DNA of 64,000 nucleotides. Origin: Lunularia cruciata. Lineage: Eukaryota > Streptophyta > Marchantiopsida > Lunulariales > Lunulariaceae. Position 1 is the stretch's first letter; each line of letters opens with the position of its first letter. The position numbers and the translations under genes were made by a program. Shown here one piece after another: positions 1 through 64,000 of this stretch. Below the pieces are notes generated by a model that was not told the DNA's origin, did not search any database, and saw only the letters and a list, made by a program, of their open reading frames with translations. The stretch is taken from assembly GCA_948567375.1 (NCBI GenBank), contig OX419757.1, positions 71,555,836-71,619,835 of the forward strand, given 5' to 3'.

Positions 1-209
1 TGTGCGCATGCTATCGCTCCACTGTTGCTCGAACTCATTCATTTCCGAAGTCATATCTTCATGGATAATGAATGTAGAAGAAACGTAGCAATCTGTGCGT
101 GGTGCATTCGTAACCTTTTCCTACAGCGGAACCGGGGAGGAATGCCAGGGACCCACACCAAAGCTCTCTGCTCTCTCTCTCTCTTGCTCTCCCCCTCTCC
201 CTCAACACA

Positions 210-213
<4 letters not shown>

Positions 214-267
<54 letters not shown>
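214..267. repeat. (CT)n microsatellite
   Basis: An almost uninterrupted CT dinucleotide run of about 54 bases, preceded by shorter CT tracts from about 170. It produces false Ser/Leu-rich and Arg/Glu-rich open frames on both strands. Confidence 0.95.
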
Positions 268-268
<1 letters not shown>

Positions 269-3200
269 ACCGGCCCAGTCAACGTGTGTGTCAAGGCAAA
301 GGGCCCGCCCTCCCTCACTGATCATACACTGGAAGGGTAGCACTGAACAGAGCAGACTCCGCTGGCCTGCTCATGTCTAAGTTTGAGTCTTTTTAAACCA
401 GAGGTCTGAGAGGAGCACGGCCTGAAACAGCAGCAGCAACGCATAGACGCATGTATATGAAATCAACTCATGCACGGACAGTCTTTGGGGGGCCCCAAGA
501 TATCACAGCAGCAGCAGGAGGCCCGACCTGGGTAAAGTAAGCAGCAAGGCAGGCAGAGTGAGACAGGTACTGTTGTAGCTAGGTGGGGCAACCAGAAACA
601 CATTTTCTCTATTATATATATTGGCGCAAGGAATGATCCAAGCTCAACGAACCCAACAGAGCCTTTTTGATCCGCAAAATTAAAGTTAAACCCCCCCCCT
701 GATAAAATCTTCTTCTTCTCGCTCGTTCTTTCTTTTCATCTTCTTTCTTGAGTTTCAGCATTGTCAGGGATGGGAAGGGGGCGCGGAACACAACGAAATG
801 GAAGTTCCTGAGATGAGGTCAGAGATGATTTCGAGGCGAAGTGCCACTGAGGAAATGCGGACAGAGCACGGACGGGATAGCATGGGGGTCGCGAAAGCCA
901 ACAAACAGGTTAGAGGAACTCCATTATATATAAAGCAGAACCGGACGGCCCGTCTGTCGTCACTACGGAAACGACGACGAAAATCGTCTACTCCATGACG
1001 ACTACGACGACGACGGCGAGAGTTCGGATCCTCTCCCTCTCCCTGGGGCCCCCACTCCCCTCTAAACTTATCGATGGCCCACCCACTAAATATTACCCCC
1101 ATTGAAGATCACCACATCATTGTCCTCCCCGGACACAACGTGAGCTCAATTTGTTGTGTTGCAATTGTGCGCAAGAGTCGGTCCCTCGATACCTCAATTA
1201 TCGTCCGGTCTGGTCGAGTCAAATTCTTCAAGAGACGGAACGCGGGGTTAGGTTCCGGTCAATGGGAGAGGGTTAGGGAGGCCGCCACATTTAGCTCCTG
1301 CCAGTTTGGAGAGGGGAAGGGAGTGGGCAAGTTTGTTTGGAACAACAGTAGTTATGATCATACGGGAGCAGGCAGCCGGCGGCGCTTGGAAGGAAGGGCT
1401 AGCCAGGCAAGGACAACACTAAAGACTTCGATGGGAAGCGAAGCAATGACCGGGGCGTGGTTGATTTTGGCCAACGAAGGGTGTATTCGCTGGGGAGCAA
1501 AGCACTGTAACAGTGGTGGACTTGGACAGCTATTAAAATAGGAGAACGTGAAGAACATGAGGGTGCACGGTTCTCGTCTGCGCAGGGCAGGCAGGCTGTC
1601 TGTATGTTTCTTTCTGTTGCATCTCGGAGAGAAGAAGAGTTACTAAGCTAGCTCGAGCTCGAGCTAATCTGATCTGATGGAAGGCGATTAGTCACTGTAG
1701 CTTCTCACTTGCTTGCTTACTTCGTGGGTGAGGGGAGTTTTGTCTTTGTCTCGAGTGCTTTTTTGTTGTTACTCCAACTCCACTCCTTCCTACAGGCAAG
1801 AAGATTGCAGAGGGGAGGGCCGGCCATGACTTCCCTCCCATCTCTCCAACAAGTGGGGGCAAATTGTTGTCTGCAGCTCCTAAACCCTTCACGTGGGCAA
1901 GTGGTTAGATCCAACACCTTCCAACATACATACATCCATCCATGTATGCACACACTCCCTCTCTCCTCTCATAGGATTTCAATGTGCACGTGGCCTAGTG
2001 GGTGGTGGTTTGGTCCTCGCTTTGTTTGGTGGTATTCTCTCTACCATCTTCTCCAAATCTCCCCTATTTCCAGACACAGCAGATTTCATATCTCCTGTCT
2101 CTCTCACTCAGTCGATCTTCCCTAACCTGATTCTCATCCCATCGAACTTATTCTCCAAACACAGTCGATCGGACATAACGTCTATTTTCGTCGACCACTT
2201 CACGGCATACTACTGCTGCTGCTGCTACTGTCCAAGAGTAGGGAGAACTCAAACTAAAGTACTACAAACACAGGTACTTACATAACCTCAGTTTTGATTT
2301 CGAACCTTTGGGTGTCAGCTTTATTATCTTCCACCAACTGAAAGCTACTAGGCCCGCCTACGGGACCACAACCTAAAGCTAAAGTGCAAGTACTAAACTT
2401 AAAAAATTCTCCTGAAGGCAGTCTCACCTCAAGCACGCACACCTCTTCCATAGTTCACCGACTTTTAGAACCTCAAGTACCAGGTACAAAGCGGATAAAT
2501 TCTTCTAGACCATCGTACTTTTCAATCCTTCTCTCCACTGTCGCACGTATATAGCATTTGCCAGCCAAAAAAGCGCTCGACATACCTGTACTGTACTGGT
2601 AGGGATTTGTGCGAAACCACTTACATAACATATACCTCTGTACATACGTGACTGCGACATGGAAGACTATGACTGCGATGAAGACTTGGGAGCTTAAACT
2701 CGACTCACATGGTTATTTTACAACATGGTTTTGCGACCTGCAGACTTGAAAACTGTGCTGTCAGACTAAGGGTAGAACGGCATCCTGTAGCAGAATCCCC
2801 TGATCGTAGGATCGCAGAATGATGTTTTGAGTCGCAGACTATCTGCGACGAGATGGCTAGTTCTACAACAGGCCGATCAACGTGCTATATGGAATGCAGA
2901 AGCTGTCTATTGCCGGAAATAAAGAAAAATTTGTCACCTGTTATGTTATGTTATGACAGGTGAGATGAATAACTGGGACCGTAAGTAGAAGGAGCGTTTC
3001 ATTCAGAGCCCAATCGCATCTTTATTTACCAGAAATGAAGTTAACGGACTCGCATAATCGTGAAATGGAAAACAATAGATAGTTAAGTTATGTGAATCTA
3101 ACTTCAATCACAGAGAATGAACCGTTGATGAGAGAACCTGATGAAGAAGTAAGAAATGAAGAAACTTTCAAGGAAAGCAGTTCCACAGTGACCTGTAGAA

Positions 3201-4524
3201 TCTGAGAGGAGCCGAATCTAGAAAGGACTCTCTCTATCCGATCCGCATGTAAACCAACGAACTTTCAGAAACAACACTGAAAGACTCTGAAGTGGAATTA
3301 TATACGCCTTAATCTATGACTGGCAACCATCCATTTCAGATCGAGTAGAAGCACTGTTTTTGTTGGAATCTGGATGACGGAGGTGGCTATATACACCCTA
3401 ATCTCATGGCACTTTCACAGGTTTCACTTTCTCGCCGGTGGCCGGATCACAGACCTGAGGTTGATTGTTAAAGCATGAGTCACATTATATTACGGACGAT
3501 GGTCGGCAGAAGCCCCGGCCATTTGTATCTTCGGGGGTGGGTCGGAGCAAGTAGCCGGTGCCCTGACATGCGATCTCACCAGCAAGCGGCTTTTACTTCA
3601 TCAATATTAATACCGAGTTTTTATTCACAATTGACACCTCGCTCAGAACCTGATGTATCAGGATGATGTCGTGACTGCGGAGTGCCGTTTGGAAGCGCAG
3701 CACAGTAGTCTGGGGAGGAAAGCTGCACGGATGTGAACCCAGTGCTGAAGCAATAGAATTGTACCTGACTGATTGTGTTTCCAGATTTAATTTATCGTTC
3801 TTTGTCACTTCCTTCTCAATAATGCTTTACGTGAGATTTGCTGGTGGCAGGAATAGATCCCGGTTGGGTTCATCAAGGAAGATAACGAGTGCAGAGACGA
3901 GCTTTACTGACAAGTGATACGAATTCGTGATCCCACATTACGGACTAGTTGGTGTATTCAAGAGATTCAGAACCATGAAGGAACATCCCAGAGAATCAAT
4001 TCACAACAGTGTTGCTAAATGTTCTGGTGGCTAACCCATTGTCCGGGGCAATATTCTTCCACTTACATAATCTCTGACTCTGATCGGTACCCCTATCATC
4101 TACATATATGAATTAAAGGTCTGTTGAGCATGATATTGTCCTCCAGTATTCCCACTCGTTCGTCTCGAAACCGAAGAAACAGCTCGCACAGATATAGCAG
4201 CATTGCTCCGTATAATGTGAGCGAGAGAATCACTGGTTTAATCAGTTACTCGTTCGAAACTCAAGCCCGGAAACAGGTGACCGTGTAATGAGAGAACCAC
4301 GAGCTCGCGGTGTGTTGGAATGTTCCAGCACAATTGGGTTACCCATACCTGCCAGTTTCATAACCCAGCACGTCAGCTTTTGACTTTCTTTTGAGTCTTT
4401 GTAGCTGGGATAAAATCCCTCAGGTCGGAGGAAAAAATTCTGTAACAGTGGCAGAAGCACACAATATAACTGGCCGAGAGAGGGACGGTACAGTCCCGAC
4501 CCCCAACGGGTCGACCCATGAGGT

Positions 4525-4544
4525 CAGGTGCACCGGTGCACCTG
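4525..4544. repeat. 20-bp perfect palindrome
   Basis: CAGGTGCACCGGTGCACCTG is identical to its own reverse complement. It lies in a stretch with no recognised gene. It could be a dimeric protein site or chance. Confidence 0.6.
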
Positions 4545-6347
4545 TAGTCTCCATCCATTCGAACTCGAAGAACGCGGGTTGAAAGAGATGTCGGCGGTTT
4601 TCCTTCAGATTAGATCTTTGCAGGCAGTGATCTCATCTCATCACACAAAGGCCAGGCTCATCCCCTTGCTGCCCGGGGGAGTGGTGCTGTGCTTGGCCAT
4701 GGGGCACTGGTCACGGAAAGCTGGGTTTGTTTGTCAGAAGACCATGTTCTTTATCTGTTTCTTCAGGCTTAGCTAAACTCGCCGTGGGACTGGCTGGCAG
4801 GGCTGTCCGAGATGGACTGCTGCTGCTCCTGCGTTGGAAGTACTTAAGTTACATTACATTGCATTACATTGCAATCTGAGCCAGCATGCCCAGCTGGGTG
4901 CCTTATCATTAGGAAATTTCGTGCCCGACGTGACCACTGTAGGAGCATCAATGTCGTAGACAAGTTTGTGCTCACGACTCTAAGTGATGTTTGGTCAAAT
5001 TTCGACCAATATGAAAGAGGTGTGTGCCTGTCCAGTCAACCGGAGCTAGTTTGAGGTTTCTCTTGGTAAGGCGGAGTCATGTATAATATCCAAAGACGAA
5101 CTTTTGTGGTCGGTATAGCCCCCATGCCCTATTGAATGCGCTTGCTCTAGCTTGCCTAATTCTTTGGGGACAAGTTTAGAGGAAGTGGGAGCACAGAGAG
5201 AATAAGGAGACGGAGTGAGAGAGGGATGGCACGAGATGCCTTCCTAGCAATTTCCTCCCTCTTCTCTCAAAGATGCCCTCGCTCGCTCTATTTCTCTCCC
5301 CCATGGCAACTTGCACTCGAAGACCTTCGCATCAATTCCCCATGATGTCCCCCTCACTGGTCGTATACTACATACCGAGATCTGGAATCAGATGACTACA
5401 AACTTCAGCTTGACCTATTGCCTAGAACCCAATGAACCCGTAGGGTCACTCGAATGGTTCGAAAAATCAGTCAATAATGTTGGCTTCTAAAGTCAATCAA
5501 GATCCAATTTCACTTCATGAGCAGGTCTTGTAGGTAGAAGTAGGTGCTAATCAAGTGAGTTTCATGGCCAGTTGTCCATTACTGTCAACTCGAACCTTTC
5601 TTTGCAACTTTCTTTCCGGTGCATAATTTCTGTTGACATGCCGATATTACCTAAGTGTAAAGGTAGTGTTCAATATCTTGGTATATTATGTCAAGATAGG
5701 GGCTTGATAAGATATCAAGTCCCTTCAACATCTACTTTTTTCGTGTTGAAAATGTTCCAATCATTTCGTTTGACGTTTGCAAAACTCAATACACAACAAA
5801 TGACCCTATCGCTCTTCTGTTGTAGTATGACTTATTCGTGCGTGCGTCTCCACAAAATCTATGTTACCTTTTGAAAGTTAACACCTATCTTGGGCTGATT
5901 GGAACAACTCCTATTTCACAATGAACATGCCGTTTGTGTCTCTTCGCTCACCTCTTTGGAATTAGTATCAAATTTCTGGACCTACATTCTCCATCGTCTC
6001 ATGATCACGTCTTCATACACATGGAGATGGAATCAACATTTTGGTATGGGTTTGAAGCGACAATGAAGATTGGATTCCCTTATCTTGACATAGGATAGAT
6101 ACTAGAGGAACTCAAGTTTCCATTGCATGTGCATCGTCACTCCCACAGGGCAACACCTATGATTGGAATATTTTATTGAGAATCAGTAGTGTAGATTCTC
6201 GTCACTAGCCAGATTCTGAAACAAATTCCCTGACGACCTATTTATATGCTATTGGTGTATGACACACATTGAGCTTTACAATTAAAGGTCACCAGGGTGA
6301 CACCATGCCTAGTAGTTACTTACAAGATCACACACCCACAGCAGCAG

Positions 6348-6371
6348 CATCATCATCATCATCATCATCAT
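6348..6371. repeat. (CAT)n microsatellite
   Basis: About eight CAT triplets directly after three CAG triplets. Confidence 0.9.
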
Positions 6372-7859
6372 AGCTGCAACCCACCCCCGTTTTGGTGAAT
6401 GTTTGATCACCTAAATTATATATTTCCTGTGCTATCGTAAGGCTTGATAAAGTGTTGGTCCAGCGAAATTGGAGATGTCACGATTGTAACTATCACTTGC
6501 CGGCATGCTATCTATATTCTTTTTCTGCTTGAGAGACTGAGCGAGTGGATTGTTTATCCAGGTTTTTATCCTAGCCCTGATGTCGTAAGACTTGAAAGCG
6601 CAAGTTGTTCTATAAAAGAAGGATGTCACAAATATCATATATATTTCCTGCAGGTTAGTGGTAACAATTTGTCTTTATATCTATGTTTGTGACCAGTCAC
6701 ATCCGTTTGTTGTGCTGTCATATGGAGTGATACTCGCGAGGAATATGCACCGCACACATATATATGGTGTCATCGCAGGTTGTCAACAGCATGTTGGCTC
6801 TCGTCGCACTTCACAGTTGGTTACTTAACTCCATTATATATGCCTCTGAGTTATTCTTCTGGCACCGAGAAGTTGAAAGCACTTTTCTATCTTCGAGGCT
6901 GGGCTAGTCAAGTGTTGGTGGTGGTATTAGCAGTAGCATAGTGTTATAAATGAGATCATTCATCTGCCGCATTAGTGGAGTTGAACTTTTGGGGGAAAAT
7001 ATTACAGAATCTCGAGGGGATGGGCATGTTATTGCTACCGGATCCAGATGGGACCGATATAGTCGTTTCTAAAGAGAATGTTGTGTCGTGTAGGAGGTCA
7101 TGCTTTGAAGCCTTTTTGGGAACCCTGTGGGGCCCGGCAAGAAGAGAGGAGAGACTTCCTGTCCAGGATCCCACACACAAAACACTTAAACTTGCATCAA
7201 GACACTTTTGCTCTAATATCACATTTTTCATGTCCACTTGCCTCGTGACATACAGAGACTATTTCAACTTTTTCTGACCTCTCCAATTCCCACATCTTTC
7301 TGAATTTACTACCACCTCACCAGCTTGCAACATGACCCTAGATCTGTTAATTCTTCTTTCTTTTCCATTTCTGATCTTCTTTTCTCATGTGGTCTCTTGT
7401 AGGCTACTATTATTCTGTCTATCTCTCAGATCTTGATCATAGCTCATATACTTCCAGATATTCTCATCACGACTGCCTCTCCACATACTACTACTGTAGA
7501 TGACCTAGTATTAGCTCCGCGCTATTATTCAGATGGTATCTGTGGTTCAGGTGATAATTGAACACACTTTATATATACGATCACCAAAAGCGATATTTTA
7601 ACCTATGAAAGACGCCCCCTACAGAGTCTACCTTATTAAAACGAAGATTAACACCAGCCCCTGGCGATGTAGGTTACAAATATCAGCATATTTCATGCAT
7701 GCTTCATACTTCATGTTCCTAATTTAAAGATCATTGGTAGCATGAAAAGACGAATGTATCCCCAAGCTCCGCTCAGTTCAGGTTCTTCTTATGCTTATGT
7801 CAGCCAGTGATTCGTCCATCCCTCCATGCATCTGGAGGTGACTTTCATTTCAAAAGTGA

Positions 7860-9260
7860 CTTCTACGACTTAACTCCCTCGCCCACAAAAAGTGTTGTAA
7901 CACTGATGTTGGGCTTAAGGAACTTGCTAGGAAAGATACGTATTACCACCTGACTTACATATGGCGTGACGCAAGCTAGATCCATTAACAAGTTGCTGGT
8001 GCAGTGCTTGCTGTGTGTCGTGAGCAAGGATCGAAGCCAGCTTTACCCATACACATCGAAAACATCATCATCATAATAGGAGACCATAGAACTTGGTGCT
8101 TTATCCACGTTCTTTGATAATTGTCGAGATGCACTACTCGATACCCAAAATGGCGAATTAAGCTTGAGAACTCCCCTGATATTCTTGAATTCCTATATAT
8201 GATGCAACTAAGGAAAGAAAAGGTGCATGTACTAAGTATACTGGCGCGGTGAGCAAGAGCCAACTTTTGCTCGTAGCTACTTGTAGAACTGGTGGGAGAT
8301 TCCGCCAAAATTGCTTTTGTGTTCGAGAATTGCGTCCTTCTTTGACTCGACTATGATCCACGATCTTTGACAAATAGCGTTCGGAGGACATTGATGAAGA
8401 AACTGCTGTGCATGAGTGAAACCAGCAAGCGTGCCTTTCATATCCTTGGTTTGATGGCCTGTGACGCAAGCTATAGTGATTGCACCTTGTTGTTGTTGTT
8501 GCTGCTGCTCCTTTCCCCAGAATTGCCCTTTTATGAGATCAGTTTCTTGCTCCCCCAATGGAACGCCTGACTGACCTTAATTCATAAAGACCATCATGAA
8601 GTCGGGGGGCTCTACAAGATAAACCTGTGGTTCTTCGAAGCTAATAATACACGTCGTTTGGGGCATTTGTGAACAGGCTACCTGCCTGTCTGCTGCTGCG
8701 CATGCTGAAATCTTCAAGCGTGCCGGGGATATCCTCTCGATTACATGGGCTGTGACGCAAGATCTGGAAAGTGAATACTCTTATGAATACTGTAGTTCTT
8801 TTTCTGCTGCTTGCTGCTCTCATCGCCGTCTGCGATAAGAGCCTCATTCTTCATGACAAAGTTCAAACACAATCATCACTATCTTCTTCTTCCTCTCTTT
8901 TAGTTCTTTGCCACATAGTCGTATGATTATCTTACCACCATCACCTCGTACTCAATTTGATAAATGAGGTTTGTACATCGTAACACATCAAAGCAATAAC
9001 CTCCGTGCTCGCTTGGTTGCTTTTCCGAACAAATGAATTTGAACTTTACCCACGTTCTTTAACGATGGTGGAATGGCATGCTCAATTTATCTCTGAATTT
9101 ATGCCCCAGTCTCCTTAGGGGTTTTCAAAGCGTCCTCTCTCATTTATCCTCTCGTGTACGCCCGCAGTGACGCAAGGTCGTTTCTATGACTTATTGTCAA
9201 CCATCTAATTCTTGCCTCGCCTTACTTCATCGACTTTACCCACGCTCGTTTGACAATATT
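7860..9260 (+). repeat. Degenerate dispersed modules (TTTACCCACG ... GTGACGCAAG)
   Basis: The decamer GTGACGCAAG occurs near 7,972, 8,461, 8,752 and 9,168. In several cases a TTTACCCACG(T/C)TC-like motif lies about 105-120 bases upstream (near 8,357 in degenerate form, and 9,050). Between them the copies near 8,395-8,470 and 8,700-8,760 align over roughly 80 bases, including a shared AAGCGTGCC and ATATCCT. The copies differ by single-base offsets that break any common reading frame, so they look like non-coding repeats rather than exons. I do not recognise the family. Confidence 0.5.
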
Positions 9261-10039
9261 AGCATTTGTAGAACCCATGTCCACAGTTCGTTCTAACGCT
9301 AAGGTACGATCCGAGAAAACGAAGGATGTCCTTTACAGAGACTGGAGCGCCATTCAAGTTTGATGAGAGAGCACTGCTGGGGCAACTGCAGCAGTGCCTT
9401 GCTATTACTCGATCTCACCTAATTCCCTTCTCTTCCAAAGCTTTTGATGGACTCAATATTTAAGTAGGCACTGGTACTAGAAGCCATGATGGCTGAGAAA
9501 CGAGATGATTTTGAACATGTTAACAATTTACAATATTGCTTATCTATTGGAGGATGAGACAGAGAGGGTTAAGCCGATACGAAAGAATAATCACATGTCC
9601 TCAAGACTTTATTTTACCTTCACCCGGTAAAATATACTCCATGGCAAACGAACATGGTAAATGAGCAAGAATTGTCTCAGACTGAGGAATTAGATGCTGC
9701 TGGTGTCCTAAATTTGGCAAACCTCGGTTAGCGGCGCCCGCCTTCTTTTCCCGATGCGTCACGTGGAAGAATAGTCCGGTTACGATCTTATCCTATACTG
9801 TAATCCTACTTCAATGTCTAGCTCAGAAACCAGCAACAGCTCTGAACTTTCGGTTTAAATCTGAAGAAATAGGGGAAAAGTTTTTATGGAATGGAGGGTG
9901 GAATCTTGTGGCATCAACGTGGGCTGATGCAGGCGAACGACAAAAGGTCCTTGAGATCTGAATGAGCACAGGGTCTACGATACTGCAACCATAAATTTTG
10001 CGCATATGTATATATAGTGGGAGAGGTTGCCTTCATTCT

Positions 10040-11790
10040 TCATGTAAAGTACTTATTTGGTGGTCAAGGTGAGGATGTAGTAGTACCAGTAGTAGTAGCC
10101 TCTTCGTCAACAGATCAAAAGCAGAAGAGTCCATTAAAAATCTGAATATCCTATCTTACATCTTTCGATGTTCTAGTAATTATGTTCCCTACATGTAGAA
10201 CAGTAGGCTTTTGTCCAAGAAGCTGGTAAAGGAGAGGTACATAAAGATCGAGCAGAGTAATTATCAAATCTGCTGGAGTCGTATCCCCCCTATCTACAAA
10301 AACCTATCATAGTTTTGTCTATTGATCATTCAAAGAGATCATGAGTGATCCCCGATGTGTGCAAGCTACCTTTTTTCCTCAGCCCTTGTTGCACACTTTC
10401 CTCATGTGCAAGTGTAACTTGGCCACAATCATAGTCTTGCTTACAGCAAATTTGGGCATTGGAGATTAGCATGACCGGTACCTTTGGATGTCGATTTTGG
10501 GGAACAACTTACGGAGATCCGACTGTATACGACGTTGTATCTAATGATTCTCCCTTGCTACATAGAATAGTTATTTGGTTGTCGAGGTGATTACGTGTAT
10601 AGTAGCCTTTTTCTTCCAACCAGATCATAAAGTAAAAAGGAATCCTCTTGAGAATAATTTAATACCTCACCTCCATTATTTGGCGGTCAGACAATGGCGG
10701 TAGAGATACACGTATGTGAAATTTGTCCTAGGTCATAATGTCCAGCGAACAATATTATTTTGTCAGCAATGTATAAATTTCTCCTAGGATTTGAAGCTTG
10801 TATCATAACTTTTCAGTCTCCCCTTCTCCTCGAGAGTAGCTACTTCGTAGTCAAAGTGTACATCCAAAAAATACATGTACGTTATTATGGAGAGGAGTAG
10901 ACTTCTATCCATCACTTCAGAAATTCTGTTCCTATCATCCATGGAAAAATAGGTTCCTTATGTTTTATGGGGGTACTTCAGTTTTGTGCACACGTTGTCT
11001 TTATACATACTGTATTCCTCTGTTCATCTGTGGTGCTGCACTAATAATGCTGGGCTTTATTATGTAAGAGCTTTTTGGTGGTCGATGTGGGTGTGTATAA
11101 ATAGCTGTGGGGTACTCCCCTGACCGAGACTGTCTATAAGCGTATAAGCGTAAGACTTTATTACTTGAAATACAGTTAAAAGAATTCTTTTCGTAGCTTT
11201 AAGGGTGTAAATAAAGATCTTAAATCATTTATAGGATTATTCGAGAATATAATATCCATCTGCCAACATCCAGATGATGACATAAGTTGTTAATTACTTT
11301 CTCAATGTTTTGGTCAGGGGTTATTTTGTGGTCGAGGTTAGCATATATCAGCATTTGTATGCGCACAATTTTGTCCATTTGGAATCATGAGTATGCTCTA
11401 AATTTTACTCATTTAGACGGTGACATAATTTCACGGGATTCGATGTTATTTCCTTTGGACACTGAAAGGTTTTGTGTCAGTCGAGATAACGCAAAGCCAT
11501 CTAAACAGCAATAGACAGAGAGGATACTGTATACGTAGGCTTTTTGTTCATTGTATCTTACGTAAATAACATCAGTAAGCGAAAAGGGTGTTTCTCGATT
11601 TGTACCCTCTCATGGCCGAGTTTGTGGATTTCATTTGATGATGAATATTGTGGATGCATTGATACAGATGCAGTATATTCTTTCAGCCCATCTTGCTGAA
11701 CTTCCCATGTCATTTTGACAGACTTTACTCCCCTCAGCACGGAAGACTACCCAATTAACGTATTTGGCCGTCCAGGTCTGCATATCATGA
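10040..11790 (+). repeat. Degenerate dispersed modules (TTATTTGGTGGTCGAGGTG)
   Basis: Variants of TTATTTGGTGGTCGAGGTG occur near 10,053, 10,572, 10,679, 10,845, 11,072, 11,319 and 11,761. The first two align for about 80 further bases (shared AGTAGCCT, then AACAGATCA and AAAG...). The others keep little beyond the core. No open frame is conserved across copies. Probably an old tandem or dispersed repeat. Confidence 0.4.
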
Positions 11791-11799
11791 TTATGCTCT

Positions 11800-14685
11800 T
11801 GAACAATTAGGGTAGAAGTCTACAGTAGTAAGCAGAGATTAAGTTTGGCATTGTAATAGATTACATCTAAGTTGGTCGGTACCCCAACTCTATATCATGT
11901 AGTACTCAAAGTGGTGGCTGAAAAACAGGTGAAAATTTAGTTGTCATTTTGGCGTGATGAAAGAGCAAGACAAGAATACGCGAAAAATGTTATTGTTATC
12001 ACCATAGTTGATCCGTTGTTGCTTTGTAGTTCGGCCGCCTTGGAAAGATATTAATAGGTAAATCAACGTCGAGGAGACAGAACACAGCTTTGATAATAAA
12101 TTTCTCTCAGCAGAATATATCATAGTGGAAGTACTGTGACAATATATTATTTTCGTTTGGGAGATCTCACTGGTACTTTCATTCTCCATGTAAAGGACAT
12201 ATGTTCTATCGATACGACATGTAAGCTTTTGATTATACTCTACAGTGGTCTAATTGAAGGCGATTATCTAGTCTAGTTGGCTACGGATTCGTGCGAGCAT
12301 GTTTGGCTAAGGTCTATATGCCTGTACTGATACACTGGCCTCCATTTTAAACTAAGATCATATTGCAGCACATCCATTCGGACGCCATTTACTGCTTCTA
12401 CTACCAGAACATGTTCTATACATAATACCAATGTTACACTTTCAACTTCGAGTTTCCAACCGAGTTTTGATGTGGTTAACATCTTTGTTTTGTACTTAAA
12501 ATGGGGTATCTTTGAAGATTTCCAACAAAGATTGCTTTCACCATGCTTAGATGTTCGGATGAGAAATAAGGTAGAATCTCGTTCGTTTTGATAAGATAAT
12601 CATGGGCACCATAGAGAAGTCTATATTTTGTGGTGGTCCGATCCACTTGATCTTCAAAAAGATAGAACAATATATCACGGATCAAAGCTAGGTGGGATCT
12701 TAACGTTTCTTCTTCTTCTTCTTCTACACATCATGTTGATATCGTGCGAGTCAGTTGAGAACATCCAAAGGCAATGGACAAGGCGATACCTGTTGCTGTT
12801 GAGCCTGGTACTATTCAAATCTGCAACCTTTCTTTGGAATGATGGTCCGATTTCATGCGATTTATGGGGTCAAGAAAGTTACCAGACTTAACAGAATCCT
12901 AAAGGATTTCCCAAGGAATCGGGCAAATCGTAAAGTTGCGGCCAAGCCCCTCAAACCCTCTTACCGAGGGTATTGATTGCCTCAAAGGTTGGAGCAATCT
13001 ATCTCTATATACAATCAGGCATGAAATCCAGCAGAAATTGATGGAACAGAATGATCATAATTTGCAATAGCATCGCTGTTGTTCCTTGATGTTTTTTCCG
13101 ATGCTATTCAAATATTGTACTCGTGACATGAAGTAAACATGGTTGAATTTACTCTCCATGGTTCAAACATACATGTGGACGGTCAAATAAGCATCGTACA
13201 ATGTTGTTTGTCTGCCTAGATCGCCATGGAGACCGCCAGCAGCAGTATGGGTTCGTCCTCTTCAATCTGGTCAAAGTTGAATCATTTAGTCCATGACCGA
13301 AAGAAATGACCCCAACCCCCCATGACAATGACAAAGATTCTTCCTCCCTTCATTGTCTTTGTTTGTACACACGCATGCAACAGTTGCCCCACTCCGTTCC
13401 ATCGCATTCGAATCGCGATCAATCACGGTCAGTTGTACAAATTGTTCTCGACTCGAAGCGTCCGAGCTCCGTCTAGTAAGGGAATAGTTCTCCGCGATTG
13501 TTTCAGATGCTTCTCTCCGTGTACTTCCTTCAGGTCCTCGGCGGTCAAATTTAACACACCGCTAATCAGCCCAACGTGTGCAAAATGCGTTTTGCTGGAT
13601 CAGAACAACTAGTAACTTTGTCAAGTCGAGCACTACTCATCATAGTACACAATACGGTATTCTCTCATAAGAGTTACCGTGAATAGCTCCCCACTTCTAG
13701 ACTTTCTTCTTCCTCACTCACATTATTATGAGTGATCGGTTTGATTCTTCGCCTTTAAGAGTTTATACTGTCAATAAGAAGGGGACTCTGCTCATCTCTG
13801 GCTCAAAGGTTCTGTTGAGTGAAATGATTCATCATGCCAATCATCTATCATGCTGCTACTTTCCGTATAGCTCTCGAGAGCTTCTTCACTTCCGTAGTCT
13901 CCAGATTAATATTGGTTCATTCACGACATCAAAACATGTGAACTACGTATGTCATAGAATGATACTCTTGTACCTTGTAAGTTGTCCATGTTCTGGAGGT
14001 AATGGAGAGAGAATATCGACAGCAGCTTTCAATCTGTAGGTCACCCATCGTGTAGTAATGTTCTAAACTTTCTACGATGCATCAATTTATGTCTGACTTC
14101 GTGATCTGTGATTGTACTTGCCTTGAGAAAACATTCATACTTAATCGTATGAAGTATCAGCACTCGCTAATCGGATTTTCGTTCCAATGTACTTCTCGTT
14201 TTAGTACACTAGATCGAAAAGACTCAAGATTAAATCAGTTGCGCAGTCCGTATTTCCGGGAAAGTTTCATTGCTATCCCTTTTTCCTACTCCAATTCGGG
14301 GATGGATAAACTCGGAGGGACATCTATTACAATAGGTATAGGAGCGTCGAAGATGCTTTTAACCCATCAACCATCTATGTACAAATGTGGTTGTATTAAT
14401 GGAACTTGCACAACTTCATCTGTTGGAAAAGAACTCTAGCAGGCGATCTGCCTTAAGTTAGAGGGATGCCACTTCTTAAGATTGTGTTAATTTGTACCAG
14501 CTGAAGGAATAAATATAAGATCAAGATGCATGTTTAAGGTAGGGAAATATGTTTTGAAGATAAACTCAATATGTGATATCCTTTTCAGTAAGAATACAGC
14601 AAAGTACATTAAATGCATATGAAATTTTAAAGTATGTGTATCCTGTTTGTACCAAGCTTTCCGGTTGATAGAAACAGGAGTCATT
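11800..14685. other. No gene recognised
   Basis: Short open frames only (up to 120 codons at 14,077-14,439), none with a recognisable domain. I see no repeats or RNA genes here. Confidence 0.4.
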
Positions 14686-14689
14686 AGAC

Positions 14690-16760
14690 CCTTATAGTAT
14701 TTATTTTTGTAGAATTATTCAGATCGAATTATATTAACCCAAAAGATTGGTTAGTCGAAAGTCTTAGTTTAGTACAACACTGGTTAGTAATTTTAAATAA
14801 GAATCTCATACAATTTTAAGATATGTAATCTCAAGTTTAGCCGTACTTGGAGTTTATTGAGAACTATTTAAATATCAAGCAGATGTTATAGAGAGTATAA
14901 AATAAATATTTTTGCATGTTTTGAACTAATCCTTATGTGTAAAATAATTTTCCATAAAATTTATCATTTATAGAAGTTTAATGCTACTCATCAGATTTTA
15001 AATTGGCAAAACTTGATATAACATGTTAAAAAGATTATGATTACTCTATTAAAATACTACCTTGTAATGCCAAATTATTTTTTTGAGTGAAAATTTTATT
15101 TGTCAAAATTTGAACTTATGGAGTATTGGATTTAATCCTGATTCTATAGTTTATTTATACCATGAAAGCTATACATGAAATTAACTATAACAAACATTCA
15201 TATAAAGTAAAACAAATTAATTAGGTTATTGTCTAATTGTCATCTTGTAATCCTAAATACTTTACAAGTATCATAGTCTCATTAACTCCTAAAATGACAT
15301 ATTCATGCTAACAATTCAAAATGTCTGATTTTCAAACTCAATGATTGAAAATGAAAGTATATGATGTACTTGTAACGGTAGATGAAAGATTGAGAAAATC
15401 CCAACTAAATCTTATTTGGTAGTAATCACATGAACTAAATAAAGAATCCATAAATTCTATATTCAACCACCATGATGGAATGATTGTTGAACTTTACATG
15501 TACTTTAAGATTATATTTTATCTTATTGAATCATGATACTAAGTTGACTTTATCATACTTATATAAGACCTACATCCCTAGAATTATGAACTTAATAACA
15601 TGGAGTTGTTAAATATATATGTGCTACCATTTGTAGTTATGGTAAGGTTCACTTAAGATCTTCAATAGTACTTGAGTATACTTGATGACATCATGCTTTG
15701 AACTTGCATGTTTCTAAGATCTTCAATAGTACTTGAGTATACTTGATGACATCATGCTTGGAACTTGCATGTTTCTAAGATCTTCAATAGTACTTGAGCA
15801 CACTTGATGACATCATGCTTAAAACTTGAATGTTTCTAAGATTTTCAAATAGTACTTGAGTACTAGAACTTGAATACTTTAAATTTATTTGCACTTTGTC
15901 ATACTTGATGTCTTTTATTCCAGTTTTAAAGGATAATGAACAATGCAGATCTTACTATCTATCAGCCACAAGGATCTCAATCTCTACAAAGATTTAAAAG
16001 ATCTTCTATAGTAATTTCAATCATTACAACTTGATTCCTTTTTACATATAAATTTTCATACTTGGCAAAATAGCTATAGACTCACATTCCAAACTTAGAA
16101 GTCAATGTGAAAAGTTCCAAATTTTAGAGATATTTGTGAGTCATCCTTGCTTCTTGAGATCCCATGCCAAAAATCCATTCATAAGATAATCAAGAATCAT
16201 TCTTCTTGATGGGTACCACTTGAGAATCTTCTTTATTGTATGATTAGAGCAGTTGAGTAGACAAAAAAGTAAACAGGGTTCAACATTAGAACCTTGATCA
16301 GGTAACCATCAAAGATATATATGGATTGAATGTAGGTGATATTGACATTTAATATATTTTCGATTCTCATCTCTATTGACATGCTTTGTTATATCCCATC
16401 AAAGTGATAAGAGATTCTAAAGATGTCATACAATGATAGAAGAGATCCATTGGATCATTGAAAATCTGATTGTTTTGTCCAATTCATGACAAAGTTGGAG
16501 TTAATGTACTCTAGGTCACACTTTCTCACCACATTATAAGTAAAGAATCTTACTTGTCCTACAATATCTTATGCAATTACATTTTATTTTTGCATATAAG
16601 GTTCTATTCTCTAGAAAACAAATTCTATACAGAATATTCTACATGATATCCCCGCTATTTCTTTATGTTAAATGATAATATTTAAACAATAAAATAACGT
16701 AACAGGATCACTCAGTGGAGAGGTATGATTAGGGAAAATATCTGAATATCTATACATACG
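14690..16760. other. AT-rich block, probable decayed insertion
   Basis: Base composition becomes strongly AT-rich at about 14,690 and returns to the surrounding level at about 16,760. There are almost no open frames. It contains the 61-bp tandem repeat listed separately. The sharp change suggests an inserted, decayed transposon, but I found no terminal repeats, target duplication or coding domain. Confidence 0.45.
15657..15900. repeat. 61-bp tandem repeat, about four copies
   Basis: Units begin near 15,657, 15,718, 15,779 and 15,840, each opening with a GATCTTCAATAGTACTTGAG-like segment. The first three are nearly identical over 61 bases and the fourth is partial and diverged. There is no spacer between units, so this is a minisatellite. 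Confidence 0.9.
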
Positions 16761-19700
16761 GCCAAGTTGTGTTAGTCTATTCTAAACTTCACCTGGCATA
16801 TTGATCTTTGAGGAGAAACACGACGAAACCGACTTACATCGTATCGTCGATCCTTCTCCTTCAAATATTTGCCACTCTACCGGTATGATTCCTACGTGCA
16901 TGCGATCCTCATTTCTAACGCCCACCGCCACCTCAAAATGTGTTACACACTCGAGTTCTCATTTGTCTGTCGCTTAGGACAACTTCGAAGTTGTGGGTAG
17001 CCATTATCAATCTGAAGCGCTTACCGGATCCCACACTAGAGACAAACGACAACGATTGAGGGCACTAATAAAAGATTGTCAACTTCTTTGTCGCATAAGT
17101 AACTAACCGACTCATCGACACAAAACCTCCTGACGTAAACACACGATTCTGTGCATCCTCTGACTCTGACAAGAGCGGTTTCCACTCTGACAGACGCGGC
17201 TAAAATATCTGCTGGCCAGTTTCATTTCATTTCGTTTCGTTTCGTTTCGTTCCGTTCTTCCGAAGTCGGGAATGCACCTGCATGATTGGAAACTACATGT
17301 GGTTCTCATGTGTCGGAAGACTTACGAAGAGTTTGTCTCTAGCGGTGGGGGGCGATTTCTTACGGAACGTTTGTCGTTAGCGAGGCGATCTCCTCCCTCG
17401 TCAATGAGAACTGAGGACAATACGCAGATCCTGTGGGTTCGAACTTTATCTCTGCGGGTAAGTGGATTAAAAGACCTTTTTTGTCATATACAAGCTTCCT
17501 TGGCCTTGGAGCGTATTCCAACAAGCTGTTGAGGAGTCGGTTGGAGCATTTCCTTGTCATATCTCGGCAATAATAAGGAGATAATGAATAGTGGCTTGAG
17601 CGAGTTTAATTATGTGTGTCAAATAATTCAGTCCCCTAATTTATGATTCATTCAGTCACACACTCATTCCTTCTTTTGTCGAGTGCTTGATGCCGTTGGT
17701 CGAGTAGGTTTTCCAAGCCCAACTCATCATTTGGCTAATAGGACAAATCACGAATCGCTCTTGAGCTTGACTTCTAGAGCATGGACAAGCATGGACAAGC
17801 ATAGTCTATCTGAATCTCGAGCAGCATCAGCAGCTTGCTTTGTGGGCCTTTTTCGTATCACTTGACCTTCCAGAACCGGTGGGGGTTGTTCTATCTGAAA
17901 TCATTATGGGATTAGTGATTGCGTGGGAGGTGAGGGGTGGGTGTGGGGAGTGTATAATATGTGGATGATTAACTTTTCTTTCTTGTGGGGTATCAAAATT
18001 CTGTCACAAAGATTCAGTCTATGGGGTATCCATGAGACTTGGAAAAGTTGTGGGACACGAGGTACCTGAAGAACAACATTTTTTTTTCTGTTGCCTTCGA
18101 TTTGGGGAATACTCTATCTATGTTTCATGGCGACACGTCTATGACACAGTCTTCCACATCCTGTGAGTTGTGGAGGAGAATCCACATTTTGTTTCTTGTT
18201 CCCATCATAACATGAATTAAAGAGTCTTGTCGACTGAATATGGTGTGACTGGCAGCAATTGAATTTTAAACGTGGCTCTGCAAGGTTTTGTCGCCCACTT
18301 CTCTCCATGACCACTTAAATTGTTTATAATCCTTCAATGAGCGCAGATCTTCCCTTATGTTGGGTCTGATGTTCTCTATAATATGGTACATATATTTCCC
18401 CCATTGATGTTTCAGATACCAGTCACAACGCCTTTTGTAATTCGGTATGGCTCGTAATAAGAAGAGGTTACTTGCATTTCATCCCGGGAGGGTAATGCAT
18501 TTTCCTATAGGTACATGCAGAAGTATTCCTCCCAATAATTTCAATGCCCATGTGGGCTTGACAAAGCATGACCAGGGTGGAGATTTCTCGTTTGCAGCAT
18601 CAAGTTAAAAGTATGTGGCGGGAGCTTTACTTTTTACATACTTGTATAATTTTGGTGTGGACTGTGGACGCCAGATATGGCTACGAATAACTTCTGGTTT
18701 AGCATGATCTAGTACCAACAACAATATCCAGTCCCATGCAATACAAAAAAATGTTTCGTCTCCATTATGCCCTGCGACCATGACTTAAAATAAAATAAAA
18801 TAAATAGATGACCACCAAGTTGCAACACTGTTGGATTTGGCGAAATGTTGGGTGGGGACAAGCAAACAAGCAATATAAGGCAAAAGGCCCCGAATGTGAC
18901 TGGTCAAACCAAGACACGAGGAGAGGATTAAGGCATGATGATAGTGTATATGCATGCAGGAAAATTTATTTTCCATTCTGAAGTAAAGTTAAGGTTGGCT
19001 ACTATATCATCCCTTTTTGGGCGTGATATAGTGGTCCGACCACCATCATGTTTTATTCCCCCCTCCACATTCTCCAGATCATTTGTCCTAAGACTTACTT
19101 CCTTTCGCTGTAGTAATACCTCGCCTTATTGCAGCCCATGTTGGTCCTTCACAATCGTTGAGAATTCCTCAACGCGTCTGATATATTCCCCTCGCCAGGT
19201 CTTGGCTTACATTTAGGGTCTAACTCGTCCTCTACAGCCGAAGTATTTCCTTCACTGTATCCAGTCCTACAGCTGTAGTCTGTAGGGAGCTGATATTCCT
19301 TCTCATCCTTGCTGGTCATGCTTAATCCTAAACAAGCCTACGTGTACGAGCATGAAGCACAGAATTTTCTCCTGCGTGTTCGCTCCAGTCTTTCCCTCGT
19401 ATGGTCCTACCTTAGCCTCGTGTTGCGGACTTCTTTATTTTGTCTTCGTGCGATCGCTTTACTGAATCTATTGCAAGGTAGTCTTTTAGTACAACGTACT
19501 GGTACATTGCTTTGTCCTCCGGAAGCGTACGGGGACGTATTTGACTTTAAGACCTGTGGTTGCCGTACATACGGTAACAGGATATTCTATTCTGCGTGGA
19601 GCCGGTCCCGCGCTCCAATGCATTCGCGATCGTCAGATGCATTAGTTATCATTCGTGGGATTGCTTATGGTGTCCTCTGCGAGCACTGTATACGGTATGT

Positions 19701-22500
19701 GATTTTTGTATCTGAGGGAGGTATTCTGACGGCATACCGTTCTTCTAAACCTGAGGTCAAGGTTACATTGTTAAACCACTACGGATAGGAAACCTTTTGT
19801 TTAGGTTCTCTACTTTGAGCTATTTAGAATCACCATCAAATATATCCAAAAGTTAGCTTTATCACTCGATTAACTTAAAATAAATGATATAAATACCGTG
19901 TTCATACTGCTTATATAAAGTGTAATATTAGATTTCCTTTACAGAGTGTGAATATCCTTGCCACGGCAGAGGTTCTTGTTACTCACATTAATATTACATT
20001 GTCTAGAGCACCAAACACCGATCGGATATACTCTGATGAGCGATATATGATTTCGAGCAGGAAAGAATGAAATAAAATCTTCAGCTTGATCCTAGACATT
20101 TATCTTAAAACTCGCCTATGTTACCACTTTACCATGTGTTTCTCACAAGAATCTGCTTTTGCGTCTACTATATCTATCAAGGTACAAGATCATTATTGTA
20201 AAAAGACTTCTGAATATTAAACGCGTGAAATATTGCTACTCTTAGAGAGGTTAGTTCATGCGTAGGTATAGATTGCACTTACTTCCCCTACAAAAAGTTT
20301 GCTCCTGGTAAGGTTGCTAGTTATAGGTCTAATGATTCTATTTAGTCCAAATACCACCCTAATCTTGGTATGAGCGTTAATGGCCCAGTAGCAATAATCT
20401 GGTGCGTTGAATAATATAGTACACATACGGCCCACTTACTCTTCAATAAGTAAGTCACACATACTTATGTTGCCTGAATTCATTCATCTCTATCATTATG
20501 CACTTCAATTAAGAATATCTAGACTCTTATACATAGATTATCATAATAGTTTTTACCAGGGAAATTTAATTAAATGAGCAACGGTGGAGGGAAACGACCC
20601 CATTGTTGATTCTTACAAACGTCTCGAAGGAATAAACCTAGGTCAGTGTGCTTCTCAGAGAGCATATTGTTATGCCAGGTTTGTTCTGGCAAGAGTATAA
20701 TTCGATACTTGGTCACTTAGAAACGTATCTATCTTCCAATAAATAGGACATTCCCATTAGATGTATTCAAAGTAACGAAAACTTAGAGTGTCCACAGCGT
20801 CTGTCCGGCTTCCAGGACCGTTATGCCCTGGCTCTCGTTGCATGGAGCTATCTGCTAGAGGTGGCCATGGAGTATTTTCTGGTGACCTCTCTCATGCAGT
20901 GCATAGAAGGCATGCGGCAGCAGCAGAAGAAGAAACAGAAGTTGGTGTATTCTCCGTTTCTCGTCAGATGTTTCTGTTCTATTGAAAGGAACAAGCTGAA
21001 GTGAAAAGGAGGAGATTGATATTCATCCCAACAGGTAATATCTAAATAAGTGTGAAAGCGCAGAATTCAGAGTTTCAGCCTCTCTAATCACTGAAGCTGG
21101 TGAACAGTAGAATACGGAGGTTTAATCTGGTAAGAATTGTCTCATTCTGCTGGGAGAAATTCTGACACCATCTGCTACCATTGCAGGCTTCGGTTTTGAA
21201 CACACCATCACAAAGTTGGAGGCTCGGTCACGAAATTGAACATGATACTTGATACCAATCTAAGCATGAAGTGCAAATAGGTGCTCAGATGAGACTGTTT
21301 TGTCAGCATATGCTTTTTGTGGCATTCTATTTTGTCAATACTCAAGTCTAAACTTTAAGCTCACTCTCTCGGCGACTGAAAGAAGTGAGAAAAAAAGAGC
21401 CCAATTGTATACCCCGGGAGAAAAGAAAGGAAAGGATACAAGGCGCGCCAAAAAGGGCAAAAAAAGAAGAAAGACTACAAACCAAAGAAAAGAAAGAAAG
21501 CTTACTAACCAAGCCTAGTAAGTACCTTTTCATTCCTCTGAACTAAGTCCTGTGCCTCTCTATATAGAAGTTGTCACCGTACATATGTTGGTAGACAACT
21601 GCTTGATATATTTACAGAGAGAGTACACCAAGCCCCCAATTACCTTCTTTTGACTCCCTCAATACCCACCTCAGCTGTCTACCAACAACATACGTACTCT
21701 AACACCTTATTCATTGCCTCAGGCTTGCAGTCGAGTTGAGAAACCACGTCGTGCTTAAAGTTTCTGCCACAGCGTTAGCCAGGAACTTTTTACGCGTATA
21801 TGGTTCAGGGTATACCAAGGAGGGAGGCCATGATTTCCGCACTAAGAATTCTAGGAGTTGTGATTTGGTTAATGATCTTAAACCAGGTCACATCTACCAG
21901 GAGAACCAGAGGAGAATACAGTGAAAAATGGCGGCATTGGACCTCGTAAGAAACTTCTACTGATATGGGTACAGTTATTCCTTCACCTATTTTGAGATCT
22001 TCACCTACCTTCACTTATATGAGATCGGCTTTCTTCTCGCACCTATTTTGAATTCAAAATACTTCATGAGTTCATGATGGGAGAATATGAAAGAAAACCC
22101 AATACAGTACGAAGAAGCCATATGGCCTGTCTTCTACAGTTGTTTGTGGAAGTGGTTTCTAAATGCCTTACATGACTTGAATGAATGGACTTCACTGCCG
22201 AAACGACCGATGCACTTTGGAGTTTGAGACGTTGAGATTGGGGACAGCAGAAGAAGATAAAGAGTTAAGAGAATCGATCCGTTCTAGAAAACTGACAGGA
22301 TATTTTAACTGTATATAACTTGGTCGTTGGTTCTATGGCAGGGTACGGATAAACCATGACAGTATTATCACTCGTGACAAAAGAGCTAACAAACATCTGA
22401 CTGTTCATACATAAACATGGACGTAATAATAAAGGCTGGTTCTCTACAGCAAATTCGTAACCGTAATTAAAAGTTTCGTACTCAGGGCATCTTCGCCATC
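16761..22500. other. No gene recognised
   Basis: The longest open frame (19,309-19,788, 159 codons, plus strand) has no recognisable domain and a composition that does not look protein-like. A shorter plus-strand frame ending at a stop near 21,003 looks more natural (a hydrophobic stretch followed by a Gln/Lys-rich stretch) and could be a terminal exon, but I cannot name it. Confidence 0.35.
17220..17254. repeat. (TTTCG/TTTCA)n microsatellite
   Basis: About seven pentamer repeats, TTTCA changing to TTTCG. Confidence 0.9.
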
Positions 22501-22571
22501 AACTCTAAGCTAGATTAATCCCTGGTTCTTTCAAAGCTGAGCCCGAAAGAACCCTTGATGTACTTACTTAC

Positions 22572-22718
22572 GAAAGTCATAATCTGTACTTCCAGAAAGG
22601 GGAATTCCAGGAGAATAGCTGTTGTATGTACAAGAACATTTGTTGAGCGGTTCATACCTACACAATATTCATCTAATGATGTGAGTAGTCTCGGGAGCAG
22701 ATTGTCGAGAATTAGCAC
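22572..22718 (-). CDS. Putative internal exon of an unidentified spliced gene
   Basis: On the minus strand a 147-base segment is open in one frame (49 codons, starting Val-Leu-Ile-Leu-Asp-Asn-Leu-Leu-Pro). It is bounded by a strong acceptor (AAACTTTTCAG) and a consensus donor (GTAAGTAAG). The peptide is Leu-rich and helical in character, as in HEAT-like repeats. About 180 bases upstream on the same strand (near 22,880-22,975) another open stretch, containing Leu-Met-His-Asp-Ile-Val-Arg-Lys-Leu, follows a possible acceptor. I could not join these into a gene or recognise the protein. They may be exons of a large gene or remnants of one. Confidence 0.3.
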
Positions 22719-23374
22719 CTGAAAAGTTTACGTGGCTCCATACATGGTAGCCACCTGGCCAGCTTATATCTTCCATAAATACACCCATAGATACGAATTT
22801 TTGGTGTGTAGGCCAATTTTACATGCAGATGGTACTAAGCTGGTTTAAACAGTCTGAAATAGCATATGTCAGGGTTTCCATACTCGATCTGTTTTTCTGA
22901 TTCTCAACTCATGTGCTGAAATGAGCTTTCGTACGATGTCGTGCATTAATGTTTTGAGGTACAAACCCTAAGACCCCTATCTTTTGGTGTTGTGGTAAAG
23001 CACTGGTCTCATTAGTTTAGTCTTTAGCGTAAATTTCAGTCACGTACAAACTGTAGTGTGTTTCCTAAGGATAGGATAGACAGGTATCTCTATTGATTGA
23101 AGGAAAATTGAAGAAGTGTTCAGAATAAATATGGACGCTGAGATATACGTAGACGAGAGGTACATATGAATAGCCAATGGGCGTCTCGTTAGGGACAAAA
23201 GCTCTCACCCATGTGTCCGGATTGCAAATCACAGTAATTGTGCTTAGTATCAGGGCTCTTTTCTTGGAGGTTTATTCTCTCCTCGGTAATTGGAGGATTG
23301 CTTAACTACTGTACCACTCATACAAAATAGAAAGGAATAATAGTCGTTTAACGAGTTGAAGAGATTTAGTCGTA

Positions 23375-23474
23375 CTGTTTATTATTGGGGATTTAGTCTT
23401 TAGATGTCGGATAAGTCCATCGGACCCAACTGTTTATTGTTGAGGATTTAGTCTTTAGATGTCGGATAAGTCCA
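23375..23474. repeat. 55-bp direct repeat, two copies
   Basis: Two near-identical copies of about 45 bases (start near 23,375 and 23,430), containing GGATTTAGTCTTTAGATGTC. The second copy is followed by GGGTTCAAGTCC, which resembles a tRNA T-loop but has no partner A box. Confidence 0.8.
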
Positions 23475-26400
23475 GGGTTCAAGTCCATCGGACGCCACCG
23501 GATTAACCAGAGGATGTACTTACTTAACTTAACTCCACACATGCCCCAGTAGAAGATGAAAAGACTGGTCCATACAGGTTTAATGCTGCATATTCCTCTC
23601 AGGGAATAAGTCAATAAATTTCTCTGTTATCATCTGGAAACCTACAAATCAAATCGTGCTGGTTCGTACTGCTTGCCAGTTTGCTTATTTTGGTCCGAGA
23701 GATATAGCGAGAAACTCACCCCTTACCCTTTCTATTTCCTTGCTATTTCAGTCACTTCATTGATAATTACTATATGTACCCATTCTCTAGCAAGTGTAAT
23801 ACCGAACTGTAGGATAGGGGTAATTGCATCAAATTACGCTCGTTTGTCTGGAGCTTTAAGTAGCAGCTCCCGTGATTAGCGTGTCTCGGGATATGAATGA
23901 TGTGAAATTCTCTGATATTCTCGAGTCTAATGGCTTTCTTCACAGGTGGGGTGCTCGGTGAGATGGCTAGATGGGATCGAATATGATTACAAAGTGGTCT
24001 TGATTAGAAAAGAGATGTAATATTACATAAATGCTTTAGCTGAAAAGCAGCAGACTGTGCTGGCGAGGAATGAGTCACGAGATTAGCGAGGCTTTTCACG
24101 CTGACTGATAAGATTAGTTGGATTTGTTGGACAACTCATGGATTGGTCTCAGCGAAGGGATTCTTAGCTCTTGCAACTCAGATTGATTGTGGAAGTTATC
24201 TGAGACTCTAACTTTCAGAGAGGTACAAATGATTCGAAATCTTTAAATCTTCTGTTCATGGGGATATGTCAGTTTCGCTCCTGGATAGCTCTTCCTTTCA
24301 ATCTTCTGTGAAAGTGAAAAGTGATGTCCATTCTTCCATGTACATGACAGGCCTCTGGTGAAGAAGGTCCAGCCTACCTGCATAATCAAGAAGAGAAGGG
24401 TTTTGCAGAAGTACAGGAATTCATCCTAATCGGATTCCATCATGTTACTCTTTCGAGAATGTTTGAATACTCTGATTCCGAGACCTCGTCTCTAGCAAGA
24501 GTTGCCACTACGTAGCCTTGTGCCAAAGTAGAAGGCTGGAGTGCTGGTTCCGGTCGGAAGCAGTGAGAGCGATGTTTTAATATGGAAAGGACTTGTGTCC
24601 ATGGACCCATAATGACGTTCTGGATGATGGGGTGGTCAAGATGTATACTTGAGCCGTGTCGATATGGATGTAGACTGTCAGTGGGAGAGGTTTAGTTCAG
24701 CCCTTGAATTCGAATATCAGAAACAATATGGAAAACCAAGTCAAAAAAAATCTTGTAAAGGATGGTATCCTGAAGACTGTGAACTACAAGATCCGTACAC
24801 GCGGACAATATGCTTCCAGTTTCCGAGATTTATTGTCCCACACAGACACTGCATACTACTTTTCTCCAGTTTCAAGAAAGATATGGCCAGGAAGATAGCT
24901 GCAGATTTCTTCTTGAGAAGGCAGTATGAAGAATCTTCAGCAGTTTGTAAATATGGTCAAGAACTCCCTGGGATTTCACCTCAAATTCCCTACTTGACAA
25001 CTGGATAGCTGAGGTTGTTCGTCTTTAGTGACTGTCTGGATGTGGACTTTACACCATCAAAAAGATAACATCAACAGGTCAACAGAAACCCATACTATGC
25101 CTTTGACCACCAGTGGATGGCTCGTCATTCAATCCTTGGTTAGCGGAAGGACTATTAGAGAGACAAACATCCAGATCTGCCTTCAAGCTGTGTAAGAATC
25201 TTCATCTGACACCATCTGGAGAGGGTACATTTGAAACGTAGGGACCTCAGGTCCCTACGTTTGCTGTTTTCTTCATCACCTCCAGTTCTTGATCGGATTA
25301 TCACTGAAACTGTGGATAGTGATAGCATTCAAGTGTCAAATATACAAGTCCGCGTTCGTGTGTCCAGTACACCTCCCTCCTGTAGACACTGGCTAAATTT
25401 AACGGGTTGTTTGGACAATCACAACTCAATCCAGACATTGAAACATGAGAATGACGGCAGCCAAGGTTAATTCACACAGTTGGGACATGTACCAGTTTGA
25501 AACTGACCAAGGCCTCCGTGAGTCGTCTGCTTCGTGGATACTCCATCAAACTAAGAATCATCTCAGATGATTGATGAAACATCGAATCTGTTTTCGATGT
25601 TACGTCACATCAAGAAGCCTTGTCTATTGTTGACATGCTTCCTCATTCAAGTTCAGAGAAAGCGTGGATCTTCTTTTTGTCTTGCTCGCTGTATCTCAGT
25701 ACACGAGTGCTCTAGCTAGCTACACTGTTTTCGTGTTTTCATTACTGGATATCCCTGGCCGGAGTGGCTCATTGTGCGCCATGTACCAGTCATAACGTTA
25801 AGAAATGGCAATGATCACACAAAAAGTGATGGCTAAATTAGGAGATCCAGTCAGGTGTTTCAATCATACCCAGAAACCAAACCTCCCACATTCAAATGAA
25901 ATATCGCAGAACGTGAGTCAGCCGAGTGCAGAATTTTTCGAACGTTGTCACGTCCGAAATGATCACATGTATACACAAGAGAATGCTCGAGCCTTTTCTA
26001 GCTCGTTAGGAACTGCGTAGACAAAAGTATCACAAATCTGAAGTAGAATGTGGAATAGCTGATGCATTTTCAAGCTTTTCTGCCATTCCTGCCACCTGCA
26101 ATTGTTGATCGTACCTGATTGTTGTTACGAATCACCAGGCGGTGATTTAAATTCAGGCGGTGTCCTCCTACCGCCTTGACGGGATGAATGAAGCTGATTC
26201 TGGTGGGTCCAGGAGTGATACTGAATCCTCGCAAATACATTCCCATTTGAGTGAGTGGGTCCTCAAATTATTCCCCCAAGATGTCGAAAAAATCTCAGGT
26301 ACCACACCGTACTAGTATTCTATCTGATTGCGCGCATGCTGTTTCATGTAAGAAAAACACTGGGTTCAAGTCTCGAACCTCGTACCTTGATTCTGCGAGT

Positions 26401-28000
26401 TGAAAACCGAAATCTGTCTGTTTGACTCTCGATCTCATCTAAGTGAGTGCAACCATGCGTTCAGGTGGGTGGAGGGTAGGCTTCATCTGCTTGAAGTGTG
26501 TAGTTCTCCTAGGAACGAATTCCCAGTTCCCAATTTTGGCTGTATTCGCATGGGCAACGTCCCCAAAACGCACAAAATCTTTTGTGGTCCGGCAGGATTC
26601 CACCTTAGGATGTAAATATGCCTCAAATCTCTACAGTTGTAGGTCTGTCATCTTGCTTCTTCTCCATTTCTGGCATCTTCTGCGTTCTCCTATGCGATGA
26701 ACAAGAGGGAAGAACTCCTTGTTGTTGCTCTAAGAGCAAATTTTATGTCTTGGAGAAGTTGGAAGGAAGGGAAGTTTGTTTCACCGCCATGAATTCAGGT
26801 ATGATTTACCTTCAGGCAATTGCCATCGGCCCAATTTTCCATGCGGAACTATTCACGGGCTGTTCTGTCTGATGATGCCAGAGTCTCGGTTTGGACGCAA
26901 GAGGGTTTATATTAATGCACAGACTCCTTGGGTATTGTTGTTAGCAGCTTCTGAAGCCCTCGGAGTATGGAACCCACAGTGCTTTGGCAGTTCTTGAAGC
27001 TGAGCTGAACATCTTGGTCTACTAGGGCCCCACTTCCGTTTCCTCGGGGTTCGGCCAGCCTTCGATGCGATGGAAAACTAAAGCCTTAATACCTTAGCCT
27101 TTCATCCACTGACGTGTGCGTGTTCTCCTGGTTCCATAAAATTCACAAGTGGATCAAATCTGGTGCAGAAGTTGTGCACGAATGCGCTCTCGGTTCCAAC
27201 TGGCACTCTACTATTGAAATTCGACATGTAGTCTTGCAAAGTGGCCCTCAGATACAAACGACGACCATATTTATGAGACTAGCGGTGCCAATGGGGGAAC
27301 GGAAAAGAATACATCGGCATCAGCGTGGGGGACAAGAAGGCAAGAAGACCTTCCCGAGCAAAAGGGTGGGCAGGGGACCCACAAAAGAAAAATGCGAGGA
27401 ACAAACCCCTTATCCAGTAGTTCTAGTTACCTACATTCATAGTTCCGCAGTCGCTCTTCCATGCAGATATATGGCATTGCTGCTGTGAACGGATCTACAC
27501 TTGTCTAACAGCGAGGAAGGACAAGCTTGTCCAAGAACACATGCTTCTGCTGCTCCTGCTGGCTGCAGTACGCGAAAAAGGGAGTGGGACTAGAGTCATG
27601 TTTCGTACCATGGCCAAGCCGAGTCTTCCAGACAAAGAAACTGTGGGGGAAGGCCACGGTACATAGCAGATTCTCGATAAGTACCAGAAGAAAAGAACCG
27701 GACTACTACAGAATAGTACATACTGGTGCTCTGCTGCTCTGCTGCCAATAATGAAGCTGGGCTGGCGGGGCGAAGCTGGGCTGGGCAGGGCAGGGCAGGG
27801 ATCCGCCGGCGAGAGAGAGAGGGACGGGACTAGAGCACATAAACAGCAATCGTCAACGAGCTATTATACCGACAATACACTTGGGCCGAAACGAGTCGGT
27901 CTCGTGGTTATGCCGTTTATCTGTGCTGTAGTGGGGTGCACATGAGTGGGCGTGTCCAGGTAGGCCCAACAGTTGCTTCACCACATAGCACAAATTATGA
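23475..28000. other. No gene recognised
   Basis: Several open frames of 60-124 codons overlap on both strands and match nothing I know. The GC-rich stretch at about 27,520-27,960, with GGGCAGGGCAGGGCAGGG and a GAGA tract, resembles a promoter or 5' untranslated region, but no coding exon could be attached to it. Confidence 0.35.
25234..25262. repeat. 29-bp perfect inverted repeat
   Basis: Two 14-base arms (AAACGTAGGGACCT and its exact reverse complement) flank a single central C. It would form a strong hairpin in RNA. No T-run follows, so a simple terminator is not indicated. Confidence 0.75.
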
Positions 28001-31000
28001 CTTTTGTAACTGTTTGTTTTGATGGTGCCCAAACTCGTCCCCGACTTTGATTCCCACTGCCATCAATATGGCAGTACTTTTAAGTCCGAGTCTCCAGATT
28101 TGGTCCACTCAATTAACTTCTGGAAACAAAAAGTAGATCTGAGACCGATTCCCTGCTTTTCCCATCAATACCTCAGTTTCGACTTCAGCAGCAACTAACA
28201 AAAAGAATCTATGTAACTCGGATAAAGTTGTCCCCCATACGTGTCATTTCTCAAATCCTTGATGTGTGCGATTTCTAATCCATCAACTACCCTTTTCTTT
28301 ACCGCCTTCTCTCCTGGTCGGGAGTCTACCAACTAAACCTTTATTGGCGTTGGTGACTCTGCACATCTACAACGTACGACGATCTCCTCCGAGTACCTGA
28401 ATAGTGTAACTTGTTCCACGATCCCGAAGACCTGCAACACCTTCGCCTGGCATGCACCGAGGCTTGGTGTTGAAAATCAAAAGGTCTAACTCTTCACCAC
28501 GTACAGTTAGTGGAAATGGTGCAAATGCAAGTCATCTGAGAATTCTACCTTTCTACCACAACAGTGCTCCGATTTCCTGTCATAAGCGCTGTTCTTATCA
28601 AGTGAATGGATGATAAATTTTTTAGGTCCTACCTACTTCCGCGTCTCACTTCCTCTAGAATACACGATAGCTATAAAGGGAAACGAATTAGAAGTTTCCT
28701 CTGCAGTGCCTTCTGTTTTGCACTCCTCGCTCTATGCAAGGTCAACCAACACTCGCGCTGAACATGAGTGGGTTTAAGATGTGAATTTTAGACGAGTACA
28801 TAGGATTTCACACTTTCCCAAGTGTCATGTGGATCTTCATGGCGCACTGAAACTCGAAAGAGTACCTGCACAGACTTGTGTAGGTCAGCGATGCATCAGA
28901 CGGAACCTAAAGAAACTCATCTAACATCGTTCCTCTGGTTTAAGGTACCTACGATCCTGTTAAGTAAAGTCCATCAATCGTCTGTTAGTCTGTACTTTGT
29001 CCATTCATTGACCTTATCATATTTCAGCCAAAAGCACAATGTGAGGAATCATTTCGAACCACATGTCCAGCACTTTAAAAAGGTCTGCCCCGAACTTGAT
29101 AATTGACACAGACAAACTTTTTCCCATTTCTTCCGGCCAAGCAGCTCCTTTTCTGTTCGCACGAAGTGCTGTCCACTATCAAAATTGGGCAAGTGGTATT
29201 AGAATGCCAAACGTTGCGTTGACTACCGGGGAAGCATATCTCCCACGGAAAGCAAGAAGGATAAGCCTTACGAGCAGCACGCCAGATCACCACATTTGGA
29301 AACTTAATTGTAGTCAAGCTGTGGTCTCATTCACACGACAAGCAGACTGCTAGATTTCGCTGAGCTAAACTGCCTTTCCGTTCGAATGTATATTTAACTC
29401 CAACGGCCCGAGTTTACACTGGACTTCTAAATTTCCTGCCTTTCGATCCAATCCAAAGAAAAGACTACTGCCAATTTTGAATCACCAAGATCGACCACTC
29501 CTCTGCACCTTCATACACTAGGTACCTCGTCAAAACTCGAGACATTATCGACAGGGTTTTTAGTGTCCTGATTTGAAGTACCGGTCGTCAAAGAGCTCAT
29601 AACTAATGAGAATTTACAGTACTAATTACCCAGGCTATTCTCCCGTGTGAAACGTCGCCATCACTGATCCCAAGGAGTACAAAGTTCCTTCCCAGCTTTC
29701 CTTATCATTGTCCGAAGTTCCTTATGCAGGTTCAGCTGCTGGGAACTTCTTTCTGATATTCCTGAAGGTGAAGGGATACATATTATCTCGAGCCCAGTCC
29801 TCCCGGAAGAGTTTGTAAGGATTGGTAAGTTGAATCTACATACTCTTTGGCAGGAAAGTGCTTGCAGATTGAATACAAGTGAACTTGGTATTGGTAATGG
29901 TTCGCAACCTCCAAACTCACAAATAGAGAAAATGGTTTCTGATTCACAGGTTTCGTCTACAGGCAAAAGTAGGCCAGACCTGCGAAAGTATATAAACGCA
30001 ATGCTTCTGTGATTGTTATATGTATTCAAAATATCTCTTCTGCAATCTTAAAGGTAATATTTCCATTCCCTATCCAGTTCTTGAGGAACCGAAGGCCTCT
30101 CTTCCAGCCCCATGACGGTGAGCACTCGAGATCAAAGCTGGCGTACATTCTTCTATATCTAATAAGTTAATCCAAACTGTTGTAAGGAAGATGCTTAAAC
30201 GGATGCAGTCATTTACGTAGGAGTGTCTGTACGCTAGTCTTCTCCAACTTCTAGTAATCTCCACCCATGCCAAATTTTACCACCGTTCAACCGAACGTGC
30301 AGAATCTACGGTCGGAGGCCTATGACATGCACCAGCGGAACACCATCTCTCTTGCAGTGTACCTATCAGGAACATTTAGTAACAAGGTTCAGTAAGTTCA
30401 GTAATGTTGCGCTGACCAACGCAGGAAAGGACCTTCTCGATGTCTCCCGATTAGTTAGCACAGTACGACCTCCTTCCCTATTAGTCCTATTGGAGGACGT
30501 AAAGAAACCAGGAAAGCTCCGTTGGGTTGGGGATTTTGTTGTGTTCAGCACTACGTGCCCTATGAGAACAGTCAGAATTTCTGATTCCAAGAAATATCAC
30601 TGACCCATCACATCTATCAACCTACAAATGAGGAGTTATATAGAGAAAGAGTTATAGCTTGGATTAGCAGTCCGTCCACTAAATCCCGGCTACAAACATC
30701 ATATAGATAAGTTACAATTCTCAGATTAAGAACCTCCGGCACGGTAAGCTTAAGCATAAAGTGGGTCCAATTCTCCATCTATCCATCAGGACATAACGTC
30801 CAGAACCTGACCAATTCTTAAAAGTGTACCACCAACCACCTAAGCAAGCAGCATGCTTACCAAAGTTCGTTGAACCTTGTCAGTGGAGATGATTGATCGA
30901 TCATTTACAAAAACACACTTTTAGCTGGCTGTGGAGTGGCTGTCAATGGAATCACTCAAGGACCTCGTCTGTTCAAACCAAGGGTTCTATTGTCGGGATC

Positions 31001-31600
31001 TACGGCGGATTATTTGAACTCAGCGAACTCTGTTTTGCCTCTGTATGCACGGAACAACCCCACTGGCTAACATATGGTGCAAACCTATACTCCAGCGGTA
31101 AAATATCTCGTCGTGGACTCTCAACTGCGCGGTTTCCGCTTGTATGAATCAAGTTTGAGGGTTGATTCAGTTTCTTGAGATAAAACTAAAAATGTGGAAA
31201 TGGTTGTTTGTCTCATCCCGTTGTTCTCTTTTTTATTCATGATACTGTCTCAGACGCCTCTCGAATTTCCAAGCACGAGAACACATTTACCTCCGGTAGG
31301 AGTCGAGTATATGCATTCTTGCGATGCTTTTCATGTTGCGGAAGTAGAGTCTACGCTGGATAGATGTAAATTTGATATGTCTGTCAGCGGCGATGGGAGA
31401 GTCACATGAACTGCAAAGATGAGGGCGTGCAGAATCAACTCTGGATGTGTAGACGGTTTCAAATTGAGCTACAACAGATAAGCATAGATAGAAATGCAGA
31501 GTACAGGCCAACACTTACAGAGTAACCGAGTTTGCCTGAGAAGGTGATGAAGCAAGCAATTCGCTCGTCCCAACATCCTGGTTGTAACCCAACCGACTTC
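28001..31600. other. Probable transcribed region, gene not resolved
   Basis: Several stretches look like exons but could not be assembled. The best is a plus-strand frame open from about 29,668 to the TGA at 30,012. It contains a possible acceptor at about 29,735 (TTCCTTATGCAG) and a Pro/Glu-rich start (containing Ser-Asp-Ile-Pro-Glu-Gly-Glu-Gly), so it could be a terminal exon. The minus strand is also open over the same interval, so the coding strand is uncertain. A second plus-strand frame spans about 30,322-30,603. I recognise no family and do not call a gene. Confidence 0.3.
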
Positions 31601-31689
31601 GAGGACTGAATTCACGTGCCATTTTCCTCTGGAAGAAGATTTGCTGCTTATCTTACCACTGCCGGTAAGATAAATATGCTAAACCCTAC

Positions 31690-33704
31690 TCAGTTTGTGT
31701 CTTCTGATTTTTCATCAACCTCGCGGTTTTTCTCGGGGAGCCACCGGTTTACTTCAACTGCTTCAACATCAAAATCCTCAAGGCACGAAGGAAATGTGGA
31801 ATCCACTGCAGCATCCTTACGCCTTACGTACACCAGAAGTAAGGTCTGTGTGGCTCATGCGCAGTACGGAGGGGAAGAACATAGTCAGTACGCTGGCTTA
31901 GCACCGCAAAGTATCGAATATGACCAAATTGAAACAAGAATTTCAAAGTACACAGTGTTCATTCCAAACCTTGAGACGGGTTATGAACCAAGATTACAGG
32001 GGCAAGCCTGAATACAAGATAGTCAGCAGTAAAACACCAAACCGATATACTTGAGTATTCTGCAATATTTCCCTGTTGAGCAAGAGAAACTGAGCAGACC
32101 TTAGCAACACTGCCACACAAACGGCCCATTGCATGTAATTCCGTCCAAGTGTTAACTCTCGACTGTTTCTCTTCGCTTGCAATAACTATCACAGCATAAC
32201 TGCGACCATCCAATTTGATTGAGTTAAACAACACAATGTGGGATCTTACTCCTAAAGACAAGGTACTCAAGATACAGGGTATAGCAAAAGTTGTCCAGTA
32301 CACGCAATGACAGTTCATGAACATCCATTAAAGCAGAACCCCTTGTCTAGACCACTCCCGTCAAACCCAAAGACAACTCTGCATGTATGGACAACCTACA
32401 CTTGATAACTTTCCAGCAAACTGCAAATGCACTCAACCCCAGACCACAATACTAACACACCATTAGTCAGGACCTGGATTGGTCACGACCATTTGATTGC
32501 TTCAAGAATTATAACCTACTCCTACTTCCCACGATATCAGATGTATGACAGAAATGTCAAGAAATAATGTAGGATGCCACTTCTAGAGGAGATCTGTCGA
32601 CAAATGAATAGAAGGGCATTCCACATAACGTACGCAGAATGAACCAGAGCTGGATGATGGCGATAAGCCATAAAATCAGCACCAAACTGGATGCCACAAA
32701 GAACAACCCATCTCTTAGAACGCATGTGTGAAAATGCCTTATAATCCTGTACAAACTGCTGTTTCGCCTTCAGCATCAGCCTCCAAAGCTCGTCATTGCC
32801 CAGAAGTACTCTCCCCTCCTGCAATACAAATCACAACGTTGTTACTACCACAGAAAGCAGGTGATTAAAACCACAGGCTTCTTGATTTTCGGGAAATGTA
32901 TCGTGGAACTCGGCACAGCTCGGACAACAACCAGATAAGAGATATTACTACTTTTACCCGCCATAACTGCGTCTCCAGTTTAGAGCACGACGTCAGTACT
33001 CGGTATGTGCTCATATGTATCTAAAAAAGACGGTTAACACCTTTCACCTTAGATACTTGTTGATAAACTTTGATGCACTTCAGTTCATAGCTCAGGAAGA
33101 AAGCCTCCTCCAGGCCAAGCTGGAACAGTTGCACGCCTTCTTCGGGATCATCAAACCCCGGAACCGGAGGTGGATCTTCAAGATCATGAGTGAAGTGAGT
33201 AAAGGAAAGTGAGTTTCGTTTCTAAAACTCATCTCCCAGAAACTATAATTTTACAGGTGCAAGCATCTTTCCACCTCAACAGTACAGGTAACCATGCTAA
33301 GGTTTGAAAACTTAAATTGACGATAAATGTCTAGACCAGTAACACCTAAGCGGTGAATTCTAAGATTCTAAAGGTCAGCACAAGCTAAATTATAGAAAGT
33401 ACTTGATCAACATATCATTCGTCCCCGTGTACCAAGTTGTGGGTCTTGCTGTGCAATTACAAGTAGCTGCAGAAGGTGGTGGCGGAGTGGTCGAAGCTGT
33501 ATGTGGTCGACCAAAACATGCTCGGTTTAGTATCTGAGCTTGTTCCCAATTTACTAGCAGCAATACAGCAGAATCAGCGAATATCCCACTTGGTGGTGTC
33601 CACTCTTTCATGGAAGTATAAAGGGCAGACATCGGATCTAGTAGAGCAGTTTCACAAGCTTGACGGCCCTTCCAGCGAGTCCTTCGTTCTCTCGGTTCCC
33701 CCAT
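31690..33704 (-). CDS. SEN2: tRNA-splicing endonuclease subunit SEN2, five exons
   Basis: Catalytic subunit that cuts introns from precursor tRNAs as part of the SEN complex. My exon model on the minus strand is 33,704-33,461, 33,175-33,048, 32,818-32,634, 32,199-32,100 and 31,845-31,690. It gives 813 coding bases (270 residues), near the usual size of plant SEN2, and the last three junctions are in phase with GT-AG ends. The first donor and second acceptor are less certain. Exon 1 carries an N-terminal region with Ala-Cys-Phe-Gly-Arg-Pro, as in plant SEN2. Exon 2 has Leu-Glu-Glu-Ala-Phe-Phe-Leu. Exon 3 holds the catalytic fold (FGADFMAYRHHPALVHS). The expected Tyr (MAY), His (VHS) and Lys (VAK, end of exon 4) are all present, so the enzyme looks active. 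I place the start at 33,704 because plant homologues begin just before a similar Arg-Trp-Lys-Gly. No stop or frameshift was seen. Naming rests on recalled family motifs. Confidence 0.88.
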
Positions 33705-35430
33705 CCTTGTGAGACCTAAGTCTAACTGTCGAAAGACAACTCCTCCAGTTAATGCTAGTGAACAAGTAGCTTTCCGTTATGACGATTAAATGCCTAACAC
33801 TTTAAGAAGGTCGCATGTCTGCAAAATGAACTAACTCAAAGTTCTCATATGTCACTATGACGAGTTCAACAAGATAGCCATATATTTTCCGAAAATTCCT
33901 GAGGAGAACCTTTCTCTATCACATCCAGCAGATTGCACGGTGCGAAGAAATTTCAAGACAAGTGGCATGCAAGGAGCCACACAGATTCTTCGTATGTGGC
34001 GAGAAGACTACAAAATCTGCAATGTCAGGTCTCATGATCGTCCACATTGTGAAGGAATATTAGCATGCATGAACACCGAGAAAATTGACCTGTTGTACAA
34101 TTACCCACCGAAGTATTTTATAATTAAAATACGGGTCAATCTTTCCTCTACTTCCTTCCCGCTTCTGACACTGACCTATCTGCTCTTAGGAGCATGTTTG
34201 CAGTCAATCGAGTAAGGAAGCCCAACTGATGCTGCTTCAGTAAGACTGGAAGCAGACGTTTTGTCAAAACAGGCATAGAAATTGTTCCTACCCTGTTAAT
34301 CACCGAAACTCAAGTCATATGAAGGATGGCAGGGCAGAACAGAAAAGTGGAGCAACAGGCTTCAGACTCACTGATAAAGGATAAACTTGCTGACTGCAGC
34401 AATGAAACTGATAACAGGGGCCCTGGAATTAGGAAGCCATTACAAAACCCAACCAAGTCCTATATCACTGTAAGATACACTTGAGCCACAGGATATATTG
34501 CAGCTGTTTAGCCGACTCAAGTCGACACGGATCCTAAACAATTGCGATTCGTTTAGGATCGTCAATTGACCTGAGTCAGCGAAGCAGCTCAGTGTCAGGG
34601 GATCCGCATACCTATAACCATCAACCATTTCAAGGATCGTGAAACCTTCGAGCAAAGTAACGGTACGAAGGAAACATTCAAGAGAAAGAAGTACCCAAGA
34701 TGATCCAGAAGGCTAGACAGTTTCCAAGATTGGATATTATGAAATCCAATATATGCAGAGCTGAATCCCCAAGCTAACTTATGGAGCCCACACTAAGAAG
34801 GCGCCGGCACGAGAGTCAAGAGAATTTCCGGCAAACAGGAGCTCCCCTATCCAACCCAGGTCAAATAGATTTACCAGCTGACCTTATAAAATGCAGCACG
34901 CGCGTCAGCCAGAACGTCCCGAGTTTCGCCACAAGACTACGCCTTCTGCTGCTCAGAATTAGCAGGCGCCATCACACTCTTTCATCAAATGCTAACCTTC
35001 CATAGTAAAATGCTCTTCCTCGTCTGAGACTCAAAGGACTGTTCGTCTTCCCATTCCTTCTACTGCTAATGCTAGAACTCTCCAACAGTGGTATATGCCA
35101 GATCGAACCCAGTGTGGTAAGTCTCCCACGTGCTTTCTTCCTCACAACTGAAAGAATCGGGACCGAAGAGGATAACAAAAGTACGCGAAGACTTCAAGGC
35201 TAAAACGTAGGAGGCAACATGGGTTAAGCTCAAATAGTTATCGGGATGAGAAATATGTCTGTCTTACTGCACCTTCCTTCCTCACAACTCAATTTGCCCA
35301 CCCTGATACTGTACTAAGCGATCAATTGAGTGAGTAGTCGTTTCCGGTCAGATTGGGATGTAGACGGAACTTTCGCACACATTCTCCACCACATATTTCG
35401 GAAGCCATTATGTACAAGTTATGTACAAGT
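33705..35430. other. Upstream region of SEN2, no other gene recognised
   Basis: Presumed promoter and 5' untranslated sequence of SEN2, followed by sequence with only short frames on both strands. A foldback at 34,514-34,577 is listed separately. Confidence 0.4.
34514..34577. repeat. Imperfect 64-bp foldback
   Basis: Inner arms GATCCTAAAC (34,530-34,539) and GTTTAGGATC (34,551-34,560) are perfect complements around an 11-base loop. Outer arms GACTCAAGTC and GACCTGAGTC pair at nine of ten positions. Confidence 0.6.
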
Positions 35431-35472
35431 AAAATACACTAGCGCCATGCAATGCATGGGCTAGTGTATTTT
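35431..35472. repeat. 42-bp hairpin at the edge of an AT-rich block
   Basis: Arms AAAATACACTAGC and GCTAGTGTATTTT are exact complements. Inside them CCATGC-AAT-GCATGG forms a further stem with one unpaired G. A direct repeat ATGTACAAGT lies just before it. Reading out of the hairpin in either direction gives CTAGT, which recalls the hairpin plus CTRR-T of Helitron 3' ends. That link is inference. Confidence 0.6.
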
Positions 35473-35557
35473 ATGAATCTCTCGGATTTGTCCGGAACTT
35501 TTTCTTAGAGATAATAAATTTTTATTTTCCTAATAGATGGTTGTGAAAATTTTGTTT

Positions 35558-35975
35558 CGAATCTCTTTTACATCTGTAGACATGTATCTTGTCTAACCTA
35601 GTCGACGAAGTTATATTTAATCTCCTGAATATTGATGTATATATTTGTCTAGTGTCTAATGGTAGAGATTGGATATTATATATTTACTAAATTGTTAGTA
35701 TTAAAAGGTGGAGTATGGATGAAACTACAGTACTTGAATTTTCTTATGTTCACCATAAAGGGAATCATGTATTTGATCGATCTCTTTTACAATTCACAGT
35801 ATGTATATTGTCTAATCTAGTATACTAAGCTATATTAATTTCCTCAATATCAAAATATATCTGATCTAGTGTCTAGTATATGTTTTGGATATTATTTATA
35901 CTAAAAAATTTTAGATTAAAATATGGAAAAAAGGGATGGAATTACACTAATTGAATTATTGTAATAGTTTTAAAA
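35558..35975. repeat. Diverged 218-bp tandem duplication
   Basis: Copies start near 35,558 and 35,777, both with ATCTCTTTTAC, and both later contain GTCTAGTGTCTA and GGATATTAT. The copies have several indels. Confidence 0.65.
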
Positions 35976-36358
35976 AATATGCTTTTTATTTAATAATTTT
36001 TTAATTTTAATCATAAAATATAATGGATAATATATTAAAATTTCCTATCTAAGTTGAATAAAAATGAAAAATATTTTTTGAGACATATTTCAACATTTAT
36101 GGATTTTTAGGACCATATTATTAATTTTTTATTAAGATCTTTGGCGGTGCTTACAATGTAGACTTTGGTTAAAACATATGTAGAGTAAATGAAAATATTT
36201 TTATTTAGTTCAAAAATATCTTATGATAGCTTAAAAACTATTGCATACTCTTTTTATCATGGACATCTAATTCTTTTAAATTTTAAAAATCAAAAATAGG
36301 TATTATCTACATCTTAGGGATAGTTATTTTAAAAGAAAGTATAGTAAATTAAAAGGTG

Positions 36359-36360
<2 letters not shown>

Positions 36361-36425
<65 letters not shown>
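36361..36425. repeat. (AT)n microsatellite
   Basis: A pure AT dinucleotide run of about 65 bases. Confidence 0.97.
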
Positions 36426-36426
<1 letters not shown>

Positions 36427-37370
36427 CTTGAAAGACCTAAATAATGAAAATTAAAAAATGTAATATTAATAAGTATGTCTAAACTATTTGTACATTATTC
36501 TGTTATAACATAAATAATCTATCACAAAATTACCTAAAGCTAAAGCTTTTAGCTATGGTAAGATGGGAAATTCTACAATACTAATTTCATACCTAAGCTT
36601 AATCTCTTCACAATAATTATGAAAAGGGTAGTCAAGAAGAATATCACATTTATATTCATCTTGCCTAGTGCTTAACGCTAGATGAAATGATCTATTATCT
36701 TCCAATATCCTCAATAGATCATTTTCTATAGCAATTTTATGATAATAAGTTCTATATTGAGCAATAAGAAGTATAAGTGAAATAGATACTTTAGTTAAAA
36801 AAAGTTTACTCACAATAAGTTGATGTAGAATTCAGAAAATATTGATATAATACAATATTAGTACCAAGTTCCCACCATAAATACTTTTAGATTGGCTCCT
36901 TGATCATTTTCTATATAATAATAGATTAAATTTCCAATATGGCCCAAGAATATTACACCCTATAGCCCAAACAATCACATTTGTATATACTTTGTGTAGC
37001 AAAATATTGTTATTATCTTTTGTAACTTGAAATGTTAAGACTAAAAAAATAACATAAAAAATAATAAATAAGATAAGGAATAATTATTTTCAATAAAATT
37101 TTATCCTGTAGTCAAATACATTGGATTGTAAACTTTATTCATCTGAAATTAATCAATACATTAATTATTTGAGTATCAATTATTATTCTATTATCAAGAA
37201 CTACTAAAAAAATTATGTATAACTATATAGATTATCCACTCTTAAGGTAATAGTTGATTTTCAAACGTCTTAATATAGCTTATAGTTATGTAATAGGTGT
37301 GTTAATTTATATTTATGAGAATGATTTGGAAAATTAGATAATTTTATTACCCAACTTTGTCACATGTTTG

Positions 37371-38224
37371 GGAAATCAAAGGATCCATATGATTTGCCTA
37401 TTGTTAATGAAGAAACACACAAAAATATATACCCCAAAGGAAAGAAAATGGAATACAAAGCACCCGAGAGTGAAAAAAGGAAACCGAGCATGGAGCCCAT
37501 CAAATACTAATATATAATACTCCGAGGACAAGAGAAGAGAGAAAACATAGATTTCACACTCAATCATCTGATGTCCCAAAGGAGCACCTTCTCTTTATTA
37601 TATAGACAAAAATGATCTCCTCCAAGGAAGCTCCACCATAGGATTAGGCACATAGATAGGTGACATGTCAGCAAGCTTCACCCTTGGATTACTTATTTGG
37701 ATGGGTGACATGTCGGTTCTGGTCCTATCTGGTTGGTCAACTAAGCATTGATTGAAAGGAATCTTTTAAAGAATCTTCTTGTAGGAATCTCAAAATCACG
37801 TAGGTGAGGTACCATTGGAAGGCTCTCAATGAGAGAAAGTAGGAAAGGGGGGGGGATTACACATTTTTGAGGCCTAATTCATCCGTTTAGGCCTCCAAAA
37901 TTGCCTTCAAAGATTTCAGGCATATTTTGGTTCTTACTCTATTAGTAGAAGTCCCCTTTTGGTGATACCTCTTTTTGATCTATTTAGTTCTTCATGTGTA
38001 ACATCCACCCAAATGTTACCAAACTAATTCTCAACTTTAAATCATGTCTAGCTATTGGTTCTAAGGTTTTCAAGTCTATTTTGGTTTCTACCCTATTAGT
38101 AGAAGTACTCTTTTGGTGATACTTCTATCTGATCTATTTTGACAATCATAAAAACATCATTCTAGATATTACCAAACCATATTTCACATCTAAATCATAT
38201 GGCTACCTCTTGGTATTACAGACC
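37371..38224. repeat. Transposon-derived sequence with diverged direct repeats
   Basis: Segments around 37,920-38,065 and 38,080-38,225 are diverged direct repeats (both contain CTATTAGTAGAAGT and TTTTGGTGATAC). A third copy of their right part lies at about 38,586-38,700, beyond the integrase fragment. This suggests repeats bracketing an element remnant. No gene is visible. Confidence 0.5.
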
Positions 38225-38590
38225 TCACTCCTTTTAAGACTCAACATCCTCATTGTGCAGTTGTTGCTCAAATGCTTGCACCAACACCGGTGCATGGGTC
38301 AAATTGGCAGTAGGCTCCTAGGTTACTTCATAGAAGAGGTAACCTTTCCAATGTACTAGATAGTCCACCCGCACATGGCAAGTACCACGTATGCATTTTT
38401 GGAGAATATGCTCCACTTCATATTCCTCCGTGCTATCAATGAGTGTTGGACAAGGTTGAATGTCTTGTGTGGAATGACACTGGCCTGATCAGAGAGCATA
38501 TCTGCATAGTAGGGAAACATGGAACATTGGATGGATCTTTATGTATGGTAGTAGCTTGAGGTGATAAGCCACAGGGCCAACTCGGCAATA
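38225..38590 (-). pseudogene. Chromodomain-integrase fragment of a gypsy element
   Basis: The minus strand encodes an integrase C-terminal segment (Gly-Pro-Val-Ala-Tyr, then Ile-His-Pro-Met-Phe-His-Val-Ser) followed, after an in-frame stop and a frame change, by a chromodomain (EYEVEHIL ... YLVHWKGY ... EP). One further stop lies before the last chromodomain block. Sequence and spacing differ from elements B and C, so this is another chromovirus lineage. Only the 3' end of pol remains. Confidence 0.8.
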
Positions 38591-39443
38591 CTTCTATCTG
38601 ATCTATTTTGACCATCATGTATAACATCATTGTAGATGTTACCAAACCAAATTTCACATCTAGATCATATGGCTAGCTCTTGGTATTACAAATACCCATG
38701 ATACCAAAATTGAAACAAAACCAAGACCTCCAACCCTACCTAAGAAGAGGGCCATAAAGCAACTAGTCTAAAGCAACTAGAATACTAATGTTGGATTGTG
38801 TGATAGAGGTCCCCTAATGGTATATCTTGTAAGTGAAGAGGAGGTACTAGACGTGATGGACACTCCAATTATTGCCGCCTGTCTATGAAGACTACATGCT
38901 TGAGAGCATTGTAGTATGATTGAGACTCTCTTCAAAAATAGGAGGTGAGCATGGGTTGAGAGATACCCATAGCACCTCTCTTCTACAAGGAACCTCATGT
39001 TGCTTCCTTCATCAAAATAGTGATGAAGGTGTACAAGAATCTCAATAACCAAAGGAACAAAGGTATCAAAGGCAAGCCATGGGGCATAATAGCTCCTTTT
39101 CTTGAGCTATGATGATCATTGTTGCAGCTGCTTGAATGCCTGCTTGTGCAAGAGTCTCTACTCATAGGGGATTTGCAACCACCACATCATACAAAGTATA
39201 CACTGACCATCTGTGAATATGACAATATCTACTCTCACCTAACATGGAAGTGGTCTTGGTAAGTCCAACCATTGCTCAATCTATACTTGGGACTGCATGG
39301 ATTGGAGGAGTTGCGCCATTGTGTCTTGGATGGCATCATGAAGTCTAGTGTGCTCACCTCCTATAGCACATCTGAAAAGATGGATACCATGAGTATCATA
39401 TGTGGAACACAAGCACACTGGTCTAGGAGCCCTAGAAGTGTTG
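38591..39443. other. No gene recognised; likely transposon-derived
   Basis: After the third copy of the 38-kb repeat (to about 38,700), this stretch holds only short frames and no domain I recognise. Confidence 0.4.
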
Positions 39444-39862
39444 TGTAAAAAATTGAGAGAAATAAGAAGTTAAAAGACTAGAGTGATAGATCACACGGGG
39501 ACTCTTAATGAGGGAAACTCCAAATCCCTAGCATGAGCTTGGGCTTTGGTACTTGTAGGGAACATACGAGGCTCTTGTGAAGCTTTGTTCTAAAAGTCGT
39601 CTATTTGGCGTGCAAGATAAGCTAGTTGGGAAGCTTCCTTCTAGAAGCTATCTACTTAGCATGCAAGATAAGCTAGTTGGGAAGCTTCCCAAAGAGGTTT
39701 CTTCCTAGAAGTCACCTACTTGGCATACACATTACTTGAGACTTGGGAGGTACCAAGAAGCTTCCTAGATCCTTCTGAACATTCCTATAATTCTTGGCTA
39801 ATTTGGCCTATTTGCTACTTTGTTAGTCTAAGTAACTTGTGTGTGAACTCCATATTGTTATA
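39444..39862 (-). mobile_element. Solo LTR of the element B/C chromovirus family
   Basis: Related along its length to the LTR at 59,759-60,184. In sense orientation (minus strand) it runs from TATAACAATATGGAG, where the family starts TGTAACAATATGGAG, to TTTTTTACA. It contains the same GAAGCTTC-rich upstream region. Flanks TGTTG (39,439-39,443) and GGTTG (39,863-39,867) match at four of five bases, a likely worn target duplication. No internal region is attached, so it arose by LTR-LTR recombination. Confidence 0.8.
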
Positions 39863-40738
39863 GGTTGGATAAGGGAGGCCTAAATATAATGGAGTGCGAG
39901 GGAGAACTCCTTAAATATGAAAAAAAAACCTCATTCAAAGAGGAGGCATGAAGCCAAGCTTTGGAGCCTTTTCCTCCATAAGAAAGAATCCTAGCTCTAT
40001 CACATAATGACATATCAATGAGGATGTTGGTGAGAATGTAGGTGTATACATTCTCATTGATGTTTACTTAGATCTTCCTAGAGTCTACTATAACAGTTTG
40101 GTGAACTTTGGAAGTGATGTGCATGTAGAGCTAGGAAGAAGGTCTCAAGCTAATCATAGATAAATCTGAAAGTCATGAGTACCTCGGTACACTATCATGA
40201 TAGGTGCTAATAGAAAAAGGACAACTATGGTGTAGAGACCAATCAATTAATTTAAGAGGGCCCATGCACCTATAAAAGCAATTGGTGTGATGATCTCCCA
40301 TTACTAATGGGACCACATCCTCCCATGGCTATGAGCTATGAAATTTGTAGTCTACACCACTCCTTTGATAATTGTTGGAGTGTAAACGGCCCTAAGAAGT
40401 TGAAGAAGGTGTCACTTATATTGCCATCAAAAGTGCATAAGTGTGGTAGAAGTGCATTTGTAGGAAAGCATGTGTGAGCTAGATAGTAGACTTGGGGGAG
40501 ATAAAAGTGTTAAGATAGAATAGGCTACCTTTGTATTCCCCAACCTAGGGAGTGGGTGAATATGGACTATAGCCTGTATGAATGTGTCAAAGATAAACAT
40601 GCTACCATAATCCTCTTCTCCCAATGAAGATCCCAATACTCTCACTCCTCCTATTGGGAACCTTGTAGAAAGTTTGAGGGAGTAAGGACTACCCGTGGGC
40701 TCCATACCTTGCATTTATGAGTTTGGACTTGTAAATCC
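39863..40738. other. No gene recognised; flank of the methyltransferase element
   Basis: Short minus-strand frames (95 codons at 40,427-40,714) with no recognised domain. This sequence was continuous with 50,725 onward before the element inserted. Confidence 0.4.
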
Positions 40739-40742
40739 AAGA

Positions 40743-41297
40743 TGTCGTGCGTATATACATCGCTACACAACATACATCGCTGTCAACATCATACACTATA
40801 GAAGCACAACTCACATATAAGTCATACATAGACTCTAAAGTGCCACAATAATCAGATTGCTTAACACTTTCAACTCAACTCAACTCAGATCAGTACTTGA
40901 TCTATCACTCTATAAACTGCCAACAACTGGGCACTGATTACAGTCAAGCCACACCCACTCAAGCATAGAGAATCCAGGTGATGCTCGCCGGCCTCTGTCC
41001 ACCATAGCCAGGAACTCGAAGGCTCAACATCAGAGAAGTGAGCTCTCTGGAGCTCACTTTGAAACTATACCCCCTGGACTCGAGCTAGCATTGGAACCCT
41101 AACGGTCCCACTGAGGGCACACTCGATGGTGCAAACGGTGCAAAGTGACGGTGGGCCCCACCATGAAGTCAATACCCCGAACACCAAATCAGATTGTTGG
41201 AAAGTAGTCCTTGAGAAACTACTAGAATAACTCTAACTACTATCACTGGAACTCCAATGTCCGAGCAACTAGATGCGGAACTACAAATGGCGTGACA
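40743..41297 (-). repeat. Left (3') LTR: 105-bp segment A plus 450-bp segment B
   Basis: Segment B (40,849-41,297) matches the right LTR (50,271-50,720) at about 96%. Segment A (40,745-40,849) is absent from the right LTR but recurs on the other side of B at 41,302-41,406 with one mismatch. Read together on the minus strand, B plus A starts TGTCACGCC and ends GCACGACA, giving TGTC/GACA termini. The segment B end next to A lacks the CA seen at the end of the right LTR. Confidence 0.85.
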
Positions 41298-41301
41298 GCT
41301 A

Positions 41302-41406
41302 TCGTGCGTATATACATTGCTACACAACATACATCGCTGTCAACATCATACACTATAGAAGCACAACTCACATATAAGTCATACATAGACTCTAAAGTGC
41401 CACAAT
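41302..41406 (-). repeat. Second copy of segment A, between polypurine tract and segment B
   Basis: 105 bases identical to 40,745-40,849 except for one C/T difference. On the minus strand it begins TTGTGGCACTTTAG immediately after a G-run, which is where plus-strand DNA synthesis and U3 would start. Confidence 0.9.
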
Positions 41407-41419
41407 TGCCCCCCTAGCT
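41407..41419 (-). promoter_or_regulatory. Polypurine tract
   Basis: Minus-strand AGCTAGGGGGGCA directly before segment A. The six-G run is the expected primer for plus-strand synthesis of an LTR retrotransposon. Confidence 0.75.
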
Positions 41420-41573
41420 GGCGGTTAGGTCCCTCTTACTCCAAATAGCCATCTACTCTAAGTATATGGTATACCCTCTAATGGGCAAAGATCAGGAGGC
41501 CGGGTGCTATGGAGCCCCATCGTTAGTCGCCTGTCTGCAATCTATACCATATAAAGAATGAACTAGCTATAGG

Positions 41574-41849
41574 TCAAGTACATCTAGGACATAACCACTG
41601 TCCCTGAGGAACTACCGTGAGGGGAGGAGTCATACATGCCATATGCCATCCTCTCAAACAACTATCACACACTAACATAGTAGCAACTCCACCAAAAGAG
41701 CCACATAACATACACCTCAAGCTTGCACGTACAAGTGCCAAGCTTGGGTCCATAGTACCATCAATGTTTGGAAGGTGGCATGGCGTACAATTGCGCACAT
41801 GATCCTTGCAAACAACACCATCACGCCTTCTAACACAAGGACTCCACAT
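41574..41849 (-). pseudogene. C-terminal PHD finger of the pol polyprotein
   Basis: The last part of pol encodes a Cys4-His-Cys3 zinc finger: CMLC, 11 residues, CDSC, four residues, His, two residues, Cys, 14 residues, CPRC (zinc ligands between 41,580 and 41,713), followed at once by a stop. Spacing and the GWH...C...P..W.CPRC pattern are those of PHD fingers, which read histone H3 tails. It lies where chromoviruses carry a chromodomain, so a role in choosing insertion sites is the natural inference. A further Cys/His cluster (VCKDHVRNC) precedes it. It is one base out of frame with the integrase upstream; the change sits near 41,840, so the domain was once fused to integrase. Zinc ligands look intact. 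Confidence 0.88.
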
Positions 41850-43152
41850 GGAAAAACCTCGCGCACTCTCAAGATAGTGCGGCCTGTAGAAACATCAAGT
41901 ATCGTCGGTGCTGTCTGCTGTAAATATACATAGTCGCTTGGATGAAATCTACGGATCGATGGTCTATAACCTCCTCTTCAAATGGTAGCATAGCGTAAAG
42001 TATCTCTATGTTGAGCAATCGCCAAGTTCTCAAAGGCCATCGGCATCACTCTCCGAAAGATCTCTGCCCGTTGAGAACATGCGCTCATCCATACATTGGG
42101 GTCATCCAAGTCCAAAACTACAGTAGCATCTCAACGAATGGCTGCAGGTAAATCTGGATCTCGTCCATAGAGTAGAAAGTATAGAGAGAAGGATGCTAAG
42201 GAGGCTTGCCGGCTGAACCAATAGCCCATGGCCAACCAAGGTAATTGGAGATCCCAATCTCCCAAGTGGCCTCTCTGCAAACCATACTTTTGCAATCCTC
42301 TCTTCACCGTCTAAACCACTCTCTCTGCTAAGCCATCTGCCTCAGGGTGATCTCGAGATGTAGTACAATGATCAATCAAAGCCTTGTCACACAAGACCTA
42401 AAACTCTCCCAAGAACTCTGTACCCTGATCAGTCAAAACCTCAACTGGTGCACCAAAATGACTAAGAACTCGATCCAAGAACGAGTAAGCTGTCCCTTCA
42501 CTAGACTTGTCAGGAAGTGCCACCAACTCAATCCACTTGGAGAAGTGCTCCACCATCACCAAAACATACCGATGATGTCTCACAGTCAACGGTAAAGGTC
42601 CGGCAAAGTCCAAACTCCAACGGTAACCCAATCCCATGATAGGTAATGGGTGTAATTGTGGCGTAGGAGCATTGAATGATGCTCTAACTCGGTCACAAAC
42701 CACACATCTGGCAACAAACTGATGTACCTTGGTCTACATACCGTGCCACCAATAATGACTCTAGAGTAAGCTATATGTACGCTTTACTCCAAAATGTCCT
42801 AGCTCCTCATGAGCATGACGGACCAACTGTGGTCTTTGTGATGGAAGTGGTACTACTCGCACTCTACCATCCTCCCATACATGCAAAAGGTGTCTACCCT
42901 CCAATCTGAACCGTCTGGCTTGCTGAAGAACACGGTCTCTCTCTCCTTGGCCCCAACTATGCCACCCACAACACCAATGCAAAGATAGTCCATCACTAAG
43001 ACATCATCATGAATGTCTCGCTGAACTATACCAATATCTTCACTCTCTGGATTTGTGACCTCAATAACTCCTCCTGTATGCGCTAAGAGAGATACTACCA
43101 AAGTCTCTGCAAATATACACAGAAAGGCCGATGCATGCCAACCTGGCACCAT
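41850..43152 (-). pseudogene. Integrase of the methyltransferase element
   Basis: Inserts element DNA into the genome. The HHCC zinc domain is visible (HEELGHFGVKR, later CVVC). The catalytic core shows the three acidic residues: Asp in SLDFAGP, Asp in LTDQGTEF, Glu in HPEADGLAER. The C-terminal part continues to a beta-rich tail before the PHD finger. In-frame stops interrupt it in at least five places (for example before SHYWW and after the first residues of the GTEF block), each TAG or TGA where Gln or Arg is expected. A frame change near 42,950 separates it from RNase H. Non-functional. Confidence 0.9.
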
Positions 43153-43188
43153 CTCCTCATCTGTCTCACCATGCCAACGTGCTCCGGT

Positions 43189-44850
43189 CTAATCCTGTTG
43201 GTTGGGACATGGGTTTCTACTCAACCCATCTGCATCACGGTTCACCACTCCAGGTCTGTGAACAACCGTGAAATCATACTCCTGTAAAATCAGAGCCCAT
43301 CGTGCAAGCTTCCCTGAAAGCTTGTCGGACTCCATCAACCACTTCAACGGCTGATGATCAGTGATGAGAGTGAAGGGGTTACCAAATAGGTAACATTGGA
43401 AATGTGCTACTACCCAAACTGCTACCAAGCACTCTCCCTCATATGAACTATACTTCGCCTCCGCTGAATTGTTGGAGCAACTAGCATAGGCCACCACAAA
43501 CTCCTTCTCCTCATCATCATGCTGGGTGAGCACCGCTCCAAGCCCCAACGTACTCCAATCAGTGTGAACCTGAAATGGTCGTCCCCTGATCGGTCTCTTC
43601 AAAATAGGAGCAGATGTCAACCTCTCCTTGAGCTCTACAAAAGCTCTCTCCTGCTCATCTCCCCAACACCACTCCTGTGTAAGCTTGGTCAGCTTCGTCA
43701 AGGCCTTGGCAATGGCACTAAATCCTCTAACATAGCTGCAATAGAAGTTTGCCAACCCAAGGAATGCTCGCACTCTACTCACATCCGTAGGCCAAGGAAT
43801 ACGTGCAATAGCCTCCACCTTGGTCTGCTGGACACCAAGTCCTTCGGGGTAGATAGTGTGACCCAAATACTCAACCTGCTCGTGGAAGAACCTACCCTTC
43901 CCAAGATGTAATTTGAGTCCATGAGATCTCAACCTCTCAAACACCTCCAACAACTGTCTCTCATGCTCCTCCACAGTAGTGCTATAGACCAAAATGTCAT
44001 CAATATAACACCAAGCAAAATCCAATCCAGCTAGGATCCTATCCATGACCCTCTGGAACTCAGCAGGAGCATTCTTCAACCCAAATGGTAAGAACCTCCA
44101 CTGATATAACACATCCTTGCCGTGAGGATCAATAGCCCAAAATGTTGTCTTGGACTTATCCTCCTCCCTGATCGGCAACTGATGATATCCCGCTCAAAGA
44201 TCCAAAGTACTGAAGACCTTTGCATGCCCAATCGCATCAAAAATCTCCTCCGGTGTAGGCATGGCATACCGATCAGCCTTGGTCTGTCGGTTGATAGGAC
44301 GGTAATCTCCACACATCCGCCTATCTGTATAGTTGCCATGCATATCCTTCTTGGCTGGCATCACTGTCGTTGATGCATACTCTCCATGTGAAATCTCTAC
44401 CAAACCAGCCTCAAAAAGGTCACTACTCTGGCTCTGAATCAATGTCCTCTCCATATCACTATATCGATAAGGATGTCGGAAAACAGGTGTGTCGCTAGTC
44501 AGCTCAATCCGTATACCATGTCCCTTCAGAGCACCCAAATCCTTCATACTGAAGGCAAAACAACTCATGTGACTCCTCAAGAACCTCCAAACCCTCCGTC
44601 TTTCCTCTCTAGTAAGCTTGGGTCCAAGATCTGGCTCCCAAGTATCCTCTGTAACTGTAGTAGGAGTGGAAGACGTACTGACTGGCTACTACACTGGGCC
44701 CTTGGGAGCAATAGTGTCATGCTCTCGACCACTAGAGGTCCAAACCTCTGTGTGAAAAACTCCCTCCACTCTGGTTGCAAGCTCCACACGTCCTCTGGCT
44801 GCATCCCATGTGGACCAAGGGTGTAATCCAAGTAGCCCACGCTCACCTAG
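43189..44850 (-). pseudogene. Reverse transcriptase and RNase H of the methyltransferase element
   Basis: Copies element RNA into DNA. The longest intact frame of the element (44,178-43,189, 329 codons) holds the palm core with YIDDILVYS, the thumb and RNase H (HTDWSTLGLGAVL, YEGECLVAVW, TDHQPL, and a DADGLSR end typical of Ty3/gypsy). The fingers region lies upstream (44,580-44,194), separated by one TGA between LDL and AGYHQL, where Arg is usual. A frame change lies near 44,630. The region to 44,850 links to the methyltransferase. Confidence 0.93.
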
Positions 44851-44999
44851 ATGGACTCCAAGTAGACCACTCTCCCTAGTAGCTACTAGATGTGTCCCAA
44901 GAATACCATGTCCACTCGGTCCATCGCCCCCAGCATGTGCCTAAATTGTCTCGATAGGCACAAGGCTCACAAGTGTCCGAGTGGTGATGCCTATCAAGC

Positions 45000-46250
45000 G
45001 CATCCTACGCTGCTATGCCAAGCCAAGGCTCACAATCCAGGTCAAACAGTTCAAGTCCATAGCCTGACCTAACACTTGACGCCTGGATGCCTTTGACATT
45101 GCTGGAACAGCGGTAATACCAGTGTGAAAACCCATCGCCCACTCTCTCTCATCAGCGTTGGGCTCCACCAACTACTGTAACTGTGAGTCCCAAACAAGTC
45201 TAGGTCCTCCCTCTCAAAAAGCATGAGAGCTTGGGAAACTCATGAGTGTGGGAAATGCAGCTCTAGGTTGTCCAACTAGGTTCACCACTGCCATAGGTGA
45301 CCTATCAGCCACTACCACTATCTGAGACTAACGTCCAGCATCCAAGATATCATCAACAAGAATGTGGTCTAGTTGTTGAATCCCATCATAACTACGTTGT
45401 AGAACCTCTCTGGGTAAGAGGTTCATCCACCAAAGACAAAGACGATGAGCCCGTGATCCCACTCTGGCTACATCTAACAATATAGCAGGTCCCATCCATG
45501 AATGGACCTGATGTGTACTTGCCACCACTCTAGTGCGAGAATCACCCAACAAAGGAACATTCTCCAAAAGGTAAGCTGGAGAAACAGACTGATGAACCTG
45601 GAGATGTCGTAGTATCCGTAACATCTCCCAAAACACACCAGAACGAGGATCCTAAAGACCCAAACCGCGGCCCGCACGTGTATGTCCTTGACATGGCCAT
45701 CCAGAAATCACCAAGTGAATAGGCCCATGTCTCTCTAGGTCATGCGCCCCCAGTAAGGAAATGTCTCCTGGTAAGGCCTTCTGGTAACCTCTGACTGCTG
45801 ACATTGGTAATAACTTTGGATACCAATAAGCCAAGTGTGCCACATGATGTAGAGAGACTCGCCTAGCAGTCTCATCTCTCTCTACATACAAGTACCTCTG
45901 TACTCATATACCCGCCTGTAACACCGCAGCTAGTCCGGTGCTGATCCCACCAAACAACTCCAATAGACATATCCCCTCTACTGGATACTGCCAAGCAATG
46001 AGTGTGGTATCCAGAGGTGTCAAAGCAATCGCCTCTAGAGGCTCATCCTCACACTCATTCCTTGATTGTACGAAGGCTCCACTCCAAGCCTGCTGCACCA
46101 ACTGATCTGCATGCTGCTGCAATGCCTCCTCTGAACTCCACAATGGAACATCCAAGGTGGATGGAACAATCCCACTCGTACTCCAAAGCCGAGTGATCTC
46201 CTCTGGTACTGGAGTATCCTCTGCATGGGCGTTCCCCTCCACCAAGTCAC
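45000..46250 (-). pseudogene. Cytosine-5 DNA methyltransferase domain within gypsy pol (DNMT3-like)
   Basis: Transfers a methyl group from S-adenosylmethionine to cytosine C5 in DNA. Minus-strand frame shared with protease and reverse transcriptase. In order: motif I LELFGGISTGLAA (about 45,925-45,965, SAM binding); motif IV SGWPCQGHTRAG with catalytic Cys in PCQ at 45,689-45,697; motif VI LLENVPLLGD (ENV at 45,556-45,564); motif VIII-like VGSRAHRLCLWW (about 45,440-45,475); a C-terminal motif IX/X-like part with MGF, SRRQVLG and AMDLN (about 45,040-45,140). There is little room for a target-recognition domain, as in DNMT3. The linear order differs from plant DRM proteins, whose motifs are rearranged. 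At least five in-frame stops (TGA after motif I, TAG after motif IV and others) make it dead here. The region lies between protease and reverse transcriptase, not inserted beside the element. Confidence 0.92.
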
Positions 46251-46259
46251 CAGGCCAAG

Positions 46260-47448
46260 TAATTGCACCGCTGAAAGCCAAAACTGATGCTACCATGGTC
46301 CCAAATTGTAGTGAGCCAAGACTGCCACTACTGAAGCGTACTGGTAGGCGACATACCCGTCCCTCACCAGACTGCCAACCAGGTCTATAAAAGGTTGTCT
46401 CCTCCCAATAATCAATGCTAAAACCCATAGGGTATAACACTACTCCCCCAACTAGCACATCATATGACTCAGCTATTGTCTCAATAGCCTGACCTCTCAC
46501 CACCGAGCTATCAGTCGGATGACCAGGCTGAACCTGGACAACAAGCTCTCCACGTGTGATGTACTATGTCGAACCACCACCAAGAGATGTTTGGATCTGA
46601 AATGGACACCTCTCCACATCGGTCTTCCGTAACTCCAAACCGACAACTGCAGCCTTCCCCAACATAAGGAGCTGCGCACCAGAGTCTAACAAGACTCTCT
46701 GTGGTGTATAGACCTTCCCTGAAGGTCCTACCAAACGAAAGATCCCCCTCTGGTTATCCAATAGGACAACACTAGGTGTAAACCGCGCTCTCTTAAAGGC
46801 TGGTCTAGCTGGCAACTCCTCCAGTCTAGCCGCTGTTGCCTGCCATAAACCACTGGTCGCTGAACGGATCCCATGCTCCTCAACCAAGTCAGATCCACTA
46901 CCAACCACCTCTGCTCTAGTAGTAGGAATTGCACCATCCCTACTCTCACACAACGTGGCAGCCAACCGGAATATTGGGGCTGGGTCAACTCCCAATGTAA
47001 ACATGTCACTGGCTGAAAATAAAGGATGCCGCATAATCAGCTGAGCCGCCCCCAACATCATGCTAGACTCAATCTGTGTAGTAGCAGGTGGTTGACTAGC
47101 AGGTACTCCATCAAGTACTCTATCACCACCTACCACACCTGCACTGGGACGTCTAGGAACCATGGATGTCATTTGTAATGCCTCAGATAGCGTGAAAGAC
47201 TAGGGAAGTCTGACCTGTCTCCCAACCTCTCCTCTCTGTGGGTCCAACTCCACTGATGCTCCTCTAGGCTCTGGAGCATGTACTGCACTCCTAGTCATTG
47301 CTACAGATGCATCCACCTGTGCTGCTCCGCACATGAAGTCCAAAGCATCTCTATCACCAGCATATGAGGTGGAAGCCTCAGCACCCAAATCTGATCTCCT
47401 CTGAGCAATAGCCATACTAGCCAATCTCTGCTCAATCCGAGTAGCCAT
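46260..47448 (-). pseudogene. Aspartic protease of the methyltransferase element
   Basis: Processes the gag-pol polyprotein. The active-site triad DSGA is at 46,678-46,686 in LLDSGAQLLML, followed by a typical second half (YDVLVGGVVLYPMGF, about 46,415-46,470). Stops at 47,200 and 46,564 (both TAG) break the frame. The N-terminal part (47,448-47,200) is a Ser/Ala/Arg-rich linker after gag. It is in frame with the methyltransferase downstream. Confidence 0.85.
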
Positions 47449-48976
47449 AGTTGTGTCAGAAGTAAGGGCAAGTACTGCACCCCTACTAGGTGTAGATCCT
47501 CTACCACCACTTCTACTACCTCGTCCTCCATGAACTGGAGCTCCTTGAGCTCCAGTTCATGGAGCTCTACTACCTGCCATAGCAGCCCTACCACTCCGTA
47601 ACTCCGGGTGAGGTCAAAACACCGGTCACTAGTGTGACCAAATCTGTGGCAGTGCTCACACTGCCTCTGTGCTGGTTGTGATGCACCAGAGGTATCAGGT
47701 CCGCTGCCCTGAGTACACTCTCTCCTATGGTGAGGTCCACCACAAGTCCAACAAGCAACACCACCACTCATTGGCTGCTGCTGACCCAAAAATGAGGGTA
47801 AGGGTCTAACTCCACTAGGCTCTCCACTCGCTCCATAGGATCTAGGCTGTCCACCCTGTCCTTGAAAACCAACTGGGCGTGGTGCACTCTAGAAGAAGTC
47901 ACAACCGTGGATGAGGTCTCTCTACCAAATCCAGCTGTCACCACTCTCTCCTCCACCATGTTGAGCTCAATACGCTCAGCCAAACCAAAGACTACTGCCA
48001 AAGTGGGCGAAGTAGCCTGCAACAACATAGCATCACGAACTCTACGTCGTAACTCCCTGTCCAGTATCCCATACCAAAACTGGACTGCCTGGGCCTCAAT
48101 AACTCCCTGAGTGAAACTGATCAGCCGCCTCATGCGAGTATATGCCTCGCGTGGGCTCTCTCTAGCCTTCCGCTGGAACTCCTACAAGCTCCTCAGCTTG
48201 TCAATCCGCACTCCCTGGTAGTTCTGCCTCAAACATAGGAAGAACTCAACCATGGGGTTAAACCCTGGTACCACACCACCTCTTGCAGCGGTACCTCCAC
48301 TTGTAGTAGCACTATCTCCAGCTAGTGCACCTCCACTAGCTCCACCAACACTACTCGAGCTAGAACTCGTGGGTACAGCCAATCTACTCCTGGCCACCGA
48401 GCCTAAAGTAATGGAGACATAGTGTGGAGACCATTACTGTCTCCATAACTCAATCTCCTCCAAATGAGCTCTCCTGAACTCATGGTAGTTATCCATCAGC
48501 GGACCCTCCAGATGCTAGAACAACCCCTTCTATGCCATGAAGGGTGTGAACAAAGTCGGGTTCCGCATCTGCTGCAGATCACACCAACTATCAAACTCCT
48601 GGATGAAGTCATCCAACTCAATGGTACCCACTGTACCAGAGTAACACCTATGGCCTTTGGAGGCCCCATAAATCTTGTCCATGTCCCACAACAACGGTGC
48701 GGACACACCAAGTGCACTCTCAACTGAATCAACTCCTGTGTCGAACTCCAACTTAGAGTCAATCTCCTCCCTCACTGGGACCTCAGATACAGGCTGATAC
48801 CGAGCACCACTCCGAGTAAACCCACTGCGTACTGCAGGGCTAACTCCTCTGGAATCTCCAAAGAACTCCGTCGTGACAAAGTAACCACACCAACAAACCC
48901 AAACCACCAATTGCAACCACAAGTCACAACCGCAAGTACCCCACCAACTGCCAACACCACCGTGTGCCAACACCAA
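47449..48976 (-). pseudogene. gag with zinc knuckles of the methyltransferase element
   Basis: Forms the virus-like particle and binds element RNA. The capsid-like part runs from about 48,976 to 47,900 (contains ESPREAYTRMRRL and VIEAQAVQFWYGIL). It is followed by two cysteine-rich knuckles, CWTCGGPHHRREC (one residue short of the canonical spacing) and CEHCHRFGHTSDRC (canonical CX2CX4HX4C), at about 47,630-47,760. A Gly/Arg-rich tail leads to protease. Four or more in-frame stops and two one-base frame changes (near 47,890 and 47,605) break it. The changes look like simple deletions because the reading continues sensibly after each. Confidence 0.85.
47528..47562. repeat. 35-bp inverted repeat between gag and protease
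   Basis: Arms of 16 bases (CCATGAACTGGAGCTC and its exact complement) flank a three-base loop. It lies where gag passes into the protease frame. Confidence 0.8.
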
Positions 48977-50268
48977 CTAAACACCACCCACTAATGTAAC
49001 TCTAACCAAGATAACTACACTAGGGGAAAGGGCACCTGTAACCTGCCATCATAACACGCACTCTCACGGTTTGCAGGTCATCACTTCCTGCCTCACCGGA
49101 GAGAAACAAAGGTAGTCTGACTGGTCATCACTCTAGCCTCACCACCGAGAGCACACCAGAGCACCAACGCTCAAAAGTCAGGGCACCTCACACAAACGTG
49201 GTGCACAAACAGGAAGTAGAGAATGGAGGGGATCCAATCACAAGAAATCTAAACAAAAACCTTCCATCTCATAACACAACACGGGATTGACCTGCCACCA
49301 TTTGGCATTTGACATAAGAGCAGTTCGTATCTAAGTCCTAAGCTACCAGGATCACTAAGAATGGGATCAAACTGCCTCTCTTAGCCAAAGCTACATGTGT
49401 ATAGATAACAGTGGCGCAGTCGCTAGGACAACAAGTGAGGGTGGACCAGTTGGCTAGGGCACCAATCTAGGAACAAGAGATCTAGGGGTCAAACCCTGTT
49501 GCACACAATCTAGCAAGAAAGGCAGATTTTGCCAACCAATGGCCAAGATCTACTCTAAACTAGCTAGCCTCACGCCAGCAAGCTGGCCCTTCTAGGCCTT
49601 CGTAGCCTCTCATAGCCCACATCCCTATGCCTCGAAGCCTTGAAACTCCAAATCTGGCCAAACAGCAAAAACTCCTCCAAATCTGACGTAAACCCTAAAG
49701 ATGACTGTCCGCCAAATCCCCCGCTAACTTTCCACTCGAGCCACTTCAAAACCTCCTCCAAAATTGGCAAAACTTCTCCAAATCTGCGAAAGTCCTCCAA
49801 ACTAGCAAAACTCCTCCAAATCTGGCCAAACAGCGAAAACTCCTCCAAATCTGACGTAAAATCTGACGTAAACCCTAAAGATGGCTGTCCACCAAATCCC
49901 CCGCTAACTTTCCACTCGAGCCAACTTGACAAAATGGGTTTTTCCAAATCACAATTTCATGAGAAGAGCTTCCCAACTCCACCTTCAATTTCACTTTCTG
50001 AGCCCAACTCGCAGCAAATTGGTCCTGCCTTCACCTCTTGAGCTCAAAATCACAACACTGCTCGAAAATTGCTCCTTCTTTGCTCGAAATTTGGCCAGCG
50101 CTTCCGCACACCGTCTGCCTAACTGCCAAATTTGAATCACTTGAACGAGCTTCTGCACACTAAGGAAACACAGAACTTGAATTGAGCTACCACGATCCAC
50201 CGAGCTTGGAGATACCACCAACACTCAACGTTCTTGCACCCGATTTCCCCTTGACTTCACTTCTCTGA
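48977..50268 (-). other. 5' leader of the methyltransferase element with a 168-bp direct duplication
   Basis: Non-coding leader between the right LTR and gag. Segments starting at 49,649 and 49,817 are direct repeats 168 bases apart (both CAAATCTGGCCAAACAGC, later CCCCCGCTAACTTTCCACTC). Both strands stay open through the repeat by chance (125 and 133 codons), with no recognisable domain. Confidence 0.7.
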
Positions 50269-50720
50269 TGTAATCAGATTGCTTAACACTTTCAACTCAA
50301 CTCAACTCAGATCAGTACTTGATCTGTCACTCTATAAACTGCCAACAACTGGGCACTGATTACAGTCAAGCCACACCCACTCAAGCATAGAGAATCCAGG
50401 TGACGCTCGCCGGCCTCTGTCCACCATAGCCAGGAACTCGAAGGCTCAACATCAGAGAAGTGAACTCTCTGGAGCTCACTTTGAAACTATACCTCCCTGG
50501 ACTTGAGCTAGCACTGGAACCCTAACGGTCCCGCTGACGGCACACTCGATGGTACGAACGGTGCAAAGTGACGATGGGCTCCACCATGAAGTCAGTACCC
50601 CGAACACCAAATCAGACTGTCGGAAAGTAGTCCTTGAGAAACTACTAGAATAACTCTAACTACTATCACTGGAACTCCAGTGTCCAAGCAACTAGATGCG
50701 GAACTACAAATGGCGTGACA
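50269..50720 (-). repeat. Right (5') LTR of the methyltransferase element
   Basis: On the minus strand it starts TGTCACGCC (50,720) and ends CTGATTACA (50,269). It matches segment B of the left LTR but lacks segment A on either side. The next bases inward, TCAGAGAAGTGAAG, share only TCAGAG with the usual initiator-Met tRNA primer site, so the primer is unclear. Confidence 0.88.
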
Positions 50721-50724
50721 AAGA

Positions 50725-53339
50725 TCTCTAAACTATATGTGAAAGCTACAACAACCAAAACCACATGCTCCAAAGGGTCTAAGATGTGGGTATTGTTCAA
50801 GAAGGATGGAAAGAGATAAGATGGAAAAGTAGCTACAACCTCCCGTCCAATTGTGTAGTGGGCTATGGCAAAAAGAGGTCCTCCAAGAGGATCATCTTGG
50901 CACAAACCTTGCAAGTTGTGTGAAGTCTCTTGTAGTAGTATGATAGCAAAGGGGTCTCTATACCATAAAACAAGGCTGAATGAGAGATGGTATTGAAGCA
51001 TTAGAGATATCTACTTGAACAACCACCCAATTGGGGTGTAGATCCAAGGATGCTTTGATAACATCAATAATTATCTTGCAACCACCTAAAGTGGCTACAA
51101 AAAACTGTTGTAGAGACAAAAAGGAGGGAAAAGAGTGACACAGTTGTAGGCAAATGTAACAAGAGACTAGCTTGAGAAAGACATCTACAAAGCAATATGT
51201 TTACAAAAGGCAAAGAGAAGAGGAAAACCAAAATCTAGATTGTTTGGAGAAAAGCAATCATGTAGGTGCTTAAAAACTAATTTTGATGGCACTCATGTAG
51301 AGAAACAAGGAGAATGAAGGAAAGCATGAGCAAAGATAGACTCTCTAAGGTAAAGCTACTCATCTAGTTGATAGTTATGGAAGAAAGTGTTGAGAGAAAT
51401 TTGCAACTAGGAATTTGAGAGAGCAACAAGAATCCAAATTTGGTTATGAGTTGGAGAAAAAGTCATTCATCTGGACAAAAAAAAGCATGCATAGAAATTA
51501 TGAAAAATTTCATATGATTTGGCCAATGTTTGTTGACACCCACCATTGCACATAGAGTTACTCTTGAATTGTTGATGAAGAGCTATTAAAATCTCTTTTG
51601 ACTACCAACTCTACACACTTATATTTGGAGTACCTTATCTAGTTTTGGAAACATGTGGTGTAGATTGATCCCATATCTAAACACTAGATTGTTTGGTACC
51701 ATTGATATACGTCATCTCACTTAGTTCCACAAGTGGAAGCCATGCAAGTAGCCTTCTCATAGGTCCCATAGTCCCGAAACCTTCCTATAGGTCCCAAAGC
51801 CATGCCTATAAGAGCCATGCCTGCAAGTCTTGTAGCCATGCACATAGGTCCCATGCCTACAATCTTGCAACTCACGCAATGGAATCCCACACCCTTGTAA
51901 TACACATTTGTCTTGAATTTCAAGTGAGCATAACTTCTTTTATAGAGCTCCATTTCCCATGATCTTAGTGTTTATGAAAAGCCCTTGAGAAGATACTTCT
52001 ACCAAAATAAGGTATACATCATTTGCATATGTATTTGCAAAGATATAGTCCCAATGTGAACTATGTTTCTATTCATTCCCATAATGGAATCCAATGATTT
52101 GAAGATCTATGATTCTACTATGATTCTACATTCCCATAGAAGATCTACCTCATATTGACTCTTTAATGTTCCCATAGAAGATTTGTACCATATTGACTCT
52201 TCTACATCACATAGGATATTTTTGATGTAGAGTATTCTCATAATTAATTAAACTACCCACTTAACAGAAAGAGGGAAGCTCCTCCTCCACCAATGGATGG
52301 AGCATCTATAATGTAGATAGAGTATCTAAAGAGAAGGGTGTTGACCTAGAAGGGGCAAGTGCTTGGGCTGGATGTCTAATATCTACTATAAATATGCCTA
52401 GCCTAATATCAAGGAGCGACGGATGTGACAATGCTATGAGGGAGGGGCATGGGACTGTGGGAACTCTATAATCCTCCTAGTTGCTGCTTGTGCTCATATG
52501 GTATACTCATCTTGAAATGTTGACCAATCTCCTCTCAAGAACCTATGAATCCTAGAGGCGGTCTCATGGTGTATTGATGCACTTACACCTCCATGTGCTA
52601 GTAGGAGCAAAGTCTACAATGGGAATAGGGCTAATAAGGTCCATGAAACATGAAACATATTTCCCTTGGTCATCAACTAAAATGGCTCACAATAATATGG
52701 AGAGTGTGGAGCCCACTAGCTATCATAGTGGCACAAGGATCTTAGTGTACATACAAGGTCTAGATAACTCCATAAAGAAGGCCTAAATAGGATCTAGAGA
52801 GTGTAACCAAGAGTAACACTCCAACAAACTACATACTCTTGTATATTGGAGCTTGAAGAGTGGAGACTAACACACAAAGGGGGTCTAGAGGAGGATGTGA
52901 AGTGGTTGTTTTTACCTCCATCTGCAAGCATCTAACATGTTCTCAATGATGTGTTAGTCCAATACCTATCCATGAGCAATGTGGGCATGATATATTAGTC
53001 TAATACCTACCCATGGGTAATGTGGGCAAGATTGAGTAGGATGAAAGTGGGGTGTAGGGACTTGCTAAGGGCATTGAGGAAGGGATCTAATAATAGAGGA
53101 GTGTTTAGAGAACCAAGGAGAGTGATCTCATGTTGCAATGGTGGAAGAAATATGGAGCTAAAAGGAGGAGGAATCTAATACTATACAAATTATGGGTCTG
53201 TAGTGGTAGGAGGAGGGATTGTGGTAGGTAGAGGAGGCTCTTTTATGGAGTCTTCCATAGAAGAATCAACCAATGTAGGTTCCTTTGAGTAGAGTGGAGG
53301 TTGTGGTAAGGAACCAAAGTCAAACCCATCAAGAACTTG
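50725..53339. other. Transposon-derived or intergenic sequence, no gene recognised
   Basis: Continuation of the sequence left of 40,738. Only short frames are present. The GCCATGC/GTCCC-type short repeats around 51,750-51,860 give a spurious His/Ser-rich frame. No domain, RNA gene or LTR was recognised. Confidence 0.4.
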
Positions 53340-53834
53340 TGTAACAATATGGAGTTTACCAATGAGTTAGTCAAGACTAAAGAAATAGCAAATATGCCAA
53401 ATTACCCAAGAATTATAAGAATATTTTAGAAGCATCTAGGAAACTACTTGGTACCTTCCAAGTATTGGGTAATGTGCATGCCCAATGGTGACTTCTAGGA
53501 GGAAGCTTCTTGGCTAACTTAGCTTGCATGCCAAGTAGATGGCTTCTAGAAGATAGCTTCTTGAGAATCTTCCTAGCTAGCTTAGCTTGCACGACAAGAG
53601 ATGGCTTTTAGAAGGAAGCTTCTTGAGAAGCTTCTCCGTAACCTTTGCTTGCATTCTAAGACTGTAGCTTTTAGAAAGCTTCTTGACAAGTTTCTCAAGA
53701 GCCTTGTATGCTTCCCTATAAATACCAAAGCCTAAGCTCATGCTAGGCATTTAGAGTTTCCCTCATTCAAGAGTCCTAATCTGATTGTTCACTTTGATCT
53801 TCCATTCTCCTATTTCTCTCTTTGGTCTTTTACA
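53340..53834 (+). repeat. 5' LTR of a plus-strand element of the B/C family
   Basis: Runs from TGTAACAATATGGAG to GGTCTTTTACA, the family's termini, with a TATA box (CTATAAATA near 53,715). It is followed by TTAGTATCAAAG, close to the initiator-Met tRNA primer site. The flank before it (ACTTG) is not repeated after the next LTR copy, so the element end is not confirmed. Confidence 0.8.
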
Positions 53835-54350
53835 TTAGTATCAAAGAAAAAATGAGATGGATAAAATTTATGGACCACCAATCTATTTTTGCCAAACCAT
53901 TGAGATTTTTCTATCCATGTATTACACAAGCATCATTTCACATAGTCTTTCATCTCACGCTTTGGGTAGAATTTTTGGATGCAATCACTTTGTCTAATGA
54001 ACCCTTGGTACTTCCAATTGTAACTTATGGAAAGAATGGTGGACATGTTGCATCTACATGTTAACTTAGATAAATTATAGGTTGTTTGATATAGTAGTAG
54101 CTATGGCAGCAATGCCCAAAGTTATCATTGCCATGTAGTAACAAATCAAGCACCTTACTCAATGGTTGGAAGAATGAGATCATCAACCACAATAACATGT
54201 AGAGAGAACACTATTTTGAGAAGGAGAAGAGTGAATATGATTTATGAAGCCCCAAGGTATTTGAAGGCAAGCACCTCTTTGGCATAGTGGAAAATTTTAT
54301 GTTTGATTGTGAACAAGATTGTGAATTCAAGATTTTAGCCTACAATATTG
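53835..54350 (+). pseudogene. Truncated leader and gag start after the first LTR
   Basis: This stretch repeats, with divergence, the sequence following the second LTR copy (TTTATGGACCACCAA, later TTTGAAGGCAAG and TTTGATTGTGA). It ends abruptly where the partial LTR begins, so gag is cut off after its first part. A partial duplication or nested insertion is likely. Confidence 0.6.
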
Positions 54351-54696
54351 TAAAAGTATCTATGAAGCTTCTTGGGAAGCTTCACGGCTAGCTTAGCTTG
54401 CATCCCAAGTAGGTAGCTTCTAGAAAGAAGCTTTTAGTAGCTCCAACTAGCTTAGTTTGCACACCAAGTAAACAACTTCTAGAAGGAAATGTCTTGAGAA
54501 GGTTCTTGATTAACTTGGCTTGCACTCCAAGAAAGTGGCTCAAGGAACCTTCTTGAGAATCTTCTCAATGCCTTCTATTCTCCTTATAAATACCAAAGCC
54601 AAAGATCATGCTAGGCATTTGGAGTTTTCCTCATTCAAGTGTCCCAATGTGATCTTATATTCTCCTATTTCTCTCCTTGGTCTTGTGTCCTTTACA
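54351..54696 (+). repeat. Partial LTR of element B
   Basis: Begins inside the LTR (GTATCTATGAAGC corresponds to the middle of the full copies), so the first part is missing. It keeps the GAAGCTTC-rich region, the TATA box (TTATAAATA near 54,585) and the end (CTTTACA). It is followed by TTGATAGTAGAGC, a worn initiator-Met primer site. Confidence 0.75.
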
Positions 54697-55860
54697 TTGA
54701 TAGTAGAGCAAGAATGGGATGGATGGAATTTATGGACCACCAAATCTCTTTCTGCCAAACCATTGGGATTTTTATGTCCAAGTACTACCTAAGTATCATT
54801 TCACACAGTTCATCATCTCACACATTGGGTAGGATTTATTGAATACAATCACCTTATCTGAGGAACCCTTGGTACTTCAAGTTATAACTTATGGAGAACA
54901 ATGGACATGTTGCATCTATGTGTTAATAAATTAGATAAATCATGGGTGGTGTGATTAAGTAGTAACTATGGTAGCAATGACCAAAGTTATCATTGCTATG
55001 TAGCAAAAAATTGAGCACTTTACTTGATTGTTGGATGAATAAGATCATCGATGACACAAGCACATAGAGAGAGTACCAGTTCAAGAAGGAGAAGACCAAA
55101 TCCAATTTCCAAAACCTAAGGTTTTTGAAGGCAAGAATCTCCCAAGTGCAATGGAGAATTTTGTGTTTGATTGTGAAGATTTTCTTGAAGCTACCAACCT
55201 TTAAGATGAACGGAAATAGATTCTCTTGGATTCTAGTCAATTGGATAGGTAACAAAGTTATGGTGGAGATTCCAAGTGGAGTGAGCTAAATGGGAAATTA
55301 TTGCACCAATCTTGACATGGGCAAAATTCAAGAGTGCAATAATTGGTTGATTCCAAACTATAAATGCCACATGAGTTGCATAAGATAGGTTGGTAGAGTT
55401 TGAAGCAAGTTGGTTCTATAAGAAGTTACATCACACAATTCCAAAACACTTTCATGCAAATTCTATCTAGATATATTAGAAGGTGAAGCTCTAGATCAAT
55501 TTATGAGAGTCTTGAAGTCACAAACCAAATTAGAGGTAACTATGCAAGAGCCACAACACTTGGAGGAAGCCATGCGGTTGGCCAAACGCGTTGATTCCTT
55601 AATTGCAACAACTTGGTCTCAACCTCAACCTCCACAAAACCTACCAATACACTATGCATGGGTGGAGAAGCCGGCACCAATTGAGATTGATTTATTCAAT
55701 AAAGACCACTTGGCATTGTAGACAGAGAAAAACTGTGACAAAAATGGTGATTGTTTCTATTGTCGCCAATTGGACATTATATTGTTGAATATCTGCTCAA
55801 GAGTGGGCAACCTTGGCAAGTAGCACAGATGGAGTTTGTGGAGCAAAATGATTAGGGAAA
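54697..55860 (+). pseudogene. gag of element B
   Basis: Fragmented gag in several frames. A capsid-like segment (about 55,503-55,721) is followed by a wrecked zinc knuckle (CFYCRQ near 55,750, in which the His and last Cys expected from element C are lost). Many stops. Strand and order agree with the pol downstream. Confidence 0.65.
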
Positions 55861-55869
55861 CAAGGAATC

Positions 55870-58005
55870 CTAGTAGGAGATTTTGAGTCACCTATTGGAA
55901 ACTTGATTAGTTCCAATGGGATTGAAGGCTCAACCTATGCAAGTTTGCTTCACTTGCAAGGTATGATATTTGATTGTGATTGTAGGATTTTGGTTGATTC
56001 TAGAAGTTCAAAAAATTGTTTGTCTATGCAATTAGCAAAGGAATTACGTATTCCTATCAAGCTAGTAATTGGAAGTAGATTGATGATGGCGGATGGTAGA
56101 AAGGGACTTTTATTCTATACCTTGCATCCTATTACCTTCAAGATTGGGAAGGAGTATTTGGAGTGTATGAAATTTGTAATAGTGCCTCTATACTTTGATG
56201 TCATTCTAGGTCTACCTTGGCTTGAACATCATAAGGTTCAATTTGATTGGAACCGACAACAAATTCAAGTACAACATCAAGGTCGGAATTTCTTATTATG
56301 TTATCCGTCATCTTAGAGTAAGACACCTAAGAATAGTTAGTCCCAAGATGAGAAGTTTGTTAGGAAAGTAGCCATAGAGCAAGCTTTGAAGGAGGATGAG
56401 TTCTAAGATGAGAATTTTGTTAGGAAAGCAACTAGAGAGTAAGCTTTGGAGGGAGATGAGTCCGTAGATGGGAATTTTATTAGTGAAGCAACTATAGAGC
56501 AAGCTTTGGAGGAATATAAATCTATTTTTGTTGTATAGATCAAGCCGATTGCACAAGGAGAATCTAATGAGGGTCAAGAGCCTCATCAAGCAATGGTTGA
56601 TCAAATAGTTCAGAAGTTTGCGAACGTGTTCCTAGATGATCTACCAAAGGGATTATCTTCCAATTGTGGTATGCCCTTCAAGATTGAGTTATTCAGAGGG
56701 AGTACTCTAATGAGTAGACCAATCTATGGACTCTCACCAAAGGAGTTGGAGGAGTTGCAAACAACGCTTATAGAGTTGTTGGAGAAGGATTTCATACAAC
56801 ATAATACATCTCCTTGGAAAACACCAATACTATTCATTCCAAAGAAGGATGGAGGACTTCATTTTTGTATTGATTACCGTATGCTCAATAAACAAATGGT
56901 GAAGAATGCATGTCCCTTACCTCAAATTGATGACTTGCTTGATCAATTGAGTGGAGCACAGTACTTCTCTAAATTGGGTCTTTGTAATAGCTATTGGAAA
57001 ATCACCATAGATAGGGTGGATGTACAAAAGACTGCCTTTTGCACAAGGTATGAGCATTTTGAATAGAGAGTTTTACCTTTTGGACTCACTAATGCTCCAA
57101 TAGTCTTCATAGATCATACCTTGGATAGATGATGGATAGACTATTGGGTTGGTACGTGATGGTGTTTTTGGATGATATCTTAATCTATAACAAGATAGAG
57201 GTAAAACATGTGAATCACATGCAAGAAGTCAGATGACTATAACAATAGAAATTCCACTACAAGAGGTCAAAGTGTGCCTTTTGGTAGAAGGAAGTTACCT
57301 TCTTGGGTCACAAAATCTCATTAGAAGGAATCAAGATGGAAGAGGAGAAAATCAAGGCTATTATTGATTGGCCTACTCCAAAGGATACTATAGAAGTATG
57401 GGCATTTAATGGATTGGCTAGTTTTTACCAATGGTTCATCCAATATTATGCCCACATGGCCGCACCATTGACCAACCTCTTGGAGAAGAACTCGAGCTTT
57501 CAATGGACCATCAAGCACAAATAAGCATTCCAAAAGTTGAAACATATGGTGTCTCCAAGACCCATTCTTTAACCATATGACCCTCAACTACCTTTTGTGG
57601 TTGATTAGGATGCTTCTAACTTTGCCATTGGATCTATATTACAACAAGAATTCCTAGTTGGATTACATCACATTGTCTTTGTGTCTTGCCGACTAAAAAC
57701 CGCAGAAAGGAATTACTATGCTTGAGGTCAAGAACAACTAGCAATGGTATATGCCATCAAGATATGGATACATTATCTCTTGGGGAAATAGGTGGTCATG
57801 AAAATTGATCACAAGCCATTGTTGTAGACATTACACTTGGAACACGTGAAGAGTCAATATCATATAAGGATGAAAGGAACAACTATAATTGTTTGACATC
57901 AAATTGGAGTACAAACTTGGTTGGTTCCATGTCATCCTTGATGCCCTATCACAATGACATGATTTGAAATCTCTTCCTCTCATCATGGTAGAAATTATAA
58001 AAATA
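55870..58005 (+). pseudogene. Protease, reverse transcriptase and RNase H of element B
   Basis: Protease at 55,903-56,316 carries DSR where element C has the active DSG. Reverse transcriptase starts in the frame at 56,593-57,066 ([34 protein letters not shown]) and continues in broken frames with FLDDILIYN near 57,170. RNase H follows in pieces (about 57,400-57,960, including VVMKIDHKPLL). Many stops and frame changes. Same family as element C, in opposite orientation. Confidence 0.85.
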
Positions 58006-59758
58006 TCAATTGACTCCAAAGTCCAAATTGAGTTTAAGACAACTTTACAACAAGATCTCTTCTTTCAGATGGTACAAGGTCATGGTACAAGGTCATCTTG
58101 TAGGATGTGATAAGGATTACAACACCTTCTCCTACAAGGAAGGCCTTCTATTCCATGAGGACCAAATCTATGTTCCAGCCAAGGATGATCTCAGACTGTG
58201 TGCCTTCCAAGAAGCTCATGACCTACTAATTGTTGGTCACATGGGTGTGGACAAGACCTTGGATACCTTCCAACACAAATGGTGGTGGCCCAACATGACA
58301 TGAGATGTAAAGAGTTTGTCCAATCATGTGAGAGTTGCTAATGCAACAAGGCCAGCAACCAAAAACTAAGTGGACTCCTTCAACCATTCTCCATTCCATA
58401 TGCTTAGTGGGAACATGTGAGCTTGGATCTCATCATGTCCTTGCCCAAGATGAAGCAAGATCACATAGCAATCATGGTATTTGTAGATAAGCTTAGTAAG
58501 CAAATGCATTTGGTGCTATACTTTGATACCATGGATGCTCCATGTAAAAGACCGAAACCGAGGAGAAAAATAGGAGAATAGAAATTCACATTGAGACACT
58601 TGAATGAGGGAAAACTCCGAATGCCTAGCATGAGCTTCGGCCTTGGTATTTATAGGTAGCATACAAGACCCTTGAAGCTTCTCAAGAAGCTTCCTTGAGC
58701 CACTTTCTTGGAGTGCAAGCCAAGTTAACTAGGAAGCTTCTGAAGAAGTTTCCTTCTAGAAGCCGCCTACTTGGCGTGCAAGCTAAGCTAGTTAGAAGCT
58801 TCTAGAAGCTACTTGCTTAGGGTGCAAGTTAACTAGTTGGGAAGCTTCCTAAGAAGCTTCTTAGATGCTTCTAGAATATTCTAGGCTATTTTGTCTTATT
58901 CTCTACTTCGTAAGCCCGACTAACTTCGTCACTAAATTCCATATTGTTACACTCCAACATTGGCATACATCTACTTTAACACTATCCTTAAGCATCATGG
59001 GATGCCATTTGTACTCATCTCGAATATTGATCCTTGATTCATTAGAAAGTTTTGGCAAACACTCTTCCAGATACTTGGCACCAAGCTTACTTTGTCCATG
59101 GCCTATCATCCTTAAACTGATGGAAAAACTGAATGTGTTAATCACACCTTGGAGGATATGCTTTGTGCCTTTGTTAACATTCACTGTACCAATTGGAATG
59201 AATGTCTTGCAGTTGTGGAATTTATATACAATAATTCCAAATATGCAAGCACCAGATTCTCTCCTTTCTTCCTCAATTTTGGCCAAGATCTACTTGTCCT
59301 AGATCTCTTCTTGCTCCTTCTCCATCTCATGTCCCCCATACTTCCACCTTCTTGACCACCATATCCCAATCCCTCCAACAAGCCAAATCTCATCTCCTTG
59401 TTGCTCAAAATCATCAAAAATAACATACAGACCACCATCATTGTGATCTCACATTCAACTTGGTGATAAGGTCATGCTCTCATCTAGTAACCTACCCCTT
59501 CTACTTGATACCCAAGTCCATAAACTTACTCCTAATTGGATAGGACCGTTTGATGTCACCCAAATCATTTCTCTTGTTGCTTATCAACTTACCTTACCTT
59601 TTCATTTGCACATCTACCCTATCTTTCATATTTCCAAGTTGAAACCCTTTGTTCCTAATCCATCTTCTTTTTCCTCTTGTGTCCAACTTCCTCCTCCTCT
59701 CATCCCTATCAATGATCATGAATATTATGAAGTTGATCAGATCCTTGTGCATCACCAT
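58006..59758 (+). pseudogene. Integrase and part of the chromodomain of element B
   Basis: The HH part (HDLLIVGHMGVDKTLDTF) lies in 58,010-58,303. The core is broken by frame changes and by a solo LTR (58,543-58,951). It resumes with KHHGMPFVLI near 58,995. The C-terminal part (59,474-59,758) carries the SSSNLPLLLDTQVHKL and HISKLKPFV segments and the start of the chromodomain (YYEVDQIL), then stops where element C is inserted. Confidence 0.85.
58543..58951 (-). mobile_element. Solo LTR inside the element B integrase
   Basis: On the minus strand it runs from TGTAACAATATGGAA to GGTCTTTTACA. Exact 5-bp target duplication CTCCA at 58,538-58,542 and 58,952-58,956. The integrase reading resumes directly after it. 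Contains a TATA box (CTATAAATA on the minus strand) and three-unit heat-shock elements at 58,795-58,807 and 58,869-58,881. Confidence 0.95.
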
Positions 59759-60184
59759 TGTAAAAGACCAAAACCGAGGAGAGAAATAGGAGAATGGAAA
59801 TTCACATTGGGACACTTGAATGAGGGAAAACTCCGAATGCCTAGCATGAGCTTTGGCTTTGGTATTTGTAGGTAGCATACAAGGCCCTTGAGAAGCTTCT
59901 CAAGAAGCTTCCTCAAGCCACTTTCTTAGAGTGCAAGCCAAGTTAACTAGGAAGCTTCTCAAGAAGCTTCCTTCTAGAAGCCGCCTACTTGGCGTGCAAG
60001 CTAAGCTAGTTGGAGGCTTCTAGAAGCTTCCTTCTAAAAGCTACTTACTTAAGGTCCAAGCTAAGCTAACCAGGAAGCTTCCCAAGAAGCTTCCTAGATA
60101 CTTCCGGAATATTCTAGGCTAATTTGTCTTATGTGCTACTTCGTGAGCCTGACTGACTTTGTCACTAAACTCCATATTGTTACA
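59759..60184 (-). repeat. 3' LTR of element C
   Basis: 426 bases, minus strand TGTAACAATATGGAG ... GGTCTTTTACA. Carries repeated GAAGCTTC blocks. Two perfect three-unit heat-shock elements are at 60,018-60,030 and 60,102-60,114. The TATA position is worn (CTACAAATA). Confidence 0.93.
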
Positions 60185-61600
60185 TATTCCCCCGCCGCTA
60201 GTTGGTGACGTCCTCGTCGCTAGTGAAGCTTCAAATTCTCGGATGGCCGTTTGTGCATTGTGGAGGTGAGAAAGAGGTTCCCAGGTGGCATCATGAAGGG
60301 GATACCCTTTCCAAAGGACCTTGTACTCCGTATGTTGGCGACGGCCTTGTTGAATGTGGCGATGCGCAAGGATACGATCAACTTCATACTCCTCATGATC
60401 ATTGATAGGGATAGGAAGAGGGGGAGGTTGGACTCGAGAGGAAAAGGAAGAGGGGTTAGGAACAAAGGGTTTCAACTTGGAAACATGAAAGACAGGATGG
60501 ATACGCATGTGACAAGGCAAGGCAAGATGATAAGCAACAGGAGAGACAATTTGGGTGATATCAAAGGGTCTTATCCAATTAGGGGCAAGTTTACGAACTT
60601 GGGTATCAAGTGGGAGAGGGAGGTTACTAGAAGATAGCATGACTTTATCACCGACTTTGAAGGTGAGATCTCGACGATGGTGGTCCGCATATTGTTTTTG
60701 GCGATTCTGAGCAACAAGGAGGTGAGACTTGGCTTGTTGGAGAGATTGGGATATAGTGGTCAAGAATGTGGAAGTATGAGGAACCTAAGATGGAGGGGGA
60801 GCAAGAAGAGAATTTGGAACAAGTGGATCTTGGCCAAAATTGAGAAAGAAAGGAGAGAATCCAGTGCTTGCCTGTTTGGAATTGTTCTAGGCAAATTCGG
60901 CAACCGCAAGACATTCATCCCAATTGGTATGGTGGACATTGACAAAGGCATGCAACATATCCTCCAATGTACAATTTGCACGTTTGGTTTGTCCATTAGT
61001 TTGACAATGATAGGCCGTGGACAAAGCAAACTTGGTGCCGAGTATCTAAAAGAGTGCTTGCCAAAACTTCTCGGTAAAGCAAGGATCACGGTTGGAGATG
61101 AGTACACATGGCATTCCATGATGCTTGAAGACATTGTCGAAGTAGATTTGCACTAAGGTTGGAGCATCCACGGTATCACAGGTTGGTGCCAAGTGGATTT
61201 GCTTACTAAGCTTATCCACAAACACCACGATGGCGGTGTGTCCTTGTTTTGTCTTTGGCAAGGATGTGATGAGATCCAAGCTCACATGCTCCCAACGAGC
61301 TGATGGAACGGCAAGCGGTTGAAGGAGTCCACCCGGCTTCTGGTTGCTGGCCTTGTTACGTTGGTAGCTCTCACACCATCGGACAAATTCTTGAACATCT
61401 CGTGTCATGTTGGGCCACCACCATCGACATTGGAGGGTACCCAAGGTCTTGTCCACACCCATGTGACCAGCAATGGGTAAATCATGGGCTTCTTGAAGGC
61501 GCACAAGTCAAAGATCACCTTTGGCTGGAACATAGATCCGGTCTGCATGGAATAGAAGGCCTTCCTTGAAGGAGAAGGTGTTGTACTCCTTGTCACCTGT
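60119..61600 (-). pseudogene. Integrase with C-terminal chromodomain of element C
   Basis: The frame 61,504-61,046 holds the HH half of the zinc domain (HDLPIAGHMGVDKTL) and the first two catalytic Asp (SLDLITSLP; NRDPCF). The second Cys of the CC pair reads Tyr (WCESYQRNK). The expected third acidic residue reads Lys at 60,983-60,985 (GQTKRAN). The frame 60,763-60,119 carries the C-terminal part and a full chromodomain (EYEVDRIL ... YKVLWKGYP ... TWEPL, about 60,255-60,400), which guides chromoviruses to marked histones. The pol stop lies within the LTR. Stops between the frames and the active-site change indicate an inactive integrase. Confidence 0.92.
60185..60198 (-). promoter_or_regulatory. 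Polypurine tract of element C
   Basis: Minus-strand GCGGCGGGGGAATA immediately before the LTR start TGTAAC. Expected primer site for plus-strand synthesis. Confidence 0.85.
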
Positions 61601-61699
61601 TGTTAGCCGACCATGTACCATTTGGAAGAAGGGATCTTGTTGTAAATCTAACTGAAACTCGTTATGAACCTTGGGATCAATTGACACCGTTGTAATTGA

Positions 61700-62925
61700 T
61701 GAGAGGAAGAGACTTCAAATCAGGTCATCGTGAGAGAGCATCAGGGATGACATGGAACCGACCTGGTTTTTACTCAAGTTTGATGTTGAACAATTGGAGT
61801 TGCTCTTCTCGTCAATGATGTCGACTCTTCATGTGCTCTAGGTGTAAGGTCTGCAACAATGGTTTGTGATCAGTTCGCATGATCACTTGTTTCCTTAAGA
61901 GATAATGCCTCCATACCTTGGTGGCATATACCATTGCAAGTTGTTCCCGATCTTGAGCAAAGTAATTTCTTTTAGCTATATTTAGTCAGCAAGACACAAA
62001 GGCAATAGGATGTAGTCCATCTGGAAATTCTTGTTGCAACACAGCTCCAATCGCAAAGTTAGAAGCATCAAAATCAACCACACAAGGTAGTTGAGGATCA
62101 TATGGTTGAAGAATGGGTCTTGAAGACACCATATGCTTTAACTTTTGGAATGCTTCTTCATGCTTGGTGGTCCAATGGAAGCTTGAGTTCTTTGCCAAGG
62201 GTTCAGTCAATGGTGCAGCCACGTGAGCATAATAGTGGATGAACCGTCGGTAAAAACTGGCCAATCCATTGAATGCTCATACTTTTGTAGCATCCTTCGG
62301 GGTAGGCCAATCAGTAATGGTCTTGATCTTCTCTTCTTCTATCTTGATCCCCTCTGATGAGATCTTATGACCCAAGAATGTAACCTCCTTCTGCCAAAAA
62401 GCACACTTTGACTTCTTGCAGTAGAAATTCCACTATTGTAGTCGTTTTAGGACTTCTTGCACATGATTCATGTGTTCTGCCTTTGTCCTGCTATAGATTA
62501 GAATATCATCTAAGAACACCACCACGGACCGATCCAATAGTCCCTCCAACACCTGATGCATCTGATCCATGAAGATTGCTGGAGCATTAGTGAGTCCAAA
62601 AGGTAGAACTCTCCACTCAAAATGTCCATACCTTGTGCAAAATGTCCATACCTTGTGCGAAAGGTAGTCTTTTGCACGTCCTCTCCTTCAATAGGAATTT
62701 GCCAATAACCACTACAATTATCCAGCTTGGAAAAGTAAGTTGATCAAGCAAGTCATCGATCCGAGGCAAGGAATATGCATTCTTCACGGTTTGCTTATTG
62801 AGTCCATGGTAATCAATACAGAAACGAAGTCCTCCATCCTTCTTTGGAACAAATAGTACCGGTGCTCCCCAAGGAGAGGTACTATGTCATATGAAATCCT
62901 TCTCCAACAACTCTGTAAGTGTTGT
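61700..62925 (-). pseudogene. Reverse transcriptase and RNase H of element C
   Basis: RNase H and connection in 62,264-61,986 (FYRRFIHYYAHVAAPL; VVDFDASNFAIGAVLQQEF) and onward in pieces. The reverse transcriptase core follows from the frame at 62,926 with [13 protein letters not shown] and VVVFLDDIL (near 62,510) in separate frames. A short tandem copy of about 18 bases near 62,625-62,660 adds a local duplication. Several stops. Confidence 0.85.
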
Positions 62926-64000
62926 TTACAACTCCTCCAACTCCTTTGGTGAGAGCCGATATATTGGTCTACTCACTGGAGTACTCCCTGGCAATAACTC
63001 GATCTTGAAGGGCATACCTCGATTGGCAGGTAATCCCTTTGGCAGATCATCCGGAAACACATCTCCAAACTCTTGAACTATCCGATCAACCATTGCTTGA
63101 TGAGGCTCTTGGCCCTCCTCAGATTGTTCTTGTGCAATTGGCTTGACCCACACCGCAAATATAGACTTATCTTCCTCCAAAGCTTGCTTTATGGCCGCTT
63201 CATTAACAAACTTCCCTTCCAGGGACTCATCTCTCTTCCAAGCTTGCTCTATGGTTGCCTTCTTGGCAAACTCCCCATCTTGGGACTCATCTCCCTTCCA
63301 GATTTGCTCTATGGCTACCTTCTCGACAAACTTCCCATCTTGGGACTGACTATTCTTAGGCGTCTTACTCAGAGGTGCCAGACAACCTAATCGGAAATTT
63401 CTACCTTGGTGTTGTACTTGAATTTGTCGTCGGGTCCAATCAAATTGAACCTTATGATGTTCAAGCCAAAGTAGACCCAGAATGATATCATAGTGTAGAG
63501 GTGCCACTACAAACCTCATACACTCCAAATACTCCTTCCCAATCTTGAAGGTAATAGGATGTGAGGTGCAGAATGCAGAACTCTTTCTACCATCCGCCAT
63601 CATCAAACTACTTCCAAACACTGGCTTGATAGGAATACCTAATTCCTTTGTTACTTGCATAGACATACAATTTTTTGAACTTCCAGAATCAACCAAAATC
63701 CTACAACCCCGATTAGATATCGTACCTTGCAAGTGAAGCAAGCTTGCATAGGTCGAGCCTTCAATCCCATTTGAACTAATCAAGCTCTCAGTAGGCGGCT
63801 CGAAATCTCCTATTGGGATTCTTCGTTTCCCTGAACATTCTGTTCCACAAACTCCATCTGGGCAACTTGTCGAGGTCACCCATTCCTAAGTGGACATTCA
63901 GCAATGCGATGTCCAACTTGGCGACAATAAAAGCAACTTCCATTTTGTCATAATCTTTCTTTATCTGCTGTGCCAAGTGGTCTTTGTTGGATAGCATCAA
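62926..64000 (-). pseudogene. End of gag, protease and start of reverse transcriptase of element C
   Basis: A zinc knuckle CFYCRQVGHRIAEC (CX2CX4HX4C) lies at about 63,880-63,930 in one frame. A 317-codon frame (63,879-62,926) then holds protease with an intact active site (RILVDSGSSKNC), three copies of an acidic/Lys-rich spacer of about 20 residues (around 63,180-63,330), and the start of reverse transcriptase (PIYRLSPKELEEL). gag and pol are in different frames; this may be the original arrangement or decay. The 5' end is outside the window. Confidence 0.9.
63160..63330 (-). repeat. Three coding tandem repeats of about 57-60 bases in element C pol
   Basis: Three diverged copies of a unit encoding a Ser-x-Asp-Gly-Lys-Phe-type start, then an Ala-rich and acidic part, lie between protease and reverse transcriptase. 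Element B has corresponding copies at about 56,340-56,520, so the repeat predates their divergence. Probably a flexible linker. Confidence 0.6.

What the first reader, a model, noticed from the sequence alone, without database searches (positions are those of the whole stretch)
45000..46250. A Ty3/gypsy retrotransposon with a captured cytosine-5 DNA methyltransferase in pol
Seen: five ordered methyltransferase blocks (FGGISTGLAA, PCQ, ENV, the SRAHRL block, and MGF...SRRQVLG...AMDLN) lie between protease and reverse transcriptase, in the same frame as both. Known: methyltransferase-bearing retrotransposons have been reported from dinoflagellates and the charophyte alga Klebsormidium; I do not know of a described case in a land plant. 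Inference: the element may have methylated its own new copies or host DNA. The DNMT3-like linear motif order, unlike permuted plant DRM, points to capture from a DNMT3-type source or descent from an old algal lineage.
Basis: partly seen in the sequence, partly recalled or inferred. Interest (0 to 1): 0.92.

Follow-up and report, generated by a model that had tools for sequence, protein, structure and literature searches.

The report
Plant jumping gene with DNA methylase
A large, young family of retrotransposons in this plant genome carries its own DNMT3-like DNA-methylating enzyme; close relatives occur in liverworts, peat mosses and green algae, so what was reported as an oddity of one alga looks like an old and widespread feature of green-lineage mobile elements.

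Summary
Confirmed, then extended. Window 40740-50720 (minus strand) is a decayed copy of a Ty3/gypsy-type element: gag-protease-C5 methyltransferase-[UAG]-RT-RNase H-integrase-PHD finger. The methyltransferase (45001-45975) is DNMT3-type and unpermuted. It is no late insertion: 20 of 20 copies picked by RT alone carry it, 7 with neither stop nor gap. Relatives occur in Marchantia, Riccia, Calypogeia, Sphagnum, Closterium, Klebsormidium and chlorophytes; their methyltransferases form one clade that holds a Klebsormidium element protein, arguing against the published independent capture. Three features go beyond the published kind. (1) A UAG, in plant-virus-type leaky context in 43 of 45 copies, separates methyltransferase from RT in 45 of 45, predicting enzyme made at Gag level. 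(2) The ends are split direct repeats with 4-bp target duplications (14 of 17 copies) despite a DDE integrase; one joint keeps primer-site bases, suggesting integration from a circle. (3) The putative primer site matches the element's own proposed transcript start. What the enzyme does is untested; methylation of its own cDNA is my best guess (0.4). Novelty: new variant of a known kind.

The parts
50271..50720 (-). A1: 5' half of the split direct repeats (about 449 bp), begins TGTCACG; flanked upstream by target-site copy TCTT
50450..50464 (-). Stretch inside A1 complementary (15 nt in this copy) to the sequence just after A1, with TATAGTTT 27 nt upstream: proposed transcript start and self-primer
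   Evidence: function inferred
50246..50270 (-). Putative primer-binding site CATCAGAGAAGTGAAGTCAAGGGG directly after A1
   Evidence: function inferred
46756..48976 (-). gag part of ORF1 with two CCHC-like knuckles (broken in this copy)
   Evidence: gag Pfam match weak, E 0.07 in L009
46356..46756 (-). Aspartic protease (DSGAQ near 46692)
   Evidence: by motif only, no Pfam hit
45001..45975 (-). DNMT3-type C5 cytosine methyltransferase, six stops in this copy
44689..44691 (-). Conserved in-frame UAG between methyltransferase and RT; the next codon (44686-44688) is CAG in the other 44 copies read and TAG here
43834..44388 (-). Reverse transcriptase
43264..43683 (-). RNase H
41987..42886 (-). 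DDE integrase (H2C2 zinc domain and rve core)
   Evidence: domains in L014, mapped
41574..41732 (-). C-terminal PHD finger
   Evidence: L014 PF00628 2.2e-10, mapped
41298..41406 (-). B1, directly after a purine tract (AGCTAGGGGGGCA); ends GCACGATA-GC before A2 in this copy
40849..41297 (-). A2: 3' copy of A, 96.2% identical to A1
40740..40848 (-). B2: copy of B1 that forms the 3' end (...CACGACA), followed by target-site copy TCTT

Best explanation
Shown: this is one decayed copy of a large family of Ty3/gypsy-type elements that carry a DNMT3-type cytosine methyltransferase between protease and RT. By the trees it belongs with the methyltransferase-bearing gypsy elements of Klebsormidium nitens, in a family found in liverworts, mosses, charophytes and chlorophytes. 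Strongly suggested: Gag, protease and methyltransferase are made together, and RT, integrase and PHD finger only by occasional read-through of a UAG in a leaky-type context, so the methyltransferase is present in Gag-like amounts in the particle. Inferred: cDNA is primed by the element's own RNA 5' end, its two ends are joined into a circle, and the integrase cuts inside the terminal repeat (GACA/GC/TGTC) and inserts with a 4-bp duplication. Inferred, about 0.4: the methyltransferase methylates the element's own cDNA before or at integration, so that it enters the genome already marked. The confidence given is for identity, family and layout, not for this last step.
For: Identity. Catalytic-type residues (Cys95, Gln96, Glu138, Asn139, Arg178, Arg180) invariant in the ten relatives aligned. 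Family property: 20 of 20 RT-picked copies carry it. Common ancestry: 43 element methyltransferases in one clade 100/100 against host DNMT3 and DRM, the K. nitens protein P0281 inside a 25-row group at 99/99, again 99/98 in a second tree without DRM and the longest row; integrases of host element and K. nitens sisters at 93/96; one change of methyltransferase position fits the tree. UAG in 45 of 45 junctions; UAG-CAR-YYA in 43 of 45; that context alone directs read-through in tobacco mosaic and other plant viruses (PMC2194720, passages seen). Ends: 4-bp duplications in 14 of 17 copies with both ends read; the A2/B2 joint of L021 keeps CATCA of the primer site. Variants shared by two or more copies: N/S per site 0.33 in the methyltransferase against 0.63 for singletons.
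Confidence: 0.8

Rival explanations
1. The methyltransferase acts on host chromatin near the integrase-PHD target site, silencing the neighbourhood and limiting damage, rather than on the element's own cDNA.
For: PHD finger on the integrase polyprotein could tether the complex to histone tails. Copies show strongly raised C-to-T change at CG (5.7%) and CHG (4.2%) against CHH (0.6%), so they sit in methylated DNA.
Against: CHG methylation is what host CMT-type enzymes make (recalled); nothing assigns the marks to the element's enzyme. A Gag-linked enzyme is more naturally packaged with cDNA.
Confidence: 0.2
2. The methyltransferase modifies RNA or binds nucleic acid as part of the Gag protein, its DNA-methylating activity being secondary or lost.
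For: It is on the Gag side of the UAG. The K. nitens enzyme gave no methylation in yeast, inconclusive (PMC5890265). Three of the ten aligned relatives, Closterium among them, have Glu-Cys-Gln in place of Pro-Cys-Gln.
Against: Catalytic Cys, Glu-Asn and two Arg positions are kept in those ten. The best-ranked folds are DNMT3 DNA enzymes.
Confidence: 0.2
3. Independent capture of a host DNMT3 gene by a gypsy element in bryophytes, unrelated to the Klebsormidium event.
For: The 2018 paper concluded independent acquisition in the K. nitens lineage (PMC5890265, section 9 read). My outgroup is small.
Against: Methyltransferase and integrase trees group host and K. nitens elements, and the RT-RNase H tree does not contradict it; same position of the domain; same unusual repeat arrangement; the host's own DNMT3 lies outside the clade.
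Confidence: 0.08
4. The UAG is an inactivating mutation fixed in a non-autonomous family mobilised by another element.
For: All 45 junctions read share it, the copies are close kin, and CAG-to-TAG is a common CHG decay change.
Against: Copies keep long open frames on both sides of it (1209 and 1037 aa in L013, 1142 and 1037 aa in L014). The following six bases keep CAR-YYA in 43 of 45. Of 14 Marchantia and metagenomic relatives looked at, nine end within 150 residues after the methyltransferase motif X, though these are other authors' gene models.
Confidence: 0.1

Closest known systems
KnitGypsy-Dnmt3 of Klebsormidium nitens (de Mendoza et al. 2018, PMC5890265; abstract, sections 9 and 11 and passages read)
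   Same: Gypsy domain set, unpermuted DNMT3-type methyltransferase in pol, DIRS-like repeat arrangement (its Fig. 4 legend). The K. nitens protein P0281 (KFL_009030040), which I take to be such an element without having matched it to the paper's copies, has the order protease-methyltransferase-RT-RNase H-integrase and groups with this family.
   Different: P0281 runs through from methyltransferase to RT without a stop; here a UAG intervenes. The sections I read mention no land-plant elements, PHD finger, target duplications or self-priming; the supplement was not available. They interpret it as an independent acquisition.
SymbioDIRS-Dnmt3 and SymbioLINE-Dnmt of Symbiodinium (PMC5890265, passages)
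   Same: Retrotransposons carrying a DNMT; SymbioDIRS has DNMT3 in Pol and DIRS-type repeats.
   Different: DIRS with tyrosine recombinase, or LINE; here a DDE integrase with 4-bp duplications.
DIRS/PAT-type elements
   Same: A-core-B-A-B split direct repeats.
   Different: Those use a tyrosine recombinase and leave no target duplication (recalled); here DDE integrase and duplications.
Tf1-type self-primed LTR elements (recalled, not looked up)
   Same: Primer site complementary to the element's own transcript 5' end.
   Different: Not shown here to function; termini differ.
DNMT3 / DRM host methyltransferases
   Same: Same catalytic motifs and DNMT3-like fold.
   Different: Inside a polyprotein without introns; separate clade from the host's DNMT3-like gene (L001) and permuted DRM-like gene (L002).

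Membership tests
KnitGypsy-Dnmt3 kind | Gypsy domain order protease-RT-RNase H-integrase | tested here: met
   (protease by motif only)
KnitGypsy-Dnmt3 kind | Unpermuted DNMT3-type methyltransferase in pol, between protease and RT | tested here: met
KnitGypsy-Dnmt3 kind | DIRS-like A-core-B-A-B repeats | tested here: met
   K. nitens side from the paper's legend
KnitGypsy-Dnmt3 kind | Methyltransferase in the same ORF as RT | tested here: not met
   UAG between them in 45 of 45 junctions read. I therefore call it a variant of the kind; shared descent rests on the trees
KnitGypsy-Dnmt3 kind | Common ancestry of methyltransferase, RT and integrase with a K. nitens element | tested here: met
   methyltransferase 99/99 and 99/98; integrase sisters 93/96, just under the mark; on the RT-RNase H tree both lie on the same side of a 100/100 branch but are not resolved as sisters
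KnitGypsy-Dnmt3 kind | Purifying selection on the methyltransferase | tested here: inconclusive
   0.33 for shared against 0.63 for single variants; chosen copies, biased mutation, three shared stops
Standard Ty3/gypsy LTR element | Flush identical LTRs at both ends | tested here: not met
   A1 alone at 5', A2-B2 at 3'
Standard Ty3/gypsy LTR element | Short target duplication and TG...CA ends | tested here: met
   4 bp in 14 of 17 copies with both ends read
DIRS/tyrosine-recombinase element | Tyrosine recombinase, no DDE integrase | tested here: not met
   rve and H2C2 integrase domains present in L014 ORF2; no recombinase in its Pfam list
DNMT3 | Linear motif order and DNMT3 fold | tested here: met
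DNMT3 | DNA methylation activity | not testable with these tools
   needs an assay
DRM (permuted) | Permuted motif order | tested here: not met
   linear order; the host DRM-like gene in L002 is permuted (read by eye)

The most novel reading that the evidence does not exclude
One DNMT3-type methyltransferase was captured once, early in the green lineage, by a gypsy-type element, and has been carried since by a family now found from chlorophytes to liverworts and mosses. In the bryophyte branch it came to lie on the Gag side of a leaky stop, so each particle is loaded with the enzyme. The element integrates by DDE integrase from a circle cut inside its terminal repeat, a route that I know otherwise only from tyrosine-recombinase elements.
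Probability: 0.4. Interest if true: 0.88.

Novelty: new variant of a known kind. Interest (0 to 1): 0.72.

Why it matters
Elements that encode the chemistry used to silence them are a puzzle. A single alga and a dinoflagellate genus left it open whether these were accidents. An old family across green plants, abundant in a land-plant-like genome and present in the model liverwort Marchantia polymorpha, makes the question testable in a genetic model. It may also mean that counts of plant DNA methyltransferases miss a class: one Marchantia methylome paper lists five enzymes, MET, two CMT and two DRM (PMC5784723, passages read). The end structure offers a second question: how a DDE-integrase element makes DIRS-like ends.

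Tried and rejected
Chance motifs: rejected. Later insertion into one copy: rejected. Ordinary LTRs: first assumed, dropped when the 3' copy proved to be followed by B2 in each copy whose 3' end was read. tRNA primer: the bases after A1 match no primer site that I recall; tRNAs of the genome were not scanned, and ARAGORN found none in the window. RNA structure after the UAG: none. Stand-alone relatives of the methyltransferase: I recognised none among the best 120 of 330 hits, judging only from names, lengths and domain lists. Viral contigs: 42 pattern matches, none confirmed. Host species: not identified; a literature try gave nothing. Literature: ten searches of the open-licence library; in their listings I recognised one paper on retrotransposon-borne DNMTs (PMC5890265) and one 2025 paper that refers to it (PMC12344493, passages). 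Passages on DNMT3 or retrotransposons in PMC9516144, PMC10952607 and PMC6453930 mention no such element. Papers outside that library were not searched.

The structure search used a relative, P0003; only its methyltransferase part was well modelled. L010, L016, L017 and L025 were left out of the A1/A2 identities and of the duplication count because one end was not read. In one search three of 14 relatives (P0002, P0005, P0007) could not be judged because the search motif was not found in them, and two (P0004, P0009) run on into RT.

Full report
WHAT IS THERE. The window lies in an unnamed 565.8-Mb genome of 74 contigs. That it is a plant is my inference from DNMT3-, DRM- and CMT-like genes (L001-L003, the last two named by eye) and from the element's bryophyte kin. 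Region 40740-50720 holds one element on the minus strand. Domains mapped from a less decayed copy (L014) are gag 48976-46756, protease 46756-46356, methyltransferase 45975-45001, UAG 44691-44689, RT 44388-43834, RNase H 43683-43264, integrase 42886-41987 and PHD finger 41732-41574 (Pfam for L009 ORF1 and L014 ORF2; gag only at E 0.07, protease by motif). The window copy has six stops in the methyltransferase and differs from the per-column majority at 3.3% of compared sites, the most of 21 copies.

COPIES. A PF00145 search listed 123 places, of which 116 match the same part of the profile by my reading of the table; 24 of the 116 were opened and all 24 are this family. An RT search listed the best 112 of 51,287 candidates, all 98-100% identical over the whole query. 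The two lists share about eleven places, so the family exceeds 200 copies; both lists are capped. The window copy is in neither. The first 20 copies were chosen for long open frames. As a test blind to the methyltransferase I took 20 RT places at roughly even steps down that list; they are still among the best RT copies. All 20 have the methyltransferase, 19 over all 975 bases and one over 738. Ten of 20 have no stop in it, 7 of 20 neither stop nor gap, and 6 of those also keep all the catalytic-type residues checked. A1/A2 identity is 91.7-99.8% in 17 copies, some over part of the repeat; this suggests recent activity.

THE STOP. Between methyltransferase and RT each junction read has TAG: 25 of 25 (L004 gave no junction), 20 of 20. 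The next six bases fit CAR-YYA in 24 of 25 and 19 of 20; the exceptions are the window (TAG-CCA) and L053 (CAG-GCA). Since the copies are close kin, these are not independent events. [quoted passage not shown] No structure follows. Of 14 Marchantia and metagenomic relatives looked at, nine end within 150 residues after the motif X stretch, two run on into RT, three could not be judged. The K. nitens protein P0281 and the Closterium protein P0042 run on to RT. So the layout seems to have changed within the family.

THE ENDS. On the element strand: flank, A1 (TGTCACG...GATTA), putative primer site CATCAGAGAAGTGA, core, AGCTAGGGGGGC, B1, two bases, A2, B2 (...CACGACA), flank. The B1-A2 junction was found in 18 of 21 copies and its two bases are GC in 16. 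Target duplications of 4 bp match in 14 of 17 copies with both ends read: L009, L011, L012, L014, L015, L018, L019, L022, L023, L024, L026, L027, L028 and the window; not in L013, L020, L021. Standard reverse transcription between this primer site and this purine tract would give repeats B-A at both ends. The observed order is that of a two-repeat circle opened inside B-A at GACA/GC/TGTC. The A2/B2 joint GATTA-TTGTGG was found by pattern in 16 of 21 copies; in L021 it is GATTA-CATCA-TTGTGG, with five bases of the primer site, as expected if the joint is made by ligating cDNA ends. That is my inference. The 14 bases after A1 are the same in 18 of 18 A1 repeats read, and their exact complement stands near bases 255-268 of A in 32 of 37 repeats. 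In the window's A1, TATAGTTT lies 27 bases upstream of it. This suggests self-priming; also inference.

RELATIVES AND TREES. Named hosts of relatives: Marchantia polymorpha, Sphagnum fallax, Closterium NIES-53; Calypogeia fissa, Sphagnum troendelagicum, Marchantia paleacea, Riccia sorocarpa, Closterium NIES-54; Haematococcus lacustris, Chlamydomonas eustigma, Monoraphidium neglectum, Cymbomonas tetramitiformis, Klebsormidium nitens. All three protein searches scored only the candidates sharing most words and two listed only 120 hits, so absence from these lists means little. In 115 of the 281 proteins collected the methyltransferase follows RT or RNase H; in nine it precedes RT (the queries favoured the first group). 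Tree of 43 element methyltransferases with host DNMT3 and DRM: elements 100/100; a 25-row group with K. nitens, Closterium, Calypogeia, the other bryophytes and some metagenomic rows 99/99; the bryophyte group with this host 13 rows at 100/100. In a second tree of 32 rows, without DRM and P0044, the 11 rows taken as methyltransferase-before-RT remain one group at 99/98 and position changes once (for rows without visible RT the position was taken from the protease-methyltransferase order). RT-RNase H: the 16 rows with the methyltransferase after RT are one group at 100/100, and the host element, Marchantia, Closterium, K. nitens and P0044 lie on the other side, mostly unresolved. Integrase: host and K. 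nitens sisters, 93/96. This speaks against the published reading of an independent K. nitens acquisition, unless lateral transfer spread one element or a larger outgroup changes the picture.

SELECTION AND DECAY. Among 21 copies, variants shared by at least two copies have N/S per site 0.33 in the methyltransferase, 0.34 in the gag-protease part, 0.18 in RT-RNase H, 0.48 in integrase; singletons 0.63, 0.69, 0.44, 0.61. Shared stops (3, 0, 6, 5 respectively for methyltransferase, gag-protease, RT-RNase H, integrase) show that shared variants are partly recurrent decay, and on transversions alone the methyltransferase gives 0.44 against 0.62 from very few changes. This fits selection on the methyltransferase like that on gag but is weak. 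C-to-T change is 5.7% at CG, 4.2% at CHG, 0.6% at CHH, so the copies have probably lain in DNA methylated at CG and CHG; that explains the many TAG stops.

HOW IT PROBABLY WORKS. Made with Gag and protease, released by the protease, the enzyme would sit in the particle where cDNA is made. Methylated cDNA could escape notice as foreign or take on a host-like state at once; the 2018 authors argue similarly for the dinoflagellate elements (PMC5890265, section 11 read). Nothing here tests activity, so I give 0.4 to this function and 0.2 each to action on host chromatin and to an RNA or structural role.

NOVELTY. The kind is known from K. nitens. Land-plant members, the UAG of leaky type, the PHD finger, target duplications on split repeats, and the wider family are not in the sections I read, nor did I notice them in the listings of the searches named above. 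I file it as a new variant of a known kind.

Noticed in passing
window 60119-60784 (-): Another gypsy element's integrase end followed by a chromodomain-like stretch (by eye), so the genome also has chromodomain gypsy elements; further gypsy fragments at 55852-57066 (+) and 62926-63885 (-).
   Followed up: no
window 53712-55177: Direct repeats spaced about 865 bp (77-89% identity), plus an inverted pair 39507-39562 / 53712-53767 (91%) that brackets the methyltransferase element.
   Followed up: no
L001: Host gene with two DNMT3-like exons (second exon: best solved match DNMT3A 2e-14); a permuted DRM-like gene in L002 and a CMT-like exon in L003 (named by eye).
   Followed up: partly
L021 about 9853: Copy with the highest A1/A2 identity (99.8%) has five primer-site bases in its A2/B2 joint and no matching target duplication.
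   Followed up: partly
L023 ends: Insertion site reads by eye like another copy's RNase H region, suggesting nested insertion.
   Followed up: no
P0209, P0226: Metagenomic relatives list both a chromodomain and a PHD finger.
   Followed up: no
P0230: A relative is filed under a bacterial MAG (Minisyncoccia), most likely algal contamination.
   Followed up: no
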